DNA of 64,000 bases. It comes from Runella sp. SP2. GTDB taxonomy: Bacteria > Bacteroidota > Bacteroidia > Cytophagales > Spirosomataceae. The DNA is taken from NCBI RefSeq assembly GCF_003711225.1, contig NZ_CP031030.1:4340001-4404000 (forward strand), written 5' to 3'. Under the pieces are notes generated by a model that was not told the DNA's origin, did no database searches, and saw nothing but the letters and a program-made list of their open reading frames with translations. A program made the position numbers and the translations under genes. Of this stretch, positions 1 through 64,000 are shown in pieces (the first letter of the stretch is position 1; each line of letters begins with the position of its first letter).

Positions 1-128
1 ATACAAGCCGAAGCGGCTTTTTGCTCACAATAAGCGTGGTCAATCAGGATTTCTTCCAATTGCATTTCGGCAATGTTTACCCAGCGGGGGTCGGTGGGTA
101 GTTCGAGTCCAAGAGTAGTGAGAGACAT
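1..128 (-). CDS. miaE: tRNA-(ms2io6A)-hydroxylase MiaE-type, N-terminal part only
   Basis: Only the first 42 codons are in the window; the gene runs off the left edge. The visible N-terminus reads MSLTTLGLELPTDPRW, then VNIAEMQLEEIL and DHAYCEQKAAS. The TDPRW motif and the DHA-CEQKAA block are typical of the MiaE family. These are di-iron oxygenases that hydroxylate the isopentenyl side chain of ms2i6A-37 in tRNAs reading UNN codons; the Glu of CEQKAA would be an iron ligand. ATG at 128 is the natural start because the family motifs begin about ten codons later. The assignment rests on a short stretch, so the family is likely but the enzyme cannot be checked for completeness. Confidence 0.75.
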   Translation of the reverse strand, partial: MSLTTLGLELPTDPRWVNIAEMQLEEILIDHAYCEQKAASAC

Positions 129-534
129 AGGGAGTGTCGAGTGGTTGATGGGACCGCCCGTGCGGGGCAGAATGTCGAATAAGGGGTTCGCAATTATAAG
201 TTAGAATGGTTTAATTTGGTGCTCTATCGCACGCACAAAATTAAAAAAATCTCTTTTTTCAAATGACACATTTTTTTCCAAAAAGAGGTAAGGCCAATAC
301 CAACGCACCCCACATAGGTCGCGGCGTGATGCCCAGTTATCACAACACGCAATACGGATATTGGATTGTTTAAGCATATATCAAGAACTAAAACAATCAC
401 ACAAAACACTAAAAATCAATACATTACAAGAACAATTTCAAAATTTGTATTTTACTTCTAAAGTGTTTATATTGCAGAGAAGGCGTATAAAATTGCGCCA
501 CTTTAGGAGTTGGCTGCAACTTTAAAGACCGACA
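129..534. other. AT-rich gap with no recognised gene
   Basis: The 406 nt between the MiaE start and the TfoX-like gene hold no convincing coding region on either strand. There is an A/T-only hairpin around 250-288 (CTCTTTTT paired with AAAAAGAG) and, around 295-365, a more GC-rich patch (AGGTCGCGGCGTGATGCCC) unlike its AT-rich surroundings. This patch may be the edge of an inserted segment, but no inverted or direct terminal repeats were found. Confidence 0.4.
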
Positions 535-1191
535 ATGTCTAGTAAAAAAATGACGACAAAAAAATACGCAGACTTTATATACAAGCAAACGAAAGGCGTG
601 TACAATATAATGATTGAACAGATGTTCAGCGACTATGTTTTGTATAAAGATGGAAAAAGAATAGGTGTACTTTATGACAATAAACTGCTATTAGTATCGA
701 CGGAAAATTTGAATAAACTCTTTCCAAATGCAGTTCAAGAAAAATCTTTTGATTGGGGATATTACAAGCTAATTTATATCGAAGATACAGAGGATAAGGA
801 ATTGTTAGAAAAAGCAATCAGAACGACATATGACGATTTATATTTCCAAAAAGATTTCGTTATCGACATTTCTTATCTTTTCAAAGTAAATAAAAATTAT
901 TCAGACACTATCGAAAAAATATATGACTTACATATCACCTTTCTACGTTTTTGTTATGACAAAGGTCTTTTAAAAATTAACCCAATAGATAAACAAGGTA
1001 GAATACTTCATATGCGCTTTTTGAACAATGATTTGACAGAAAATGGCACAAAAATATTCAATGAATTACATCATAAATGGCTTATTTATACTGATAAAAA
1101 TGATGGAAATACATCTGAAAGAATTGGAAACGTAAAAATGTTAGAAAAGTACTATTCAGCAATTATTGACAAAATTGACATTCAAAAATGA
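535..1191 (+). CDS. TfoX N-terminal-domain protein fused to an unknown C-terminal domain
   Basis: 218 aa. Residues about 13-105 match the TfoX/Sxy N-terminal domain pattern: IEQMFSDYVLYKDGKRIGVL, then LYLK-like LLLVSTEN, an FPNAV loop, YYKLIYIED and a final helix DKELLEKAIRTTYDDL. In Sxy/TfoX this domain precedes a helix-hairpin region and is linked to competence control. Here it is followed instead by a roughly 110-residue, Lys/Asn/Ile-rich C-terminal part with LLKINPI and LTENGTKIFNELHHKWLIYTD, which I do not recognise. The gene is much more AT-rich than its neighbours and stands alone, which suggests horizontal acquisition. ATG at 535 is the first possible start. The function is unknown; a role in DNA uptake should not be assumed. 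Confidence 0.6.
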   Translation: MSSKKMTTKKYADFIYKQTKGVYNIMIEQMFSDYVLYKDGKRIGVLYDNKLLLVSTENLNKLFPNAVQEKSFDWGYYKLIYIEDTEDKELLEKAIRTTYDDLYFQKDFVIDISYLFKVNKNYSDTIEKIYDLHITFLRFCYDKGLLKINPIDKQGRILHMRFLNNDLTENGTKIFNELHHKWLIYTDKNDGNTSERIGNVKMLEKYYSAIIDKIDIQK

Positions 1192-1404
1192 GACAAAAAG
1201 CTGTAGCCAATAACTAAGGTCTCTTGGTGGTTGAAAGCCAAGCCATGAAAAAGATGAAGGACGGTCTTGAATGAAAGCTTCGGTAGCATATCTAATTAAT
1301 GGCCTATAAAATCCACTATAACGGCCTACCCAGCGTGCGTTCTGCTTTTCAGGCCAACAATAATTTCTCTTTCAAAAATGCTTCATTACCATTAATTTTA
1401 TTTC

Positions 1405-2235
1405 ATGGAAGCAAAAAAGAAAAAACGCCAATCAAGTGAGCGGCAACCCGCACAATACGACAAAATTTTTAAAGAGAATATCGAAGCCGTAATTTCAAGT
1501 ATCATGCAAAATGTACTCGAAATTACGGCTGTTTCTATGGAAGAACTGCCTGATGACATTCAACACACCAAAGAACGAAAACCCGACGTACTCAAAAAAG
1601 TAACTGACACCAGAGGTGATACTTTCGTATTGCAAATTGAATTTCAAGTGAAAGATGAACCAAAAATGGTTTATCGAATGGCAGAATACTTTATCATGCT
1701 TGAAAGGAAATATGAGTTACCTGTAAAGCAATTTGTCATTTTTCTTGGGGCGGACAATCCAAAAATGCCAACCGAACTTGACAGAGAACGGTTGAAATTC
1801 AGCTATCCACTTGTTTCGCTTGCGACACTTGATTACCAGATTTTCCTATGTTCGGACAAACCTGAAGAAATCATATTAGGCATTTTGGCAAATTTCAAGG
1901 GCGAAAACCCAGAAAATGCACTAAAACAGATACTTGTGCGTATCAAAGAAACTACCAGAGGAGATTTTTCGTTAAATAGATACTTTAATCAGTTGCGTGT
2001 GTTGGCTCAACTTCGTAACTTAGAACTAAATTTAAAAACCGCTATGGACAGCATCGCAGAATATATCAAAGAAGAAAGAGACGTTCTCTATCTTCGTGGA
2101 CAAGAACGTGAACAAATGAAGTTTGTTAAGAACCTCTTGACAGAGACGGATTTTCCCCTTGACAAAATCGCAAAAGTGGCTGGTGTTACAGTGGACTTTG
2201 TTAAGTCTATTCAGCGACAACTTACTGGTAAGTAA
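1405..2235 (+). CDS. Rpn-family PD-(D/E)XK nuclease / transposase-like protein
   Basis: 276 aa. The N-terminal half has the layout of the Rpn (recombination-promoting nuclease) group: QYDKIFKENIEAVI, then KPDVLKKVTDTRGDTFVLQIEFQ, where the Asp of KPD and the E-x-Q of IEFQ form the PD-(D/E)XK-type active site, then a MVYRMAEYF helix. The C-terminus is helical and ends with FPLDKIAKVAGVTVDFVKSIQ, the short DNA-binding-like tail common in these proteins. Rpn proteins are metal-dependent endonucleases that stimulate RecA-independent recombination and in some cases act in phage defence. It starts at ATG 1405 and stands alone between the TfoX-like gene and gene debris, which fits an accessory island. 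Family assignment is good; activity is inferred. Confidence 0.75.
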   Translation: MEAKKKKRQSSERQPAQYDKIFKENIEAVISSIMQNVLEITAVSMEELPDDIQHTKERKPDVLKKVTDTRGDTFVLQIEFQVKDEPKMVYRMAEYFIMLERKYELPVKQFVIFLGADNPKMPTELDRERLKFSYPLVSLATLDYQIFLCSDKPEEIILGILANFKGENPENALKQILVRIKETTRGDFSLNRYFNQLRVLAQLRNLELNLKTAMDSIAEYIKEERDVLYLRGQEREQMKFVKNLLTETDFPLDKIAKVAGVTVDFVKSIQRQLTGK

Positions 2236-2385
2236 ACACTTGGGGACTTTTTACACATGGACACTTAACTGGGGAAAGAATGGGGTCGCCAGTGCGACAG
2301 CAGCACCAACATTGTATCGGTTCACCGATGCGATTATAAAAAAGTGGCTGACGTAAGTAATTCAGCCTTGTGCTACTTTCAACAT

Positions 2386-2406
2386 TAGCCCTACATTGGG
2401 CTTTTG
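2386..2406 (+). terminator. Intrinsic terminator after the Rpn gene
   Basis: AGCCC at 2387-2391 pairs with GGGCT at 2398-2402 around a six-base loop and is followed by TTTTG. It is a short stem with a brief T-run, about 150 nt after the stop codon of the Rpn-type gene. Confidence 0.4.
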
Positions 2407-2478
2407 TCCTTCTAACCCCACTTCTTCAATACCCGAAACGTAAAGCTGCCATTTTACAAAGCACCCTGCAGAGATAAA

Positions 2479-2640
2479 CTATTTCACCTTGACAACAACC
2501 TTCCCTTTTGCGCGGCCCGATTCCACATAAGCCATTGCCTCATTCGTTTGCTCAAAAGGAAAGATTTTATCTACAATAGGACGAATTTTCCCCGCTTCAA
2601 TCAAAGTCGTAATTTGACTTAATTGCTTTCTGCCCTTAAT
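2479..2640 (-). pseudogene. C-terminal remnant of a zinc-type alcohol dehydrogenase / quinone oxidoreductase
   Basis: Reading the minus strand from about 2640 to the TAG at 2479-2481 gives about 53 residues containing LIEAGKIRPIVDKIFPFEQ, TNEAMAYVESGRAKGK and VVVKVK. This is the characteristic C-terminus of NAD(P)-dependent medium-chain dehydrogenases of the quinone-reductase type (LIEAGKI-P--D--FPF, A---VESG-A-GKVV). There is no upstream coding sequence for the Rossmann core: immediately beyond, the sequence changes to a different open frame on the other strand. It is therefore a decayed fragment left by a deletion or insertion, not a gene. Confidence 0.75.
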
Positions 2641-2761
2641 GATTGGAATATGGGCTGAAAAATATTATGACATTAACAAGGACAAAAAAGCGGAACTCAA
2701 AGAAGTGAAGAAGAACAAAGAGGAATACATTAAAGCAAAAATCAAAGAATTAAAGAGTTGA
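2639..2761 (+). other. 40-codon Lys/Glu-rich open frame, probably the tail of a lost gene
   Basis: From ATG 2639 to TGA 2761 the frame reads MIGIWAEKYYDINKDKKAEL followed by a charged helix ending in IKELKS. The run of Lys/Glu codons in one frame looks like a real coding tail, but no start context or family is evident. It abuts the alcohol dehydrogenase remnant on the opposite strand, so the two fragments mark a rearrangement junction near 2640. It could be a small expressed peptide, but debris is more likely. Confidence 0.3.
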
Positions 2762-2839
2762 TAACATTTATACCAACTCGGAAAAAAAATGAACCATAGA
2801 GGTGAGCCTAGGCCCGTTAGGGGTAAATAAATCCCTCTA

Positions 2840-5800
2840 TTATTGAACCCGAATTAACTGAACGCCCACCACTGGACGACCGTCGGTGGTAACCCCCTGT
2901 ATGACCACACGCACCGTCCGCACTACGTCTGACAGCGGAAAACGCAACTGACTGCGTCCCTGTCCGTCGGTTTGCATCAGGGGTTTCCAATATAAAACAT
3001 CCCGATAATCCACCTTTGAAGTACTTCCTATTGCTGCCTCTGCATCGTAGCGGGGCACATAAAATTCGCGTTGTACCGACGGATAACCAATGAACTGAAT
3101 TGGCGTCATTCCTTCATTCGTTTTGGAGTTTTTCTGCATAGTCCGAGCGTTTTTGGTGTAAAAAGCAATGACCCCATTGCCCGCCCGCACCCCGTATGTT
3201 CCAGTGGTACCTGCGTTTTTTAGCACTTCGATGCGTTCGATGTCTCCTGCGTTATAATACAGCAAAGCCGTTCCATCGCGGTCCTCAATGGGCACGCCAT
3301 CTATCAAATACAAGGGTTGCATACCACTTTTGAAACTATTTACCCCCCGCATAAATACCTTGTAGCTACGCGCTTGGGACACCCCCTCTCGTTGAACGGT
3401 CACGCCCGTCAACCGTCCCTGAATCATTTCGTACAGATTTTGAAAAACGGGCGATTTGTCGTCGAACACAACAACGGCATCGGCCGCATTGTGCAAACTC
3501 CGCAGTTGAATATCCTCAGGTCTTTCTTCGATTTTACGCGCTCGAACCGTCACTTCCTGTAAGACTTGAACCGTTTTGTCACGGTAAAAATCAGCGTTGG
3601 ACTCCTGCCGAATTTGAGCCGCTTTCGATTCTGCCCGCAACGTTAACCAATCGGGTGCCGCAGTTATGCGCCCAGATTCCCATTGACTACTCGACGTTTC
3701 TAAGGCCAAAAAGGCTTCTTTGGCGGAAAGTTTTCTTGACTTTCCATCCATAATTTGCACCATTAACTGTAGCGTATCGGTCACCGCCATTCCTACGAGA
3801 CGGAAGCGCCCCTGTTCGTCAGCCCCTGCCGTTCCTACAAAGGATTTGCCAGTGCCTGTCGATACTACCGTGAGTTTCGCCCCAGGAATAGGTTGATTTT
3901 TAGCGTTTAGAATACGGCCTTTGAGCGATACGCCACCGAACTGTTCTGTTTCGGGCGTACCACTAACGCGTCGCCAGCCCTGCGTCAACAGTAGGTCGTC
4001 CAGTGCTTGAAGGGTTTCGGTAGAGCGATTCTTGAGATACTGATTGGGGGTTTCGATACGCCCTCGAAGCTCGCCCGTCAGCAATAAGTGGGTGTGAATG
4101 TTAGCTTCGGCGGTATCATCAAACACTTGGTCGGCATCGGTAATCGAGGCTGATAAAGCAGCCAGCACTGGTGCTCCATTATCACTCAAATTGATACTCA
4201 AAATGGCCTGCTCGCGTGGCTGATAACGGTTTTTGTTAAAACTCACCGCTACTCGTACTGACGCGGTGGATTCGGGGACAAATACCAATCGTTCGGCGTG
4301 GGCCTTACCGACGGCGTCATACAAGGTGATTTGTGTAAACCCTGCTGGCCAAGCCGTTACGGGCAGATTTAGCTTCGCTACTCCGTTTTGCAACAAAACT
4401 TTTCGCTGGTCAATCACCCGACCGTGCTGCTGAATCACCACATAGGCCGAATCGGGTGAAGTACGTTTCGAACTCCTTATGGTCAACACCAAACGGGTAG
4501 TATCGCTCATTACATCCGCCGAAAGTACAAGCCCCTCCATTTCTGGCTTGGGCAACGGAACACGCTGCGGCTGGTTGTTGTAGGTTAAATTGGCATAGTA
4601 AGTCCGCTGCGCTTTGGGCTCTAGCAACACGCTGGTCATCCCCTGTTGATTGGTTTTAAACCCAACGACTTCCACTCCCAGATCATCAACAATACGTCCC
4701 GCAATAGCCAAGCCGTGGCCATTGGGCTGTAGAATTTTCACGCCCAAACGCGCTGGTAATCCCGAAATCCAACGACCACCTTCTGGTAAAATTTGCACGT
4801 CTAATAGCTTAGATACAGTATCATTAGGCGTGGATGCGTTGCTATTTCGAAGCAGATTATAGACCATCACCGACCGCTCAAACGCTGGGCGGTGCTGGGC
4901 ATCGTCTTCGTCGGTATAGGCGCGCAGGTGATAGGTTCCCGTCATAAGCGTATCCGACAAGCGAAAATTACCTTCGCCACGCCCTTCCACGATACGCACC
5001 CACTGGTGCTGCACCTGTTTCCCCGCTGGTGTAAGCAGGTCCACATGGATGGCCGTTTCCCCGCTGGCTCGCTGATGATTAACCGCATCGAGCAAGTATG
5101 CACTCATCCAAAGCCGATCTCCTGTGGCGTAAAAGGGTTTATCAATGTGTACAAACAAGGTGGGAGCCAGCAATTTAAACCGTTCACTGAAAGCCGCAGT
5201 AATGCGTTTTAGGCTGGAATCAGGTAGTGCAATTTTCCCCTGCATCGCCAACGGATCGTTTGTCAATGACTCCTTCGCATTCGCTTCGGGTTGCCATTCG
5301 GCGGGCAACATCGTCGAGAGTCGGTCATCGCCCATCGAACCTTGCGCCACCATTCCTTCAGGCTTAGTAATCACCCCATTGGTAGCCAGTTGTAGGCTTC
5401 CGCTGGGAAGCGATATTTCGGTGTATTCGTAACGGGCATCGGGATAAGGCGAAAAGTTTGAAGAAGCATTCCTATAAAATACAATGAGCTTCATGGACGA
5501 AACCAATCGGCGTTCAGTCGGTAACTTTCCTGGTTGAATCAACGTAGCAGCCTTGACTGGAATCAAACGCTTGTAGTCGCTGATTGCGGCGGCGAGCGTC
5601 ATAGACTTACGGTCTGCGGGAATTGGTTTAGTGACATCTTCTTGAAACACCATAAAGCCCGCCTGCTCAAACGTATTATCGACCAAACTGGCCATTAAAT
5701 GCCGAATAGAGCCTTGGTAAGCCGCTAACCGATTGCGCCGAAACCGATTGGCTTGCCGTTCGCTTTCGGGTTTTAGTTCTTCAAAACGCGCAGTACCCGC

Positions 5801-6391
5801 CGAGTAGGTCTTTCCTGAAGCCGCAGCATCAAAATGCTGCAAATCGTACACCAATCGGTAGCCCAGTGCTTGATTCTCAATCATTAACGGCTCGTTGGCC
5901 GTCGCATACAGGTGGTTATTCTCTTCGTTAAAATACAGCACATCACTGTTGACAAGCTGACACTGCCCACCAAATGGCTCGCCTAGAAGCTCTTTTTTAA
6001 ACTGACGAAGGTGTTGTTCTCGTTGTTTTTGATTGCCCCGTACTACTACCGTTTCTAAGGTTTGCGCGCTTGCTTTTAGTCGAAAATCAGCTTTTTGGGG
6101 AGAGGCATTGTCAAATCTAAACGTGCGTTTTTCGGGTTCGTACCCAATAAAAGAAGCTACAATTTCAACCGTACCAAGCGGAATTCCAACGAGGGTAAAT
6201 GCTCCTTTTTCGTCGGTCACCGCTCCTCGCGTGCTACCATTCACATATACGTTGGCAAACGGCATGGGCTTTCCCGTGGTGGCATCTCCCACGTAGCCAG
6301 TAAGTGTAGCGGTGGTTTGGCCATGAGCAAAAAGGGATAATTTTAGAAGTAGGACAACAGTGCCCCAAACAATAAAAAGCGAGCAACGCAT
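2840..6391 (-). CDS. Secreted TonB-plug protein with carboxypeptidase-like and MG2-type domains
   Basis: 1183 aa with a signal peptide (MRCSLFIVWGTVVLLLKLSL, cleavage near AHG-QT). Residues about 26-110 are a carboxypeptidase-D regulatory-like beta-sandwich (LTGYVGDATTGKPMPFANVY). Around 410-500 is a macroglobulin MG2-like domain (FVHIDKPFYATGDRLWMSAY, then GTYHLRAYTDED). A second regulatory-like domain follows near 830-900 (LKGRILNAKNQPIPGAKLTV). A TonB receptor plug lies near 960-1080 (LYLIDGVPIEDRDG, then IERIEVLKNAGTTGTYGVR). No 20-plus-strand barrel follows the plug: only about 100 residues remain. So the plug is not part of a full transporter. Proteins of this architecture occur in Bacteroidota, and their role at the outer surface is unsettled. 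It is transcribed alone; ATG 6391 directly precedes the signal peptide. Confidence 0.8.
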   Translation of the reverse strand: MRCSLFIVWGTVVLLLKLSLFAHGQTTATLTGYVGDATTGKPMPFANVYVNGSTRGAVTDEKGAFTLVGIPLGTVEIVASFIGYEPEKRTFRFDNASPQKADFRLKASAQTLETVVVRGNQKQREQHLRQFKKELLGEPFGGQCQLVNSDVLYFNEENNHLYATANEPLMIENQALGYRLVYDLQHFDAAASGKTYSAGTARFEELKPESERQANRFRRNRLAAYQGSIRHLMASLVDNTFEQAGFMVFQEDVTKPIPADRKSMTLAAAISDYKRLIPVKAATLIQPGKLPTERRLVSSMKLIVFYRNASSNFSPYPDARYEYTEISLPSGSLQLATNGVITKPEGMVAQGSMGDDRLSTMLPAEWQPEANAKESLTNDPLAMQGKIALPDSSLKRITAAFSERFKLLAPTLFVHIDKPFYATGDRLWMSAYLLDAVNHQRASGETAIHVDLLTPAGKQVQHQWVRIVEGRGEGNFRLSDTLMTGTYHLRAYTDEDDAQHRPAFERSVMVYNLLRNSNASTPNDTVSKLLDVQILPEGGRWISGLPARLGVKILQPNGHGLAIAGRIVDDLGVEVVGFKTNQQGMTSVLLEPKAQRTYYANLTYNNQPQRVPLPKPEMEGLVLSADVMSDTTRLVLTIRSSKRTSPDSAYVVIQQHGRVIDQRKVLLQNGVAKLNLPVTAWPAGFTQITLYDAVGKAHAERLVFVPESTASVRVAVSFNKNRYQPREQAILSINLSDNGAPVLAALSASITDADQVFDDTAEANIHTHLLLTGELRGRIETPNQYLKNRSTETLQALDDLLLTQGWRRVSGTPETEQFGGVSLKGRILNAKNQPIPGAKLTVVSTGTGKSFVGTAGADEQGRFRLVGMAVTDTLQLMVQIMDGKSRKLSAKEAFLALETSSSQWESGRITAAPDWLTLRAESKAAQIRQESNADFYRDKTVQVLQEVTVRARKIEERPEDIQLRSLHNAADAVVVFDDKSPVFQNLYEMIQGRLTGVTVQREGVSQARSYKVFMRGVNSFKSGMQPLYLIDGVPIEDRDGTALLYYNAGDIERIEVLKNAGTTGTYGVRAGNGVIAFYTKNARTMQKNSKTNEGMTPIQFIGYPSVQREFYVPRYDAEAAIGSTSKVDYRDVLYWKPLMQTDGQGRSQLRFPLSDVVRTVRVVIQGVTTDGRPVVGVQLIRVQ

Positions 6392-6465
6392 GGTAGTAGA
6401 ATGGCTGGTTATTTATGAAAACCAATGGTGTAGTGTAACTACTCGCTCTTTTTAAGATCCTCTTC

Positions 6466-7407
6466 TCAAAACGGCAATTTCCCCAAATCGACATTGCCGC
6501 CTGTGAGGATGATGCCTACTTTTTTGCCAGCAAAACGCTCTTTATTTCGGAGCAAGGCCGCAAAAGGGACGGCGCAAGAAGGTTCAATCACAATTTTCAT
6601 CCGTTCCCAAATCAAACGCATGGCAGCGATGATTTCGGGGTCGGACGTAAGAAGGATGTCTTTGACGTGCAAACGAATGATTTCGAGGGTTTTGTCACCC
6701 AAATTAGTCATCAATCCGTCGGCGATGGTATTGATGTAAGGGGCTTTTTCAATCCGTCCTGATTTGAACGACAACACCGCATCGCCTGCCCCTTCGGGTT
6801 CACCCGCAATGACTTCGGCCGTGGGGCACAGGTAATGTGCTGCCAAGGCCGTGCCGCTGAGCAATCCCCCACCACCCACGGGTGCCATGACGATGTCAAA
6901 CTTGCCGTAATCTTCAATAAGTTCTTTGGTAGCGGTGGCCTGTCCTGCAATAACGCGATAGTCGTTGAAGGGGTGAATCATGGTGGCGCCGTATTTGGCA
7001 ATCACCTCATCCACGGTACTTTCGCGGGCTTCGAGCGTGGGTTCGCATTCTATTACTTCTGCGCCGTAGCCACGTACGGCGTCTTTTTTGACTTGGGGAG
7101 CCGTGCGAGGCATCACAATGTACGCCTTAGCCCCTACCAGCCCTGCGGCATACGCAATCGCCTGGGCGTGGTTGCCCGACGAATGCGTTGTCACGCCATT
7201 TTTTAACTCCGTTGGACTTAATGATAATACCGCATTTACCCCTCCACGGGCTTTAAATGCACCAATTTTTTGAAAATTTTCGCATTTAAAATAAATCTCT
7301 GCCCCACTCATTCGGTTAATCGTTTGGCACGTAAGCACAGGCGTGCGGTGTACGTGCGGACGAATGCGCTCGTGGGCGGCTTGGATAATGTTAAGAGTAG
7401 GTATCAT
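6466..7407 (-). CDS. PLP-dependent threonine/serine ammonia-lyase
   Basis: About 313 aa from ATG 7407 (a TTG two codons earlier is less likely). It is a fold-type II PLP enzyme. The Schiff-base lysine is K52 in GAFKARG, the substrate loop is SSGNHAQA, and the phosphate-binding glycine loop is VGGGGLLSGTAL. At this length it has only the catalytic domain and lacks the C-terminal ACT regulatory domain of biosynthetic IlvA, so it resembles catabolic threonine dehydratase or serine racemase. It would deaminate L-Thr to 2-oxobutyrate and/or L-Ser to pyruvate; the sequence does not separate dehydratase from racemase. It ends ILTGGNVDLGKLPF. The next upstream minus-strand gene ends 28 nt away, so cotranscription with the GH3-type gene is possible. 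Confidence 0.85.
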   Translation of the reverse strand: MIPTLNIIQAAHERIRPHVHRTPVLTCQTINRMSGAEIYFKCENFQKIGAFKARGGVNAVLSLSPTELKNGVTTHSSGNHAQAIAYAAGLVGAKAYIVMPRTAPQVKKDAVRGYGAEVIECEPTLEARESTVDEVIAKYGATMIHPFNDYRVIAGQATATKELIEDYGKFDIVMAPVGGGGLLSGTALAAHYLCPTAEVIAGEPEGAGDAVLSFKSGRIEKAPYINTIADGLMTNLGDKTLEIIRLHVKDILLTSDPEIIAAMRLIWERMKIVIEPSCAVPFAALLRNKERFAGKKVGIILTGGNVDLGKLPF

Positions 7408-7435
7408 GTCCAAACGGGGTGTTTTGGGTTATTTT

Positions 7436-8995
7436 TTACACAGTTAGACCTTGCTGTTGGAGGTAGTTCTCCCAGTCGGTCAATAAGTTTTTCTTCAATA
7501 CGCGTGGGACTTTATTTTGTCCTCCCATTTTCCCTTTGGCTTCGAGCCAACCGTAAAACGTGCTGGAAGGAACGACCGTCACCAACACATCTTTCAACGC
7601 ATGGCGGCGCTCCACCACGTAGTCATCGTTCAACACTTTGAGGTGCCCGTCTATTTTTTCTCGCAACACTTCAGGAGCTACGTGGTCGTCGGTACCAATA
7701 TACCAATGGTGGGCAAAAAGCGAATCGGAGCGAATGCCCGCTACGGTAAATTCTTTGATGGTGATATCGAGTTCTTCGGCCGTCAGTTCGATGGCCTTGT
7801 TCATGTTTTCGACCGAAAGGTGTTCACCACAAAGGCTCAAATAGTGCTTAGTACGGCCCGTAACGGCGATTTCGGCGCGTTCTTTATTGACAAACTTGAC
7901 CGTATCGCCAATCAAATAACGCCACGCCCCCGAGCAAGTGGAAAGCAAAAGTGCGTAGTCCACGCCCTCTTCTACTTCGTCAATCATCAGTGTTTCGGGG
8001 TTGCAAATTAGCTCGCCATCCTCGTTGAAGTTTTTGTCGTTGAAAGGCACAAATTCGTAGAAAATGCCATTATCAAGCACCAAACGCATCCCATCGGCAT
8101 GGGGGCGGTTTTGGAAAGCAATAAATCCTTCTGAAGCCAAGTAGGTGTCGATGTAAATCAAGGGGCGCGCCAATAATTTCTCAAAACCTGCACGATAAGG
8201 TTCAAACGAAACCCCTCCGTGACCAAAAACGGTGAGGTTGGGCCAAATGTCGTGGATGGTATCGAGGTTGTAACGCTCAATGATTTTTTCCATGATGATT
8301 TGAAGCCACGCAGGTACGCCAGCCATAAAACCAATGTCCCAGCTTGGGGCTTCTTCTACAATCTTTTCGAGCTTACGCGACCAATCGCGTTCGCGGGCAA
8401 TTTCGCGCCCTGGCTTGTAGTAGCGTTCAAACCAAAAAGGAATATTTTTGGCATTGATACCGCTTACATCTCCCTCAAAACGCCCTTCGTCGATGGCCGT
8501 CAGGTCGATACTTCCTCCGACGAGGAAGAAACTTTTTTCGTACAAATCGCTCGGAATTTCTTCGTAACGCCCCAACGAAAAGATTTGGCGCAAGCTCGTA
8601 TTACGAAACGACTTGGCCATGGCTTTCGTCACAGGGATGTATTTTGAAGCGGCTTCGGACGTTCCCGAGCTCAACGCAAAATACTTGACCCGCCCAGGCC
8701 AACAAACGTTTTTTTCACCTTCACGTGCCTTGTTCCACCACTCACGGTAAATTTTTTCGTAGTTGTGAACAGGAACAAATTCTTTATATTTTTCGTAAAA
8801 AGTTTTGCTTTCGTCAAAAACGGCTGCATTGAGAATGTCCTCAAACTGGTATTTTTCACCAAATTGCGTATAACGAGCCTTGGCAAGAAGCTTGCTTAGG
8901 GTTTTACGCTGTATGTTAGCAAAATCTACATTTTCTTTCTGAATACGAGTTGAGAGCTTGATTCCTCCTTTTAACAAGTTTCCCAAAAGTGCCAT
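7436..8995 (-). CDS. GH3 auxin-responsive-promoter-family acyl-adenylating enzyme
   Basis: 519 aa, the usual length for bacterial GH3-superfamily proteins. It shows the ANL-like adenylation features: the phosphate-binding loop ALSSGTSEAASKYIP (residues about 107-121), then VFGHGGVSFEPYR, YLASEGFIAFQ, and a C-terminal domain following YLIGDTVKFV and VTGRTKHYLSLCGEHLS. Plant members join amino acids to hormone acids; bacterial substrates are largely unknown. A cytoplasmic ligase is expected. It lies 46 nt downstream of surE on the same strand, a spacing compatible with one transcript. ATG 8995 gives the conserved N-terminus. Confidence 0.85.
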   Translation of the reverse strand: MALLGNLLKGGIKLSTRIQKENVDFANIQRKTLSKLLAKARYTQFGEKYQFEDILNAAVFDESKTFYEKYKEFVPVHNYEKIYREWWNKAREGEKNVCWPGRVKYFALSSGTSEAASKYIPVTKAMAKSFRNTSLRQIFSLGRYEEIPSDLYEKSFFLVGGSIDLTAIDEGRFEGDVSGINAKNIPFWFERYYKPGREIARERDWSRKLEKIVEEAPSWDIGFMAGVPAWLQIIMEKIIERYNLDTIHDIWPNLTVFGHGGVSFEPYRAGFEKLLARPLIYIDTYLASEGFIAFQNRPHADGMRLVLDNGIFYEFVPFNDKNFNEDGELICNPETLMIDEVEEGVDYALLLSTCSGAWRYLIGDTVKFVNKERAEIAVTGRTKHYLSLCGEHLSVENMNKAIELTAEELDITIKEFTVAGIRSDSLFAHHWYIGTDDHVAPEVLREKIDGHLKVLNDDYVVERRHALKDVLVTVVPSSTFYGWLEAKGKMGGQNKVPRVLKKNLLTDWENYLQQQGLTV

Positions 8996-9041
8996 GCTAT
9001 CAGGGGTTTTTAGTGTTGTGTATCTTTCTTTATAGGTTAGA

Positions 9042-9818
9042 CTAGAATTGCCATTGCTGCATGAGCTTCATGGTTTCGTAGGCTGTTAAATCATATTGGC
9101 ACGGAACTACCGATACGTAATTGTTTTCTAGTGCCCACTCGCACGTATCTTCCTGACCTGCGTCGAAATTTACGAAATTGCCTGATAGCCAAAAATAGCT
9201 ACGGCCGTGTGGGTCTTTTCTTTTGTCAAATTCTTCTTGCCATTTGCCGTTCGTTTGGCGACAAATACGTACTCCCTTCAATGCTTCCTCCGATTTTTTC
9301 GGAAAATTAACGTTGAGCGCTACCCCTTTAGGTAGTCCGTTGGCAAGAACATTGCTGGCAATCTGTTTTACGAACGACCTAACGTGCGAAAAATCCGCGT
9401 CAGAGGCAAAGTCGCAAAGCGAAAAACCAATCGAAGGAATTCCTTCGATGGCTCCTTCAATCGCCGCCGACATTGTCCCTGAGTACAAGACACTTATCGA
9501 CGTGTTAGAGCCGTGATTGATACCACTTACTACTAGGTCGGGAGTACGGTCTTTAAGGACGTAGTGCTTGCCTAGTTTCACACAATCGGCAGGAGTGCCG
9601 CTACATTCGTAGGCTTTTACGCCTTCAAAAATAGGAGTGGCGTGTAGCCGAAGAGGTTCGCCAATGGTGATGGCGTGTCCCATGCCCGACTGAGGGCTAT
9701 CGGGGGCTACGACCACTACTTCTCCTAGCTCTTGCATTACTTCTACTAACGTCCTGATTCCTAATGAGGTAATACCGTCGTCATTGCTGACCAATATAAG
9801 TGGTTTTGGGGAATACAT
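9042..9818 (-). CDS. surE: 5'/3'-nucleotidase SurE
   Basis: 258 aa from ATG 9818 (a TTG at 9824 would add two residues). The SurE signature is at the N-terminus: ILVSNDDGITSLGI, with the metal-binding pair D13-D14. Further family blocks are VVAPDSPQSGMGHAIT, CSGTPADCVKLG and VSGINHGSNTSISVLYSGT. SurE is a metal-dependent phosphatase acting on nucleoside 5'- and 3'-monophosphates and often on short polyphosphate, and is linked to stationary-phase survival. In many bacteria it neighbours pcm or rpoS; here the neighbours are a GH3-type enzyme and a fucosidase. All core motifs are present and the length is normal. Confidence 0.95.
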   Translation of the reverse strand: MYSPKPLILVSNDDGITSLGIRTLVEVMQELGEVVVVAPDSPQSGMGHAITIGEPLRLHATPIFEGVKAYECSGTPADCVKLGKHYVLKDRTPDLVVSGINHGSNTSISVLYSGTMSAAIEGAIEGIPSIGFSLCDFASDADFSHVRSFVKQIASNVLANGLPKGVALNVNFPKKSEEALKGVRICRQTNGKWQEEFDKRKDPHGRSYFWLSGNFVNFDAGQEDTCEWALENNYVSVVPCQYDLTAYETMKLMQQWQF

Positions 9819-9883
9819 ATTCAATAATCGCTCGTTTAAAGGCTGGCAAAGTTACGGACAAATCGTCATATTTTTATGCTGGC

Positions 9884-12172
9884 CTATTCGTAGCCATTTT
9901 TCAATACTATCTTTCCCCCTTTTTGTGCTACTATTTCAATTTCGGTTTCATCAATGGGTTTCACAATCATTCCTTGTTGTACTTTTACAAGATGTGTTTT
10001 AAAAGGAAGTTTCAAGCGAGCCACGCCGCCTTTTTCTGAGTACAGCTGAATTTCATCTACGTTTCCGCCCGTCCGAGTGGCACTTACCAAAAACGCCCCC
10101 TCCGCACGAAGGTCACGAAATGACGCCTCCGTCCAATCAGCAGGGACGGCGGGAAAAACGTTGATGGTACCCGAATAACTTTGTAAAAGCATTTCTTGAA
10201 CTCCCGCCGCAAAGGCAAAATTCCCTTCTAAGGTAAACGGACGGTATGTGAATTTGGACAAACCCGATTTGGTTTGGTCGCCGTTGGCATGAAACGAATT
10301 AGGCAAGCAGAAAGCCGAGGCAAACGTTCGGAGGGTTTTTGCCGCCCCTGCGCCATCTTTAGCACGCGCTTTTAGGCTGCCTAGCCAAGCGTAGGAGTAG
10401 CCGCACCACCAATCGGGGCCGATGGAATCGAGCAAGGCTATGCTTTTTTTGATGATTTTTTGGTCGCGTTCGCCCTTTTCCCACTGAATATCACCCAACG
10501 GATGAATCGCCATCATGTGCGAAAAATGGCGGTGCGATTGCGCATACGCCAGCGACGGAGAAACCTTCAATTCCAAACTGTCCGACAACGCATAATCGGC
10601 CATTTGTTTGTTCAGTTTTTTCCAACGGGCTACGTCCTGCGTCAAATTTAGTTCGGTGGCCAATTCTTCGGCTTTGCCAAACGCAAAACGCATCAGCGAC
10701 AAATCGTAATTGGTATTTTCCGAAAACCACGCCGTTACTCGGTTGTCGTTGATTTCGGGGCTGGAGCCTATCGGCAGTTGGCGTTTCCAATCGTCGTTTA
10801 GAATGGTATTTTTTTCAAGAAAAGTGGCTACTTGTTTAAACCACGGATACGCTCGCTCCTGCAAAAAACGGCGATCCATGCTGTAGCGCCACTGAAGGTA
10901 AAAATGCTGCGACAACCAAGCCGACACCGTTGGCGAAAAAGAATACTGAATCCAACCTCCCATAGGCACCCCTGTAAGTGTGGTCACGCCTGGGACATTA
11001 ATTCCGTCGGTTTGATAAAACCACTTGGTGTATTCGCGGTACGCCGCGCGATTGCCGTCGAGGTGGTCGAGGTAGCCCATTGCTTCGTCGAGGTGGTTGG
11101 AGGCATAGCTCGGCCAGTAACTTAGCTGGGTGTTGAGGTCATGGTGAAAATCCCCTTTCCACGGCGGAAGGCGGCCATTGTCGGCCGTCCACACGGCTTG
11201 CAGCGAAATGGGCGGCGCTCCTTTGCGGGCCGTACTGCCAAATTTGTATTGTTCGAGGTAGTATTGTTTTTCGAGCAGTGGGTCGGGCAATTTGAGGCTT
11301 GATTTTCCCCAAAAATTTTTCCACCAACTCAAGTGCGGAAGCATCGCTTTTTCGTACGACATCGCCGTGGCCGTCAGTTCATTGGCAGGTGTTTTAGGCT
11401 TGTTGGGGTAGTGCGCCGAAATACTCCACACACCTTCCCACGTTTTGTCGGCCACTTCTTTCCAACGGACACTTACTTCGTATTCAAAATCGCCCCAACC
11501 TTTTTGGCGGTACGTAGCCGACTTTGAGTTTTGTTTTACTTTCCCTTGTTTATACCCCAACCGTGCCAAATCGTCGCCAGCTACCGAACCGCCAGCTGTT
11601 TTGTCCACTTCGCCTTCGTATTTGGGGGCTAGCAGCTGAATATCAAACTCTTTAACGCCTTCCAACCGAAAATACCCAAACGGCAAATTGGCATGAACAA
11701 AAGAGGTAAGGCGCGCTCCATTCGCCCATTTTACTTCTGCCACCGCCTGTTGAATGTCCAGACGCGCACTGGTTACGGCGCCCCATTCTTTAGCAGCTAT
11801 TTCGAAGGCTGCTCCAGGGATTTTGCTGGGGGCAGGTTCTTTTTCGTAGGGTACGTCACCGTATTCCTGAACTGTTTTGTAGTTATTTTTCTTGATTTGT
11901 TCTTGAACCCACTTGTAGGTAAACTCAGGCTTTTTCATGCCTTCCATTGGGCGTAAGTCCCAAAGTTCGGCATGGTCGAGCGAAAAACGTAGCTTATCGT
12001 CTTTTTGCCAAATCAACTCTCCCACAAAACCATTCCCCAACGGCAATGCCTCGTCCCAACGCGTCGGAAGTTTATCAAAAACAAGGTCGTGGCTGGCCGA
12101 CACTTGTGCCGAAATAGTGGTGTGTAGGCTACCCATCAGGAAAAGTAGCAACCCTAAAAAGCGTTTGGACAT
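9884..12172 (-). CDS. Secreted GH95-family alpha-L-fucosidase-like glycoside hydrolase
   Basis: 762 aa with a signal peptide (MSKRFLGLLLFLMGSLHTT, cleavage after ISA-Q). The N-terminal beta-sandwich begins with the family phrase RWDEALPLGNGFVGELIW and ELWDLRP. The (alpha/alpha)6 catalytic part contains DFHHDLNTQLSYWPSYASNH, the counterpart of the N-Q--YWP motif of GH95, and later HFSHMMAIHPLGDI and the GNFAFAAGVQEMLLQS block near the C-terminus, followed by a C-terminal beta domain. Characterised GH95 enzymes are inverting 1,2-alpha-L-fucosidases; a few act on galactose. The substrate here is inferred only. With the sulfatases at 17834-23292 it could take part in breaking down sulfated fucose-containing glycans. 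Confidence 0.8.
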   Translation of the reverse strand: MSKRFLGLLLFLMGSLHTTISAQVSASHDLVFDKLPTRWDEALPLGNGFVGELIWQKDDKLRFSLDHAELWDLRPMEGMKKPEFTYKWVQEQIKKNNYKTVQEYGDVPYEKEPAPSKIPGAAFEIAAKEWGAVTSARLDIQQAVAEVKWANGARLTSFVHANLPFGYFRLEGVKEFDIQLLAPKYEGEVDKTAGGSVAGDDLARLGYKQGKVKQNSKSATYRQKGWGDFEYEVSVRWKEVADKTWEGVWSISAHYPNKPKTPANELTATAMSYEKAMLPHLSWWKNFWGKSSLKLPDPLLEKQYYLEQYKFGSTARKGAPPISLQAVWTADNGRLPPWKGDFHHDLNTQLSYWPSYASNHLDEAMGYLDHLDGNRAAYREYTKWFYQTDGINVPGVTTLTGVPMGGWIQYSFSPTVSAWLSQHFYLQWRYSMDRRFLQERAYPWFKQVATFLEKNTILNDDWKRQLPIGSSPEINDNRVTAWFSENTNYDLSLMRFAFGKAEELATELNLTQDVARWKKLNKQMADYALSDSLELKVSPSLAYAQSHRHFSHMMAIHPLGDIQWEKGERDQKIIKKSIALLDSIGPDWWCGYSYAWLGSLKARAKDGAGAAKTLRTFASAFCLPNSFHANGDQTKSGLSKFTYRPFTLEGNFAFAAGVQEMLLQSYSGTINVFPAVPADWTEASFRDLRAEGAFLVSATRTGGNVDEIQLYSEKGGVARLKLPFKTHLVKVQQGMIVKPIDETEIEIVAQKGGKIVLKNGYE

Positions 12173-12267
12173 GGGTCAGAGTTTATGCTAAAAGTGACTT
12201 CAACGCCCCAATTTACCAAGCAATGCCCAATTTTTTACATTAGAAAAATATTAAAGCGTTTCAAGTG

Positions 12268-12344
12268 ACTTAACGAGGTTTTGAGAAACCTCTGTTTTCG
12301 GTTAGGAGTAACCGAAAACACTCGCTGTAATTAACCGAAAGCAC
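12268..12344. repeat. 77-bp dispersed repeat, copy A (two stacked hairpins)
   Basis: Same length as 17756-17832, with 8 mismatches and no gaps. It contains two palindromes: GAGGTTTTGAGAAACCTC at 12275-12292, and a 10-bp-stem hairpin at 12295-12318 built on GGTTAGGAGTAACC. A third, degenerate arm (TGAGTAACCGAAAA) follows at 12350-12363. It lies in the gap between the GH95 gene and the secreted-protein operon. Confidence 0.85.
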
Positions 12345-12395
12345 TTGCTATGAGTAACCGAAAACACTCGCCACCACCTATGCTCGGTTATCAAC

Positions 12396-12430
12396 AAAAA
12401 AGCGCCGAGGTGGTTTCCTCGACGCTTTTT
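12396..12430 (-). terminator. Intrinsic terminator of the secreted-protein operon
   Basis: The stem AAAAAGCG-CGAGG pairs with CCTCG-CGCTTTTT around a short loop, with a terminal T-run on the minus strand. It is placed just after the stop codon at 12447 and closes the three-gene minus-strand operon. Confidence 0.85.
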
Positions 12431-12446
12431 ACAAGGCTGAATCGCC

Positions 12447-12971
12447 TTAGTCTTGCGGATGTTTCGTCATCGAATTGTTAGACGCCTTCGAATCGTCATT
12501 TTTTGTGTTATTATCACTCAAAATATCTGGCTCATATACAATAATTGCCTTGTACTGAGGAGGAAACTCATCGCTTGGCTTGAAGGTGGGGCGCTCGTAC
12601 GAAAAACTAAAAGAGGCATTTGCATTTAGGTTTTGAAAGGGAAATAGCTTTACCATTTTTCGATTTGTGCTGCTATATTCCTCCCAAAGCTGAACATTTT
12701 GCTGGTTGCTTCCGCTTTCATAATTCATTAAACCCAAGTTTTTGACGGTGACTGTAACACGCATTTTGTCGCCTGTATTAAGTTTTAGAAATGAAAAACG
12801 GATGTCATCAATGGCAGGGTCAATAGTACCTAAGCGACCTGAGTTGGCTCCCCGAATCGCCGCAGCAGAGGGGTCGGCGAGTTTAGGCTGAATCTGGCTC
12901 GTTTGAGAAAACACTGCAGAAGAAACTGCCAAAAGTGCTATGAGAATGTAAGAAAAAAATGAAGGTTTCAT
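12447..12971 (-). CDS. Secreted protein with a CARDB-like beta-sandwich
   Basis: 174 aa with a clear signal peptide (MKPSFFSYILIALLAVSSAV, then FSQ). The centre reads LNTGDKMRVTVTVKNLGLMN, a pattern seen in CARDB and other Ig-like adhesion domains in which the T-V--KN-G turn links two strands. The C-terminus is Asn/Asp/Lys-rich and probably disordered (NNTKNDDSKASNNS). No catalytic residues stand out. It is the last gene of the operon 12447-14641, 31 nt after the previous gene, and is probably an exported partner of the protease-like protein. The CARDB resemblance is weak; otherwise it is unrecognised. Confidence 0.6.
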   Translation of the reverse strand: MKPSFFSYILIALLAVSSAVFSQTSQIQPKLADPSAAAIRGANSGRLGTIDPAIDDIRFSFLKLNTGDKMRVTVTVKNLGLMNYESGSNQQNVQLWEEYSSTNRKMVKLFPFQNLNANASFSFSYERPTFKPSDEFPPQYKAIIVYEPDILSDNNTKNDDSKASNNSMTKHPQD

Positions 12972-13002
12972 GGAAGTAGTTGTTATTAAAAGTAAAGAAA
13001 AT

Positions 13003-13473
13003 TCAGGAACGAGGAGTTAACACGCGCGGCTTAACAGTGAAGCGAATCGAACGGCTGCAATTTCCATCACGCCCTGTGACTGACCTTCCCGTTGCCATCA
13101 ACATGACATCGTAGGTTTCGTTTACATTTCGAAAAGTATATCGAAATTCGTTGCTCGTAGAAGTCTGATTGTAAAGCACTTCATTCCGACTATTGGTAAT
13201 ATACAGTGAGAAATGCCCCTGACAACCCGAACGCACTGGCAGTGTAGGTATAATAAACTGTACGGGTTGTGTGGGGCTGGGCGGCAATTCTAAATCTCGT
13301 GAAATCATGACGCCAACAGTGCCATAAATTGCCTTAGAACCCAGCATAAAGTTGGAGGTAACAGCCTCAGAAAAGCAGCGACAAATACGGCTATCGGGCG
13401 ACTGAGCTACGGCCTGGTTGTTTTCTAAAAACAACCCTACTACGGCACAAACGAGGGTGATAAGATATTTCAT
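13003..13473 (-). CDS. Secreted protein of unknown function, middle gene of the protease operon
   Basis: 156 aa with a signal peptide (MKYLITLVCAVVGLFLENNQ, then AVAQ). The mature part has four or five cysteines: an N-terminal ICRCF pair, a central SGCQGHFSLYI and a late GNCSRSIRF, compatible with disulfides in the periplasm or outside the cell. Alternating hydrophobic patterns (PVQFIIPTLPV, EFRYTFRNVNETYDVMLMA) suggest a beta-sandwich. I recognise no family. It sits between the protease-like gene (16 nt upstream) and the CARDB-like gene, so all three are probably expressed and exported together. Confidence 0.55.
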   Translation of the reverse strand: MKYLITLVCAVVGLFLENNQAVAQSPDSRICRCFSEAVTSNFMLGSKAIYGTVGVMISRDLELPPSPTQPVQFIIPTLPVRSGCQGHFSLYITNSRNEVLYNQTSTSNEFRYTFRNVNETYDVMLMATGRSVTGRDGNCSRSIRFTVKPRVLTPRS

Positions 13474-13489
13474 GTCTGATTAGGGAGCT

Positions 13490-14641
13490 TTAGCGAAAAG
13501 TAGCTTCAAAAGGGCGATTATTTCCATCAAATCGTACCAACGGGCGGCCTGTCTGAGCAAATACAACACGCTCTTGGTCACTGCTTTTGGCTACCACCCG
13601 AAGCAAATCGACGTTCCAATTATCCCCTCCTATTCCTCCTCCAAAAGTGGTTTGGAGCATCACACATTTGATTTGGCTCAATGGAGCTGCACGGCGAAGG
13701 GTCAGCGGTACATTTTCGGTATAATTGTCCATCCAACGGACATTTTTATTGATATTGGCATACACATCCGTTGACCCATCGGCATATTTTACAATCACAT
13801 TGACATTGTCATTACCGCCACGCAAGTCGTCGCCACCTGTGCCTATTTCAATCAGTAATTGGCGCACCAATCCATCGTTGGCCAGAGGGGTTGGAGAAAT
13901 GACAGGTGGACGCACAGTTGTATATTTTTTATCTACGAAGTACGTGAGCCACTTATTCGCTGGACGTTCTTGATAGTAGTAATTTTGGGCGGCAACATTG
14001 ACGCGCAGCGTCTGTGTTTCGTTCGGATAATTGGGATCATAGATAAAGATTTTAAAATCTTCTTTATTATCGCCCAAATCCCCTCTGTAACGTCCCAAAT
14101 CATACCCTATAGCCAAGACCTGATGATGAGGGCCTACCCCGCCATTTCCGCTTTTAAATAACCCTAGTGGAACTGGGCTTCCTGAGCGCATCATTTCGAC
14201 CAATTCTTGTATCCTGCCACCATTGGTTCCTTGCAGCCCCCAGTTAAAAAATTCATTGGTACGCCAGCCAAATGGATTAAAAATCAGTTCGGCCCACTTA
14301 TCGGAATTTGAGCTACCGTTGACGTTGAGTAAAGTAGAGTTATTTTGTCTCGCCAAAATATACTGGTGCAAAGTTGTACCCGAAGCAGGGCGGTGGGTTT
14401 GGGCTGGAATAGGCTGGTTGTTTTTGTAATAATCGAGTGCCGAATAAACCATCCCTCCGCACAGACCTCCAAAGCGAGGGCCATTAAGACCCGCAATTTG
14501 AATCTGGGTTTGAAATTCGTTGGAAAACTTAAAACCATGCTTGCTGGGGTCAAACGTAGTACGTCTCTCTTGAGCGTGAACTCCTGCTGTCATGATTACA
14601 AGTCCTAATGCGAGCGATAATAATGTTGTTAGCTTTTTCAT
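13490..14641 (-). CDS. Secreted papain-like cysteine-protease homologue with a C-terminal DLRGGND domain
   Basis: 383 aa from ATG 14641 (a TTG three codons earlier is less likely). Signal peptide: MKKLTTLLSLALGLVIMTAG, cleavage after VHA-Q. Residues about 50-240 have the order of a papain-like fold: C61 in RFGGLCGGMVYSALDYY, H172/H173 in GPHHQVLAIGYD, and D202/N204 in IYDPNYP, a plausible Cys-His-Asp/Asn triad. The C-terminal 120 residues form a beta-sandwich-like module with DDLRGGNDNVNV (from about 271) and GGDNWNVDLLRV (from about 339). It is the first gene of a three-gene secreted operon and is preceded by a promoter carrying the same 20-bp box as the neighbouring response-regulator gene. 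Activity is inferred; it could also be a transglutaminase-like or non-catalytic homologue. Confidence 0.65.
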   Translation of the reverse strand: MKKLTTLLSLALGLVIMTAGVHAQERRTTFDPSKHGFKFSNEFQTQIQIAGLNGPRFGGLCGGMVYSALDYYKNNQPIPAQTHRPASGTTLHQYILARQNNSTLLNVNGSSNSDKWAELIFNPFGWRTNEFFNWGLQGTNGGRIQELVEMMRSGSPVPLGLFKSGNGGVGPHHQVLAIGYDLGRYRGDLGDNKEDFKIFIYDPNYPNETQTLRVNVAAQNYYYQERPANKWLTYFVDKKYTTVRPPVISPTPLANDGLVRQLLIEIGTGGDDLRGGNDNVNVIVKYADGSTDVYANINKNVRWMDNYTENVPLTLRRAAPLSQIKCVMLQTTFGGGIGGDNWNVDLLRVVAKSSDQERVVFAQTGRPLVRFDGNNRPFEATFR

Positions 14642-14673
14642 GATAATCAATAAGTTATGTTGAATTGATGGGT

Positions 14674-14725
14674 CAAAGGTAGTGGGTCAACGCACGCTCG
14701 TCAATTACCCTTTTGGGTGATTTTT
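14674..14725 (-). promoter_or_regulatory. Promoter plus 20-bp palindromic box upstream of the secreted operon
   Basis: On the minus strand the -7 element TACCTTTG is at 14681-14674 and a TTG -33 element lies 20 nt upstream. Directly upstream of that, at 14706-14725, is the box (plus strand TACCCTTTTGGGTGATTTTT) with the inverted repeat ACCC-TTTT-GGGT. The box ends exactly 24 nt before the -7 element. Its position just upstream of -33 suits an activator. The same box with the same spacing occurs at 15462-15481. Confidence 0.7.
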
Positions 14726-14731
14726 AAAACC

Positions 14732-14768
14732 AAAAAGCCGCCGAGGATAAGTTCCCCGACGGCTTTTT
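14732..14768 (-). terminator. Intrinsic terminator of the response-regulator gene
   Basis: A stem AAAAAGCCG-CGAGG / CCCCG-CGGCTTTTT with a flanking T-run on the minus strand. It lies between the stop of the response regulator at 14787 and the regulatory box of the next operon, and so insulates the two. Confidence 0.8.
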
Positions 14769-14786
14769 AGCATAAGTTTATGTATG

Positions 14787-15425
14787 TTAAACGGCTACAA
14801 TTTTTTCTTTGAGGGCTTTGGCCACAGCCTCCGTTCCGCACGACACGTGGAGTTTGGTATAAATGTTTTTGAGGTGTTTTTTAACGGTATCTAATGAAAT
14901 AAAGCACTCCGCAGCAATCATTTTATAGCCGTTGCCTTTGATGAGTAATTGTAAAATTTCTTTTTCACGCTCCGACAAATTGTAATCTGGCGCTGGTTTT
15001 GATGCCTGTCGGAAGTAGTGAAAAATCTTGTTGGCTACTTGAGGACTCATGGGGGAACCGCCCTCCATTGCTTCTTGCAAAGCCGCCATGAGGCGCGCGG
15101 GAGGCGTATGTTTGAGTAAATATCCATCAGCACCTGCACAAATACACTCAAAAATTTGCTCATCGTCATCAAACACCGTAAACATGATGATTTTGGTGGC
15201 TGGGCGTACTGCTTTGATAGCTTTAAGACCTTCAACACCACTACGTCCAGGCATATCGATATCCATAATGACCAGATCGGGCTCATACAAGAGAACTTCT
15301 TCTGCCGCACGCAAGCAGTTTTCAAACGCAGCTTTGACGCTAAAAAACATTCCATCGTTCAATAGTAATTGAAGCGACTGGCGAAGTTGGTTGTTGTCTT
15401 CGAAGATGAGGAGTGAAGTTGCCAT
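14787..15425 (-). CDS. NarL/FixJ-type response regulator (REC + LuxR HTH)
   Basis: 212 aa from ATG 15425; the frame is open further upstream but homology starts at MATSLLIFEDN. The receiver domain (residues 1-120) has an acidic cluster E9-D10, the phospho-acceptor D55 in VIMDIDMPG, and the conserved Lys in YLLKHTPP. After a linker, residues about 145-212 form a LuxR-type helix-turn-helix (LSEREKEILQLLIKG, then AAECFISLDTVKKHLKNIY). The cognate kinase ends 65 nt upstream. Its own promoter carries the 20-bp box also found before the secreted operon, suggesting autoregulation. The -7 element ends only 4 nt before the ATG, so the mRNA is probably leaderless. Confidence 0.93.
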   Translation of the reverse strand: MATSLLIFEDNNQLRQSLQLLLNDGMFFSVKAAFENCLRAAEEVLLYEPDLVIMDIDMPGRSGVEGLKAIKAVRPATKIIMFTVFDDDEQIFECICAGADGYLLKHTPPARLMAALQEAMEGGSPMSPQVANKIFHYFRQASKPAPDYNLSEREKEILQLLIKGNGYKMIAAECFISLDTVKKHLKNIYTKLHVSCGTEAVAKALKEKIVAV

Positions 15426-15429
15426 TTCA

Positions 15430-15481
15430 CAAAAATAGTGGACTTCGATGGGATTGTAAAGTACCCTTTTGGGTGATTTTT
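15430..15481 (-). promoter_or_regulatory. Promoter plus 20-bp palindromic box upstream of the response regulator
   Basis: Minus-strand -7 element TATTTTTG at 15437-15430, a TTTA -33-like element 19 nt upstream, and the box at 15462-15481, identical over 20 bp to 14706-14725. The distance from box to -7 is 24 nt in both promoters. Only 4 nt separate the -7 element from the start codon, which predicts a leaderless transcript. It overlaps no coding sequence: the kinase gene ends at 15490. Confidence 0.7.
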
Positions 15482-15489
15482 GTTTGCGG

Positions 15490-17694
15490 TTATACTTCCA
15501 TGGTAAGCTCAATTGAGGTACCTCTGTGCGGTTGAGAAGAAATCATAAACTTACTTTTGAGCAAGTCGGCACGGTGCTGCATGTTGTTAAGGCCATTTCC
15601 TTTACGAATGGTATTCATCTCAAATCCAATTCCATTGTCTTCTATTCGCAAATGCAACACATTTCCTGTCACGGCAAGCTTTATCTGCGCCTTGGTGGCC
15701 TTTGAATATTTCACTAAATTGTTGATGGCCTCTTTATATACCAAATAAAAGTCTCGCCGCTTGTCCATCGGAAGTTTAAAGTGGCTCACGTCTTCTGGGA
15801 ATTCCAATTGGTAAAGAATCGAAGCTCCATCGAGCATATCAGCGGCGTAGCGGCGCATCCGAACCAACAAGTTTTGAATATCGTCATATTGTGGATTAAT
15901 GTTCCACACAATATCTCCCAAACTTTCGCTGATTTGTTGAATACTTTCCCCTGCTTGCTGAAGGTATTCTTGGGCCTGAGTTGGAACAGAAAGTGTCCGT
16001 TTGGTTAGTTCATTTAAAATATTAACGTTGGTCAGTGATGAGCCTATTTCATCATGTAAGTCTTTTGAAATGGTGTTTCTGACGGCCAGAAGCACTTCTT
16101 TTTCTTGGAGTTTTTTGCGAAGCTGATAACGGTTAAATAAAATCCAGGCAAGCAACATCGACAGCAGCACCAGCCCTGCTCCCACCATCTGAATCATCTG
16201 TTGGCGTTGAAGCTGCCGTTCTTTCAGTTCTTTATCTTTTTGGCTAAGTTCCAATCGCTGACGAGCCAACTGAAGTTCTTGTTCCTTGTTTTTAGTAATC
16301 AAAAGTTGTTTTTCGAATAACTCCTTTTGTCGAGAAAAAATGGCATCTCGGAGCTTTTGTTGCTGGGTAAGGAGTTGAATTTTATCTTCTTTCCGTTGAG
16401 CTTCCAGTTTATCCCCCACAATAATCGCCTTTTGTTTTTCTATTTCTAGCTGACGAATGAGTTTTTCGGTATTCAGCTTGGCTATTTCAAAATCCTTCCG
16501 TTCCGATTCATATTTTACCTGCAAATCTGAAATATTCTTTTTTAACTGTATGCCCTCTAAGCTATCTTTTAGTGCGTGGTATTGGGCCGAATGTAGGTAC
16601 GCATTTTTAAAATCGTTGACCTTGGCAAAGTAGGAAGACTGGCTCAAATATACATCGCGCAAAATATCTTTTCGTTGAAGCGAATCAGCCAATCGCTCTG
16701 CCTCTCTATAATACCGAACCATCTGATCATTATGCTGCATTTTTGCGCAAATTTCGGCAGCAATACGGCTTTTAGCCGCCGCACTAGCCAAGTCGTTTGT
16801 AGCTCGGCTTAAAGCAATCGATTGCTCAATCGCCTCTAGCGCTTCTGGGTATTTTTGCTGACGTTCAAGCAACAAGGCCAAATTTTGGTATGCTTGCACT
16901 AGGTGCTTTTTTTGCCCATTGATAGTTGCATATTTGACAGATTTTTGACGATAAATCGTTGCCGAATCTAGTTGGTTGTAAGCTGAATACATGGTACTCA
17001 AGTTACCTGTTACCGTAGCCAAGCCCAAAACATTGTTGTTTTTTGCGTGAACTCGCAAGGCTTCTTTGGCGTACTTGATAGCCTCCTCTTTGTTCTCAAG
17101 TCGATAGAAAGCATTGGCAAGATTGCCTGCCGAATTAGCCCAGCCATGCAAATCCCCGAGCTGTTCGTGCAGTTTCATGGCTTTAAAGTACCAATTTGCT
17201 TCTTGTTCGCGCTGGTTTTGTTTTCCTGCCAATACCCCCAAATCATTGTACAATACCGCCGTATAGTTAGACGGTTGTTTGTCAAAATAAGTAGTAAGCG
17301 CCTTTTGAAAAAACTGTTCTGCTACGGGTAAATCATTGTTATACATCCAATATTTACCCTGTTGTAACTCTGCCAATGCAAGCATGAAGGGGTCATTGAG
17401 TTGTGTGGCTATGCGGGTTCCTATCTGCCAATATTGCCGCACATCGGTATTGGGCGTGTGTTCTACTAATAAAAAAGCGATTTTTAAATTAGCCCAACCT
17501 TCACCGCGCAACATCGCTGTTTGTTGGCTCAAAGACAACGCCTGCTTTGCCAAAAGTAATGCTTGTGACACCTCCTCAGCCGCGTCTGCGGCATTGAGTA
17601 ATCCATAAATCTTGAGCGAATCTGCTTTGGTATAGCGCTGTGCATTAAGTACCAATGAAAATGTAAGCCACCAAAACAACCAAAGGTATTTCAT
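15490..17694 (-). CDS. TPR-containing membrane sensor histidine kinase (HisKA_3 type)
   Basis: 734 aa from ATG 17694, chosen because it begins a signal peptide (MKYLWLFWWLTFSLVLNAQ); the frame is open upstream to a GTG. The periplasmic part, residues about 30-390, is built of tetratricopeptide repeats (for example YNDLGVLAGKQNQREQEANW and NAFYRLENKEEAIKYAKEAL). A long coiled coil (about 400-500) leads to one membrane span (MIQMVGAGLVLLSMLLAWIL). The cytoplasmic kinase has the HisKA_3 H-box with H547 in DLHDEIGSSLTN, the N-box EAINNLVKYS, and EDNGIGF in the ATPase lid region. It pairs with the NarL-type regulator 65 nt downstream. TPR sensors of this kind are common in Bacteroidota; the signal is unknown. 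Confidence 0.92.
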   Translation of the reverse strand: MKYLWLFWWLTFSLVLNAQRYTKADSLKIYGLLNAADAAEEVSQALLLAKQALSLSQQTAMLRGEGWANLKIAFLLVEHTPNTDVRQYWQIGTRIATQLNDPFMLALAELQQGKYWMYNNDLPVAEQFFQKALTTYFDKQPSNYTAVLYNDLGVLAGKQNQREQEANWYFKAMKLHEQLGDLHGWANSAGNLANAFYRLENKEEAIKYAKEALRVHAKNNNVLGLATVTGNLSTMYSAYNQLDSATIYRQKSVKYATINGQKKHLVQAYQNLALLLERQQKYPEALEAIEQSIALSRATNDLASAAAKSRIAAEICAKMQHNDQMVRYYREAERLADSLQRKDILRDVYLSQSSYFAKVNDFKNAYLHSAQYHALKDSLEGIQLKKNISDLQVKYESERKDFEIAKLNTEKLIRQLEIEKQKAIIVGDKLEAQRKEDKIQLLTQQQKLRDAIFSRQKELFEKQLLITKNKEQELQLARQRLELSQKDKELKERQLQRQQMIQMVGAGLVLLSMLLAWILFNRYQLRKKLQEKEVLLAVRNTISKDLHDEIGSSLTNVNILNELTKRTLSVPTQAQEYLQQAGESIQQISESLGDIVWNINPQYDDIQNLLVRMRRYAADMLDGASILYQLEFPEDVSHFKLPMDKRRDFYLVYKEAINNLVKYSKATKAQIKLAVTGNVLHLRIEDNGIGFEMNTIRKGNGLNNMQHRADLLKSKFMISSQPHRGTSIELTMEV

Positions 17695-17724
17695 AGGAGA
17701 AGGGGCTTTACCATGAGCTCTAAA

Positions 17725-17755
17725 CAAAGTTAACAAAAATCCATGCACGTTCAAC
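17725..17755 (-). promoter_or_regulatory. Bacteroidota-type promoter of the TPR histidine kinase
   Basis: Minus strand: GTTG at 17755-17752, 19 nt spacer, TAACTTTG at 17732-17725. This matches the TTG / TAnnTTTG consensus. It begins directly next to the 77-bp repeat copy B and lies 31 nt upstream of the ATG at 17694. Confidence 0.6.
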
Positions 17756-17832
17756 ACTTAACGAGGTTTTGAGAAACCTCGGTTTTCGGTTAGGAGTAAC
17801 CGAAAGCACCTGCTGTGAAAAACCGAAAACAC
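17756..17832. repeat. 77-bp dispersed repeat, copy B
   Basis: 69 of 77 positions match copy A at 12268-12344, ungapped and in the same orientation. It holds GAGGTTTTGAGAAACCTC at 17763-17780 and the GGTTAGGAGTAACC hairpin within 17784-17805. It fills the space between the stop codon of the sulfatase gene (17834) and the -33 element of the kinase promoter. The differences fall mostly outside the stems. Confidence 0.85.
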
Positions 17833-17833
17833 C

Positions 17834-19279
17834 CTACAACCGATTTTCACCTTTCCAAGCAGTAATGGAATTTCGGAAGGGTTTCTCGGCGTCGTAATTG
17901 GGGTTGGGCGATGGAAATCTTGCACCCGTCTCCGACTGCCAGCGCTGGAGTTTTTTTCGTAATTGTGCTGCTAATTGGGGTTTTTCAGTCACAAGATTGT
18001 GTTGCTCCGATACATCGTCACGGACGTTGTACAACTCCCAACGGTTTTCGCCCAAAAATTCAATCAGTTTGTAATCTCCTGCCATCACGGCTCCCGTAGG
18101 CGGGCGTTGGGGCGTATGATAATGCGGATAATGCCAATACAACATGCGTGTTTCTTTGGAAGGCTTCCCTTTCAACGTCGGGACAAAACTTTGCCCGTCC
18201 ACGTCCTTTTTCTTAGCCAATTGCGCCAATTCGAGGAGCGTAGGCACATAATCAATGCTAGCCACCACGTCTTGCGGCGTAGAACGCGGCGTAGTCACCC
18301 CAGGATAGCGCACCAACAACGGCACTCGAATTCCCCCCTCATAATAAAAACCTTTACCTTCGCGCAGGGGGGCGTTACCATCTACTTCTACCAAACCACC
18401 GTTGTCCGACGTAAATACCACAATTGTATTTTCGCGCATTCCCAACTCGTCCAGTTTTTTTAAGATTCGACCTACACTTTCGTCCAAACTCTGAACCATA
18501 GCAGCATAGATAGGATTAGGCTTACTGAGGCCCAACGTCTTTTTCTTTTCCTCGTATTTTTTAACGTAATCGGGTTTTCCTTGCAATGGAGTGTGCACTT
18601 GATAATAACTCATATTGAGAAAAAACGGCTGTGGACTATTGGCATGTTTTTCAATCAACTTCAGCGCATGGTCAGTCAAAAAATCGGTAAGATAATCGCC
18701 TTCTTTCCCACCTTCGGGCAAGAATTTGACGGAATAATCGGCCGTAGGTGTTACGTTTTTGTAAGGATAAAAATACGAACCAGGCTGCCCTTTTGAATGC
18801 CCTCCGATATTGACATCAAACCCCCGATTGTGCGGCCAAAACTCGTCGGTTTCTCCCAAATGCCACTTACCGACGTGGTAGGTGGCGTACCCGTTTTTAT
18901 GTAATATTTCGGGCAAAATTTCTTCCTCCTTCGGCAATTCGTAGCACATTTTGGCCGTCTGAAACTTGGCATAGGGATACACCACCCCTGGAATCCAATC
19001 GGTGATTTGGAGGCGGGCGGGGTATTTACCTATCATGATAGACGCCCTCGTGGGCGAGCAAACCGCACAAGCAGCGTAAGCCCTTTTAAACTGCGCTCCA
19101 TCGGCAGCCAATTGATCGAGATTGGGGGTTTCGTGAAACGTATTCCCGTAACATCCCAAATCAGCCCAACCGAGGTCGTCGGCCAACATAAAAACGATAT
19201 TGGGTGCCTTGCGCGGTGCTTGAAACGCGCACAAAGCGAGTAGCGAAAGAGCGATGCTTACAAAAAATAGCTTTTTCAT
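17834..19279 (-). CDS. Secreted formylglycine-dependent sulfatase
   Basis: 481 aa with a signal peptide (MKKLFFVSIALSLLALCAFQ). Metal-binding Asp pair D34-D35 in IVFMLADDLGWADLGCYGN; maturation motif C74-S-P-T-R in CAVCSPTRASIMIGKYP, the cysteine being converted to formylglycine; further family blocks VGKWHLGE, FTSDNGG and the C-terminal YNVRDDVSEQHNL. It belongs to the arylsulfatase A/type-I sulfatase group (family S1) and would remove sulfate esters from glycans in the periplasm. No maturase gene is in the window. It is divergent from the GHL6 gene; both sit around the repeat-rich gap 19280-19554. It resembles bacterial sulfatases acting on host or algal sulfated polysaccharides; the exact substrate is not visible. 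Confidence 0.93.
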   Translation of the reverse strand: MKKLFFVSIALSLLALCAFQAPRKAPNIVFMLADDLGWADLGCYGNTFHETPNLDQLAADGAQFKRAYAACAVCSPTRASIMIGKYPARLQITDWIPGVVYPYAKFQTAKMCYELPKEEEILPEILHKNGYATYHVGKWHLGETDEFWPHNRGFDVNIGGHSKGQPGSYFYPYKNVTPTADYSVKFLPEGGKEGDYLTDFLTDHALKLIEKHANSPQPFFLNMSYYQVHTPLQGKPDYVKKYEEKKKTLGLSKPNPIYAAMVQSLDESVGRILKKLDELGMRENTIVVFTSDNGGLVEVDGNAPLREGKGFYYEGGIRVPLLVRYPGVTTPRSTPQDVVASIDYVPTLLELAQLAKKKDVDGQSFVPTLKGKPSKETRMLYWHYPHYHTPQRPPTGAVMAGDYKLIEFLGENRWELYNVRDDVSEQHNLVTEKPQLAAQLRKKLQRWQSETGARFPSPNPNYDAEKPFRNSITAWKGENRL

Positions 19280-19300
19280 AAATAGTTTGTAAAAACGACT

Positions 19301-19485
19301 AGGTCAGACGACAGTCAGACCGACAAACAACGAAGTGGCCTATTAAACGGTCTGACTACCGTCTGACCGAATGCACGACAGTCAGACCGACAAACAGGTC
19401 AGACGACAGTCAGACCGAACGCCGTCAGACCGACAAACAACGAAATGACCTATCAAACGGTCTGACTACCGTCTGACCGAATGCA
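19301..19485. repeat. Nested palindromic repeat array in a divergent intergenic region
   Basis: Two near-complete units of about 70 nt (19301-19374 and 19422-19485) with two truncated copies between them. Each unit begins with a GTCAGACCGACAAACAACGA segment, has a variable centre, and ends with GGTCTGACTACCGTCTGACC and GAATGCA. The 20-mer at 19302-19321 (GGTCAGACGACAGTCAGACC) is nearly the reverse complement of the 20-mer at 19349-19368, so each unit can fold into a long hairpin. It lies between the divergent sulfatase and GHL6 genes. Confidence 0.85.
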
Positions 19486-19554
19486 ATACATAAGCAAGAG
19501 TTAGGTAAACGTTACCCATAAAATGCTTTGAGAAATGATTAACCCCTCCTTTCA

Positions 19555-21672
19555 ATGTTAAAATCAGTTACTTTTTGCCTGTTTTTTATTTTGTGTAGTT
19601 GTCTAAGCTTTGCCCAAAAAGCGGGCGCATGGCCTACCGATTTGCCTTGGTGGAAGCGCAATAACCTACGCGTCATCCAAACCAACTTACCTGCTTACGA
19701 AGCCGCTACCCTCAATGCCGACTCGCTGCTGAAAGATTTGGAAGCTTGTTCCGCCAATACATTACTTATCAATGCAGGGGGAATTATGGCGTTTTATCCC
19801 ACCAAACTACCCTTCCATTACACCAACCCTTACATGAAGGGCAACATGCTGGGCGACGTCGTTGCCCGTTGTCATCAAAAAGGCATCAAGGTCATTGTTC
19901 GGTTTGATTTTAGCCGCGTTCATGAAAGCATTTTTAAAGCGCATCCCGACTGGTGTTACATTTCCCCCAAAGGCGAACGAATCATCAATACCGATATGTA
20001 TGTGGTGTCCATCAACGCGCCTTACGTTCAGGAGTGTGCTTTTAAAATCATCGAAGAGGTCATCGACAACTACCCCATCGACGGTATTTTTCTAAACATG
20101 CCTGGGTACCAAGTCAACAATCCGTACGAAGGCAAATACCACGGCATTGATCAAAACGAAGCCGATAAAAAGCGATTTGCCCAATACAGCAATGGCCTGT
20201 CGCTGCCTGTCGAAGAAAACAAAGCCGACCCCGTTTTTCAAAAATACCTCGCTTTTAAAAAATTTACGGTGGAAGATTGGTCAGAGCGACTGCATAGATT
20301 GGTAAAATCCAAGAACGAGCAAATCGCCATTTGCACCTACATGGATCGTTTCGTGGATATCATTCGACACGAGTCGCAAACCAACAGCTTGCCATATTGG
20401 CCTTACTCCGCCTCCGACAACGTGGGCAACGCCATTAACTCTTTCCCAAACCACATCATCAGTAATAGTAGCATTCAGCAAATCTCGTTTCAGTCGCGCT
20501 ACAACGCCGTCGAGCCTGAGGAAGTAGCCATTCGTTTGTACGAAAACATTGCCAATGGCTCGGGCCTCGACATCAGCATGATGGGCGACATGCGCGGCTA
20601 CGAGGACGAACGAAATTACGGAGTCATCAAGAAAATATATGCCCACCACAAAAAGTACGAGCCTTATTTTGGAAACTATAAATCGGTGGCCAAAATAGCC
20701 GTGGTCGCGCCTGGCGCATGGCCTAGCGGCAATCCCATGCAAGAATATCGCGGCATTCAGCTCATGCTACGCGAAGCACATTTGCCTTTTGACATCGTCG
20801 AAGACGCTCAAATTGAGCATTTAGCCGCCAAAATAAAGGGTTACAAAGTGGTGATTTTGCCCGACATCACGTATTTGAGCAAAAACGCCATTGAGGTATT
20901 GAAAGAAGCTGTAAAACAAGGAGTTCACCTCATTGCCACCAATCAAACGATGTTTGATAACCCAGCGGCTTTGCAAGAATTGTTTGGGGCAAAAATCATC
21001 AACAAAGACCACGAAGGCAGCGGCTTTTACCTTGCTCCCGACAACAAACAGGTTTTCAAACGTTTTGCCCAACAAAAAATGGTGTTTTGGAAATTTAACT
21101 TGGGACTATACGACTTCTCGGACACCGACCAACGATTACTACCCATTCTTTCCAAAGGTCGCCCTGGTCCACCCGAAATCATTGGAGGTCACGACCCTAC
21201 GGGGTATTTTGCGATGGGGGTGAAACAACATGCACGGAGTAAAGCTGTGCTTTTGCCCATCAACCTCGGTAAGCTTTATTATTTGCACGGGTACGAAGAA
21301 CACAAAAATATTCTCCTCGACGCCCTCGATCTCGTTTATCCCGAGTCAGCTCAATTCTTGCAAACCAATGCCCACGAACGCGTAGAGGTGATTTTGAAAG
21401 AATACACTAAAAACATTCCTGCAAACAGAAACAAATCGGTTTCCGATGGCCTGATTTTGCACTTGGTCAACATTACTGGTTTTAGTGGAAATACGTATTT
21501 CGCTCCTCTCCCCATTTCTAACCTGAGCTTTCGGATTCAAACGTCGTTCAAGCCTTCCAAGGTTTTTTCGATGGTAAACAAAGAACCCGTGGTATATTCG
21601 TGGAAAAACGGATTGCTCGAATTGAAGCTTTCTAAGTTAGCAGATTTTGAAGGAATTGTGATTGATAAATAG
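19555..21672 (+). CDS. Secreted GHL6-type putative glycoside hydrolase
   Basis: 705 aa with a signal peptide (MLKSVTFCLFFILCSCLSFA). Residues about 35-330 look like the TIM-barrel family called hypothetical glycosyl hydrolase 6: NLRVIQTNLPAYEA at the first strand, KGIKVIVRFDFSRVHESIF, HPDWCYISPKGE and YPIDGIFLNMPGYQ. The region 375-470 resembles a beta-galactosidase trimerisation-type domain (KIAVVAPGAWPSGN, then YKVVILPDITYLSKNAIEVL), followed by a C-terminal beta domain. Catalytic carboxylates cannot be fixed by eye. The gene is divergent from one sulfatase and 90 nt ahead of a second, so a joint role in trimming sulfated glycans is likely. An activity has not been assigned from the sequence. 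Confidence 0.7.
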   Translation: MLKSVTFCLFFILCSCLSFAQKAGAWPTDLPWWKRNNLRVIQTNLPAYEAATLNADSLLKDLEACSANTLLINAGGIMAFYPTKLPFHYTNPYMKGNMLGDVVARCHQKGIKVIVRFDFSRVHESIFKAHPDWCYISPKGERIINTDMYVVSINAPYVQECAFKIIEEVIDNYPIDGIFLNMPGYQVNNPYEGKYHGIDQNEADKKRFAQYSNGLSLPVEENKADPVFQKYLAFKKFTVEDWSERLHRLVKSKNEQIAICTYMDRFVDIIRHESQTNSLPYWPYSASDNVGNAINSFPNHIISNSSIQQISFQSRYNAVEPEEVAIRLYENIANGSGLDISMMGDMRGYEDERNYGVIKKIYAHHKKYEPYFGNYKSVAKIAVVAPGAWPSGNPMQEYRGIQLMLREAHLPFDIVEDAQIEHLAAKIKGYKVVILPDITYLSKNAIEVLKEAVKQGVHLIATNQTMFDNPAALQELFGAKIINKDHEGSGFYLAPDNKQVFKRFAQQKMVFWKFNLGLYDFSDTDQRLLPILSKGRPGPPEIIGGHDPTGYFAMGVKQHARSKAVLLPINLGKLYYLHGYEEHKNILLDALDLVYPESAQFLQTNAHERVEVILKEYTKNIPANRNKSVSDGLILHLVNITGFSGNTYFAPLPISNLSFRIQTSFKPSKVFSMVNKEPVVYSWKNGLLELKLSKLADFEGIVIDK

Positions 21673-21686
21673 CCCGCTCGGGTAAA

Positions 21687-21702
21687 GGGTTGCTCACAAC
21701 CC
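21687..21702. repeat. Hairpin of the GGTTG-CTCA-CAACC family
   Basis: GGGTTGCTCACAACCC, with a 6-bp stem around the CTCA loop. It lies between the GHL6 gene and the second sulfatase and belongs to the hairpin family also present at 30508-30608 and 39427-39549. Flanking CCCGCTCGGG (21673-21682) and CCCGCTCG (21700-21707) add imperfect outer pairing. Confidence 0.8.
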
Positions 21703-21762
21703 GCTCGAAAGAAACATAGAGCAACTCGAAACTATAAAACCGTAAACACCAAACCGAAAAAC

Positions 21763-23292
21763 ATGAAAAAAACCTTCCTCACCGCTCTGGCTTTTGGACT
21801 GACCCTCGGAATGGGACTTCTGTCATTTAAGCCCAAAGACAAGCGACCCAACATCCTGATTTTGTTTTCGGATGACCACGCTTTGCAGGCCATCAGCGCC
21901 TACGGCAGTCCCTACATCAAAACCCCTAACATCGACCGCTTGGCTAAAGAGGGGGCGTTGTACCAAAATATGTTTTGTACCAATTCCCTCTGCGCCCCTA
22001 GCCGAGCTACGTTGTTGACGGGAAAATACAGCCACAAAAACGGCCACCGCGACAACCTCACGAAGTTTGACGCAGGTCAACCGATGTACCCCAAACACCT
22101 CCAAGCCGCTGGTTATCAAACGGGTTGGATTGGCAAATGGCACTTAGAAGCTACACCCCAATACTTCGATTATTGGTCGGTGTTGCCTGGGCAAGGTGCT
22201 TATTATAACCCTGATTTTATCGAAATGGGTGGCAAAACCGTTCGTCAAGAAGGATACGCCACCGATGTCATTACCGAAAAAGCGCTTCATTGGCTCGACC
22301 AAGACCGTGACCCATCGAAGCCATTTTGTTTGGTGATTGGCCACAAATGTCCGCACCGAAATTGGCAACCTGACACCACCGATTTGCGGGCTTTTGATCA
22401 CGTGAAGTTCCCTCTTCCTAAAAGTTTTTACGATGCCTACGAAGGTCGGATTGCCGCCAAACGCCAAGACATGACCGTGACCAAAACCATGCGTTTGAAA
22501 GAAGACCTCAAAGTGGACGCGGGCAACGACCCTTTTGTAAAACGCATGAACCCCGCCCAACGCAAGGCGTGGCTCGCTTACTACGACCAAGTCACCGCCG
22601 ATTTTAAGAAGCAAAACCTGTCGGGACGGGCGCTTGATGAGTGGAAATACCAACGGTATATGCAAGATTATCTGGGAACTCTCCTTTCGCTCGACCGTAA
22701 CGTGGGTAAAGTACTTGATTATTTGGACAAAAAAGGCTTAACCGAAAATACATTGGTGGTGTATTCGTCCGACCAAGGTTTTTATTTAGGCGAACACGGC
22801 TGGTTCGACAAGCGATTTATGTACGAAGAGTCGCATCATATGCCGATGCTGATTCGCTACCCAAAACGGATCAAAGCTGGTACCATCGACCAAGCCATTC
22901 ATAACAATACCGATTTTGCCCCTACCATTTTGCAAGAAGCTGGGCTAAGTGTCCCTGCTGATATGCAAGGTCAATCCTTTTTTAGCAAAAAAACGCGTAA
23001 ATCGACCTATTACCACTATTACGAATACCCCGCCGAACACAGCGTTCAGACGCACTTTGGCATCCGCACCGACCGTTATAAATTGATTCGCTTTTACAAA
23101 GACGGCGAGTTTTGGGAGTTGTACGACCTCCAAAAAGACCCCGAAGAAATGAATAATTTGTACGGCAAACCTGCCTATCAGAAGGTTCAAAAACAACTTA
23201 CGGCCGACTTAAAGCAACTCATTCGACAATACGACGATACTGAAGCAGCCGCGATTTTAGCCAAAGAAGAGGCAAGTCAACTGTCCAAATAG
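21763..23292 (+). CDS. Secreted formylglycine-dependent sulfatase
   Basis: 509 aa with a signal peptide (MKKTFLTALAFGLTLGMGLL). Metal-binding ILFSDDHALQAISAYGSP, formylglycine motif C77-A-P-S-R in NSLCAPSRATLLTGKYS, the IGKWHLE block, HKCPHRNW, and YSSDQGFYLGEHGWFDKR towards the C-terminal side; it ends ELYDLQKDPEEMNNLY. The CAPSR core and LGEHGWFDKR are typical of iduronate-2-sulfatase-like family S1 members. It acts on sulfated glycans in the periplasm. It probably shares the transcript of the GHL6 gene, with the 21687 hairpin between them. It differs from the minus-strand sulfatase at 17834 in the core motif (CAPSR against CSPTR), so the two likely prefer different sulfate positions. Confidence 0.93.
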   Translation: MKKTFLTALAFGLTLGMGLLSFKPKDKRPNILILFSDDHALQAISAYGSPYIKTPNIDRLAKEGALYQNMFCTNSLCAPSRATLLTGKYSHKNGHRDNLTKFDAGQPMYPKHLQAAGYQTGWIGKWHLEATPQYFDYWSVLPGQGAYYNPDFIEMGGKTVRQEGYATDVITEKALHWLDQDRDPSKPFCLVIGHKCPHRNWQPDTTDLRAFDHVKFPLPKSFYDAYEGRIAAKRQDMTVTKTMRLKEDLKVDAGNDPFVKRMNPAQRKAWLAYYDQVTADFKKQNLSGRALDEWKYQRYMQDYLGTLLSLDRNVGKVLDYLDKKGLTENTLVVYSSDQGFYLGEHGWFDKRFMYEESHHMPMLIRYPKRIKAGTIDQAIHNNTDFAPTILQEAGLSVPADMQGQSFFSKKTRKSTYYHYYEYPAEHSVQTHFGIRTDRYKLIRFYKDGEFWELYDLQKDPEEMNNLYGKPAYQKVQKQLTADLKQLIRQYDDTEAAAILAKEEASQLSK

Positions 23293-23360
23293 CTTATTTT
23301 TTGACCCGCTGATGGCGCAGATTAGTAAGGGCGCAGATTTCCGCTGAAGGCAATGAGCAT

Positions 23361-23397
23361 AAAAAAGCAGGCAATTCGGTCGAATTGCCTGCTTTTT
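23361..23397. terminator. Bidirectional intrinsic terminator
   Basis: A perfect stem AAAAAGCAGGCAATTCG / CGAATTGCCTGCTTTTT with a short loop, A-run on one side and T-run on the other, between the convergent sulfatase (plus) and pntB (minus). Confidence 0.93.
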
Positions 23398-23424
23398 ATC
23401 ATTACTTAAAACTCGCCCAAACCG

Positions 23425-24831
23425 TTAATCCATGCCCTTCAATTCTGCTACCACTTTGGTGATAGAGTCTTTGGCATCCCCAAACAACATCATACAGTTG
23501 GGGTAATAAAACAGTTCGTTGTCAATACCAGCGTAACCCGCCGCCATCGAACGCTTACTGACAATCACCGTTTTGGCTTTGTCGGCGTTCAAAATGGGCA
23601 TTCCGTAAATTGGGCTGGCGGGATTGCTGCGGGCAGCGGGGTTTACAACGTCGTTGGCTCCTACGACAAACACGACATCGGTGGTTGCAAACTGGTCGTT
23701 GATTTCTTCCATTTCCACCAACTTATCGTAGGCCACGTTAGATTCCGCCAAGAGCACGTTCATGTGCCCAGGCATCCGTCCTGCTACGGGGTGAATCGCG
23801 TATTTTACCTCCACACCGCGCTGTTCGAGCAAGGCTTCGAGTTCGTGAATCACGTGTTGCGCCTGCGCCACTGCCAAACCATAGCCTGGCACTACAATCA
23901 CTTTTTGGGCGTAGTTCATCATAATCGCCACGTCAGAAGGCGTACTGCTTTTCACGGCCCCGCCCGTTGTGGCACTTCCACCGCCAGCGGCAGCAGCGCT
24001 ACCACCGCCAAACGAGCCAAAAATCACGTTTGTAAGGGAACGGTTCATGGCATTACACATCAAAATCGTAAGCAATGTACCTGCCGAACCTACCAAAATA
24101 CCACCCGTGAGCATCACTTGGTTATCGTACAAAAACCCGCCAAAAGCCGCCGCTACCCCCGTAAAAGAGTTGAGAAGCGAAATCACGACGGGCATATCGG
24201 CGCCTCCAATTGGTAATACAAAAAGGACTCCATAGGCCAATGACAACGCAAAAACGGTGTAAAGTAACGTCGCACTTGGATGCCCCAACGCAATGTAAAC
24301 CGTCAGTCCTAACGTAGCTATCAACAGCAGCAGCGTAAGGACGTTTTGCGCAGGCAAGCGGAAAGTTTTTTTCATAATTTCCTGCAACTTGGCATAGGCG
24401 ATAATACTTCCCGAAAACGACACGCTACCAATCACCAGCCCTGCCACAATCGTCAGGACGGTGGCGGGAGAAGCATCCTCGTGCAGGTGTCCAAATTCGA
24501 CCAACGAAATAAGCGCCGCACAAGCGCCCCCCATCCCGTTGAAAAGGCTCACCATCTGCGGCATGGCCGTCATTTTTACTTTTTTAGCCGAAATCCAGCC
24601 GATGATCGTTCCAATGGCAATCCCGCCGAAAATCCAGCCGTAGTTGCCAATGGGCTCGCCTTCTTCGTTGGTATGCATAAAAATAGTACCTAAAATAGCA
24701 ATCGCCATCCCTGCCGCTGCTAGAAAGTTGCCGTTACGGGCAGTTTTAGGCCCCGAAAGCATTTTTAATCCTACGATAAAAAATACCGAGCCCAAAAGGT
24801 AAATAAGGTATAACCAATATTGTTGTATCAT
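23425..24831 (-). CDS. pntB: NAD(P) transhydrogenase subunit beta
   Basis: 468 aa. The N-terminal part has eight to nine membrane spans (YLIYLLGSVFFIVGLKMLSG onward), containing the proton channel. The C-terminal 170 residues are the NADP-binding dIII domain with VIVVPGYGLAVAQAQHVIHE, VKYAIHPVAGRMPGHMNVLL, VVFVVGANDVVNPAA and VIVSKRSMAAGYAG. With PntAa and PntAb it forms the inner-membrane enzyme that uses the proton gradient to reduce NADP+ with NADH. A Gly/Ala/Ser-rich linker (residues about 275-292) joins membrane and NADP domains. It is the last gene of the operon, 12 nt after pntAb. All family blocks are intact. Confidence 0.96.
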   Translation of the reverse strand: MIQQYWLYLIYLLGSVFFIVGLKMLSGPKTARNGNFLAAAGMAIAILGTIFMHTNEEGEPIGNYGWIFGGIAIGTIIGWISAKKVKMTAMPQMVSLFNGMGGACAALISLVEFGHLHEDASPATVLTIVAGLVIGSVSFSGSIIAYAKLQEIMKKTFRLPAQNVLTLLLLIATLGLTVYIALGHPSATLLYTVFALSLAYGVLFVLPIGGADMPVVISLLNSFTGVAAAFGGFLYDNQVMLTGGILVGSAGTLLTILMCNAMNRSLTNVIFGSFGGGSAAAAGGGSATTGGAVKSSTPSDVAIMMNYAQKVIVVPGYGLAVAQAQHVIHELEALLEQRGVEVKYAIHPVAGRMPGHMNVLLAESNVAYDKLVEMEEINDQFATTDVVFVVGANDVVNPAARSNPASPIYGMPILNADKAKTVIVSKRSMAAGYAGIDNELFYYPNCMMLFGDAKDSITKVVAELKGMD

Positions 24832-24843
24832 TTCAGTTGACGG

Positions 24844-25152
24844 TTACTTTTTCTTTTTAAACATTTCTAACATACGGTCGGTGACGACGAATCCCCCAAC
24901 GACGTTGAGCGTTCCGAGAATAACCGCCAAAAAGCCGAGTAACAACGCGGGCCAGTTACCTGCCTCGGCATGACCCATGACGATTATCGCCCCGATGATA
25001 ACCACCCCGTGAATGGCATTGGCACCCGACATCAGTGGGGTATGCAGGGCCGAGGGGACTTTGGAAATCACCTCAATCCCCACAAAAATGGAGAGAATGA
25101 GGATGTAGATAAGCTGTATGTTTTCGCCAATAAATGTGATGATTGCGTCCAT
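24844..25152 (-). CDS. pntAb: NAD(P) transhydrogenase subunit alpha 2 (membrane part)
   Basis: 102 aa with three membrane spans and no soluble domain: IYILILSIFVGIEVISKVPS, TPLMSGANAIHGVVIIGAII and ALLLGFLAVILGTLNVVGGF. The SKVP-ALHTPLMSG--AI-G and NVVGGFVVTDRMLEMF motifs are diagnostic. It is the membrane segment that in E. coli is fused to the NAD-binding PntA; here alpha is split into two genes as in Rhodospirillum. It lies 15 nt after pntAa and 12 nt before pntB. Confidence 0.95.
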   Translation of the reverse strand: MDAIITFIGENIQLIYILILSIFVGIEVISKVPSALHTPLMSGANAIHGVVIIGAIIVMGHAEAGNWPALLLGFLAVILGTLNVVGGFVVTDRMLEMFKKKK

Positions 25153-25167
25153 AGTTTGAAGATGACG

Positions 25168-26295
25168 TTATTTTAAAATTGATTTGGTAAAGGCGTGAAC
25201 CAACTGACCTTGGTGCGTGATGAGGCTTCCTTTGGTGATTTCCTCCTCCAGTTCCCACTTAAAACCATCTTTGTTGGCCAAATGCAACAGCAACGTACTG
25301 ATGTTTTTGGCGTACAAATCGCTGGCATTGGTTGCTAATAGCGCAGGTAAATTTGACTCTCCAATGATCGTAACACCGTTTTTTACTACCGTCTGATTCG
25401 CTTCACTCAAGGCACAGTTTCCGCCCGATTCCACGGCCATATCGACAATCACGCTACCCGTTTTCATCGATTTTACCATTTCTTCCGTCACTAGAATAGG
25501 CGCTTTTTTTCCCATCACCAAGGCCGTTGTAATGACGATATCCGCGTCCTTGATACGCTGTTTGATAAGGTCTTGTTGTTTTTGGAGAAACTCCGCCGAC
25601 ACTTCTTTGGCATACCCTCCTTCCGACTTGTTGGCTTCCATCCCTTCCACGCTCAAAAACTTCCCACCCAGCGACTCCACTTGTTCTTTGGTTTCGGGGC
25701 GAACGTCGGTTACTTCCACCACCGCGCCAAGGCGTTTGGCCGTCGCGATGGCCTGCAATCCTGCCACCCCAGCGCCAAAAATCAGTACCCGCGAGGGTTT
25801 GATGGTACCTGCGGCCGTCATCATCAGCGGAAAAATTTTGCCCAGCGCATTGGCTCCCAGCAATACCGCCTTGTAGCCCGCTAGGTTGGCCTGCGAGCTG
25901 AGCGCATCCATGCTTTGGGCTTTGGTCGTACGGGGAACGGCATCCATGCTAAAAGCCGAAATTTTCTTGGCATTGAGGGCTTGAACCAGTTCAGGCTGCG
26001 TGTAGGCGTACAGAAACGAAATGCTCACTGCGCCTTCGCGCATTTGAGCCACTTCTTCCAGCGTAGGGGCGTTGACTTTTAGAACGACATCGGCGTCGGC
26101 AAGGAGCGTTTTGACATCTGCTACCACTTGAGCGCCTGCTTTTTCGTAATCAGTGTTAAGTAGGGAAGATTTCTCGCCAGCATCACTTTGGACGGCGCAG
26201 GTAAAACCCGCTTTGAGAAGAGACTTAACAACGTCAGGTGTGACCGCAACCCGCTTTTCGTAGGTTTTGGTTTCTTTCAAAATAGCTATTTTCAA
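25168..26295 (-). CDS. pntA: NAD(P) transhydrogenase subunit alpha 1 (NAD-binding part)
   Basis: 375 aa. Soluble NAD-binding dI domain, homologous to alanine dehydrogenase: KIAILKETKTYEKRVAVTPD at the N-terminus, the mobile-loop region, and the Rossmann motif RVLIFGAGVAGLQAIATAKR. The start codon is TTG at 26295: the conserved N-terminal KIAILKE begins right after it, an in-frame TAA lies five codons upstream, and there is no ATG before the conserved core. It feeds hydride from NADH to the NADP domain of PntB. First gene of the three-gene operon 26295-23425, the subunit split found in many Bacteroidota and Alphaproteobacteria. Confidence 0.95.
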   Translation of the reverse strand: MKIAILKETKTYEKRVAVTPDVVKSLLKAGFTCAVQSDAGEKSSLLNTDYEKAGAQVVADVKTLLADADVVLKVNAPTLEEVAQMREGAVSISFLYAYTQPELVQALNAKKISAFSMDAVPRTTKAQSMDALSSQANLAGYKAVLLGANALGKIFPLMMTAAGTIKPSRVLIFGAGVAGLQAIATAKRLGAVVEVTDVRPETKEQVESLGGKFLSVEGMEANKSEGGYAKEVSAEFLQKQQDLIKQRIKDADIVITTALVMGKKAPILVTEEMVKSMKTGSVIVDMAVESGGNCALSEANQTVVKNGVTIIGESNLPALLATNASDLYAKNISTLLLHLANKDGFKWELEEEITKGSLITHQGQLVHAFTKSILK

Positions 26296-26404
26296 GGTTG
26301 AAGTAGTTTATTGGAATAAAACCCCAAAATATAGGACATTATCCACATAAACAATAAGAATCGCCAGTTTTCGGAAAATCTTTTTGTATCGACCAGCACT
26401 GGGC

Positions 26405-26450
26405 TAAAAATAGCAACGGCTGCTTTTGCAAAACCCAAAAGCAACCGTTG
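26405..26450 (-). terminator. Intrinsic terminator after the outer-membrane barrel gene
   Basis: CAACGG-TGCTTTTG at 26414 onward pairs with CAAAAGCA-CCGTTG ending at 26450; on the minus strand the stem is followed by CTATTTTTAG. It lies 29 nt beyond the stop at 26479. Confidence 0.75.
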
Positions 26451-26478
26451 AAGAAGAGACAATTAAAGTAACACAGCG

Positions 26479-28911
26479 TTATTTACGAATCCGAGCCGCA
26501 TCCTCACTTACCCCCGATTTTCGGCCACGGGCTTGGTACTTCGACTTCCCAAAATTGTACGTCACCCGAAACGACGCATAGCGCTGCGGCTGCACGTTGG
26601 TAAACGTCATATCCGAATCATCCACTTTGATATTTGCCCTAAAAATGCTCGTCCAAAAAATATCATTGACGTTCAATTGCGTATTCCAGCGATTATTCGC
26701 AAAACTTTTTTGGATGCCTAAATTAATCGCTCCCAACGAGCGCGCACGGTAGAAACTAGCACGGTCGGGAACATTGTACCAACCCGACACTTCGAGTGTG
26801 TATCCTTTGGGCAACGTAAACATGTTAGAAACCCAGAGCGAGGCCGATAGCCCAGCCACCGAATTACTTTGGCCATTCAGGGTGACATTTTCTCCCCCAT
26901 AGGCAGTGCTCAGGTACATTTGGTAATTCCATTTGGGCAGTAAAGTAGCCGAATGGCTCACATCAAAAAATAGGCGGTGGTTATCGGCATTGACCTGTTG
27001 CCAAGTCGTAAGACGCGTCGTGGCATTGTACAGTGGCAACTGAGTCACCCCGTTTTGATTGTAGTTATAACCTGTGACCAACATGAGTTTTTTGTACGAA
27101 TACGTTACCTCCGATACATTCCGAATCCGAGGAAACAGAAATGGATTCCCCATCGCTACTGTATAAGGGTCGATGAAAAAAGGAAAAGGGTTCAGTTGCC
27201 AAACGGTAGGCCGCGAAAGTTTGCGCGACGAGCTCCACACCAAATTGCTGTTGTCGTTGAGTTTATACTGCAATGTCAGGTTAGGCAAAAAATTCCAATA
27301 GTTTCGATTCACAAGCGCTCCTAACGTTACGGATTCGCCTTGCGTAACGGTATTTTCTGCGCGGATTCCTGCCGTAAAACCTAGCTTTTTAAACTGCCTG
27401 CTCATTTGCATAAAAAACATTGTAATGTTTTCGTCAAACGTAAACTCATTACTTCGCCCAAAATCTTTACGAAAATCAGCTACTGTCAAAGGAGTCGAAC
27501 GAGAAGCATCCGTCCGAATGAGCGTATCGTAGTCAATTTTAGCAAGGTTTTTTACGTAATTCATTTTAAAACCTGCCTCCAATTTCCACTCTTTCCCCAC
27601 CACGTCCGTGTAAATCGCGTTCAATGTCCTGAAAGTGGAGTTAGCGAGTTGGTCATTGCGCTGCACCGATATACCCCGCACTTGTTCGTTGTTTCGCACA
27701 TATTCCGACACCATGTTTTGTGTTCCAGGCTTTTGACTGCCTGCCACGGCTACTTCCACCATCAGTTCACGGCCTTTGTTATTTTTATACGTATAGCCAG
27801 CCAATCCCGTCAAAGAACGGCTATTTTCCATCATTTGGTTGTGACTCACCGTCAACGGTTGCTCATTTCCACGCAACACCGACTTATTTTCCGCATAGGT
27901 TGAGCTGGGAGCCCTGCCCACATCACCCGTAACTTTAAAATCAAAGCTATGATGCGGACTGACCACGTACTCTACCCCTGCCACTGCGTTGAAACTCTGG
28001 GTGGGGTTTTTGAGGTACGAATACGACTCAAACACATCTTTATTTCCTTCTTTTCCCATTACACGTCGGTCGGTCAGTTCTTGGTACCAATTGGATGAAT
28101 TCCAGCCTGTATTCAGCGAAAACGCCATTTTCTGCGTTTTATACGTTAGGTTTCCACCCGCATCGCCCGTCGCAAAACGGTGTTGCAAATACGTCCCATA
28201 AATCGAACCCCGCCCGCCCAAGTTTTGATCGCGTTTGAGCTTGATATTAATCACCGTCTGAAACGACGACTCGTACTTGGCAGGTGGCGTAGGCATGAGT
28301 TCAATCGTTTCAATTTGGTCAGGAGTTAGTGATCTCAGGTAGTTTTTTTCCTGCTCTTCAGTCATTCGTAGGTCTTTACCGTCAATCAAAATTTTGGGCG
28401 ATGTTCCTCTAAACGTAATTTTTCCGCTCATGTCCACCAACAACCCTGGCGAACGCCGCATAACTTCAAGGGCATTGGTGGCGGTTTTGAACATTTTGCT
28501 ATCCACGTTTACGATGATATTACCCATTTTTTGCTCAAAAACAGGCTTGGTACCTTTCACCACGACTTCGTTGAGTTGCTTTTGGTCGGCTTGTAAGAAT
28601 AACGTCCCAACATCCCAGTCTCGTTGGTTTTCATTAATGTGGATAGGGTTCGACACAAAACGCTGGTATTCAACGCTAGAAATGGCCAACAAATAGTGCC
28701 CATCTTCGATATTTTGCAGCGTAAAACGCCCCAGTGTATCAGTCACGCCCCCTTTTACGAGCGATGAATCTGACGATGATAGCAACGCTACACTCGCAAA
28801 CTCCACTCCTTTTTGGGTGCTCATTTCCACCGTGCGTCCTTTGATGCTTCCTTTGTTTTGGGCAAAGCATAGCCCGCTGACCAATGTCAGTACAACGAAA
28901 AGATGTTTCAT
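26479..28911 (-). CDS. Outer-membrane beta-barrel protein with carboxypeptidase-like N-terminus and plug
   Basis: 810 aa with a signal peptide (MKHLFVVLTLVSGLCFAQ). Residues about 20-110 are a regulatory-like beta-sandwich (SIKGRTVEMSTQKGVEFASV). Next is a plug-like domain (NALEVMRRSPGLLVDMSGKI, then PKILIDGKDLRMT and IETIELMPTPPAKYESS). The rest alternates strands up to the C-terminal barrel end ASFRVTYNFGKSKYQARGRK. This is the Bacteroidota outer-membrane beta-barrel family related to TonB-dependent receptors; it lacks the TonB box that can be recognised by eye. It is the second gene after an S41 peptidase (26 nt), so the peptidase and the barrel are probably made together. The cargo is unknown. 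Confidence 0.85.
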   Translation of the reverse strand: MKHLFVVLTLVSGLCFAQNKGSIKGRTVEMSTQKGVEFASVALLSSSDSSLVKGGVTDTLGRFTLQNIEDGHYLLAISSVEYQRFVSNPIHINENQRDWDVGTLFLQADQKQLNEVVVKGTKPVFEQKMGNIIVNVDSKMFKTATNALEVMRRSPGLLVDMSGKITFRGTSPKILIDGKDLRMTEEQEKNYLRSLTPDQIETIELMPTPPAKYESSFQTVINIKLKRDQNLGGRGSIYGTYLQHRFATGDAGGNLTYKTQKMAFSLNTGWNSSNWYQELTDRRVMGKEGNKDVFESYSYLKNPTQSFNAVAGVEYVVSPHHSFDFKVTGDVGRAPSSTYAENKSVLRGNEQPLTVSHNQMMENSRSLTGLAGYTYKNNKGRELMVEVAVAGSQKPGTQNMVSEYVRNNEQVRGISVQRNDQLANSTFRTLNAIYTDVVGKEWKLEAGFKMNYVKNLAKIDYDTLIRTDASRSTPLTVADFRKDFGRSNEFTFDENITMFFMQMSRQFKKLGFTAGIRAENTVTQGESVTLGALVNRNYWNFLPNLTLQYKLNDNSNLVWSSSRKLSRPTVWQLNPFPFFIDPYTVAMGNPFLFPRIRNVSEVTYSYKKLMLVTGYNYNQNGVTQLPLYNATTRLTTWQQVNADNHRLFFDVSHSATLLPKWNYQMYLSTAYGGENVTLNGQSNSVAGLSASLWVSNMFTLPKGYTLEVSGWYNVPDRASFYRARSLGAINLGIQKSFANNRWNTQLNVNDIFWTSIFRANIKVDDSDMTFTNVQPQRYASFRVTYNFGKSKYQARGRKSGVSEDAARIRK

Positions 28912-28937
28912 GACTGTTAAGAAAAAAGGTTAAAACG

Positions 28938-30356
28938 CTATTTTGATTGCCAGTAATTTTGAACAAATTTTATCCAATCTTTTTCCGAACTTGGAATCTG
29001 CACATCGGGCTGAAAACCAATGTTGTCGATGGGGGCATAATCGACCCACCCTGTGCGGGTGGTGGGCAAGCGTAATTCAAAGTTTTTGCACGGTAACTCG
29101 TGTTCTCGCACATTACCATAGTCCATCATTCCGCCCGTATGGTTGCCGAAAAGCGTCACTTTTTTACTTTGTTTGGCATAAAACACAAAGTATTCCGCGC
29201 TGCTGTAACAGTTTTCATTCATTAACACTGCTACTTTTTGAGGATACGGCAACACTTCCCCGTACGACATCGTATCGGCAGGATATTCCACCATTTGCCC
29301 CACTTTTAATCGGCTTTTAGCCAAACTCTCCTGCCAAGGCTTTGCCTCTTTGGCCGAAATCCACCCTTGAGTCAGCGCTTTGTCAATGATATTTTGTTCT
29401 GCCTTCAGGTTGTCAGGCGTGCTCCTAAAATGCGAGTAAACATCACGAAAATTATGGGTATTCAGGTACTTTAAAATGGCAGGAAACGAAGCGTTCATTC
29501 CACCCGAGTTGTCACGAATATCTACAATCAAATGGGGGGAATTGCGTATCGTTGCATCGTGCGCTTTCAAGACGCTATCCACCATTTCAAAGGAAATACC
29601 AAAGGAAGGAATTCGTACGTAAAAAGTTTGTTTGTCAATTGCTTTTACATGAAACTCCTCCTCAGCCTGCTGTGCTTTAGCAAGTTCATCGGGGGTTGCC
29701 TTTTGAGGATACTGCCGCGCCCAATAGCCCGAATTAGGGATGTTGAGCAAGTTTCCTTCCAGCGAAAAAGTCCGTGGGGAAGAAGTGAGGTCGCCCGCCC
29801 AGTAAACTCCTTTATAAGGGCTTAGGCCACTGGCGGCGGCTTCAAATTTCACCATGCCTACTTGCCATTTTTTATTTTGAGCCGCCAACACCACCGCTGC
29901 CATTTTGTCGGGTTGTTGTGGGTCACGCATGAGTGCAACGCGGTAACTACCATCCGCAATTTCCCAGATTCCTTCCAAGGGGTGTAGTTTGTCCTTGTTT
30001 GCGTCAAAATAAGCTTTTGCCTTGGTCTCATCCATGCTAATGCTTCGAATAGGCACTACCACTTCAGGTTCATTGAAATACACTTGAAAATGTCCATCCT
30101 TGAAAAAACGCTTGTACGCCCGTACCAATTGAAAACACTGTTTATCGCCTGGTAAGTCACGGGCTGCCGTTTGCAAACTATCCAGTAGTCGTTCGTACCG
30201 TGGCCGTGTTTGAGCAGTTACCTTGTCTTGAAAACCTGCATAGTTGGCTTCTGTTTTCTGGATGTACGTAGCCAACACCGCCGAGCATTCACAGTTTTGG
30301 GCAATACTTTCAGTTACAAAAAGTAAGAAAATACAGAAAAAAAATCGGTTTGCCAT
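28938..30356 (-). CDS. Secreted S41-family (C-terminal-processing/tricorn-like) serine peptidase
   Basis: 472 aa from ATG 30356, chosen because the signal peptide begins there (MANRFFFCIFLLFVTESIAQ); the open frame runs 35 codons further upstream. The catalytic core is at the C-terminal side: LIVDIRDNSGGMNASFPAIL, then VAVLMNENCYSSAEYFVFYA with the nucleophilic serine in CYSSAE, and LFGNHTGGMMDYGN. S41 peptidases cleave near protein C-termini using a Ser-Lys or Ser-His dyad. No obvious PDZ domain is present. First gene of a pair with the outer-membrane barrel. Confidence 0.85.
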   Translation of the reverse strand: MANRFFFCIFLLFVTESIAQNCECSAVLATYIQKTEANYAGFQDKVTAQTRPRYERLLDSLQTAARDLPGDKQCFQLVRAYKRFFKDGHFQVYFNEPEVVVPIRSISMDETKAKAYFDANKDKLHPLEGIWEIADGSYRVALMRDPQQPDKMAAVVLAAQNKKWQVGMVKFEAAASGLSPYKGVYWAGDLTSSPRTFSLEGNLLNIPNSGYWARQYPQKATPDELAKAQQAEEEFHVKAIDKQTFYVRIPSFGISFEMVDSVLKAHDATIRNSPHLIVDIRDNSGGMNASFPAILKYLNTHNFRDVYSHFRSTPDNLKAEQNIIDKALTQGWISAKEAKPWQESLAKSRLKVGQMVEYPADTMSYGEVLPYPQKVAVLMNENCYSSAEYFVFYAKQSKKVTLFGNHTGGMMDYGNVREHELPCKNFELRLPTTRTGWVDYAPIDNIGFQPDVQIPSSEKDWIKFVQNYWQSK

Positions 30357-30507
30357 ACGCTTTGGTTCGTTTAGAAATCGTGGTTCAAAACTGCACGGAT
30401 ACGTTGTCGTTACCAAAGTTTTTTGACGAACCTCGCTTTCCTCTCGACGAAAACTCGACAACTGGGACGTTTACGTTACTTACGACCAAACCCAACTACG
30501 ACGATTT

Positions 30508-30608
30508 CCTGCGGTTGTGAGCAACCGCAGGCACATGACCGCCGACACGTGCGGGAGGTTACTCCTAACCGACCCAAATACGACTGGTGCAGGCGGTTGC
30601 TCACAACC
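30508..30608. repeat. Cluster of three hairpins of the GGTT-N-loop-N-AACC family
   Basis: Three members within 100 nt: a perfect 10-bp stem around GGTTGTGAGCAACC at 30508-30531 (outer arms CCTGC/GCAGG), GGTTACTCCTAACC at 30557-30570, and GGTTGCTCACAACC at 30595-30608. They are most of what can be recognised in the 335-nt gap between the divergent S41 peptidase and LytS-type kinase genes; no gene is seen there. Confidence 0.85.
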
Positions 30609-30691
30609 TCAGACACAAATAGCAACACAGGCACATGTTGGTAGAAACTAATACACTTTGACGAAATTTGCCCAAATTTTTAGACGAACGT

Positions 30692-31837
30692 ATGAATCGC
30701 CTCGACCAACCGAACCTACAAATATTTGATGTCGTTGAAAAAACCCTAAATTTCTATAATTCTAGGCTTTGGCTGCGTATTTTGGCGCATCTGTGTTACA
30801 TTTACTTGAGCTATACATTTCTTGCCAACGAGTTTTTCGTTGAAGACTTAAAATACGGCGTCCACTTTTATGTGTACTGGCTCACCAATTTAGCCGCTGC
30901 CTACGCCATTTTTTATTATTTATTTCCTACCTACTTCGTCACAGAACGCTATTGGCATTTTTTTTCGCCCATTGCTTTCTGGTACTTTACGGTCTTTAGC
31001 TATTTCACTCACGCGTTTCTTCAAGAAGTTTACAGCAACAATACCGTTGTGAGTTATTCAGCATCTAGGGAAGACAACCCTTTCCTTGCCTTTCTCGACA
31101 TCTACAACCAATACGGTTTGTGGGGACACTTTCGAAGCATATCGTTTGCGTTTGTCATATTTTTTGAATTCAAGTCTCATTTTGGACTCATTATTTTCGT
31201 AAAATCCGTCAAATACTTTATTGAAAATATCATCAAGCAAAAACACCTCAATGACCTTAACCACGACCTCGAATCTCGGTTTTTACAAAGTCAGCTTAAT
31301 CCTCACTTTTTATTCAATTCGCTCAACAATATCTACGGGCTCATTCTCAATCAAAAGCCCACCACAACCACCGCCATCAGCCAACTACAAAGCCTTTTAA
31401 AAGAATCTTTTGATGATTCCAAAGGCAATAACGTACCGCTACTTTCAGAAATCAATTACCTCAAAAACTACATCAGCCTCGAAAAAATTAGGCACGACCA
31501 AAACGTTCATATTGATTTTAAGGTGGACGAAAACACCATTAACAACCATTTCATTGCTCCTCGGGTTTTGTTGCCTTTTGTCGAAAACGCCTTCAAACAT
31601 GGCCTAAGCGACAACCTCAAACACGCCCAAATCGACATCCACATTTTCCTGAAAAACAATCAGTTGCATTTCGATATCCACAATTCAAAACCCGATTTAA
31701 AAGTATCGAAAACGAAAGTAGGTGGAATCGGCTTGGTCAATATCAAACGCCGTCTATCGCTTCTTTACCCCGACCATTCGCTCCAAATCCTCGATAACCC
31801 CAACAGCTATGAAGTCCACCTTAGATTACCTTTATGA
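30692..31837 (+). CDS. LytS/YpdA-type membrane sensor histidine kinase (intact)
   Basis: 381 aa from ATG 30692 (a TTG eight codons earlier is less likely). Four to five membrane spans in residues 25-175 (for example WLRILAHLCYIYLSYTFL). The His_kinase domain has the phospho-acceptor H205 in LQSQLNPHFLFNSLNNIYG, the N-box N299 in LLPFVENAFKHGL, and the G-box GGIGLVNIKRRLSLLYP. These kinases typically signal to LytTR response regulators, and one is encoded two genes downstream. The next gene, a degenerate paralogue, starts inside the 3' end of this one (29-nt overlap), implying translational coupling. Confidence 0.92.
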   Translation: MNRLDQPNLQIFDVVEKTLNFYNSRLWLRILAHLCYIYLSYTFLANEFFVEDLKYGVHFYVYWLTNLAAAYAIFYYLFPTYFVTERYWHFFSPIAFWYFTVFSYFTHAFLQEVYSNNTVVSYSASREDNPFLAFLDIYNQYGLWGHFRSISFAFVIFFEFKSHFGLIIFVKSVKYFIENIIKQKHLNDLNHDLESRFLQSQLNPHFLFNSLNNIYGLILNQKPTTTTAISQLQSLLKESFDDSKGNNVPLLSEINYLKNYISLEKIRHDQNVHIDFKVDENTINNHFIAPRVLLPFVENAFKHGLSDNLKHAQIDIHIFLKNNQLHFDIHNSKPDLKVSKTKVGGIGLVNIKRRLSLLYPDHSLQILDNPNSYEVHLRLPL

Positions 31838-32861
31838 TAAACGAGTAGGCATTTTTGAGCTTCTGTTTTGGCTTTTTTGGTTTTTTAATAATACCATTTA
31901 CGTCGGCTCTACCACCAATATGTTCACGTCGGGTGCCTTATTTTGGTCGTTCGGAAACATCATTGTTTTTTACATCACGTACCGATTGGCGTTGTACTGT
32001 GTGCGTCGGCTGTTTGTGCACTATAAGTATGTCATTTATTTGTTTTTAGTATATGTGGTGGGACATTTAGTCAAAACGGTCGTCAACGAAATCATCTGGC
32101 AAATTGCGCTAAGCCACCTCGATTTTGGAACGTTCAACCAAGACTATCAAAAAATGATCAATATCGACGGAGGAGGGCTAATGCAGCGCTTGTCCAATTT
32201 TTTACTCAACCCTATTATATTTTTGATACAAGCATCCCGTTGGTTGCCCATTTCCTTAAAAATAATGATAGACTTGGCCTTAGAACAACGCAAAAACAAT
32301 ACGCTGAATAAGAATAAGATGGACTTGGAGATAAAGCTCCTTAAATCGCAGATTAATCCTCAATTTATCAATGAATCGCTCGAAAACATCAAAAATGTGG
32401 TTAATACCGACCCAAAAAAGGCCGAACAAATGACACTCAAGCTTTCAAATATGATTCGCTATACCCTTTATGAAACGGATGTCGAGAAAGTAGCGCTTCA
32501 GAAGGAATTGGATTTTATGATTAATTACATTGACTTGCAAGAAACGCGGCTAGCTGATCACGCAAACGTCAATTTTCGGCTCAAAACCCATATCCTCGAC
32601 CACCTAGCGATTAGTCCATTACTGATTTTTCCCCTTTTAGAAAAAGCCTTTAAATGTATAAAATCCAACTGCGAGGTAGATATAAAAACGCAAGATGCGG
32701 TGTTAGAGCTAAAAATTGAGTCGGACTACGTTCCCGACTGCCAGCATTCGGGTATCGAAAATGTGCAAAAAAGATTGGCATTCTTGTACCCCAACAAGCA
32801 TCGATTGAAGGTAATCGAAAATGAAGGAATGTATAAAGTTGATTTAAAACTTGAGCTATGA
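31809..32861 (+). CDS. LytS-type kinase homologue lacking catalytic His and Asn (pseudokinase)
   Basis: 350 aa from ATG 31809; the open frame extends upstream inside the preceding gene, but MKSTLDYLYDKRVGIFELLF matches the expected N-terminus. Four membrane spans (residues about 16-150) precede a His_kinase-like domain. The H-box reads LLKSQINPQFINESLENIKN, with Q185 where the intact neighbour has its phospho-acceptor His. The N-box reads FPLLEKAFKCI, with K279 instead of Asn, which normally coordinates Mg-ATP. Part of the G-box survives (SGIENVQKRLAFLYP). It cannot be expected to autophosphorylate or bind ATP normally. It overlaps its neighbours at both ends (29 nt and 4 nt), and the frame is intact, so it is kept for a non-catalytic role, perhaps as dimer partner. 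Confidence 0.85.
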   Translation: MKSTLDYLYDKRVGIFELLFWLFWFFNNTIYVGSTTNMFTSGALFWSFGNIIVFYITYRLALYCVRRLFVHYKYVIYLFLVYVVGHLVKTVVNEIIWQIALSHLDFGTFNQDYQKMINIDGGGLMQRLSNFLLNPIIFLIQASRWLPISLKIMIDLALEQRKNNTLNKNKMDLEIKLLKSQINPQFINESLENIKNVVNTDPKKAEQMTLKLSNMIRYTLYETDVEKVALQKELDFMINYIDLQETRLADHANVNFRLKTHILDHLAISPLLIFPLLEKAFKCIKSNCEVDIKTQDAVLELKIESDYVPDCQHSGIENVQKRLAFLYPNKHRLKVIENEGMYKVDLKLEL

Positions 32862-33634
32862 AAAACCTCCGTTGCATTATTGTTGAAGACGAGCCGATCG
32901 CTCAGGAAATCATTGAGACGTTTGTCAAACGGCTTCCTTTTTTAGAGCTTGCAGGCAAGGCAAGCAACGCCTTTGAAGCCTATGAGCTTCTATCGCAACA
33001 TTCCATCGACTTGATTTTTTGCGATATTGAAATGCCCCAAATCTCAGGCTTGGAGTTTCTCAAATCTCTGTCATATCGGCCACAAGTGATTATGACAACG
33101 GCCTTTCACCAGTATGCTCACGATGGTTTTGAACTGGATGTTACTGATTATCTGCTCAAACCCATCGCCTTTGAGCGTTTTCTAAGGGCCATCCAAAAAG
33201 TAAAAGAGCGGCGAGAGGCCAAAGAAATCCTCGAAAAACGTCGCCACGAACTACAAGAACCGCCACTGGAAACCGAAGCCAAAACTCCCCCAACGCTTCG
33301 CGGGGAAGACAACGGGATTTTTGTCAAAGAAGATGGGACTTTGGTCAAAGTCCTATTTGATGAAATTCAGTACGTGGAAGCGATGAAGGACTATGTTAAA
33401 ATTTACCTCCGCGACCGTTTTATCGTGACGTACCTAACCATGAAAAAAATGGAGGAAAGCCTACCAGAAAGCATCTTTGTGCGGGTACACAAATCGTATA
33501 TTGCCAGTTTGCCAAAAATCAAAAGCATCAGCGGCAATATGTTGTCGTTTCATTCACACACTCAGATTCCGATTGGAATGCAATACCGAGATGGCTTATT
33601 GGCGAAATTAGAAGGGCAAATTGTTATTCGTTAA
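32858..33634 (+). CDS. LytTR-family response regulator
   Basis: 258 aa. Receiver domain residues 1-120: acidic EDEP, phospho-acceptor Asp in LIFCDIEMPQISGLEFL, the Thr/Ala of MTTAFHQYA, and the Lys in DYLLKPIAFERFL. A charged linker follows, then the LytTR DNA-binding domain (about 150-255): IFVKEDGTLVKVLFDEIQYV, VHKSYIASLPKIKSISGN. It starts with ATGA overlapping the stop of the pseudokinase gene. The three genes form one signalling operon closed by a terminator at 33639. Confidence 0.95.
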   Translation: MKNLRCIIVEDEPIAQEIIETFVKRLPFLELAGKASNAFEAYELLSQHSIDLIFCDIEMPQISGLEFLKSLSYRPQVIMTTAFHQYAHDGFELDVTDYLLKPIAFERFLRAIQKVKERREAKEILEKRRHELQEPPLETEAKTPPTLRGEDNGIFVKEDGTLVKVLFDEIQYVEAMKDYVKIYLRDRFIVTYLTMKKMEESLPESIFVRVHKSYIASLPKIKSISGNMLSFHSHTQIPIGMQYRDGLLAKLEGQIVIR

Positions 33635-33638
33635 CTAA

Positions 33639-33684
33639 CCTCCCGAATGTTTGTACTCTACGCAGGCGAACATTCGGGAGGTTT
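33639..33684. terminator. Intrinsic terminator between the LytTR regulator and hslU
   Basis: A perfect 13-bp stem CCTCCCGAATGTT / AACATTCGGGAGG with an 18-nt loop, followed by TTTG. It lies between convergent genes and may serve both. Confidence 0.8.
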
Positions 33685-33695
33685 GCTGTTGAGCA

Positions 33696-35132
33696 TTACA
33701 ATATATACTGACTCAAATCGCGGTTTTTGACCAGCCCTGCCAAACGCTCCTGCACCAGTTCTTTGGTCACAATCACGTGGGCATTGGGCCCGATAACATC
33801 AGGAATGTCAAACATGAAGTCATTGAGCAAAGTACTCATCACCGTCTGAAGACGACGCGCACCAATGTTTTCTACTTCAGAATTGATGGTAAACGCCAAT
33901 TTGGCCAACTCTAACAATGCGTCATCTTGGAACGTCAATTCAACACCTTCGGCTTCCATCAACGCAAAATATTGGCGCGTGAGGGAATTGCGCGGCTCTT
34001 TTAAAATACGGTAGAAATCGTTTTCCGTCAAGCTTTGCAATTCGACCCGAATCGGGAAACGTCCCTGTAGTTCGGGAATCAAATCCGAAGGTTTAGACAC
34101 GTGAAAAGCTCCCGCTGCTACGAACAAGATATGATCGGTTTTGATTGGGCCATGCTTGGTATTGACCGTTGAGCCTTCGACAATCGGGAGCAAATCGCGC
34201 TGAACCCCCTCGCGGCTTACGTCAGGCCCTCCGCCTTTGCCGTTGGAATTGGCGATTTTGTCAATCTCGTCAATAAAAATAATTCCTAAATTTTCAGCCT
34301 TCAACAGCGCTTCTTCTTTGACTTCATCCATGTCAATGAGCTTGGCTGCTTCTTCTTCCAACAGTATCTTGCGGGCATCGGCAATGCTCATTTTACGTTT
34401 TTTATTACGCTTGGGCATCATGTTACCGAGCATTTCTTGCAAATTCATCATCGACATATCGTCGATAGGCCCACCCATAACGCCAATATTAGGAGCCGAC
34501 GAAGACTGCATATCAATCTCGATTTTCCGATTTTCGAGTTCACCCGCCCGTAGCTTATCGCGAAAACGTACGCGTGTGCGCTCGTTGAGTTCGTGGTCAG
34601 GCATGGACGAAACAGGCGGAGGAGGATTAACGGCGTCGGTATCATCCGTAATCTCAAAACCTACGCTTGGGCGGCTATTGTTCTTAGGAGGGTTATTGGG
34701 ATACATTGGCGGAATCAGTACATCCAAAATAATCTCTTCTACGATGTCCTGCGCCTTTTGTTTTACTTCTTCTTTTTTGGCCGTCTTTACCATATTTACG
34801 GCTTGTTCTACCAAGTCGCGCACCATACTTTCGACGTCGCGACCGACGTATCCTACTTCCGTAAACTTCGATGCTTCGACTTTTACAAACGGTGCATCGG
34901 CGATTTTGGCCAAGCGACGAGCTATTTCAGTTTTCCCGACCCCCGTCGCCCCAATCATCAAAATATTATTAGGAATAATTTCTTTTTGCATCTCGGGTGT
35001 GCTGTTCATCCGACGCCAGCGGTTTCGGAGAGCAATGGCGACATTACGCTTTGCATCGTGCTGCCCAATAATGTATTTGTCTAGTTCGGCGACTATTTCG
35101 CGGGGAGTTAGTTTATCTAATTGTGAGGACAT
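33696..35132 (-). CDS. hslU: ATP-dependent protease ATPase subunit HslU
   Basis: 478 aa. AAA+ unfoldase of the HslUV (ClpYQ) protease. N-terminal LTPREIVAELDKYIIGQHDA, Walker A GATGVGKTE, the pore motif GYVGRDVESMVRD, Walker B IIFIDEIDKIA, and the sensor and C-terminal domain up to the hydrophobic C-terminal LSQYIL that docks into HslV. The long I-domain (residues about 110-245) includes Pro/Asn-rich stretches typical of Bacteroidota versions. No hslV gene is adjacent, unlike in many bacteria, so the partner must be elsewhere. ATG 35132. Confidence 0.96.
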   Translation of the reverse strand: MSSQLDKLTPREIVAELDKYIIGQHDAKRNVAIALRNRWRRMNSTPEMQKEIIPNNILMIGATGVGKTEIARRLAKIADAPFVKVEASKFTEVGYVGRDVESMVRDLVEQAVNMVKTAKKEEVKQKAQDIVEEIILDVLIPPMYPNNPPKNNSRPSVGFEITDDTDAVNPPPPVSSMPDHELNERTRVRFRDKLRAGELENRKIEIDMQSSSAPNIGVMGGPIDDMSMMNLQEMLGNMMPKRNKKRKMSIADARKILLEEEAAKLIDMDEVKEEALLKAENLGIIFIDEIDKIANSNGKGGGPDVSREGVQRDLLPIVEGSTVNTKHGPIKTDHILFVAAGAFHVSKPSDLIPELQGRFPIRVELQSLTENDFYRILKEPRNSLTRQYFALMEAEGVELTFQDDALLELAKLAFTINSEVENIGARRLQTVMSTLLNDFMFDIPDVIGPNAHVIVTKELVQERLAGLVKNRDLSQYIL

Positions 35133-35211
35133 CCGTTAATTTGACAATGTGAAAATAGATAAATTTAAGAAGGCAATAAGGGCATTTTTTTTGCAAAACA
35201 AATGTAGAAAC

Positions 35212-35243
35212 GTTGGCATTTTCAAATTTGACCTCTATTTTTG
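35212..35243 (+). promoter_or_regulatory. Bacteroidota-type promoter of the small lipoprotein gene
   Basis: GTTG at 35212-35215, 20-nt spacer, TATTTTTG at 35236-35243. The start codon follows at 35271, leaving a short 5' leader. Confidence 0.65.
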
Positions 35244-35270
35244 TACAAATTTGATAAACGAATCTTGAAG

Positions 35271-35561
35271 ATGAAACGTAACTTTTTGAAAATAAGTGCT
35301 TTGTTGTTGACGGTTTCTTTAGCCTCTTGTAAGTATCAAAAGAACAATACCATCGAACAGACGGATTTGCGTGCTGGAGATGAATACGTTTACGGCGTTC
35401 ATCCCGATTCGGCGGCTCGTCAAACCAAGATTAAATATACGGCAAAACCAGAATTGGAGCAACGTACCAACGCCATCCGTGAAAAATTGTTTGGTGGTGC
35501 TACTCCAGAAACTACTGCTCCTGCGGCCACTCCTGCTGATACAGTTGTAGCAGCGAAATAA
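35271..35561 (+). CDS. Small lipoprotein of unknown function
   Basis: 96 aa from ATG 35271, preferred over an upstream TTG because the signal peptide starts there (MKRNFLKISALLLTVSLASC). The lipobox LASC predicts lipidation of the cysteine. The mature part (DLRAGDEYVYGVHPDSAARQ) has no recognised domain and ends in an Ala/Thr/Pro-rich tail (TTAPAATPADTVVAAK). It has its own promoter and a strong terminator 26 nt after the stop, so it is a single-gene transcript. Probably outer-membrane attached. Confidence 0.75.
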   Translation: MKRNFLKISALLLTVSLASCKYQKNNTIEQTDLRAGDEYVYGVHPDSAARQTKIKYTAKPELEQRTNAIREKLFGGATPETTAPAATPADTVVAAK

Positions 35562-35586
35562 TTTCTGCGGGATTTGTTATAAATTT

Positions 35587-35618
35587 GAAGCGACGCTTGA
35601 ACAAGCGTCGCTTCTTTT
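35587..35618 (+). terminator. Intrinsic terminator of the small lipoprotein gene
   Basis: Perfect 13-bp stem GAAGCGACGCTTG / CAAGCGTCGCTTC followed by TTTT. Confidence 0.92.
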
Positions 35619-35644
35619 ATTTCCATCAACCTACTACTAAACCA

Positions 35645-36097
35645 ATGAAACCATTTTTTCTCCTCTGCTTTTTTCTCACTGCATCATTTATTGGCTTTTC
35701 GCAAACCGAAGAAGCAGCTGTGAAAGTGCCTATCCAACAACTTTTTGAAGGAATGAAAAAAAGTGACTCGGCCATGGTACACCAAACGCTGCTTGCCAAC
35801 GCCCGCCTCGAATCAATTGTCAAAGCCCAATCAGGCGACATCAGTGTTAAGTCTGATTCATTTGACGGGTTTCTAAAAAGCATTGGCAAAGCTACGCCTG
35901 GTGACCTCGACGAACGCCTCTCGGGAATGCAAATCCGTATTGATGGTGACTTGGCTACTGCTTGGACTCCCTACAAATTTTATTACAAAGGCAATTTTAG
36001 CCACTGTGGTGTCAATGCGTTTCAATTAATAAAAACACCCGCTGGCTGGAAAATCCTCAGCATCATTGATACGCGTCGCAAAGAGGCGTGTGAGTAA
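35645..36097 (+). CDS. Secreted NTF2-like (SnoaL/DUF4440-type) protein
   Basis: 150 aa from ATG 35645, where a signal peptide begins (MKPFFLLCFFLTASFIGFSQ); the open frame extends upstream into the terminator hairpin, which argues against the longer form. The mature part follows an NTF2-like pattern: helix VKVPIQQLFEGMKKSDSAMV, strands MQIRIDGDLATAWTPYKFYY, then CGVNAFQLIKTPAGWKILSI. Such proteins are small cone-shaped folds with varied ligand or enzyme roles. Nothing catalytic is evident. Two small cytoplasmic-looking genes follow at short spacing. Confidence 0.75.
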   Translation: MKPFFLLCFFLTASFIGFSQTEEAAVKVPIQQLFEGMKKSDSAMVHQTLLANARLESIVKAQSGDISVKSDSFDGFLKSIGKATPGDLDERLSGMQIRIDGDLATAWTPYKFYYKGNFSHCGVNAFQLIKTPAGWKILSIIDTRRKEACE

Positions 36098-36120
36098 ATT
36101 CCCAAAATTAAGACACAATT

Positions 36121-36378
36121 ATGCGCTACGTTGGAGACATCGCCACGACTGATTCGTACAAAATTTCGCTCTATACTTGGAATGAAAAATACATCGTCAA
36201 GATTGAAGCTGGGCCTTACGAACAAATGTATAAAATAAATCAAATGGACTTTTTGGGGGATGAAGCCGCCCTGAGAGAAGTTTTTGCGGACGAAGTTTTC
36301 CTAAAAAGTGTATTTGCCCGTTTTCAGCAAATGCACAGCGACTTCAACGACGTCCTTACCCGATTTGATTTAGTCTAG
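36121..36378 (+). CDS. Small conserved-looking hypothetical protein
   Basis: 85 aa with no signal peptide or membrane span. It starts MRYVGDIATTDSYKISLYTW and has alternating strands followed by a helix (LREVFADEVFLKSVFARFQQ). It lies 23 nt after the NTF2-like gene and 28 nt before another small gene; codon use is like that of its neighbours, and the start has plausible spacing. I recognise no domain. Confidence 0.6.
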   Translation: MRYVGDIATTDSYKISLYTWNEKYIVKIEAGPYEQMYKINQMDFLGDEAALREVFADEVFLKSVFARFQQMHSDFNDVLTRFDLV

Positions 36379-36406
36379 TAGTGGTTCATTCTCAAACTTT
36401 TTTGCC

Positions 36407-36592
36407 ATGACTTTTGAAGAATACCTTGTCACCAAAAAAATTGACATAAAAACCTTTAGCCAACAAGAAGCGGAGCGTTTTCAGGAATGGGAGCAACTGT
36501 TCTCTCAAATTCACCCTGAGAGTTTTACTGCCCAAAAGAAGTTTCTGCTCAATGATGTCCGTCGGAAGTACTTATTAAAAAACGAAGACTAA
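36407..36592 (+). CDS. Small helical hypothetical protein
   Basis: 61 aa, MTFEEYLVTKKIDIKTFSQQ, predicted almost entirely helical and charged (QEAERFQEWEQLFSQIHPES, ending KKFLLNDVRRKYLLKNED). Short proteins of this look are common in Cytophagales, often next to other small genes. It is the last plus-strand gene before the convergent cdaA, whose stop lies 12 nt away. Function unknown. Confidence 0.6.
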   Translation: MTFEEYLVTKKIDIKTFSQQEAERFQEWEQLFSQIHPESFTAQKKFLLNDVRRKYLLKNED

Positions 36593-36604
36593 AAACGACT
36601 TCGT

Positions 36605-37405
36605 TTATTTTCTGCCTACTTCAAACAAGTACTTTTTGAGGCGTTCTTCGACTTCTGAAGCCGATATATTGCTGAGAAATTGGCCTTCTATGGCCAACGA
36701 AATACGTCCTGTTTCTTCCGAAACGACAATCACCGCCGCGTCGGTTACTTCGCTCATGCCAAGTGCCGCGCGGTGACGGAAGCCCAAATTTCCGAAATCA
36801 TCGCTATCCGAAACGGGTAAAATACAACGAGCGGCTTTGATGCGCCCATCGGCTACGATGACGCCCCCGTCGTTCATGGGGCTGTATTGATTAAAGAGCG
36901 ATAGAAAAAGGCGTTTTGACAATACACTGTCCACCTCTTCGCCCGTTTGGATGTATTTATCGAGTTCATCGTTTTTCTTGAGTACTAACAATCCCCCCGT
37001 AAACTCAGCCGCCAGTGCCCGAACCGCCTCTATGATGGGCTTGATTTCGTTGATTTTATCGGCCGAAGTTGGTTGACGAAAAAAACGTCCGATGAGACGG
37101 TTATTGGCAAAAGCTGTTGATTTTCCGACAAACAACAAAAAACGACGAATTTCTTGTTGGAAAATAACAATAAGAGCTACTGCACCCACCCCCATGAAAT
37201 ACTCCAAGATTTTGGTGAGCAATTCTAATCCAATGGCCCTGACGACCAAATAAAAAAGGTAAATCAACAAATACCCTAAAAATACCCTACTCGCCAAACT
37301 TCCCCGCACCAAGTAATATATCTGATACAAAAGGAAAGCTACCAAGGCAATATCCAAGACGTCAACCCACTCAACGTTCAAAAAACCGATGTGAAAAACG
37401 AACAT
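36605..37405 (-). CDS. cdaA: Diadenylate cyclase CdaA
   Basis: 266 aa. Three N-terminal membrane helices (residues about 12-75: VLDIALVAFLLYQIYYLVRG, VFLGYLLIYLFYLVVRAIGL and EYFMGVGAVALIVIFQQEIR), then the DisA_N/DAC domain with the catalytic NDGGVIV (DGA-type) motif and the RHRAALG motif. It condenses two ATP into cyclic di-AMP. In Firmicutes cdaA precedes cdaR and glmM; in this window its upstream neighbour on the same strand is a DedA gene, 31 nt away. ATG 37405. Confidence 0.93.
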   Translation of the reverse strand: MFVFHIGFLNVEWVDVLDIALVAFLLYQIYYLVRGSLASRVFLGYLLIYLFYLVVRAIGLELLTKILEYFMGVGAVALIVIFQQEIRRFLLFVGKSTAFANNRLIGRFFRQPTSADKINEIKPIIEAVRALAAEFTGGLLVLKKNDELDKYIQTGEEVDSVLSKRLFLSLFNQYSPMNDGGVIVADGRIKAARCILPVSDSDDFGNLGFRHRAALGMSEVTDAAVIVVSEETGRISLAIEGQFLSNISASEVEERLKKYLFEVGRK

Positions 37406-37436
37406 AATAACGACTAGCTATTTTGATATTGGCAAT

Positions 37437-38072
37437 TTATTCGTCAGCAATTTCTTTTTTAGCGTTAAAATACCCCTTTACGACTGTAAACGTCGTAATT
37501 CCTAAAAAGAAAAAGATGATATAATGTACGTAATCTATGATCCACGGAAATTTTTCCCCGAAATAATAACCTCCACCCGTCAATCCAAAAATCCATAATC
37601 CTGCTCCCAACACATTAAACACCATAAAGCCGCCAATGTTCATCCGAACCAATCCTGCCAAAATAGGCGCAAAAGTGCGCACCACGGGCAAAAATCGGCT
37701 AATCACCAAGGTACGACTTCCGTACTTATCGAAATACTTACGGGTAGTATCGATGTGTTGCTTCTTAAAGAACAGCGAATCAGGTCGATTTTGTATGCGA
37801 TCCCCAAAAAAACGTCCAGTTAGGTAGCCCGTCAAAGAACCCACAATAGCTGCTAAAAACAGGCACATCAGTAACAAAAAGATGGGAACGTCGAGGATTT
37901 TGAGCGCACAAAATACGCCTGCCAAAAAAACGAGGTAATCGCCTGGCAGAAAAAACGCAAAAAACAGCCCATTTTCGGCAAAAATAATAAGCGTTATGAG
38001 CACTAGCCCTCCCGTACGGATAAGTTCCTCGGAGTTAAGGAGGTATTGGAAAAAATCAAGGATAGAATTCAT
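37437..38072 (-). CDS. DedA-family membrane protein (VTT domain)
   Basis: 211 aa from ATG 38072 (TTG two codons upstream is less likely). Five to six membrane spans and the DedA signature: FFLPGDYLVFLAGVFCALKI, GSLTGYLTGRFFGDRI, and FDKYGSRTLVISRFLPVVRT with the conserved Arg-Phe-hP-x-x-R motif, then GGYYFGE. DedA proteins contribute to envelope integrity and proton-motive force; some recycle undecaprenyl phosphate or other lipid carriers. Probably cotranscribed with cdaA. Confidence 0.92.
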   Translation of the reverse strand: MNSILDFFQYLLNSEELIRTGGLVLITLIIFAENGLFFAFFLPGDYLVFLAGVFCALKILDVPIFLLLMCLFLAAIVGSLTGYLTGRFFGDRIQNRPDSLFFKKQHIDTTRKYFDKYGSRTLVISRFLPVVRTFAPILAGLVRMNIGGFMVFNVLGAGLWIFGLTGGGYYFGEKFPWIIDYVHYIIFFFLGITTFTVVKGYFNAKKEIADE

Positions 38073-38187
38073 GTTCAAAATTACACAACTTATCTTTCAC
38101 AACAAGCCCTCTACCTGTTGCATACTAATTTTCTAGGGTAATAGTTCACTTTTTAGTACTTTTCAGGGCAAAATACGCTATTAAAAC

Positions 38188-39417
38188 ATGAAAAATAACA
38201 AATCCGTCATCTTCCCCAGCGCTACTTTTCTTTTTGTGCTCAAATGGTTGGCAATGGCACTTATCGTGGGAGTTTTGGCGGGTTCGGCTTCAGCCTTTTT
38301 TTTAGTATCGCTCAATTGGGTCACCGAGTGGCGAGAAGCCCATCCTTGGATTATCTGGTTTTTGCCCGTGGGTGGTTTTATCGTGGGCGGGGCTTATTAT
38401 TATTTTGGGCAAGATGTACTAAAAGGCAACAACCAACTCATCGAAGAGTTTCACAGTCCGTCCCAGATTGTTCCGCTCAAAATGGCTCCGCTTGTGCTTT
38501 TTGGTACACTAGTTACGCACTTGTTTGGCGGCTCGGCGGGTCGCGAGGGTACAGCCGTTCAAATGGGGGGAGCTATTGCCGACCAGTTTACCAAACTCTT
38601 CCGATTTTCAGACGATGACCGCCGTATTTTACTGATCATTGGAATCAGTGCGGGTTTTGCCTCGGTATTTGGAACACCGCTGGCGGGCAGTGTTTTTGCC
38701 CTCGAAGTCCTGATTGTGGGGCGTATGCGCTACGAAGCGCTTTTGCCTAGCCTTCTCACGGCACTGGTCGCCGACTACACCTGCCACGCATGGCAAGTAG
38801 CTCATACGCATTATAGCATCCCCAGCGTGCCCCCTATTCATGCAGATACGCTACTTTGGGCCATTTTTGCGGGTATTTTATTTGGGCTAACATCGCTTTC
38901 TTTTTCTAAAATCGTACACTTTTGGGGAGATTTTTTCAAACGAACCATTGCCTATCCCCCACTTCGGCCCGTGGTTGGGGGGGCGGTATTGGCGGTTTGT
39001 ATTTGGCTTTTGGGCACAACTCGGCACATTGGTTTGGGGGTTCCAACCATTGTCGCATCTTTTACTGAACCGCTTGCTTCTTACGATTTTGTACTCAAAC
39101 TTTTGTTGACCACCTTCACCCTCGGTGCAGGTTTTAAGGGCGGTGAAGTTACTCCTCTTTTTTTTATTGGAGCCACCTTGGGCAATGCGCTTTCGGCTTT
39201 TGTTCCGTTGCCGATGGCATTGCTGGCAGGGATGGGTTTCGTTTCTGTCTTCGCAGGTGCGACCAATACACCCATTGCATGTACACTAATGGGGATGGAG
39301 CTTTTTGGCACCGAATGTGGCGTTTTTGTTGCCCTATCGAGTGTCATCGCTTACCTTTTTTCGGGGCACTCAAGCATTTACAGCGCTCAAGTATTTCAAA
39401 AGGAAAAACACGATTAG
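38188..39417 (+). CDS. CLC-family anion transporter with fluoride-type (CLC-F) features
   Basis: 409 aa, 10-12 membrane segments. The gating glutamate is E120 in GGSAGREGTAVQMGGA, with GREGT instead of the GREGP of chloride CLCs. The first selectivity region reads LKGNNQLIEEF rather than GSGIP, like the GNNLI-type motif of CLC-F. The proton-glutamate position after the FALE of GTPLAGSVFALEVL is Val, which occurs in channels and CLC-F. GFKGGEVTPLFFIGATLG replaces GAPGGIFAP. These point to a fluoride/proton antiporter that protects against fluoride rather than a chloride channel. No fluoride riboswitch was recognised in the 110 nt upstream. Generic annotation would call it a voltage-gated chloride channel; CLC-F is my inference. 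Confidence 0.75.
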   Translation: MKNNKSVIFPSATFLFVLKWLAMALIVGVLAGSASAFFLVSLNWVTEWREAHPWIIWFLPVGGFIVGGAYYYFGQDVLKGNNQLIEEFHSPSQIVPLKMAPLVLFGTLVTHLFGGSAGREGTAVQMGGAIADQFTKLFRFSDDDRRILLIIGISAGFASVFGTPLAGSVFALEVLIVGRMRYEALLPSLLTALVADYTCHAWQVAHTHYSIPSVPPIHADTLLWAIFAGILFGLTSLSFSKIVHFWGDFFKRTIAYPPLRPVVGGAVLAVCIWLLGTTRHIGLGVPTIVASFTEPLASYDFVLKLLLTTFTLGAGFKGGEVTPLFFIGATLGNALSAFVPLPMALLAGMGFVSVFAGATNTPIACTLMGMELFGTECGVFVALSSVIAYLFSGHSSIYSAQVFQKEKHD

Positions 39418-39426
39418 TGTGAAGTG

Positions 39427-39549
39427 AGGGAGGTTGCTCACAACCTCCCTTCTTGTGTCTCAGGTTGCTCACAACCTGAGTTTTCGCTCAAAAATTAAAC
39501 TGTGAAGGTTGTAAGACACGCGAAGCAAGGAGGTTGTGAGCAACCTCCT
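39427..39549. repeat. Three hairpins of the GGTTG-loop-CAACC family with differing outer arms
   Basis: Members at 39427-39450 (outer arms AGGGA/TCCCT), 39459-39480 (CTCA/TGAG) and 39528-39549 (AGGA/TCCT). All share GGTTGCTCACAACC or its complement. A partial copy (GAAGGTTGTAAGACACG) lies at about 39504. They fill the 139-nt gap between the convergent CLC and DUF4249 genes and might also act as terminators, though T-runs are poor. Confidence 0.85.
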
Positions 39550-39556
39550 ACACGGA

Positions 39557-40450
39557 CTACAACTGATATACATTGACAATCAACGTATCGGCATTTACGC
39601 CCGTAAAGACACCCAGACCATTGGTAATGGACGTTGGAGGTGTACTGATATTTTGAGTCGTTGTTCCTGTTGATTTGTAGAGCGCTGCATAATCAGCATT
39701 CAACCGATACAAAACCGCGTAATGCTTGCCAAAATACTGAAATGTCTGCGGCATAATGCTACTCGAACTTGCCATCGTTGGTTCGTTGTTGAAGCGACGA
39801 GCAAACGGGCTTTGGGTAGTTTCGGCGGGCAAAATTGTAATAGGCGTTGGGTTTGTTTCGGTGTTGATAAACGCCACAAAATGATAATCGCTGGTAGGAT
39901 TGTCCCACGTTGCCTCAATTGGGCTACGGTCTTCCCCCGAAGGTGGTCGAAAACCACCCGTCGTACCGCTACTAAGGTCGATTTGGGTTCGATAAATTAC
40001 GTTTCGGCTCAAGGCGAAACCCGTAGGGCGTGTCGGAATGCTGGTAATTGCTGAAACAGGCAATCCTTTATATTCAAAATCTAAGGTGTAAGTCAAGCCA
40101 AAAGTCACCAATTCCGTCGCGGCCGACTCATAAACGCCTTCGCTGACTTCTTTTAAGGTAAAAATTTTTCCATCGCTTGCGTGGATTTTAATCGTTTGCC
40201 CCGTGATAGGTCTTGAAACCGAATCAGCATCATCACTCGAAGCAGCGTAGGAAGTCACCGTTGTCAATTTTAAACTTACGGGTTTCCCTGGCGCAAGGAA
40301 AGCTTCTACTACGGGTTTTTGATTAGAAAAAACCACTTGGTTCGTGTCGGTACAAGACGCTAGAATAAAAACTCCTAAGAGCAAGCCTATGAGGGCCGTT
40401 TGTTGAAATTTTTGGCAAAAAGTTGCTATGTGGTTCATCGAAAAATTCAT
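39557..40450 (-). CDS. DUF4249 lipoprotein, partner of the adjacent TonB receptor
   Basis: About 297 aa from ATG 40450 (40438 is an alternative start). The open frame runs much further upstream, but that part overlaps the receptor gene and lacks homology. Signal peptide ending in the lipobox ILASC (TALIGLLLGVFILASCTDTN). The DUF4249 pattern follows: QKPVVEAFLAPGKPVSLKLT, ITGQTIKIHASDGKIFTLKE, YTLDFEYKGLPVSAITSIPT. In Bacteroidota, DUF4249 proteins are regularly encoded right after a TonB-dependent receptor and are thought to be its surface lipoprotein, comparable to SusD beside SusC. It starts 38 nt after the receptor stop. Confidence 0.85.
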   Translation of the reverse strand: MNFSMNHIATFCQKFQQTALIGLLLGVFILASCTDTNQVVFSNQKPVVEAFLAPGKPVSLKLTTVTSYAASSDDADSVSRPITGQTIKIHASDGKIFTLKEVSEGVYESAATELVTFGLTYTLDFEYKGLPVSAITSIPTRPTGFALSRNVIYRTQIDLSSGTTGGFRPPSGEDRSPIEATWDNPTSDYHFVAFINTETNPTPITILPAETTQSPFARRFNNEPTMASSSSIMPQTFQYFGKHYAVLYRLNADYAALYKSTGTTTQNISTPPTSITNGLGVFTGVNADTLIVNVYQL

Positions 40451-40487
40451 ATTGAGGTTTACAAAAAACACAGTCTCATCTCGCCTT

Positions 40488-43238
40488 CTAGCGGAGTTTC
40501 CACGAGAAAGTGACGTTTGGCGTGAATCCCAAATAATTGACATTAGTGGTTTGAAGCACACTTTCACCGTTTTCGGTAATGACTTCAAAACGTTTGTACC
40601 ACACATTTTTGCGGTTGTAAAGGTTAAATACCGAAAGCCCGATGCTTCCCCAACGCGCATTGTAGGTCGCCGAAATATCGAGACGATTGTAAGGCGAGAA
40701 ACGAGTCGCATTTTTATCCGACGGCATTGTAAAACTACGTATTGAGCCATCCAACAACTTAACTTGGTAAGCCCCCACAATGGATGTATAAGGGCGGCCT
40801 GTCGAGAATATTTGAGTCAGGGAGAAATCAATATTTTTCCAACGATATGCCCCAATAAACTTAAATTGATGACGCACATCTTGGTCAGAATGATAAGGCA
40901 AATCAGAAAACGCCGACACGTTTCGAAGCGCTTCCGACAGCGTATAACCTATCCAACCGTTGAAATCTCCAAACTTACGTTGCACTAACACATCCACGCC
41001 GCGTACCACTTCATTTCCGTTAAAAAACGTTTCCTGAACGCTCAACCCTTGGCGAATTTGGGGCACAAACCGCAGGGTGTATTCGGTGATCCCTGTGTTA
41101 TTTTTTTGGTAAAACTCCACATCCACCAAGTACTGTTTGTATTCATAACTTCCTCCCACAATGAGGTGATCCGACTGCGTGACGGGAAGCGTTCCGCCGT
41201 TGGCCAGTAACCAGTAACTACGGTTACCTTGCGTCAAATCTTCACGGTTGATTTGTTTGGCAAACTGAAAATAACGCCCCGTCGCCATTTTGAGCTTTAC
41301 TTTGTCCGACACAGCATACGTAGCACTAAGGCGAGGCTCAAAGTACAGTTTATTCGTAACGTCAAAATGATTGATGCGAAGACCCGGTTTCAACAACAAC
41401 TTGGTATTAAACAACCGAATTTGGTCTTGCAAATAAAACGCTGTGATGAGGCCGCGGTCGCTTTTACTCAATACATTGACTGTATCGTTTTGGATGTATT
41501 GATAATCAATGGTATTGGCCGTCGAGTGGATTCCAAACTCCAATTGATTATGCGGCGTCAGTTTGTATTCAAAGTCTATTTTTGCCGTAAAATCCTTCAA
41601 ATCATTGGTTTCAACTTGGCCAATATTTTGTCTGCGCGTAATCGCCACCGAAGTATCCGTCGCAGGAATCGTACTTACGACGGTGCGGGTGTTGTCGCGG
41701 TTACTGTAAAAGTTAGAATAACTTACGAGCATGTTGCTGTACAATTTATCGTTCCAGCGCCGCGAACATTTAAAGCTACTTCCCAAATTCCCCCAAGCCG
41801 AAATGTCATTGGAAGAAGTGGAAGCCCCCAAGTCACCACCGCGACCAAAATTAAACGACGACGCCGACGAGTTATCCATCTTATCCGTTCCGTTGTACAA
41901 ACTCCACGTCAAGATGTCCTTTCTAGAAAGGTTCCACGTCAGTTTTGCGTTTAAATCATAGAAATACGATTGCGCCGTTTGGTTTTGAAGGGCATTATTC
42001 CCAAAACGACCACCTGGGCCGCCAGGAGGGCGTCCGAATCCCGTTTGGGCTACCGTCGTTTGGCGTTCGGAGGTAAACGTATTAAAGATTTTTTCGTACA
42101 GCGGCCCTTTGTACGAGCGCCGCCCTGCCACCAAAAGCGTCAATTTTTTCCCCAACGGCGTTTCAAGGTAGGCATTGGCACTCAGCAGGCTCAAGTCAGC
42201 GCCTGCGTTGATTTTATTTTTATTTCCTTCCTTCCCCGTAATTTCCGCTACGGCTGAAATCCGCCCCCCAAACTTGGCATCAAAACCACCTTTGTAAAGC
42301 TGAATATCTTTGAGGGCGTTGTAGTTGAAAGCCGAGAAAAAGCCAAAAAGGTGATCGACGTGATAGACCGTGAAGCCGTCGTACAGCACCAATGTTTGGT
42401 CGGGCGTGCCGCCGCGCACGTACAAACCCGACGACGACTCGTTGGAAGCACTAACCCCAGGCATCAATTGAAACGCCCGAAAGGGGTCACGTTCGCCAAT
42501 GTTGGGGAGTTTGGCCAAGTTTTTGGGCGTCATTTTAATCATTCCCACAATCTCATTGGCTTTCAACACCTCCGTTTTTTCCCCCATCACCATTACTTCT
42601 TCGAGCTCTTGTTCACCAGGTTCAATCTCAATAATGAAATTGTCGAGGATTGTTTTGGGAGATAGAAACACCGTCGCGTTTTTGTAACCTACGTAGCTCA
42701 CCAGCAGCGTTACGGTATCAGAAGGAACTTTCAGCAACGTAAAATACCCATCCACGTTGGTTTGAGCTCCGATTTTTGTCCCCAGCACCGCCACCGACGC
42801 AAAGGGCATGTTTTCGGATGTTCCTTTTTCTACAATGCGCCCCACGAGCGTAAAATCCGCGCGGGTAGGCACGCCACGGTAGCGCGTGTCAAATTCTTTG
42901 CGGGCTTCTTTAGGAAGTTCGGGGGAGTTTTTGGGAACAATTTTAACCGTATTGGCCTCCGTAATGTAGAATGTAAGCTCTTTGGTGTCTCGCAGCACGC
43001 CTTTCAAGCCTTCAAGAAATTTGGTATTATCAAACCAATACGACACCCGGTACTTTTTTACTAATTCTTCGTCGTAATCGACCCTCACGTTGTACTTTTT
43101 CTTCAAATCAGTCAACACAAACAGCAGCGGCTTGTTGTTATAAAATTCGTCTTTGATAACAAGCTCTGCCTCCGCAGGCCCCTGCGCCCATCCAGCAAAC
43201 GTCCCCAGCAAAAGAAGAACGAGTAGTAATTGTTTCAT
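40488..43238 (-). CDS. TonB-dependent receptor with STN-like and carboxypeptidase-like N-terminal domains
   Basis: 916 aa from ATG 43238, where the signal peptide starts (MKQLLLVLLLLGTFAGWAQ). Residues about 25-105 resemble an STN/secretin-like domain (FVLTDLKKKYNVRVDYDEEL, then ELTFYITEANTVKIVPK). Next comes a carboxypeptidase-like domain (FTLVGRIVEKGTSENMPFAS), the plug (about 235-345: GERDPFRAFQLMPGVSASN, SSGLYVRGGTPDQTLVLYDG) and a barrel ending in YLGFTPNVTFSWKLR. An STN-like domain in a receptor often means signalling to an anti-sigma factor, but no such gene is adjacent. Cargo unknown; it forms a two-gene unit with the DUF4249 lipoprotein. Confidence 0.9.
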   Translation of the reverse strand: MKQLLLVLLLLGTFAGWAQGPAEAELVIKDEFYNNKPLLFVLTDLKKKYNVRVDYDEELVKKYRVSYWFDNTKFLEGLKGVLRDTKELTFYITEANTVKIVPKNSPELPKEARKEFDTRYRGVPTRADFTLVGRIVEKGTSENMPFASVAVLGTKIGAQTNVDGYFTLLKVPSDTVTLLVSYVGYKNATVFLSPKTILDNFIIEIEPGEQELEEVMVMGEKTEVLKANEIVGMIKMTPKNLAKLPNIGERDPFRAFQLMPGVSASNESSSGLYVRGGTPDQTLVLYDGFTVYHVDHLFGFFSAFNYNALKDIQLYKGGFDAKFGGRISAVAEITGKEGNKNKINAGADLSLLSANAYLETPLGKKLTLLVAGRRSYKGPLYEKIFNTFTSERQTTVAQTGFGRPPGGPGGRFGNNALQNQTAQSYFYDLNAKLTWNLSRKDILTWSLYNGTDKMDNSSASSFNFGRGGDLGASTSSNDISAWGNLGSSFKCSRRWNDKLYSNMLVSYSNFYSNRDNTRTVVSTIPATDTSVAITRRQNIGQVETNDLKDFTAKIDFEYKLTPHNQLEFGIHSTANTIDYQYIQNDTVNVLSKSDRGLITAFYLQDQIRLFNTKLLLKPGLRINHFDVTNKLYFEPRLSATYAVSDKVKLKMATGRYFQFAKQINREDLTQGNRSYWLLANGGTLPVTQSDHLIVGGSYEYKQYLVDVEFYQKNNTGITEYTLRFVPQIRQGLSVQETFFNGNEVVRGVDVLVQRKFGDFNGWIGYTLSEALRNVSAFSDLPYHSDQDVRHQFKFIGAYRWKNIDFSLTQIFSTGRPYTSIVGAYQVKLLDGSIRSFTMPSDKNATRFSPYNRLDISATYNARWGSIGLSVFNLYNRKNVWYKRFEVITENGESVLQTTNVNYLGFTPNVTFSWKLR

Positions 43239-43381
43239 AAAGTATGGATTATAGTTAGACAAGCCAAAAACGACGGCGGTAACGTCGTTCGGTAGTTTAT
43301 TACCTTCGAGTACGTTTCCTGCCGTCGTTGTGTGGCATTAATTTTCTATGTGTAGATGTATCGTCAAAATCTGACGACGGT

Positions 43382-43873
43382 TTAAAGCGCCTTCGCAGCT
43401 GCGATGGTCACTGTCACTTGGGCAGAAACCCCCGTTGTGGCATCGGTATCAGTATAAGTTTCTTGGAGTTTTATGGCTCCATTGCCAATCTGTCCAATAG
43501 TTTCACCCACCGATAACATATCAAATGACCCGTTGCCCAGGGCTTTGAGCTCAATGGTATCGTAGGTTTCGGTATAAGATTGCATGGTTCCTGTGCTATC
43601 GCGTTGCGAAATTTTCAAGACAATATTGATGATGTTGGCCGATTTTTTGGCCACTGACATCTCAATCGTTATATTTTCTTTGATGCTTGCATTGGTGAGG
43701 TCAATGCTCTGGGCTACACCATTGATTGACTCAGTGTAGGTAGTGCCGTTGTACGAACCAATCACTTGATCGGCGGGCTCAGGTTCGACGGTTGTTTTAG
43801 AACAACTGAACAACATAACAGCACTCAATAGCGCAAAAACGCTTCCTAAGAAGAGGTTTGAAATTGTTTTCAT
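43382..43873 (-). CDS. Lipoprotein of unknown function
   Basis: 163 aa. Signal peptide with lipobox LFSC (MKTISNLFLGSVFALLSAVM). The mature part looks like an eight-stranded beta-barrel or sandwich: QVIGSYNGTTYTESINGVAQ, then ITIEMSVAKKSANIINIVLK and ETYTDTDATTGVSAQVTVTI. The VIGSYNGT opening is common in Bacteroidota lipoproteins with a calycin-like look. No enzyme residues are evident. It lies between the receptor operon and the PepSY-type lipoprotein, with a terminator separating it from the latter. Confidence 0.65.
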   Translation of the reverse strand: MKTISNLFLGSVFALLSAVMLFSCSKTTVEPEPADQVIGSYNGTTYTESINGVAQSIDLTNASIKENITIEMSVAKKSANIINIVLKISQRDSTGTMQSYTETYDTIELKALGNGSFDMLSVGETIGQIGNGAIKLQETYTDTDATTGVSAQVTVTIAAAKAL

Positions 43874-43921
43874 AAACTTTAGGTGTGTAATAGTGTATGT
43901 ACTTCTAACTAGACATTATTA

Positions 43922-43952
43922 AGAAAAACAACCCAAGCCTGTGGCTTGGGTT
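43922..43952 (-). terminator. Intrinsic terminator of the PepSY-like lipoprotein gene
   Basis: AACCCAAGCC at 43930-43939 pairs with GGCTTGGGTT at 43943-43952 around TGT. On the minus strand the stem is followed by GTTTTTCTT. It lies 15 nt past the stop at 43967. Confidence 0.9.
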
Positions 43953-43966
43953 GCGAAAGAGCTAAA

Positions 43967-44617
43967 CTAGCGGCCTTTTTTTCCTTTTTTACCGCGTTGT
44001 GGGTGCGCTGGAGGTGTAGTTTCTTGCGTAAACACTCCCGCTGCCGTAAACTGTACTACTTTACGAGATGCTTTTTTCTCTTCGTCGGTGCCCGATGTAA
44101 GTTCAACCACAACAAAGAAATCCCCTGCGTCATTTGTTCCTGCTTTCACGGCAGTATAGGTGGCGTAGTTCGACGTAATGTACGTTGTAATAGCCGCTGG
44201 CAGACTGGCAATTTCAACACTTGTCAACTTGGCTTTTTTACCATACTTTTCAAGCACTTTGTTGAAAGTACCATCTGCGTTAAAAAGTACGCCAGTGTGC
44301 GTTCCGTCAGCGAGTTTCAACCCTACCACAATTTGTCCTGCTGCGTCTTTTCCCGCAAACTGAATTTCCGCTCCCGCGTAGTTTGTGGTAATGTAAGAAC
44401 TTACAGCTGCTGGCAAATCTGCTTCTTCGATTTCGGTTAGTTTACCTTTACACTTTTGTTTGGTTACAGTGTCGGTTGTGGCCGCAGCACGAGCTGCCGA
44501 AAGCTGCACTACTTCTGTCAAATCTTCCGTTGTCGAATTGGCGTTGATGTCTTCACGGTTGCAGCTCACCAAAAATAGCCCTACTAACGCGAACACAAAA
44601 AACAATGTCTTTTTCAT
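43967..44617 (-). CDS. Lipoprotein with two PepSY-like repeats
   Basis: 216 aa. Lipobox LVSC after MKKTLFFVFALVGLFLVSCN. Two related repeats of about 70 residues follow: LTEIEEADLPAAVSSYITTN and LTSVEIASLPAAITTYITSN, each followed by strands of the form FAGKDAAGQIVVGLKLADGT. This is the pattern of the putative PepSY-like / BLIP-like fold widespread in Bacteroidota lipoproteins. The C-terminus is strongly basic (QRGKKGKKGR), which is unusual and may bind nucleic acid, LPS or other anions. It is divergent from the ECF sigma factor gene. Confidence 0.8.
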   Translation of the reverse strand: MKKTLFFVFALVGLFLVSCNREDINANSTTEDLTEVVQLSAARAAATTDTVTKQKCKGKLTEIEEADLPAAVSSYITTNYAGAEIQFAGKDAAGQIVVGLKLADGTHTGVLFNADGTFNKVLEKYGKKAKLTSVEIASLPAAITTYITSNYATYTAVKAGTNDAGDFFVVVELTSGTDEEKKASRKVVQFTAAGVFTQETTPPAHPQRGKKGKKGR

Positions 44618-44832
44618 GGTTTGTTTTTGTTAAGTTGAAAAATTGATAGTTGGAAATTGATTTCAGTAGCCATTACGTAGGGTTTTTGCAGGGCGTGGCA
44701 AAAAAGTTTTAAATTTTTTTAAGAAAAAAAAAGTGTAATTTGTTGCAACACTAGGCCGCAAAGTAGCGTACAGGCGTGTATATATCAGGCAGATATTGAA
44801 GCCGCTAACAACCATCCAAATCCGTTACTACC

Positions 44833-45429
44833 TTGTTTTTTCGAAAAAAAACCAACTTTACCGAAGATGACCTTGAAGGAGTCATCCAAGCGTGCAGGAG
44901 CAACGATAGCCGCGCGCAGAGGGTGCTTTTTCAGCAATTTTTCGGTTATGCCAAGGGAATCAGCTTGCGGTATTCGTCGTCGATGGAAGAAGCTGAAGAA
45001 ATTTTGAACGAAAGTTTCTTAAAAGTTTTCCAGCACATCGACCGCTACGACCTCACCCAGCCTTTCAAGGCTTGGTTGCGAACGATTGTGGTCAACACCG
45101 CGATTAGCTATTACCGAAAGCATCAAAAATTTCATGGCGAGATTGGGCTAGATAATATTCACGAGCCATCAAACGATGAATCAGTCATTGACCAAATATC
45201 TGCCGAGGAGATTTTGGCTTTGGTGCAACAGTTGAAACCGATTTATCGTACTGTCTTTACGATGCACGTGGTGGACGGCTACCAGCTTCGCGAGATTGCA
45301 GATGTACTCAATTTTAATGAAGCCACCGTACGCTCGCATTTTTCACGAGCCCGTACCCGTTTGCAAGAGTTAATCAAGCAATCGTACCCGCTTTTTAACG
45401 AGGGGAAAGTAGAACAGAAGTTTAAGTGA
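44833..45429 (+). CDS. ECF-type RNA polymerase sigma factor
   Basis: 198 aa. Start codon TTG at 44833: no ATG precedes the conserved sigma-2 region, and an in-frame TAA lies about 30 nt upstream. Region 2 (about 15-95): SNDSRAQRVLFQQFFGYAKG, NESFLKVFQHIDRYD, PFKAWLRTIVVNTAISYYRK. Region 4 (about 130-185): LKPIYRTVFTMHVVDGYQLR, EIADVLNFNEATVRSHFSRA, RTRLQELI. It is followed after 80 nt by a membrane-anchored gene that is its likely regulator. Codon use is like that of its neighbours. Confidence 0.93.
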   Translation: MFFRKKTNFTEDDLEGVIQACRSNDSRAQRVLFQQFFGYAKGISLRYSSSMEEAEEILNESFLKVFQHIDRYDLTQPFKAWLRTIVVNTAISYYRKHQKFHGEIGLDNIHEPSNDESVIDQISAEEILALVQQLKPIYRTVFTMHVVDGYQLREIADVLNFNEATVRSHFSRARTRLQELIKQSYPLFNEGKVEQKFK

Positions 45430-45509
45430 GTACCCCAAATTACTGAATTGAACGGCGATTTTCAGCCCAAAAACAATAAACTAAGTGTGAAAACACGCTA
45501 CCAACAACA

Positions 45510-47162
45510 ATGAAACCCGATAAATTTGACGAAGCTATACGCCAAAAGTTGGAAGGGATTCAGCCCAGTTTTCAAGAAGACGACTGGTCGAAGTTTGCCG
45601 CTTACCAAGCAGCCCATACTTCACAGCCCTTTTTCCAACGCTTTAGTGCGCGCACTGCATGGTACACGGCTGCTAGTGTAGCGGCTGCCATGATGGTATT
45701 TGCCAATGTCTATCAGTATCGAACCAACAAAAAACTGGACCACGAAGTAGTCGAGCTTAAAGCAACTATTGCCAAGCAAAAAGACGCTCCCGTTCGAGTG
45801 ACTACCCGCGTAGATACTGTTTATATTACCAAATACATCGAAGTAAAATCTTCTAAACTTAATACCTATGATTCATCTGTACCTTCTTTAAACGACGAAA
45901 GTCCTGACGAAACAATAGGCCAAGAGCCCACCGTGGCCGAACGCCTCAAAAATGTTGGCAAGATTATTCGTCAAAGTCCTAACGAACGAATCAGCAACGC
46001 ATTTGAACGTACGCCCAAACAAGTGGATGCTGTTAGCGACGTGTCGGACGAAGTTGAAAGCGATGTTATCAACAAAAAAGGAATTGAGAAAGAGGATGTG
46101 CTCCAACGAGAGAATGGAGTAGAACCCAAACCAGATCTCAATTCTCCTCGCCCTAGCCGTAAAAGCGAAGCAAACGCCAATCGTGGCAACCGCAGCCAAA
46201 TTACCTCTCGCGAGTCGGTTTCTTCAAAAAACAGCGCGTTGGTTTCGCAACAATCAACCCGTAAAAACAGCTCAAATACAGACACATACCAAACGTCTAA
46301 AGTTCTTTCTGGAGAGTCCAATGAAATACGCCCTGAAAGTGCGCTTTCAGAAAGCGAGTCGGGAGCCATCGCCTTGCTAGAACCCCATACCGAAATCGAA
46401 GAATTAGCGGGTATCCCTCCCGCAGAAGCCAAAGTAAAGCGGTATGCCTATACGAAGTTATCAAACCCTTCCAATCCAGCAACCTCTACTTCGGCGGCTA
46501 CCACTGCGGCTTCAGCAGCCGCTCCTCCTCCCCCTTCAATTTCGTTTAAAAACATGAAATTCAGAATGGGTGCTGGCTTAAATATTAGTAACGGCTCAAC
46601 CACCTATACGGCCAACACAAGCTTGCTTTTGGGCAAGTTTTGGAGTATAAACGTGGGTGTAGCGCGTGCTTTTATCGTAGGCCCACAATACTTTACTGAA
46701 GATATTTTTAAGGAAAAAACGAAAAGCGATTTCAAAGATTGGAACAAAAAAGGATCCATTCAACCGCCAATGGCGCCACCTCAAGCGTTCAATATCTCAA
46801 CCAGTGCTACTTTGTGGCAGCTACCCGTGAGTTTGACGTATCGTTGGCCAATGAATGACGGGTTTGCCTTTTTATTATCGGGAGGAACCAACTTTAATTT
46901 ATCCGCTTGTCAATCATTTAGTTTTTACACCCGCGAACGTAACGGAGAATTGACACAAAAACGGGGAGATTTTGTGCTTAAACCTACGCTCTCAAACGAC
47001 CTTATTGCGGCGGCGGGTGTTGAAAAGCAATGGAGACACCTTGTCGTCCAAGCAGAAACTTATATTGCCCCTTATTTACAAAAACCGTCGTACCTCACCG
47101 AAAACCGCAACTTAGGTATTCGATTTAAGGTCATGTATCAGTTTGGGAAAAAAGCCCTCTAG
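45510..47162 (+). CDS. Membrane-anchored sigma-factor partner with C-terminal beta-barrel-like domain
   Basis: 550 aa. N-terminal cytoplasmic part of about 45 residues (MKPDKFDEAIRQKLEGIQPS), then one membrane helix (WYTAASVAAAMMVFANVYQY), a coiled coil (KKLDHEVVELKATIAKQKD), and about 200 residues of low-complexity Ser/Asn/Glu-rich linker (for example NRGNRSQITSRESVSSKNSA). The last 190 residues alternate strands like an outer-membrane protein (FRMGAGLNISNGSTTYTANT, then ending GIRFKVMYQFGKKAL). Directly after an ECF sigma factor this arrangement suggests an anti-sigma factor or envelope stress sensor spanning the periplasm. No classical zinc anti-sigma motif is seen. The assignment rests on context. 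Confidence 0.65.
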   Translation: MKPDKFDEAIRQKLEGIQPSFQEDDWSKFAAYQAAHTSQPFFQRFSARTAWYTAASVAAAMMVFANVYQYRTNKKLDHEVVELKATIAKQKDAPVRVTTRVDTVYITKYIEVKSSKLNTYDSSVPSLNDESPDETIGQEPTVAERLKNVGKIIRQSPNERISNAFERTPKQVDAVSDVSDEVESDVINKKGIEKEDVLQRENGVEPKPDLNSPRPSRKSEANANRGNRSQITSRESVSSKNSALVSQQSTRKNSSNTDTYQTSKVLSGESNEIRPESALSESESGAIALLEPHTEIEELAGIPPAEAKVKRYAYTKLSNPSNPATSTSAATTAASAAAPPPPSISFKNMKFRMGAGLNISNGSTTYTANTSLLLGKFWSINVGVARAFIVGPQYFTEDIFKEKTKSDFKDWNKKGSIQPPMAPPQAFNISTSATLWQLPVSLTYRWPMNDGFAFLLSGGTNFNLSACQSFSFYTRERNGELTQKRGDFVLKPTLSNDLIAAAGVEKQWRHLVVQAETYIAPYLQKPSYLTENRNLGIRFKVMYQFGKKAL

Positions 47163-47281
47163 GCCACCAACGCAATTTTTTATTACCAAACGTTCAACTA
47201 GCCCGCTTTCATCGCCCGTCGTGCTCATCAGCCGACGGGTTATTTTTTTATATTTGACCCTCAATCTGACTTGTCCAAACT

Positions 47282-48073
47282 ATGCGCATTTCTTTTGTAG
47301 GAGCAGGAAACGTGGCTTGGCACCTAGCACAAGCCCTCGAAAACGCAGGCCACCATATTGTCGAAATATACAGTCGCGATGCCCGAAACGCTCGTCGGCT
47401 TGTCAATAAACTATACGACACCCACATTGCCCCCGACCTTGACTTTGCAGAAAGTTCTGCCGAGTTGCTCATTTTGACCGTTACTGACGATGCACTCACC
47501 GACGTAGTTTCGCGCTTGGTACTTCCCGAAAATTGTACGGTGGTTCATACTTCAGGCACCAAATCACTGACAGAATTTCAACAACTTATTGACATTTACA
47601 GCGACATTCCTGCCAAAACGGGCGTTTTGTACCCCCTCCAAACTTTCAGCAAAGACATCGAACTATCGCTAGTCGATGTACCATTCTGCATTGAGTCGTC
47701 GGACGCAGTTACGGAAAAAATGCTGATTCAATTGGCCCAAAGTATCAGTAATGTTGTTTATCTTATGACCTCCGAAGAACGGCGTTTGATGCACATTGGG
47801 GCGGTTTTTGCCTGCAATTTCAGCAATCATTTATTAGCCATCTCCAAACGAATTTTGGATGCCGAGCACCTTGAATTTGACTTACTCAAACCGCTCATCC
47901 GCGAAACACTCCGCAAGGCCCTTCAAAGCCCTGACCCTGCGCTCGTCCAAACGGGACCAGCACGCCGTGGCGACCACCAAACCATCGAAACGCACCTCGA
48001 CTACCTCGAACGCTATCCTGCGTGGCAAGGCATTTATGAAGTTTTATCCGAAAGTATTCAGCGGGTTCGATAA
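47282..48073 (+). CDS. Rossmann-like DUF2520 dehydrogenase-type protein
   Basis: 263 aa. N-terminal NADP-binding fold beginning MRISFVGAGNVAWHLAQALE with the GxGxxA/G dinucleotide motif, then LLILTVTDDALTDVVSRL and VVHTSGTKSL. The C-terminal helical part is DUF2520-like: FCIESSDAVTEKMLIQLAQS, IGAVFACNFSNHLLAISKRI, TGPARRGDHQTIETHLDYLE. The family resembles pyrroline-5-carboxylate and 6-phosphogluconate-type dehydrogenases; its reaction is unknown. It is a single gene, convergent with cvpA. Confidence 0.88.
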   Translation: MRISFVGAGNVAWHLAQALENAGHHIVEIYSRDARNARRLVNKLYDTHIAPDLDFAESSAELLILTVTDDALTDVVSRLVLPENCTVVHTSGTKSLTEFQQLIDIYSDIPAKTGVLYPLQTFSKDIELSLVDVPFCIESSDAVTEKMLIQLAQSISNVVYLMTSEERRLMHIGAVFACNFSNHLLAISKRILDAEHLEFDLLKPLIRETLRKALQSPDPALVQTGPARRGDHQTIETHLDYLERYPAWQGIYEVLSESIQRVR

Positions 48074-48106
48074 AGGAGTGATGAGAGATGAAACTCGGCC
48101 TTCTCT

Positions 48107-48631
48107 CTACTCTCCTCTTCCCCACTCACGAATGAGATTTCCACCTACGGGTATCCAATCAGAGATGACACTGATAATTTTGGGCGCAATGGGAACGGTA
48201 TATTCGTATAAAAAACTTTCGTTGCGGTATTTGGGCGGCATGGCTACCCCAATCGTACTAAGCAACCAAAAGAAAACACTGATACCAAACACCCACGTAA
48301 ATATACCAACAGCAGCCCCTGCTAGGTTGTCGAGCGTGCCTAAGATGGTATAACGAAGCATAGAGCGTAAAGAATACCCAATACGGTTGACCATGAAAAT
48401 GGTCGGGAAGAAAATGACTGAAAAGCCAATAAACGGCAAAAACTTACGCGTAAGCTCTACCGTCAGATATGGTGCCAGCAAATCGGTACCAAAACGAAGA
48501 AATTTAAAACCCACAATCATGGCTATCACAAAGGCTGCTACCCCGACAACTTCGACGAGTAGCCCTTTGCGATAGCCATTAAATGCTCCCCAAGCGAGTG
48601 GGATAATAATGAGCAAATCTAGGGTGTTCAT
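48107..48631 (-). CDS. CvpA-family membrane protein
   Basis: 174 aa, four membrane spans: LDLLIIIPLAWGAFNGYRKG with the typical YRKGL motif, LVEVVGVAAFVIAMIVGFKF, PFIGFSVIFFPTIFMVNRIG and LDNLAGAAVGIFTWVFGISV with the conserved D-x-x-x-G. E. coli CvpA is needed for colicin V production and envelope resistance to bile; in Bacteroidota it is a small conserved inner-membrane protein of uncertain role. It starts with an ATGA overlap on the GatB/YqeY gene, so the two are translationally coupled. Confidence 0.88.
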   Translation of the reverse strand: MNTLDLLIIIPLAWGAFNGYRKGLLVEVVGVAAFVIAMIVGFKFLRFGTDLLAPYLTVELTRKFLPFIGFSVIFFPTIFMVNRIGYSLRSMLRYTILGTLDNLAGAAVGIFTWVFGISVFFWLLSTIGVAMPPKYRNESFLYEYTVPIAPKIISVISDWIPVGGNLIREWGRGE

Positions 48632-49080
48632 CCCACAAGCAAGCTTTTCGCCAGTGTTTGCACCACTTTACCGTCGGTTTGGCCTGCCAATTCTTTCATG
48701 GCAACACCCATTATTTTACCTATTTCAGCAGGCGATTTTGCCCCTACCCGCTCGATAATCTCCACGAGTTTGGCCTTTACTTCTTCCTCTGAAAGTTGTT
48801 TTGGTAAATATTTTTCAATGACCGCGATTTCGGCTACTTCCTTTTCCAACAAATCGGGACGATTTTGTTGTTCATAAATTGAAGCCGAATCACGACGTTG
48901 TTTGGCGGCTTTGGTCAACAGCTTCAGTTCATCGTCGGCGCTCAAGTCTCCACTTGCTCCTTCTTTCGTTTCTTCCAAGAGAATCAACGACTTAATGGCA
49001 CGTAATGCGCGGAGTGTATCTTGGTTTTTGTCGCGCATGGCCTGCTTGATGTCCTCGTCTATGCGTTTCTTCAGCGTCAT
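48628..49080 (-). CDS. GatB/YqeY domain protein
   Basis: 150 aa. Matches the stand-alone YqeY family: DIKQAMRDKNQDTLRALRAI, then LTKAAKQRRDSASIYEQQNR, EIAVIEKYLPKQLSEEEVKA, SPAEIGKIMGVAMKELAGQT and a final VQTLAKSLL. The domain is the tRNA-binding tail of GatB used in amidation of mischarged tRNA; the free-standing proteins have no proven activity. First gene of a coupled pair with cvpA. Confidence 0.93.
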   Translation of the reverse strand: MTLKKRIDEDIKQAMRDKNQDTLRALRAIKSLILLEETKEGASGDLSADDELKLLTKAAKQRRDSASIYEQQNRPDLLEKEVAEIAVIEKYLPKQLSEEEVKAKLVEIIERVGAKSPAEIGKIMGVAMKELAGQTDGKVVQTLAKSLLVG

Positions 49081-49183
49081 GATTTAAAATAGTTTACAAA
49101 ATTATGTTGCAAATCTACGAAAAAAATGCGCTAAGGCTTGGAAAATTTAAAAAGGTGTGCTTATCTTTGCACTCCCAAAACAC

Positions 49184-49258
<75 letters not shown>

Positions 49259-49260
49259 CT

Positions 49261-49294
49261 AAAAAAATCCCAATGCAAAGCGTTGGGATTTTTT
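49261..49294 (+). terminator. Intrinsic terminator after tRNA-His
   Basis: AAAAAATCCCAA pairs with TTGGGATTTTTT around a 9-nt loop. Confidence 0.9.
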
Positions 49295-49337
49295 GTGTTT
49301 ATCGATTCAAAAAACCTTTTCCCCGAGTTTTTGTTAG

Positions 49338-49352
49338 ATAAGTACTACTTAT
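49338..49352. promoter_or_regulatory. Perfect palindrome overlapping the carotenoid gene start
   Basis: ATAAGTA-C-TACTTAT, a 7-bp inverted repeat with a one-base centre, covers the 13 nt before the ATG at 49351 and its first two bases. It is a candidate operator for the CarH-type repressor encoded by the next gene. Binding is inferred from position only. Confidence 0.45.
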
Positions 49353-50022
49353 GAAAGCATTTTTCTCATCTTTACGCGCCTCGTCCACTTTTGAATACAC
49401 CTGCTGGATCATACTACCTGCTATGCACCTTACTGGATTGGCAGGTTTGTTCCTTACTGAATCCGAGGAGTTCTTCAAATCACTCGTTCCTTTTCACTTG
49501 GTAACTTCATTGTTCATCATGATGATTTTTCACCAAGACTGGAACCGTTCTTTTGTGATTTATTGCATCGTTACCTATCTCATTGGATTTGGCGTAGAAG
49601 CACTGGGCGTCCACACAGGACTTATTTTTGGACATTATCAGTACGGTGAAACACTAGGCTGGAAAGTCATTGGTGTTCCATTGACCATTGGTCTTAACTG
49701 GCTCGCACTTATTTATTCGGCGGGTATTCTTATGGTGGACTGGAAAGTTAGCTCCCCCATCAGAATAATTGTCATTGCTTTCTGCGTCGTTTTTCTTGAC
49801 TTCTTGATTGAACCCGTCGCTATTACGTATGACTTTTGGAGTTGGGAAAACAACACAATTCCTCTCCAAAACTACGTCGCTTGGTTCATTATTTCAGCAG
49901 GCTTACTTTGGTATTTTGAACGTGCTAATTTTCGCAAAGAAAATCCAGTGGCATTCATGTACGTCCTTGCTCAATGCTCGTTTTTTTGGGGACTCAACAT
50001 CCTACTTTATTTATTTAGATAA
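49351..50022 (+). CDS. cruF: Carotenoid biosynthesis protein, CruF-like hydratase family (DUF422)
   Basis: 223 aa, six to seven membrane spans. The family core is GFGVEALGVHTGLIFGHYQY, then LGWKVIGVPLTIGLNWLALI, DFLIEPVAITYDFWSWENN and IPLQNYVAWFIISAGLLWYF. CruF adds water to the C1',2' double bond of acyclic carotenoids and occurs in Spirosomaceae-type pigments and Deinococcus. The inner-membrane localisation fits. A CarH-type light-responsive regulator follows 119 nt downstream, supporting a pigment role. The symbol is given on family resemblance and should be read as CruF-like. Confidence 0.8.
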   Translation: MKAFFSSLRASSTFEYTCWIILPAMHLTGLAGLFLTESEEFFKSLVPFHLVTSLFIMMIFHQDWNRSFVIYCIVTYLIGFGVEALGVHTGLIFGHYQYGETLGWKVIGVPLTIGLNWLALIYSAGILMVDWKVSSPIRIIVIAFCVVFLDFLIEPVAITYDFWSWENNTIPLQNYVAWFIISAGLLWYFERANFRKENPVAFMYVLAQCSFFWGLNILLYLFR

Positions 50023-50141
50023 AGAGAAGCCAAAACATTTTCGGAAACAAAAAGTTACCACCATAAGAGCGATTCCGTTGGCTTTGCAAAAAGCTAATAC
50101 AGTAAAACCCAAAAGCTTGATACATTTAAAGTGAAAGCCAA

Positions 50142-51014
50142 ATGAGTAACTATTCCATACGAGATTTAGAACAACTTTCTGGCATTAAGGCACATACAAT
50201 TCGCATTTGGGAGCAACGCTATAACATTATTCAGCCAAAGCGTACTGACACCAATATTCGGATGTATGACGACCAAGATTTAAAATTGGTCCTCAATATT
50301 TCTTTGCTAAAAGACCACGGGTACAAAATTTCGGACATTGCAAAATTTTCTTTGGACGAAATTAGCCATGAAGTTATGGCTATTTCCGATCAAAAACTGA
50401 ACTATCCAGACCAAATTCACGCCCTGACAATTGCGATGATTGACTTGGACGAAGATCGTTTTGAAAAAATTATTAGCACCAATTTTCTTCAGAATGGTTT
50501 TGAAAATACCATGCTCAATATCATTTATCCTTTCTTGACCCGCATCGGTACGCTATGGCTCGCAGGCTCTATTGGTCCCGCCCAAGAGCATTTTATGAGC
50601 AACCTGATTCGACAAAAAGTCATTGTTGCCATTGATGGTCAAGTCATAAAATACCATCCCAATTCTAAGAAGTTTTTACTGTTTTTACCAGAAGGCGAGT
50701 TGCACGAAATTAGTTTGTTGTTTACCAGCTACGTCATTCGGGCGCATCACCATCGGGTTGTTTATTTGGGACAAACACTGCCGTTTAATGAACTCGTTTT
50801 TGCCTATGATGTCCATCAACCCGACTATGTCTTTGCAAGCATCACCTCCGTACCTGCCTACGACGAAGTTCAGACATACGTCAACAAACTTTGTCAGCAG
50901 TTCCCCAAAGCTCAAATATTACTTACTGGCTACCAAGTAGTCGGGCAAGACATTGAAGTGGGCGCCAATTGCACTATCATCAACAAATTAGAAGACCTTG
51001 TTGAATTGCTCTAA
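50142..51014 (+). CDS. carH: CarH/LitR-type B12-dependent photoreceptor regulator (MerR HTH + cobalamin-binding)
   Basis: 290 aa. Residues 1-70: MerR-type winged helix, MSNYSIRDLEQLSGIKAHTI then RIWEQRYNIIQPKRT. Residues about 85-170: cobalamin cap helices containing W139 and the E149-H150 pair in LWLAGSIGPAQEHFMSNLI; in Thermus CarH the equivalent W131, E141 and H142 pack on adenosylcobalamin, and the 9-10 residue spacing is kept. Residues about 177-290: B12-binding Rossmann domain with H188 in PEGELHEISLL as probable lower axial ligand (an E-x-H version of D-x-H-x-x-G). In the dark such tetramers repress carotenoid genes; light breaks the Co-C bond and releases DNA. It lies downstream of a CruF-like gene, its likely target. 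Confidence 0.85.
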   Translation: MSNYSIRDLEQLSGIKAHTIRIWEQRYNIIQPKRTDTNIRMYDDQDLKLVLNISLLKDHGYKISDIAKFSLDEISHEVMAISDQKLNYPDQIHALTIAMIDLDEDRFEKIISTNFLQNGFENTMLNIIYPFLTRIGTLWLAGSIGPAQEHFMSNLIRQKVIVAIDGQVIKYHPNSKKFLLFLPEGELHEISLLFTSYVIRAHHHRVVYLGQTLPFNELVFAYDVHQPDYVFASITSVPAYDEVQTYVNKLCQQFPKAQILLTGYQVVGQDIEVGANCTIINKLEDLVELL

Positions 51015-51060
51015 CAGCCGTTCTATCGCTTTTTTTTCCTCTTACAAAGCCATAAAAGAC

Positions 51061-51090
51061 AAAACCCCGACCAGTGTGGTCGGGGTTTTT
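51061..51090. terminator. Intrinsic terminator between carH and hldD
   Basis: AAAACCCCGACCA pairs with TGGTCGGGGTTTT around a short loop; suits both convergent genes. Confidence 0.93.
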
Positions 51091-51123
51091 GCTTAGGCGG
51101 GAGATAAACAGCCTGCCTCAAGG

Positions 51124-52089
51124 TTAATAGTATGCTTCTTTCGACAAATAGTTTTGAACGTAATCCTTCACACCTTCCTCCAACGTATGAAAAGGTTTGG
51201 TATAGCCAATCGAACGCAATTTGTTCATATTAGCTTGGGTAAAGTACTGGTACTTGTCGCGAATGTCGGCTGGTGTATCCACAAAGTCGATGTTTGGCTC
51301 TAACCCCATCGACGTAAATGTATTGATGGCCAAATCTTTAAACGTACGTGCCTTGCCACTTCCAAGATTATAGATACCTGAGTTGCGACGGTGGTGCATC
51401 AAAAACGAACATACTTCCAGTAAGTCTTTTACATAAACAAAATCACGCATTTGCTCGCCATCTTTAAAATCGGGATGGTGTGAGCGGAAGAGGCGCATTT
51501 TTCCCGAGGCTTTTACTTGGTTGTAGGCGTGGAAAATCACCGATGCCATCCGCCCTTTGTGATATTCGTTGGGGCCATACACGTTGAAAAATTTCAAACC
51601 TGCCCAGAAAAACGGTTTCTTTTCTTGTTGCAACGCCCAAATGTCAAAGTCGTTTTTGGATTCCCCGTAAGGATTGAGCGGCTTCAACTGCGGGATTTGC
51701 GATTCGTTGTCGTCATAGCCTAACTCACCTAAACCATAGGTAGCGGCCGAAGACGCATACACCAACGGAATTTGATAATCAATACATTTTTGCCAAATCT
51801 GCTGTGAGTAGCGAACGTTAAGCTCCTCCAAAACGTCACGATTAAACTCCGTTGTATCTGTGCGGGCACCGATGTGGAAAATGAACTCTACTTCGTAGTA
51901 ATTTTGGTCTAACCATTCAAAAAAAGCAGAGCGCTCTACTCGTTCTTGAATTTTTTTCCCTTCTAAATTTGGTGCTTTTTCAATTTTCGAGAAATCATCA
52001 ACTGCGATGATAAAATTGAAATTTTCCTCGTTTAGCTTGCTGATAAGACAGCTTCCGATAAAGCCTGCAGCCCCAGTGACAATGATCAT
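51124..52089 (-). CDS. hldD: ADP-glyceromanno-heptose 6-epimerase
   Basis: 321 aa. Extended short-chain dehydrogenase/epimerase: NADP-binding IIVTGAAGFIGSCLISKLNE, catalytic YGESK (residues about 140-145) with YASSAATYGLGE before it, and the family-specific FFEWLDQNYYEVEFIFHIGA, KFFNVYGPNEYHKGRMASV, and SGIYNLGSGKARTFKDLAIN. It converts ADP-D-glycero- to ADP-L-glycero-manno-heptose for the LPS inner core. LpxB, encoded at 54584, works in the same envelope pathway but is on the other strand. Confidence 0.92.
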   Translation of the reverse strand: MIIVTGAAGFIGSCLISKLNEENFNFIIAVDDFSKIEKAPNLEGKKIQERVERSAFFEWLDQNYYEVEFIFHIGARTDTTEFNRDVLEELNVRYSQQIWQKCIDYQIPLVYASSAATYGLGELGYDDNESQIPQLKPLNPYGESKNDFDIWALQQEKKPFFWAGLKFFNVYGPNEYHKGRMASVIFHAYNQVKASGKMRLFRSHHPDFKDGEQMRDFVYVKDLLEVCSFLMHHRRNSGIYNLGSGKARTFKDLAINTFTSMGLEPNIDFVDTPADIRDKYQYFTQANMNKLRSIGYTKPFHTLEEGVKDYVQNYLSKEAYY

Positions 52090-52379
52090 AGAAATAGCTT
52101 ATGATAAGGCGTTTAAATAGTGGGTAGTCAATTAGTTGGAACAGTAAAAATACTCAAAAAAAACGCTACAAAGGTAGGTATTATTTCACACAAAAAATCA
52201 TTGAAAATTCCATGAATAAATTTAACTTTTTAAAGAATTTTCAAGGAAATCTACGATGTTTTTGGATACCGTTTTTTGGTCGTAATTTTGTCGAAACTTA
52301 TTAGACAGCAAAGTGACTCCGTTTCTCTTATTTTTAATACGGCACTCTCGGCGCTGTGGACTATTGACTGTCGATTAGA

Positions 52380-52802
52380 ATGATAGTTTACGTAACAAGA
52401 AAAGAACATTTTAATGCCGCCCACCGGGTATATAACCCTAGCTGGTCGGATGAAAAAAACACCGAAGTATTTGGCATCTGTGCGAATCCCAATTTCCACG
52501 GCCACAACTTTGAACTGATTGTCACCGTAAAAGGCCCTATCAATCCAGAAACTGGCTTTGTGGTGGACATGAAACTCCTCGGCAGACTGATGAAAGACAG
52601 TGTGGTTGACAAAGTCGATCACCGAAATCTGAATCTCGATGTGGATTTTATGCAAGGTATCATTCCTAGCTGTGAAAATTTTGTCCTTGAAATCTGGGCT
52701 ATCCTAGCAAAAGGACTAAACGAAGTGGCTCCTCACGCCAAATTGCACTACATCAAGCTCATTGAAACCCCCAAAAACTACGTAGAGTATTACGGCGAAT
52801 AA
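52380..52802 (+). CDS. 6-pyruvoyl-tetrahydropterin synthase-type protein (PTPS/QueD superfamily)
   Basis: 140 aa. Zinc ligands H15 (EHFNAAH), H40 and H42 (FHGHNF). The motif around the catalytic Cys reads C34-ANPNFHGHNFELIVTVKG, i.e. Cys, five residues, HGHN. This is the spacing of animal-type PTPS (CNNPNGHGHNY) rather than the Cys-x3-HGH of QueD. Also GFVVDMKLLGRLMK and KVDHRNLNLDV. It would act on 7,8-dihydroneopterin triphosphate to give 6-pyruvoyl-tetrahydropterin (biopterin-type path) or carboxytetrahydropterin (queuosine). No other pterin or queuosine genes are adjacent, so the pathway stays open. ATG 52380. Confidence 0.88.
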   Translation: MIVYVTRKEHFNAAHRVYNPSWSDEKNTEVFGICANPNFHGHNFELIVTVKGPINPETGFVVDMKLLGRLMKDSVVDKVDHRNLNLDVDFMQGIIPSCENFVLEIWAILAKGLNEVAPHAKLHYIKLIETPKNYVEYYGE

Positions 52803-52846
52803 GCTCGCTTTAAACGATATTCGCGTTCCAATCCCCAAAAATCATT

Positions 52847-54577
52847 GTGAATCAACCACGTATCGGGCTTTTTTTCTGGCTACTTGTATTCCTAATCATC
52901 GGAAGTTACCTGTGGTATATCAACTTGTATGCTGTCAACATTCCTATTACTGACGACTATGATTTGGTTCGGGTAAAATATACGCTTCTGACGCAAGAAT
53001 TCAGTTGGTGGCAAAAAATCAAACTGCTGTTAGAACCTGAAAATGACCACCGTATTCTTATTCCACGCTCCATTGCGCTCACAGACTATGCAGTAGAAGG
53101 GTTTATCAACTACCGAACGCTGATTGGGGTCGTCAATCTAAGTTTGTTGGGGATTTTGGGATTTTGGTTTTTGAGTTTTCTCAAACGTGGGCTCAATGCT
53201 TGGTTTTTCTTACCAGTACTGCTGTGGTATCTTACACCCTTTGTGTTTGATGTGACGCTTTGGGGAATCAACGGGATGCAACATACTACCCTCAACCTAC
53301 TGGTATTCGGCACCTTAGCACTACTTTCCTATTCCACTAACCCTTGGGCTTTTGGGGCGGCTTTGGTCGTTGGGTTTGCCGCTACTTTTACCAATGGGAA
53401 TGGATTTCTGGTTTTTCCTGCGGGGTTAGCGGTTTTACTTTTGACCCAAGACTGGAAAAAAAGTGCCCTCTGGACCATCGGAATGATTGCATCCTTATTG
53501 GCTTATTTTCTCAACTATCAAGTAGGACAAGCGACTAAAGTGGCCTTCTCGGGCGAATTTGTCGGGAATCTACTGGTAAGTTTTGCAGCGTTGTCGGGTG
53601 GCTGGATGGCGACTTTCAAAGGCAATAGCCCTCAGTGGTTGTTGTGGAGTTCGTTTTTGGTAGGAATGTTGAGCTTGCTAGGCATCACGTTGTGGCTTGG
53701 CTATCAACTATTTATGGCACCTCAGCGCCCCCGTTCGGGTCGCCCCTATCTTTGGGTTGGGGTTTTTGTGTTCTCGATTCTGACGATTGGCATCATTGCG
53801 GTATCAAGAGGCGGGCGCGACGTTTATTCGGTTTTCACGAGTCGGTATAGTTTATATCCCCTTCATTTATTGACACTTACGTACCTGGCGTTGCTGAGTT
53901 GGAAATCCATTTCTCCTTCTTGGGTTTTTCGGGTAGCAGTTTTGTTTGGAGGTGTTTTTGTAACCATGAGTTTGTATCAATACCAAAGAGATATGGACGA
54001 ACGCCGTCGAAGCCTTATTGCAGACCACTACAACTGGCGACAACACCGCAAACTCATCACCCATTTTCGGAGCGAATTGGCCGATTTTTTCACGCTTCCC
54101 GCCTACCAAAAAGGCATATACCGTTTTGAAAATTTTCCACTCGGTGTCGCTACCGAACAATTACTCAGTTTGCCAGCCGATACTACTCAGCGCGACGCAT
54201 TGAAACTTACGCTTACAACCACTCAAAAAAACATTGATTTTTTTGGGCATCCTCAAACAGTTGCACAGTTTTCATTGATTAATGCAGACGTGCTTCAGCC
54301 TGAATTTGGTGAAGGTGTTGGCGTGTTTTTAGTGCTAAAATCAGCAAAAAATAAAACTTACTTGCTGCCTACTTTACCCATTCAAGGTGGGAAACGCGCG
54401 TTTTTCACTTCAGCACGGGTCTATAAACCTGGTTTTGAGCTAACGGTTTACAACGAAAACTTTGTCCCCGACACCTATCGCATCGGCCTCCTAAGTCCGA
54501 AAGGAACAGGCTACGATTTGCGTTATTTACAACAATCCATTCAGATAGATTCGCTTTCCACCAAATTGGTTAACTAG
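52847..54577 (+). CDS. Multi-span membrane protein, GT-C-like, unrecognised
   Basis: 576 aa from a GTG start at 52847 (residue two onwards NQPRIGLFFWLLVFLIIGSY). About ten membrane helices in residues 8-390. After the first helix comes an acidic motif (ITDDYDLVRVKYTLL) and a periplasmic-looking LLLEPENDHRILIPRSIALT; an acidic pair after TM1 is typical of GT-C lipid-linked sugar transferases such as dolichyl-phosphate-sugar-dependent enzymes. The C-terminal 180 residues are soluble. It lies just before lpxB with a 6-nt gap, so it may belong to lipid A or envelope glycan synthesis. I do not recognise the family; GT-C is a suggestion. Confidence 0.55.
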   Translation: MNQPRIGLFFWLLVFLIIGSYLWYINLYAVNIPITDDYDLVRVKYTLLTQEFSWWQKIKLLLEPENDHRILIPRSIALTDYAVEGFINYRTLIGVVNLSLLGILGFWFLSFLKRGLNAWFFLPVLLWYLTPFVFDVTLWGINGMQHTTLNLLVFGTLALLSYSTNPWAFGAALVVGFAATFTNGNGFLVFPAGLAVLLLTQDWKKSALWTIGMIASLLAYFLNYQVGQATKVAFSGEFVGNLLVSFAALSGGWMATFKGNSPQWLLWSSFLVGMLSLLGITLWLGYQLFMAPQRPRSGRPYLWVGVFVFSILTIGIIAVSRGGRDVYSVFTSRYSLYPLHLLTLTYLALLSWKSISPSWVFRVAVLFGGVFVTMSLYQYQRDMDERRRSLIADHYNWRQHRKLITHFRSELADFFTLPAYQKGIYRFENFPLGVATEQLLSLPADTTQRDALKLTLTTTQKNIDFFGHPQTVAQFSLINADVLQPEFGEGVGVFLVLKSAKNKTYLLPTLPIQGGKRAFFTSARVYKPGFELTVYNENFVPDTYRIGLLSPKGTGYDLRYLQQSIQIDSLSTKLVN

Positions 54578-54583
54578 CAGCCT

Positions 54584-55696
54584 ATGAAATATTATCTGAT
54601 AGCAGGAGAGCGCTCGGGCGATTTACACGGCAGCAACCTCATCAAAGCCATTCGCCGCCACGATTCGGAAGCCGAATGTCGGGCTTGGGGTGGGGAAATG
54701 ATGCAAGAAGCAGGAGCTGAGTTGGTGACGCACTATGCCGACATGGCATTTATGGGTTTTTGGGAAGTGGCTAAAAACTTAGGCACGATTTCGGGATTTA
54801 TGAAAAAATGCAAAGCCGATATTCTTGCTTACAGACCCGATGCCGTGATTTTGATTGACTACGCTGGCTTCAATATGCGAATCGCTCGTTTTGCTAAACA
54901 AAACGGCATTAAAACATTTTACTACATTTCGCCCAAAGTGTGGGCTTGGAATCAAAAACGTGCTCTCAAACTCAAACGTGACGTAGATCGCCTATTCGTG
55001 ATTTTTCCGTTTGAAAAAGAGTTTTTTCGCCAATACAACTACGATGTGGACTACGTAGGCAATCCCCTTTTTGACGCCATTGCCGATTTTACACCCAATC
55101 CATCGTTTTTAAAAGACCAACAGCTCGACCCCGCCAAGCCCATCGTAGCGCTGCTTCCTGGAAGTCGCAAGCAAGAAGTGGAGCAAATGTTGACACTGAT
55201 GGTCCAAACCAAACCGCACTTTCCCGAGGCTCAGTTTGTCATTGCGGCAGTTAGTAACCTTCCGCAAACGCTCTATGCTCCTTTTATAAAACAGGGAGTA
55301 CGGCTTGTCACCGATGCCGCCTACGACTTACTTTCGGTCGCTACGGCCGCGCTTGTCACTTCAGGTACTGCCACGCTCGAAACGGCACTTTTTGAAGTAC
55401 CTCAGGTAGTTTGTTACAAAACAGGGGGCGTCAGCTACGCCATTGCAAAGCGATTGATACGGGTTCCGTACATTTCATTGGTCAATCTTATTGCGCAAAA
55501 AGAAGCCGTTAAAGAGCTGATTCAAAATGAGTTGACCCCCAAAAACCTTACGAGCGAACTAGAAGCAATTTTACCCAACGGCCTCAAACGAACGCAACAA
55601 ATCAACGACTATCGACAAGTGAAAGCTATTTTGGGAGAAAAAGGGGCATCCGAACGCGCAGGCGAATTGATGGTAAAGTATCTTATGGAAAAATAA
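54584..55696 (+). CDS. lpxB: Lipid-A-disaccharide synthase
   Basis: 370 aa. GT19 family: MKYYLIAGERSGDLHGSNLI at the N-terminus, AVILIDYAGFNMRIARFAKQ, YYISPKVWAWNQKRALKLKR, VDYVGNPLFDA, VALLPGSRKQEVEQMLTLMV and the late ALVTSGTATLETALFEVPQV. It joins UDP-2,3-diacylglucosamine and lipid X to make the disaccharide core of lipid A, at the cytoplasmic face of the inner membrane. Starts 6 nt after the multi-span protein gene; probably cotranscribed. Confidence 0.96.
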   Translation: MKYYLIAGERSGDLHGSNLIKAIRRHDSEAECRAWGGEMMQEAGAELVTHYADMAFMGFWEVAKNLGTISGFMKKCKADILAYRPDAVILIDYAGFNMRIARFAKQNGIKTFYYISPKVWAWNQKRALKLKRDVDRLFVIFPFEKEFFRQYNYDVDYVGNPLFDAIADFTPNPSFLKDQQLDPAKPIVALLPGSRKQEVEQMLTLMVQTKPHFPEAQFVIAAVSNLPQTLYAPFIKQGVRLVTDAAYDLLSVATAALVTSGTATLETALFEVPQVVCYKTGGVSYAIAKRLIRVPYISLVNLIAQKEAVKELIQNELTPKNLTSELEAILPNGLKRTQQINDYRQVKAILGEKGASERAGELMVKYLMEK

Positions 55697-55701
55697 AGAG
55701 A

Positions 55702-56244
55702 CTATTTGAGTAATTCGTTTACTGAGATTTTAAAATCATCCAACACGGGTTCGGCTGAACAAATATCATCTTCTAAGCAAATTTTGACGTTTTTTACTGA
55801 CGTATAAACTTCTACCATGTCTTCTTCGGGAAGTATTACCCATACTACTCTCACACCATGCTTGAAATATTCCTTGAGTTTTTTCTTTACGTCGTTGATT
55901 TGGTCGTTAGAAGAGATGATTTCGATACAAAAAGCTGGAATAGGTTCATCTCCTTCACTTTTAATTTGTTCATCAGTAAAAAGTGCCATATCGGGGCGTC
56001 TCATTTGAATTCCCGTTAGCATTACATCTTGTTCGCAAATAAGTAGTGCTTTTTGTTTTTTTGCCTTTGTTGTATCAAACAAAAGGTTCAAAGCCTGAAT
56101 AATTTTTAGATGTTTTCTTTTCATTCCCGTAAATCTAATCAGTTCACCATCATTCCATTCATATTTGTAGCCATCGTTAGACTCCCAACGCTCAAATTCT
56201 TCAAGCGTGGTAGGAAATGATGTCGTTTGTGCAGTGGGTATCAT
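55702..56244 (-). CDS. Uma2-family PD-(D/E)XK endonuclease-like protein (DUF820)
   Basis: 180 aa. The Uma2 order is clear: TLEEFERWESNDGYKYEWND then GELIRFTG, HLKIIQALNLLFD, MLTGIQMRRPDMALFTDEQI with the active-site Asp of RPD, and PAFCIEIISSNDQINDVKKK with Glu of E-x-I and the following Lys-rich helix. The superfamily is often annotated as restriction endonuclease-like and is much expanded in Cyanobacteria and Cytophagales; physiological roles are mostly unknown. It is convergent with lpxB. Confidence 0.88.
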   Translation of the reverse strand: MIPTAQTTSFPTTLEEFERWESNDGYKYEWNDGELIRFTGMKRKHLKIIQALNLLFDTTKAKKQKALLICEQDVMLTGIQMRRPDMALFTDEQIKSEGDEPIPAFCIEIISSNDQINDVKKKLKEYFKHGVRVVWVILPEEDMVEVYTSVKNVKICLEDDICSAEPVLDDFKISVNELLK

Positions 56245-56295
56245 AGCCGTCTATTATCTAAAATTTATCTTTAACAAAAATAACGAATTATTGTC

Positions 56296-56832
56296 TCAAA
56301 ATACTAAACTCTCCAGCTCTTTCTGTTGACGCAAATGATGGCGACTGTGCATGTCTAGGTTATGAAACCACTCGTGGGCATTGAGCCACGCAAAAACAGG
56401 ATGATAGCACTTGTATTGCCCCGCATCGTGAGTGACAGGCTCAATCAGCGCTTTGGCATCACTCAACACTTTCTTCAATTGAACGCGGTACTCGTCTTGC
56501 GTTTTTGGGATAAGTTCTATTTTTACAGGCCCTTCGGGCACTTTCACTTTGATGGGCGGAAACCCATTGTGTTTGAAAGCATTATCACCGTAAGCGTTAT
56601 GCTCTCCGCCGATTTGCCCTTTACGTTGCTCCAAGCACCGAACGGTATTGGCCAAAAAGAAAAAGTTAGCCGTCATCAGCACGTGTTCGTACATCTGTCC
56701 AAGCGACCAAACGTCTTCGGCGGGTTTGTGTAAAAATTGTTCGTTGGTATATTTATCAAGCGAAACGATATAACTGTTGAGCGTTGTTTCTAATGACGAA
56801 TAAATTTCCGAGGGCGTTTGTTGACTTGTCAT
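56296..56832 (-). CDS. DinB-family metal-dependent protein
   Basis: 178 aa. Four-helix bundle of the DinB/YfiT type with the usual three His positions: the first in LGQMYEHVLMTANFFFLANT, the others in AHEWFHNLDMHSRHHLRQQK near the C-terminus. The family includes thiol transferases (bacillithiol- or mycothiol-dependent) and proteins of unknown activity; nothing here fixes the substrate. It follows the membrane-protein gene by 3 nt, forming a two-gene unit. Confidence 0.85.
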   Translation of the reverse strand: MTSQQTPSEIYSSLETTLNSYIVSLDKYTNEQFLHKPAEDVWSLGQMYEHVLMTANFFFLANTVRCLEQRKGQIGGEHNAYGDNAFKHNGFPPIKVKVPEGPVKIELIPKTQDEYRVQLKKVLSDAKALIEPVTHDAGQYKCYHPVFAWLNAHEWFHNLDMHSRHHLRQQKELESLVF

Positions 56833-56835
56833 GTG

Positions 56836-57381
56836 TTAAGAATTAGGAATACGTATTTTTTTAAAAAGGCCATACAGAGCGGCAAATACTACTGGAACGA
56901 GCGATAGCCACTTCAACAATTTCGCTATTTCGCATACTACCGCTAATGTCATCGACTGCTCAGGGTAACGGTATAACAACATGACAATAAACACATTTTC
57001 TATAAAATCGAACAGCATTGTCAAAAACGGAAGCAAATTGACATACCGAAAAGGTGTATATGGCTTATTTCGGAACAACAGCGTGAGAATAACTGCGAAT
57101 AAAAAAGTATAAACAATCGGGTAAATAATATCCATCGTCAGTTCCCCTTGTGCGTAATACGCCCGCCCTTCCTCGCCGTAATCCGCCACCATTTGAAGGG
57201 TTTTGGCGGGGTTAAATCCAAAAGTAAGATCAATAGGTCCGATGGGTTTCCCTGCAAACTGATTGATGTTGGCTTCTGCGTTTTTTAAAATATACCCAGG
57301 GAATACAAGATACACCGCCAAAAGCACAAAAAAGGTTTTAAGATTGGCAATTCTGTTTAAAAACTGGTGAAGAGTTTCCAT
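56836..57381 (-). CDS. Inner-membrane protein of unknown function
   Basis: 181 aa from ATG 57381 (an upstream TTG at 57417 is less likely because the family-like sequence starts METLHQFLNRIANLKTFFVL). Four membrane spans: TFFVLLAVYLVFPGYILKNA, PIVYTFLFAVILTLLFRNKP, LLPFLTMLFDFIENVFIVML and LKWLSLVPVVFAALYGLFKK. The D-F-x-E-N in the third span is conspicuous. I do not recognise the family. It precedes dinB-like gene by 3 nt. Confidence 0.6.
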   Translation of the reverse strand: METLHQFLNRIANLKTFFVLLAVYLVFPGYILKNAEANINQFAGKPIGPIDLTFGFNPAKTLQMVADYGEEGRAYYAQGELTMDIIYPIVYTFLFAVILTLLFRNKPYTPFRYVNLLPFLTMLFDFIENVFIVMLLYRYPEQSMTLAVVCEIAKLLKWLSLVPVVFAALYGLFKKIRIPNS

Positions 57382-57577
57382 AGTGACAAAAGGGTTTAGG
57401 AATAGACATCGTATCAAAGATAATGATTATTTGTTCCGAAATAGTGTCCCGCAAGTGCCAAAAGACGCCAAAAATTAGGCTTATTGGCCTTTTTTTGCCA
57501 ATTTAGCAACGGCTGCCCACTCTCCTTTTCGTTGTTGTATCTACAATAATGAAAGGAATTTCCTAAACCTAATTGAA

Positions 57578-58924
57578 ATGCAATCAACAGACACCCAACC
57601 TAAAGACAATCAGCTACTTAAAATCCTTGGCGTAGGCTTCGGTATCGCCGTGACGATTGGTGGAACCATCGGCACAGGAATTTTACGAAAACCTGGCCCC
57701 ATTGCCCAAGCCCTTGGCGACCCGTGGCTCATCATGGGAGTTTGGATACTGGTGAGCATCTATGCACTTTTGGGTGTTTTATGTACCATTGAGTTAGGAG
57801 TCACTTTCCCAAAAGCAGGGGCTTGGTACGTATATGCGCGGCGGGCTTTTGGTGGATACGCAGGATTTGTGGTGGGATTCAACAGTTGGTTGGGCACCTC
57901 GGCGGCTACGGCCTTTGGGGCTTTTACCATGAGTGAATACATCGCGCTACTGCTCCCTTCCACGGCAGGTTATGAAAGCTACATGGCCACAGCCATTCTT
58001 ATTGGGCTGGGTTTGTTGCATTGGGTAGGGCTACGCACCGCCAGCCGCGCCCAAGAAATCATGAGTGTTGCCAAAGCCGTTGGTTTATTTGCCTTTGTGG
58101 TGATTTGCTTTGTTTATGGTAACGATGTTTCTACCACCCAAGTAGTCGAAACGACCACCAACGCCGTCGCTAAGGGCTCGTTGATTGGGTCGTTGATTTT
58201 TGCTTTACAGGCTATTTTTTACACGTTCGACGGCTGGCACACAGCGGCCTATTTTGCCGAAGAGGACGCCGACCCTGCACGTAACTTACCAAAGTCGATG
58301 ATTGGGGGGCTGTTGCTCATTGTCGTGATTTACTTGTTAGTCAACGCGGCCATTTTATACATTTTGCCCATGCCCGCTCTCCAACAATCCAAACTCGCCG
58401 CTGCCGACGCCATTACGATGATTTTTGGGGAACAATCAGGCAAAATAGTGACGTTTTTCTTGATGATTTCGATTTTGGGGATTGTCAATGCACAAGTAAT
58501 GTTTAACCCTCGCGTGTTGTATTCGATGAGTCGCGATGGGTTATTTATCCGCCAAGGGACACGGGTCAATGCAGGAGGTACGCCCAGTATTGCCATGCCG
58601 CTGTCGGTAGCAATGGCCATTGTGTTTATTTTGAGCGGAAAAGAAGCAAGCGGAAAACTCTCCGACATTGCTACATTTTTCTTCGTCATTGGCTATACTT
58701 CGGGCTTTGCGTCGCTGTTGTATCTTCGCAAATCCGAACCCGACGTCCCTCGCCCTTGGAAAGTACCAGGCTTCCCAGTCGTGCCGTGGATTGTGCTCGT
58801 TGCTTCGGTGGCGTTTCTGGTTGGGGCGGGTTTCCAAGACCCTGGCAGCAGTGTGTATGCAGTGGTTTTCTTAGTATTGAGCTACCCGTTGTATTTGGGA
58901 GTGACGCGGTTGAATGAGGGGTAA
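57578..58924 (+). CDS. APC-superfamily amino-acid permease
   Basis: 448 aa with 12 predicted membrane spans. Near the N-terminus GVGFGIAVTIGGTIGTGILR has the G-[ST]-IG-GI unwound segment of TM1 that binds substrate; PKAGAWYVYARRAFGGYAGF marks TM3. Further blocks are TFDGWHTAAYFAEEDADPAR with NLPKSMIGGLLLIVVIYLLV, and MFNPRVLYSMSRDGLF. Secondary transporter for amino acids or polyamines; the substrate cannot be read from these motifs. Transcribed alone. Confidence 0.9.
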   Translation: MQSTDTQPKDNQLLKILGVGFGIAVTIGGTIGTGILRKPGPIAQALGDPWLIMGVWILVSIYALLGVLCTIELGVTFPKAGAWYVYARRAFGGYAGFVVGFNSWLGTSAATAFGAFTMSEYIALLLPSTAGYESYMATAILIGLGLLHWVGLRTASRAQEIMSVAKAVGLFAFVVICFVYGNDVSTTQVVETTTNAVAKGSLIGSLIFALQAIFYTFDGWHTAAYFAEEDADPARNLPKSMIGGLLLIVVIYLLVNAAILYILPMPALQQSKLAAADAITMIFGEQSGKIVTFFLMISILGIVNAQVMFNPRVLYSMSRDGLFIRQGTRVNAGGTPSIAMPLSVAMAIVFILSGKEASGKLSDIATFFFVIGYTSGFASLLYLRKSEPDVPRPWKVPGFPVVPWIVLVASVAFLVGAGFQDPGSSVYAVVFLVLSYPLYLGVTRLNEG

Positions 58925-58955
58925 AAAGCCCCCCCTCTCCAACCTCGATACATTT

Positions 58956-61900
58956 TTACTCTACTTTAATCACCTTCAAGGTAACCTGCTTCTCGCCCGC
59001 GTTCACCCGCAAGAAATACATCCCGTTGGCAATGTCGCTGACTTCAAACTCCTCTTGGTGTTGGTTGGTTTCGGCTACAAAACGTTGACCCAATACCCGC
59101 CGACCCGCAGCATCCAAAAGTTCAGCTGTTACTTCTTTCCCTTGGCTATTTTGCACTTTCAGGCGTAGCGTATGCATAACAGGGTTGGGCATTACATTGG
59201 CGAATGCTCCGTTATCAGTTATCTGTTTTCCGTTATCCGCCCCTTGCCACTTGCCCTTTGCCACTTGCCCACTGCCATTTGCCACTTGCCTCGCTGCTCC
59301 CACGCCTACTCCGTCTTTTGACTGGATTCTGAACCAATACTCTTGATAGGCCAACACGTTGCCTTGCGGTTTCCGCGTCGAGGGATAAATACTGCCCCAA
59401 CCCTTTTGGTCCCAATAACGAATGCCTAGTTTGTACAAACCTTTGGGTAAACCTGCATCGTAGGAATTTCCACCCGCACCGTTGTCTTGGTAAAAGCCGT
59501 AGGCGGGATGGTTTTGAGCATATAATTCCGTCCAGCCTTCACGGTTGGCGTACATAAAATACGGCGCGTTGTTCTCGTGTGTATTGAAGGAGCGGATAAC
59601 CCCCATTTCGGGCGTCGCCAACATGTCGAAGGTCAATGAGCCATCAGTGCTTAATCCACACGCTTCTACGTTGATTGTCCAATAACGAGGAGCCATTTTG
59701 TTGGCGTTTTCTACAAAATACAAGGTTGGATTCACTTGCGTGCTTTGTTCTAATTCAGGGCCACCATCGCGCGTGATGAATTGACTACTCCACGCTGCAC
59801 GGTCGTTTACCTTCACCGACGATTTGCTTTCACCAATATTAATCAAGGTCACCACAAAAGCATTCCAGTACACATCCTTGCGAACACTTTCCGCGCTCTG
59901 ACAGCCACCTTCAAAAAGACATTTTGCCCAGTAACTCTGCTTCGTCACGTTGCTGAAAGCTACCTCAAAACTTGGCGCTGTCACTCCTGTGTTCCAAAAC
60001 GTTTGACTCCCTGTAGGGCAGTTGGCTGAAATTCTCACCGTCGTGCCCGTACAAACGATGTCTTGAGAAACCGTAATCACGGGAGCTGCTTGTCCCGACG
60101 TTAGCGTAAACGTAACCACGTTACTTTTCTCGCTCACACAACCATTTTCAGTTTGACAACGAGCGTAGTACGACGTCGTTTGGCTGGGTACTGTGGCGGG
60201 AAGACTTGGCAAAGCAACGTTGGTGCTGGCATTGTACCAAACTGTCCGCAAACTTCCGCAAGTCGATTGTCCACTGAAACTGGCTGTCGCGTCACAACTG
60301 CTCGTCGATGATAACGACACCATCGGCGCTGATGGAATTACAACCAATTTTAACCGCATCACACCTGATTCGCTTTCCACACAAGAAACCGTTCCTCCCG
60401 ATTGACGACAACGTACGCGGTAATTATGATACTGATTATCCACCAAACCCACTGGCACACCTGCACTGTATTCTCCACCATCTACTGAATAAACAACCAC
60501 TTCATTTGCCCCACAATTGGTTGTAAATGTAAGCGGCATGTTCACCAAACTGCACACTTCCTTCGTCTCGCCTACGGCAACCGTTACTCCATCTACCAAC
60601 AACGACACATTTTGCGGAACGGAAGCGCGGTAATTTATCGTCAATTCAATCGGATTCGTGTACGTCACGGGGCAACTCGCATCACAGGCCGCTTGGTAGC
60701 GGTGGGGTTGGTTATTGGACGATTGGGATACTGGGGCATTAGGTGACCAGTTGCTCCACGAGCCACTGCCTACTTGTACCCGCCAAACGGGCGACCCTGT
60801 AACACACGAACCCGAAACCGTAAACTGTAAACCGTTCACTGGATTCGCATCCGTGTCGCAGAAAGTTTGGCTGTTGCCTTCGTTTAACGTTTGTTGCAAC
60901 GTCGTTAGCGTAATCGTAGGTTTACTTTGGACTTGTACCGTCGCCAAAGCTGAATTTGCTTGCGAACACGTTCCATTTTTTACAATAGCGCGGTAATATG
61001 TCGTTTGCGTTAAATTGCTAGCGGTCAACCCTGTCGTCGTGTTTGAAATATCCACCGCCCCGCTAAAATCTGAACTCAAAGATGATTGCCATTTTTGGAT
61101 ATTGCCTACCTGACCCGACAAAGTCAACACTGTACTATTTATCCCCGAACACACCGTGGTCGAGCCTGAAATGCTGCCTCCCACGCTCACGGGGTCAACC
61201 GCCACTGTCGCTGTAGCAGAAGTGGTTTGCGAACAAACACCGCTTTTTACCAAAGCACGGTAGTAGGTCGTTTGGGTTAAATTACTCGCCGTTAGTTCCG
61301 TCGTCGTGTTGGAAATGTCAGTTACTCCGCTGAAATCAGAACTCAAAGACGATTGCCACTTTTGAATGCTGCCCGTTTGACCCGATAGGGTTAAAACCGT
61401 GCTGTTTGTCCCCGAACAAACCGTGGTCGAACCTGAAAGGCTGCCTCCCACGCTCACGGGGTCAACCGTCACTGTCGCTGTGGCAGAAGTGGTTTGCGAA
61501 CAAACACCGTTCTGCACTATGGCACGGTAATAGATCGTTTGGGTTAAATTACTCGCCGTTAGTTCCGTCGTCGTGTTAGAAATGTCAGTCGCTCCGCTAA
61601 AATCGGAGCTCAACGACGATTGCCACCTTTGAACGTTGCCCGTTTGACCCGATAGGGTTAAAACCGTGCTGTTCGTCCCCGAACAAACTGTGGTCGAGCC
61701 TGAAATGCTGCCTCCCACGCTCACGGGGTCAACCGTCACCGTCGCTGTAGCAGAAGTGGTTTGCGAACAAACACCGTTCTGCACTATGGCACGGTAGTAG
61801 GTCGTTTGGGTTAAATTACTAGCAGTCAGTTCCGTCGTCGTGTTGGAAATGTCGGTCGCTCCGCTAAAATCAGAACTCAACGACGATTGCCACTTTTGAA

Positions 61901-64000
61901 CGTTGCCCGTTTGACCCGACAAGGTTAAAACCGTGCTGTTTGTCCCCGAACAAACCGTGGTCGAACCTGAAATGCTGCCTCCCACGCTCACGGGGTCAAC
62001 CGTCACCGTCGCTGTAGCAGAAGTGGTTTGCGAACAAACACCGCTTTTTACCAAAGCACGGTAGTAGGTCGTTTGGGTTAAGTTACTCGCAGTCAGTTCC
62101 GTCGTCGTGTTGGAAATGTCAGTTACTCCGCTGAAATCAGAACTCAAAGACAATTGCCACTTTTGAATGCTTCCCGTTTGACCCGATAGGGTTAAAACCG
62201 TGCTGTTCGTCCCCGAACAAACTGTGGTCGAGCCTGAAATGCTGCCTCCCACGCTCACGGGGTCAACCGTCACTGTCGCTGTAGCAGAAGTGGTTTGCGA
62301 ACAAACACCGTTCTTCACTAAGGCACGGTAGTAGGTCGTTTGGGTTAAGTTACTCGCAGTCAGTTCCGTCGTCGTGTTGGAAATGTCGGTCGCTCCGCTA
62401 AAATTGGAACTCAACGACGATTGCCACTTTTGAATGCTGCCCGTTTGGCCCGACAAGGTTAAAACCGTGCTGTTTGTCCCCGAACAAACCGTGGTCGAAC
62501 CTGAAATGCTGCCTCCCACGCTCACGGGGTCAACCGTCACACTACCCATAATATCGTCTGATACACAACCAGTTGTGCCATTTTTAACCGTGAGAGTAAA
62601 GGAAAGCGAACTTCCCGCAGCGGCAGGGCTTAAATTGACCGTGATGGGGTTGGACAAACTTCCGTTAGTGGTGGAGGAAATACCTGCCCCCGAAATCGAA
62701 TATTGGTTGGGCGATTGAGTGGGATTAGTGTATGGAATCGTAAACGACGTAGCCCCTGCGCAAATGGGAGTAATCGTGCCTAGGGTAAGGCTAGGTTTAA
62801 TCGGATCAGTAAGCATTGTCGTTGCTACATTGGAGGCACACCCAGGATTAGGTGGCCCTATCAGACTGACCACATTAACGCTATAGGTAGCAGCACTGAG
62901 TCCGTTGATTACAATTTGGCCACTGGCATCGGTCGTCACATTATCCCCAGACGCAGGCGAACCAACTGCCCCTCCACTGTAGATGAGTTGATACTTTGTC
63001 ATCGGGACCAAGTCAGATACTGTGATGGTTCCGTTTTGGCCATTACAAGTCGTTGGATCTACCTTGGACAAAGAGATGATGGGTGGAATATCTGCGACAC
63101 GAACCTGGTTACTGGTCAGCGAACACGTGTTTTCCGTCACTTTGACTTGAAAACGACACCAAGAATCGGCGGGGGTAACCAAGCTAATATTGAATGTTTG
63201 GTCGCTGTCTAAGCTACCATTTAGGGTAAAAACAGTCGAACCAACCCCCGCAGGAGTGGCCAAAAAGACACTGGTGACCGTGTTAGTGATAGCTTCTGCC
63301 ACGATACCATAAATGTTGGGCGTTTGCAAACCCACCGAAATGGTCGTAAAAGCATCTCCCCCCAGGTTGGTCACGGCTAACCCTTGTGGAGTGGCCACAT
63401 AGATAAAGTTATTGGCAACTGAGATGGCCTGAATAAGATTATCTGGCAGTTCACTATTGGAAGTGTTGAAAGATACCCAATTCAGGCCACCATTGGTAGA
63501 AATACTGATGCCACTGTCTGTTCCCGCATACATGATGCCGTCTTTGAAAAAAATGGCAGTAATGTTGTTGCTGAGGAGACCATTGGCTATCTGAAAGGGA
63601 GAACTGAAAGTTGTACCGTTGTCGTTGGAAACATAAACCCCATTGTTGGTAGCAACATATACATTGGTACTTTCTACAAAGATATCAGCCACAGATACAC
63701 CAGAAAGAACGGTAGTAAAACTATTTGAATTGATGCGGCGAGACAAGCCACTGGTGGTGGCTGCATAAATGTAATCATTGCCACCGTTGGACGTAGCCAC
63801 CGAAGCGCGCACCTTTGCTATTGGAATTCCATTACCTGTACCAAACAAAGTGGGGAAGCTACTACCATTATTATTAGAGACATACAAGCCCTGGTCGGTA
63901 GAAACATATACGTTGGAGCCGCTGACAAAAACATCGTTGGTAATTTCTGTGGTTAGTACGGCTTCAGGATACGTAGCCCCACCGTTGCGGGAGATTACCA
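58956..64000 (-). CDS. T9SS-secreted repeat protein (beta-propeller, Ig-like repeats, type A sorting domain), N-terminus cut off
   Basis: The reading frame is open through the right edge, so the visible 1680 residues are the C-terminal part. The first 250 or so visible residues are short propeller-like repeats (FVESTNVYVATNNGVYVSND and variants, of sortilin/BNR look). Ig-like and SprB/PKD-type domains follow (LTDPIKPSLTLGTITPICAG), then six tandem 89-residue repeats (see 60933-62534), more Cys-containing Ig-like domains, a low-complexity linker, and the C-terminal T9SS type A sorting domain (about 80 residues: NVMPNPVMHTLRLKVQNSQG onward, ending GMYFLRVNAGEKQVTLKVIK). It is exported across the outer membrane and probably anchored or released at the surface, a likely adhesin or gliding-associated protein. 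Confidence 0.85.
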   Translation of the reverse strand, partial: VISRNGGATYPEAVLTTEITNDVFVSGSNVYVSTDQGLYVSNNNGSSFPTLFGTGNGIPIAKVRASVATSNGGNDYIYAATTSGLSRRINSNSFTTVLSGVSVADIFVESTNVYVATNNGVYVSNDNGTTFSSPFQIANGLLSNNITAIFFKDGIMYAGTDSGISISTNGGLNWVSFNTSNSELPDNLIQAISVANNFIYVATPQGLAVTNLGGDAFTTISVGLQTPNIYGIVAEAITNTVTSVFLATPAGVGSTVFTLNGSLDSDQTFNISLVTPADSWCRFQVKVTENTCSLTSNQVRVADIPPIISLSKVDPTTCNGQNGTITVSDLVPMTKYQLIYSGGAVGSPASGDNVTTDASGQIVINGLSAATYSVNVVSLIGPPNPGCASNVATTMLTDPIKPSLTLGTITPICAGATSFTIPYTNPTQSPNQYSISGAGISSTTNGSLSNPITVNLSPAAAGSSLSFTLTVKNGTTGCVSDDIMGSVTVDPVSVGGSISGSTTVCSGTNSTVLTLSGQTGSIQKWQSSLSSNFSGATDISNTTTELTASNLTQTTYYRALVKNGVCSQTTSATATVTVDPVSVGGSISGSTTVCSGTNSTVLTLSGQTGSIQKWQLSLSSDFSGVTDISNTTTELTASNLTQTTYYRALVKSGVCSQTTSATATVTVDPVSVGGSISGSTTVCSGTNSTVLTLSGQTGNVQKWQSSLSSDFSGATDISNTTTELTASNLTQTTYYRAIVQNGVCSQTTSATATVTVDPVSVGGSISGSTTVCSGTNSTVLTLSGQTGNVQRWQSSLSSDFSGATDISNTTTELTASNLTQTIYYRAIVQNGVCSQTTSATATVTVDPVSVGGSLSGSTTVCSGTNSTVLTLSGQTGSIQKWQSSLSSDFSGVTDISNTTTELTASNLTQTTYYRALVKSGVCSQTTSATATVAVDPVSVGGSISGSTTVCSGINSTVLTLSGQVGNIQKWQSSLSSDFSGAVDISNTTTGLTASNLTQTTYYRAIVKNGTCSQANSALATVQVQSKPTITLTTLQQTLNEGNSQTFCDTDANPVNGLQFTVSGSCVTGSPVWRVQVGSGSWSNWSPNAPVSQSSNNQPHRYQAACDASCPVTYTNPIELTINYRASVPQNVSLLVDGVTVAVGETKEVCSLVNMPLTFTTNCGANEVVVYSVDGGEYSAGVPVGLVDNQYHNYRVRCRQSGGTVSCVESESGVMRLKLVVIPSAPMVSLSSTSSCDATASFSGQSTCGSLRTVWYNASTNVALPSLPATVPSQTTSYYARCQTENGCVSEKSNVVTFTLTSGQAAPVITVSQDIVCTGTTVRISANCPTGSQTFWNTGVTAPSFEVAFSNVTKQSYWAKCLFEGGCQSAESVRKDVYWNAFVVTLINIGESKSSVKVNDRAAWSSQFITRDGGPELEQSTQVNPTLYFVENANKMAPRYWTINVEACGLSTDGSLTFDMLATPEMGVIRSFNTHENNAPYFMYANREGWTELYAQNHPAYGFYQDNGAGGNSYDAGLPKGLYKLGIRYWDQKGWGSIYPSTRKPQGNVLAYQEYWFRIQSKDGVGVGAARQVANGSGQVAKGKWQGADNGKQITDNGAFANVMPNPVMHTLRLKVQNSQGKEVTAELLDAAGRRVLGQRFVAETNQHQEEFEVSDIANGMYFLRVNAGEKQVTLKVIKVE
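59211..59290 (-). repeat. In-frame low-complexity tandem repeats before the T9SS domain
   Basis: Imperfect repeats of CACTTGCC/CATTTGCC (59241-59290) followed by repeats of GTTATC-type units (59211-59238), both inside the coding sequence and in frame, encoding QVANGSGQVAKGKW and ADNGKQITDNG. They separate the Ig-like region from the sorting domain. Such simple repeats normally sit between genes, so an insertion into a linker is likely. Confidence 0.75.
60933..62534 (-). repeat. Six tandem 267-bp repeats encoding 89-residue Ig-like units
   Basis: Unit boundaries, marked by CCCACGCTCACGGGGTCAAC (coding VDPVSVG), fall at 61180, 61447, 61714, 61981, 62248 and 62515, exactly 267 bp apart. The first five units (in coding order) are nearly identical; the sixth, 60933-61199, has more changes (CSGINST, GLTASN, NGTCSQANSA). 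Each unit has two Cys (TTVCSGT and GVCSQT) that may form a disulfide. Confidence 0.95.

What the first reader, a model, noticed from the sequence alone, without database searches (positions are those of the whole stretch)
14706..15481. Identical 20-bp palindromic box with identical spacing in two promoters: a candidate operator for the TPR-kinase/NarL-type two-component system
TACCCTTTTGGGTGATTTTT occurs at 14706-14725 and 15462-15481, identical base for base. On the minus strand the box ends exactly 24 nt before a -7 element in both cases (TACCTTTG and TATTTTTG), and both spacers end in CCAC. One promoter drives the secreted protease operon, the other the response regulator itself. Outside box and -7 the spacers differ, so this is not a recent duplication. 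Position just upstream of -33 suits an activator that controls itself and one target operon. The match to TAnnTTTG is established knowledge for Bacteroidota; binding by this regulator is inference.
Basis: partly seen in the sequence, partly recalled or inferred. Interest (0 to 1): 0.75.

Follow-up and report, generated by a model that had tools for sequence, protein, structure and literature searches.

The report
Paired self-and-neighbour operators of response regulator
A bacterial signalling gene and the secreted-protein operon beside it carry the same short palindromic switch at the same promoter position; comparison with relatives indicates that the signalling protein reads this switch in both places, and suggests a way to predict targets for related regulators.

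Summary
In detail: AAAAATCACCCAAAAGGGTA (minus strand) occurs twice, identical, 24 nt before TAnnTTTG, ahead of the NarL-type regulator (RR) and of the next operon. In the 7.6-Mb genome (genus Runella, inferred) only these two sites are perfect for box plus -7. Of 13 Runella genomes, the three with an RR ortholog are the three with the pair. Across Bacteroidota relatives, dyads peak 25 nt before a -7 match in RR upstream regions and just after RR, but not before 141 control genes. The dyad differs between relatives, yet the copies before and after an RR tend to change together (permutation 0 of 20,000). Of 183 scored RR residues, K186, K183 and K182 covary best on average with the dyad; they align with NarL's DNA-contacting residues (contacts recalled). 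So the RR very probably binds both boxes. Centred near -43.5, next to the -33 position, it most likely activates both promoters, including its own (inferred, untested). 'Protease' for the target is unproven. A paralogue in the same genome has a different matched pair.

The parts
15461..15476 (-). Operator 1: 16-bp dyad TCACCC-AAAA-GGGTAC in the promoter of the response regulator, between the HK stop codon and the RR start codon
   Evidence: dyads at this place in relatives
15430..15437 (-). -7 element TATTTTTG of the RR promoter; 25 nt from the 12-bp core; the RR start codon follows after 4 nt, so the mRNA is predicted leaderless or nearly so (inference)
   Evidence: TAnnTTTG lies at -12 to -5 in F. 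psychrophilum (PMC9723704, passages)
14787..15425 (-). NarL/FixJ-type response regulator, 212 aa (Response_reg + GerE); recognition helix 177-192 SLDTVKKHLKNIYTKL (by alignment with NarL)
   Evidence: PDB relatives VraR and NarL
15490..17757 (-). TPR sensor histidine kinase (TPR, HisKA_3, HATPase_c); no further copy of the box (<=3 mismatches) in the window
14729..14771 (-). Strong hairpin with U-rich 3' arm after RR (terminator-like); separates RR from the next promoter
   Evidence: -31.5 kcal/mol, z -8.7; the consensus terminator scan does not list it, since the T run lies in the stem
14705..14720 (-). Operator 2: 16-bp dyad TCACCC-AAAA-GGGTAA ahead of the neighbouring operon of putatively secreted proteins
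14702..14704 (-). TTG directly after operator 2, at the -33 position (TTT at the same place, 15458-15460, in the RR promoter)
   Evidence: TTG follows 23 of 54 downstream sites and 12 of 64 RR sites (lenient sites); -33 TTTG of B. fragilis (PMC7366714, passage)
14674..14681 (-). -7 element TACCTTTG of the neighbouring operon
13490..14641 (-). Target: 383-aa putatively secreted protein with invariant C61, H173, D202 (peptidase-like, unproven) and a better modelled C-terminal beta-sandwich (about residues 258-381; whole model pLDDT 56.6)
13003..13473 (-). Second gene of the presumed target operon (156 aa, signal-peptide-like start by eye); relatives in the same cassette in L064, L070, L073
12447..12971 (-). 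Third gene of the presumed target operon (174 aa, signal-peptide-like start by eye); relatives in L064, L067

Best explanation
The box is the DNA-binding site (operator) of the adjacent NarL-type response regulator. A regulator dimer, phosphorylated by the neighbouring TPR histidine kinase, binds the 16-bp dyad centred near -43.5, directly upstream of the -33 position of two sigma-A-type (TAnnTTTG) promoters, and activates both. One promoter makes more regulator from a nearly leaderless mRNA (positive autoregulation); the other drives the operon of putatively secreted proteins next door. No such site was found ahead of the kinase. Shown by computation: the two sites, their geometry, their conservation, the paired change and the covariation with the recognition helix. 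Inferred: binding, activation rather than repression, phosphorylation dependence, the transcription starts. The signal is unknown.
For: Two perfect sites in 7.6 Mb, both intergenic, same distance to the -7. Pair in 3 of 13 Runella genomes, the same 3 that hold the RR ortholog. HK-RR-target cassette in distant Bacteroidota, with the box in 10 of 15 loci examined. Spacing 25 is the peak in RR upstream regions: 15 of 84; shuffles mean 0.62, maximum 3 in 200. In a second set (44 left of 80 fetched): 9 of 44 upstream and 8 of 44 after RR, against means of 0.73 and 1.16 at other spacings. 141 control genes: 3 at spacing 25, other spacings mean 1.86. A second matching site in 29 of 51 loci, 17 of these just after RR; 3-10 loci with permuted palindromes in 20 rounds. 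Arm identity 6.43 of 12 within a locus, 4.71 between loci, 0 of 20,000 permutations. K186, K183, K182 rank 1-3 of 183 residues by mean covariation.
Against: No binding or expression data. Only 31 of 113 deduplicated RRs have a strict site upstream and 22 of 113 downstream, 6 on both sides; the rule is common, not universal. Of 35 loci with both lenient sites, 16 pairs match in >=8 of 12 and 19 do not. By single best cell the order is K182 8.0, K186 7.8, I53 7.4, K183 7.1, E9 7.0, F82 6.9, so residues outside the helix also score high; this is read as shared ancestry. The tree-aware pair test had 1-2 supported pairs and decided nothing; for K182 versus C at base 6 the pairs went about equally either way. 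The leaderless excess is modest. An autoregulatory site can also repress.
Confidence: 0.82

Rival explanations
1. The regulator binds both boxes but represses them (negative autoregulation), with phosphorylation relieving or imposing repression.
For: The dyad abuts the -33 position, so a bound dimer could hinder RNA polymerase; sequence alone cannot give the sign.
Against: The dyad lies upstream of the -33/-7 core (about -51 to -36) at one preferred distance in distant relatives, as expected for contact with the polymerase and typical of activators (recalled). The nearest studied TPR-kinase/LuxR-type pair, FimS/FimR, activates (PMC1974823 and PMC5706477, passages).
Confidence: 0.12
2. Another transcription factor, not this regulator, reads the box.
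For: A binding assay is lacking, and the genome holds other regulators of this kind (one search lists one more at E <= 1e-50).
Against: The box-plus-promoter pattern is absent from the 10 Runella genomes without the RR ortholog. The dyad sequence tends to follow the recognition helix of the RR beside it. The paralogous RR of the same genome has a different dyad pair around its own gene.
Confidence: 0.04
3. Chance match, recent duplication or a transcription-terminator-like repeat.
For: On the + strand the copy at 15462-15475 is listed as a weak stem with a T run; the flank AAAAA is shared beyond the dyad.
Against: 0.03 expected; the spacers differ; each copy has a counterpart at its own place in R. 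defluvii and R. limosa. A far stronger hairpin lies elsewhere.
Confidence: 0.02

Closest known systems
FimS/FimR of Porphyromonas gingivalis (TPR sensor kinase + LuxR-type regulator)
   Same: Bacteroidota pair with a periplasmic TPR sensor; FimR activates the first gene of a surface-protein cluster and is reported to bind its promoter, and binds the mfa1 promoter (passages of PMC1974823 and PMC5706477). The HK here matches the FimS model NF053520 far below its cut-off.
   Different: No operator sequence, fixed spacing or autoregulation was found in the passages read (terms searched); Nishikawa 2004, the source for the first target, was not read. The target here is an operon of putatively secreted proteins, not fimbriae.
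E. coli NarL and its 7-2-7 heptamer pairs (TACYYMT-NN-AKRRGTA, recalled)
   Same: Same regulator family (1a04); dyad of the same overall length (16 bp) with TACC-like half-sites; the best covarying residues align with NarL K188, V189, K192 (contacts recalled).
   Different: The core here is ACCC-N4-GGGT; one dyad at one preferred distance from a TAnnTTTG promoter; two perfect sites in the genome; NarL equivalog score 123.7 versus cut-off 250.
VraR-type envelope-stress regulators (5hev, 7ve6, 4gvp, all titled VraR)
   Same: Best PDB sequence matches; autoregulated systems of the same regulator family (recalled).
   Different: Other phylum, other promoters and other DNA sites; kinase without TPRs (all recalled).

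Membership tests
NarL/FixJ (REC + GerE) two-component response regulator | Receiver domain plus LuxR-type HTH | tested here: met
   Pfam Response_reg 81.3 bits and GerE 58.4 bits, both above cut-off
NarL/FixJ (REC + GerE) two-component response regulator | Adjacent HisKA_3 kinase partner | tested here: met
   HisKA_3 31.6 (cut-off 24) and HATPase_c 35.9 (26.4) in the gene directly upstream; kinase match just upstream of RR in most of the loci
NarL equivalog (nitrate/nitrite regulator) | NCBIfam equivalog cut-off | tested here: not met
   123.7 bits versus cut-off 250
FimS sensor kinase equivalog | NCBIfam NF053520 cut-off | tested here: not met
   59.2 bits versus cut-off 600
Autoregulated class II activator system | Same operator in own and target promoter | tested here: met
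   as sequence:
Autoregulated class II activator system | Operator abuts or overlaps the upstream (-33/-35) promoter element at a fixed distance | tested here: met
   as sequence; transcription starts are inferred, not mapped
Autoregulated class II activator system | Regulator binds and raises transcription | not testable with these tools
   needs a bench assay

The most novel reading that the evidence does not exclude
A large family of NarL-type regulators in Bacteroidota follows one layout. Each carries a private 16-bp dyad about 25 nt before TAnnTTTG, in its own often leaderless promoter and again directly after its gene, ahead of secreted or regulatory proteins. The dyad can mostly be read off from three recognition-helix residues (examples with exceptions: KKK/KKQ with TNACCC, RGR with TAGCAT, RSK with TCACAT or TCACAC, NAR/NNR with TAGCAA, HSK with TCCCCA or TCACCA, RAK with CTACCA). 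This would be a portable self-plus-neighbour regulon with a readable DNA code that keeps paralogues in one genome apart.
Probability: 0.55. Interest if true: 0.75.

Novelty: new variant of a known kind. Interest (0 to 1): 0.62.

Why it matters
I found no operator for a regulator of this kind in Bacteroidota in eight searches of the paper library (listings were capped, and only titles, abstract starts and some passages were seen). If such a regulator shows its own operator in its own promoter at a preferred distance, the binding site and nearest target of many such systems could be predicted from sequence, and the recognition rule could be tested directly with a few purified proteins. It would also explain how paralogous systems in one genome avoid cross-talk at the DNA.

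Tried and rejected
Chance and duplication: rejected. Terminator-like element: rejected. General Bacteroidota promoter feature: not supported by 141 control genes. A larger genome-wide regulon: not supported, since hits at <=2 mismatches are about as many as for the reversed control; weaker or different sites are not excluded. Rfam at gathering cut-offs: one tRNA in the window. Near-identity plasmid search with the cassette: no match. Structure of the target protein: poor model (pLDDT 56.6). Foldseek's best PDB matches are clostridial alpha-toxin chains and then lipoxygenases, over about 112-134 columns and TM-score by query length at most 0.29. I read this as a match of the C-terminal beta-sandwich to PLAT/C2-type domains (the name recalled, the range inferred); it says nothing about toxicity, and 'protease' stays unproven. 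Phylogenetically independent pairs for helix versus dyad: underpowered. Leaderless start: 28 of 106 RR genes versus 18 of 141 control genes have a -7 match (>=5 of 6) 2-8 nt from the start codon, a modest excess. Third exact copy of the paralogue's box (C1:5497095) lies inside a transporter-like gene (by eye) and is taken as chance; its one-mismatch place (C1:2926684) was not examined.

Full report
Observation. The 20-mer is present twice, identical, at the stated coordinates. On the minus strand it ends 24 nt before TACCTTTG and TATTTTTG, with CCAC at the end of both spacers. With up to 3 mismatches nothing else in the window matches; 0.03 are expected. The window lies in a 7.61-Mb genome. 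I infer the genus Runella: two genomes of the same genus (G162, G163) have contigs of the same length as the R. defluvii and R. limosa records, with the RR at 100% and 93% identity. TCACCCAAAAGGGTA occurs exactly twice there; all 34 hits at <=2 mismatches compare with 30 for the reversed control. Box core plus -7 at the right distance is perfect only at these two places; 81 versus 76 at <=2 mismatches. Of seven one-mismatch places, six lie inside reading frames and one between.

Anatomy. Order on the minus strand: TPR histidine kinase (15490-17757), operator 1 and promoter, NarL-type regulator (14787-15425), a strong terminator-like hairpin (-31.5 kcal/mol, z -8.7), operator 2 and promoter, then a 383-aa protein and two small proteins, all with signal-peptide-like starts by eye. 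The hairpin would explain why the neighbour needs its own promoter. If TAnnTTTG lies at -12 to -5, as in Flavobacterium psychrophilum (PMC9723704, passages), the dyad spans about -51 to -36 and is centred at -43.5. TTG (target) or TTT (regulator) follows at -35 to -33, and the regulator's mRNA would start at its own AUG. A -33 TTTG is stated for B. fragilis, with the note that it was not found in F. johnsoniae (PMC7366714, passage). Over lenient sites in relatives TTG follows the dyad in 23 of 54 downstream sites but only 12 of 64 regulator sites.

Presence in relatives. The regulator has orthologs at 93-100% in R. limosa and R. defluvii, and relatives at 65% and less in Lentimicrobium, Chitinophagaceae, Saprospiraceae and others (best 80 of 187). 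A box-plus-promoter pattern wide enough for the drifted R. limosa copies is found in 3 of 13 Runella genomes, the three that hold the ortholog; a third hit in the own genome (C1:1970376) is inside a reading frame. Kinase, regulator and target occur together in L063-L067 and L069, with the target at 44-48% identity outside Runella; L068, next in similarity, has kinase and regulator but no target match in the stretch held. I examined 15 of the 80 loci for ACCC-N4-GGGT (>=7 of 8) with a -7 match (>=5 of 6) 22-28 nt on: 10 of 15 have it ahead of the regulator, 9 at spacing 25 and one at 24; 5 of 15 have a second + strand copy at spacing 25 just after the regulator. Four further hits lie elsewhere (L063, L069, L073, L076; spacings 24-27) and look like background.

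Geometry tested without assuming the sequence. I counted any dyad (>=5 of 6 pairs) at each distance from a -7 match. In 84 deduplicated upstream regions 15 have it at 25 and 5 at 24; other distances from 5 to 60 give 0 to 3. Dinucleotide shuffles give a mean of 0.62, maximum 3 in 200 rounds. Redone with another deduplication: 16 of 69 upstream at 25 (others mean 0.86, maximum 3) and 10 of 67 after the regulator (mean 1.37, maximum 6). In a second set (44 left of 80 loci fetched afterwards from the listing): 9 of 44 upstream (others mean 0.73, maximum 4) and 8 of 44 after the regulator (mean 1.16, maximum 4). In 141 upstream regions of other genes of the first loci there are 3 at 25 and 3 at 24, against a mean of 1.86 and maximum of 6 elsewhere. 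By the strict rule most single regulators lack a site: 31 of 113 have one upstream, 22 of 113 downstream. The rule misses variants, such as the own genome's paralogue below.

Paired change. The dyad differs widely between relatives, but the copy ahead of the regulator and the copy after it tend to resemble each other. A second copy (<=3 arm mismatches, with a -7 match) exists somewhere in 29 of 51 loci, in 17 of these on the same strand 636-809 nt from the regulator's start, that is just after it; permuted palindromes give 3 to 10 loci in 20 rounds. Some of these loci are close relatives. Among 35 deduplicated loci with both sites by a lenient rule, 16 pairs share 8 or more of 12 arm bases and 19 do not; the mean is 6.43 within loci and 4.71 between loci, 0 of 20,000 permutations. 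Of the 6 loci with strict sites on both sides, 5 share 11-12 of 12 and one shares 1. Examples: TAGCATAGATATGCCA/TAGCATAGATATGCAA (L077), CTACCAAGTTTGGTAA/CTACCACTTTTGGTAA (L105), TCACATAAATATGTAA/TCACATAAATATGTTA (L086).

Who reads it. I first grouped dyads by the three helix residues that align with NarL K188, V189, K192 (that these contact bases in NarL, and their numbers, are recalled; the alignment is) and then scanned all residues of the 47 regulators with a strict site. Of 183 scored residues the three best by mean covariation are K186, K183 and K182 (z 3.8, 3.6, 3.4; next G25 and D179 at 3.1; median 0.90). The strongest cells are K182 with half-site base 6 (z 8.0) and K186 with base 3 (7.8), but I53 (7.4), E9 (7.0) and F82 (6.9), outside the helix, also score high. 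R at 186 goes with G at base 3 in 9 of 12 (2 without, 1 mixed); K goes without G in 26 of 28; after deduplication at 60% identity, 5 of 8 and 24 of 26. N or H at 182 goes with A at base 6 (either half) in 11 of 11, other residues in 6 of 36; K at 182 with C at base 6 in 9 of 11, others in 10 of 36. Against this: the tree-aware pair test had 1, 2 and 1 supported pairs for the three traits and decided nothing, and for K182 the pairs went about equally either way.

A second system in the same genome. The paralogue at C1:1600891-1601517 (44% identical, helix residues HYK) has its own matched pair CTACCCAAATTGGGGAG before and after its gene (C1:1601583, C1:1600869). One further exact copy is inside a transporter-like gene; a one-mismatch place was not examined; the reversed control gives 0. 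Its dyad is one base shorter, and its -7 matches are only 5 of 6. So two systems of the same layout with different boxes coexist.

Targets elsewhere. Genes after the second operator are, where looked at, mostly proteins with signal-peptide-like starts by eye: an OmpA-domain protein in L081, a protein with one marginal RHS-repeat match in L072, a marginal DUF3224 match in L105, no Pfam match in L065, L070, L075, L113. In L036 and its relatives L039, L040, L046, L051 it is a 147-aa protein, LytTR by Pfam in L036, the only one scanned.

Mechanism and novelty. Binding of the regulator to its own and the neighbour's promoter is well supported by computation. Activation is inferred from position and from FimR, the nearest studied relative I know of, which activates the first gene of its target cluster (PMC1974823 and PMC5706477, passages). 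Autoregulated two-component activators are a known kind (recalled). What I did not find in eight searches of the paper library (capped listings, passages of four papers read) is this operator, its preferred place in TAnnTTTG promoters, or the helix-dyad rule.

Noticed in passing
G000:C1:1600869-1601597 (L171, L255): Paralogous kinase/regulator system of the same genome with its own, different operator pair (CTACCCAAATTGGGGAG) before and after the regulator; the next gene encodes a small putatively secreted protein.
   Followed up: partly
window 15425-15437 and relatives: The regulator's -7 element ends 4 nt before the start codon, so the mRNA is predicted leaderless. 28 of 106 RR genes versus 18 of 141 control genes have a -7 match at 2-8 nt.
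   Followed up: partly
window 13490-14641: Target protein: C61, H173, D202 are among the invariant columns of 6 aligned sequences; homologs carry extra N-terminal segments or, in L067, a different C-terminal half. C-terminal beta-sandwich, probably PLAT/C2-type. No Pfam or NCBIfam match at E <= 0.01.
   Followed up: partly
L036, L039, L040, L046, L051 just after the regulator: In one group the gene behind the second operator encodes a 147-aa protein, LytTR by Pfam in L036, suggesting a regulatory cascade.
   Followed up: no
G000:C1:3332048-3338410: Eleven near-identical pattern hits (ACCTTAACGGGTAGCGG...) spaced at multiples of 243 bases: probably a tandem array in a large repetitive gene.
   Followed up: no
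window 9884-12172: The gene downstream of the target operon encodes a GH95-type glycoside hydrolase; not known to be part of the operon.
   Followed up: no
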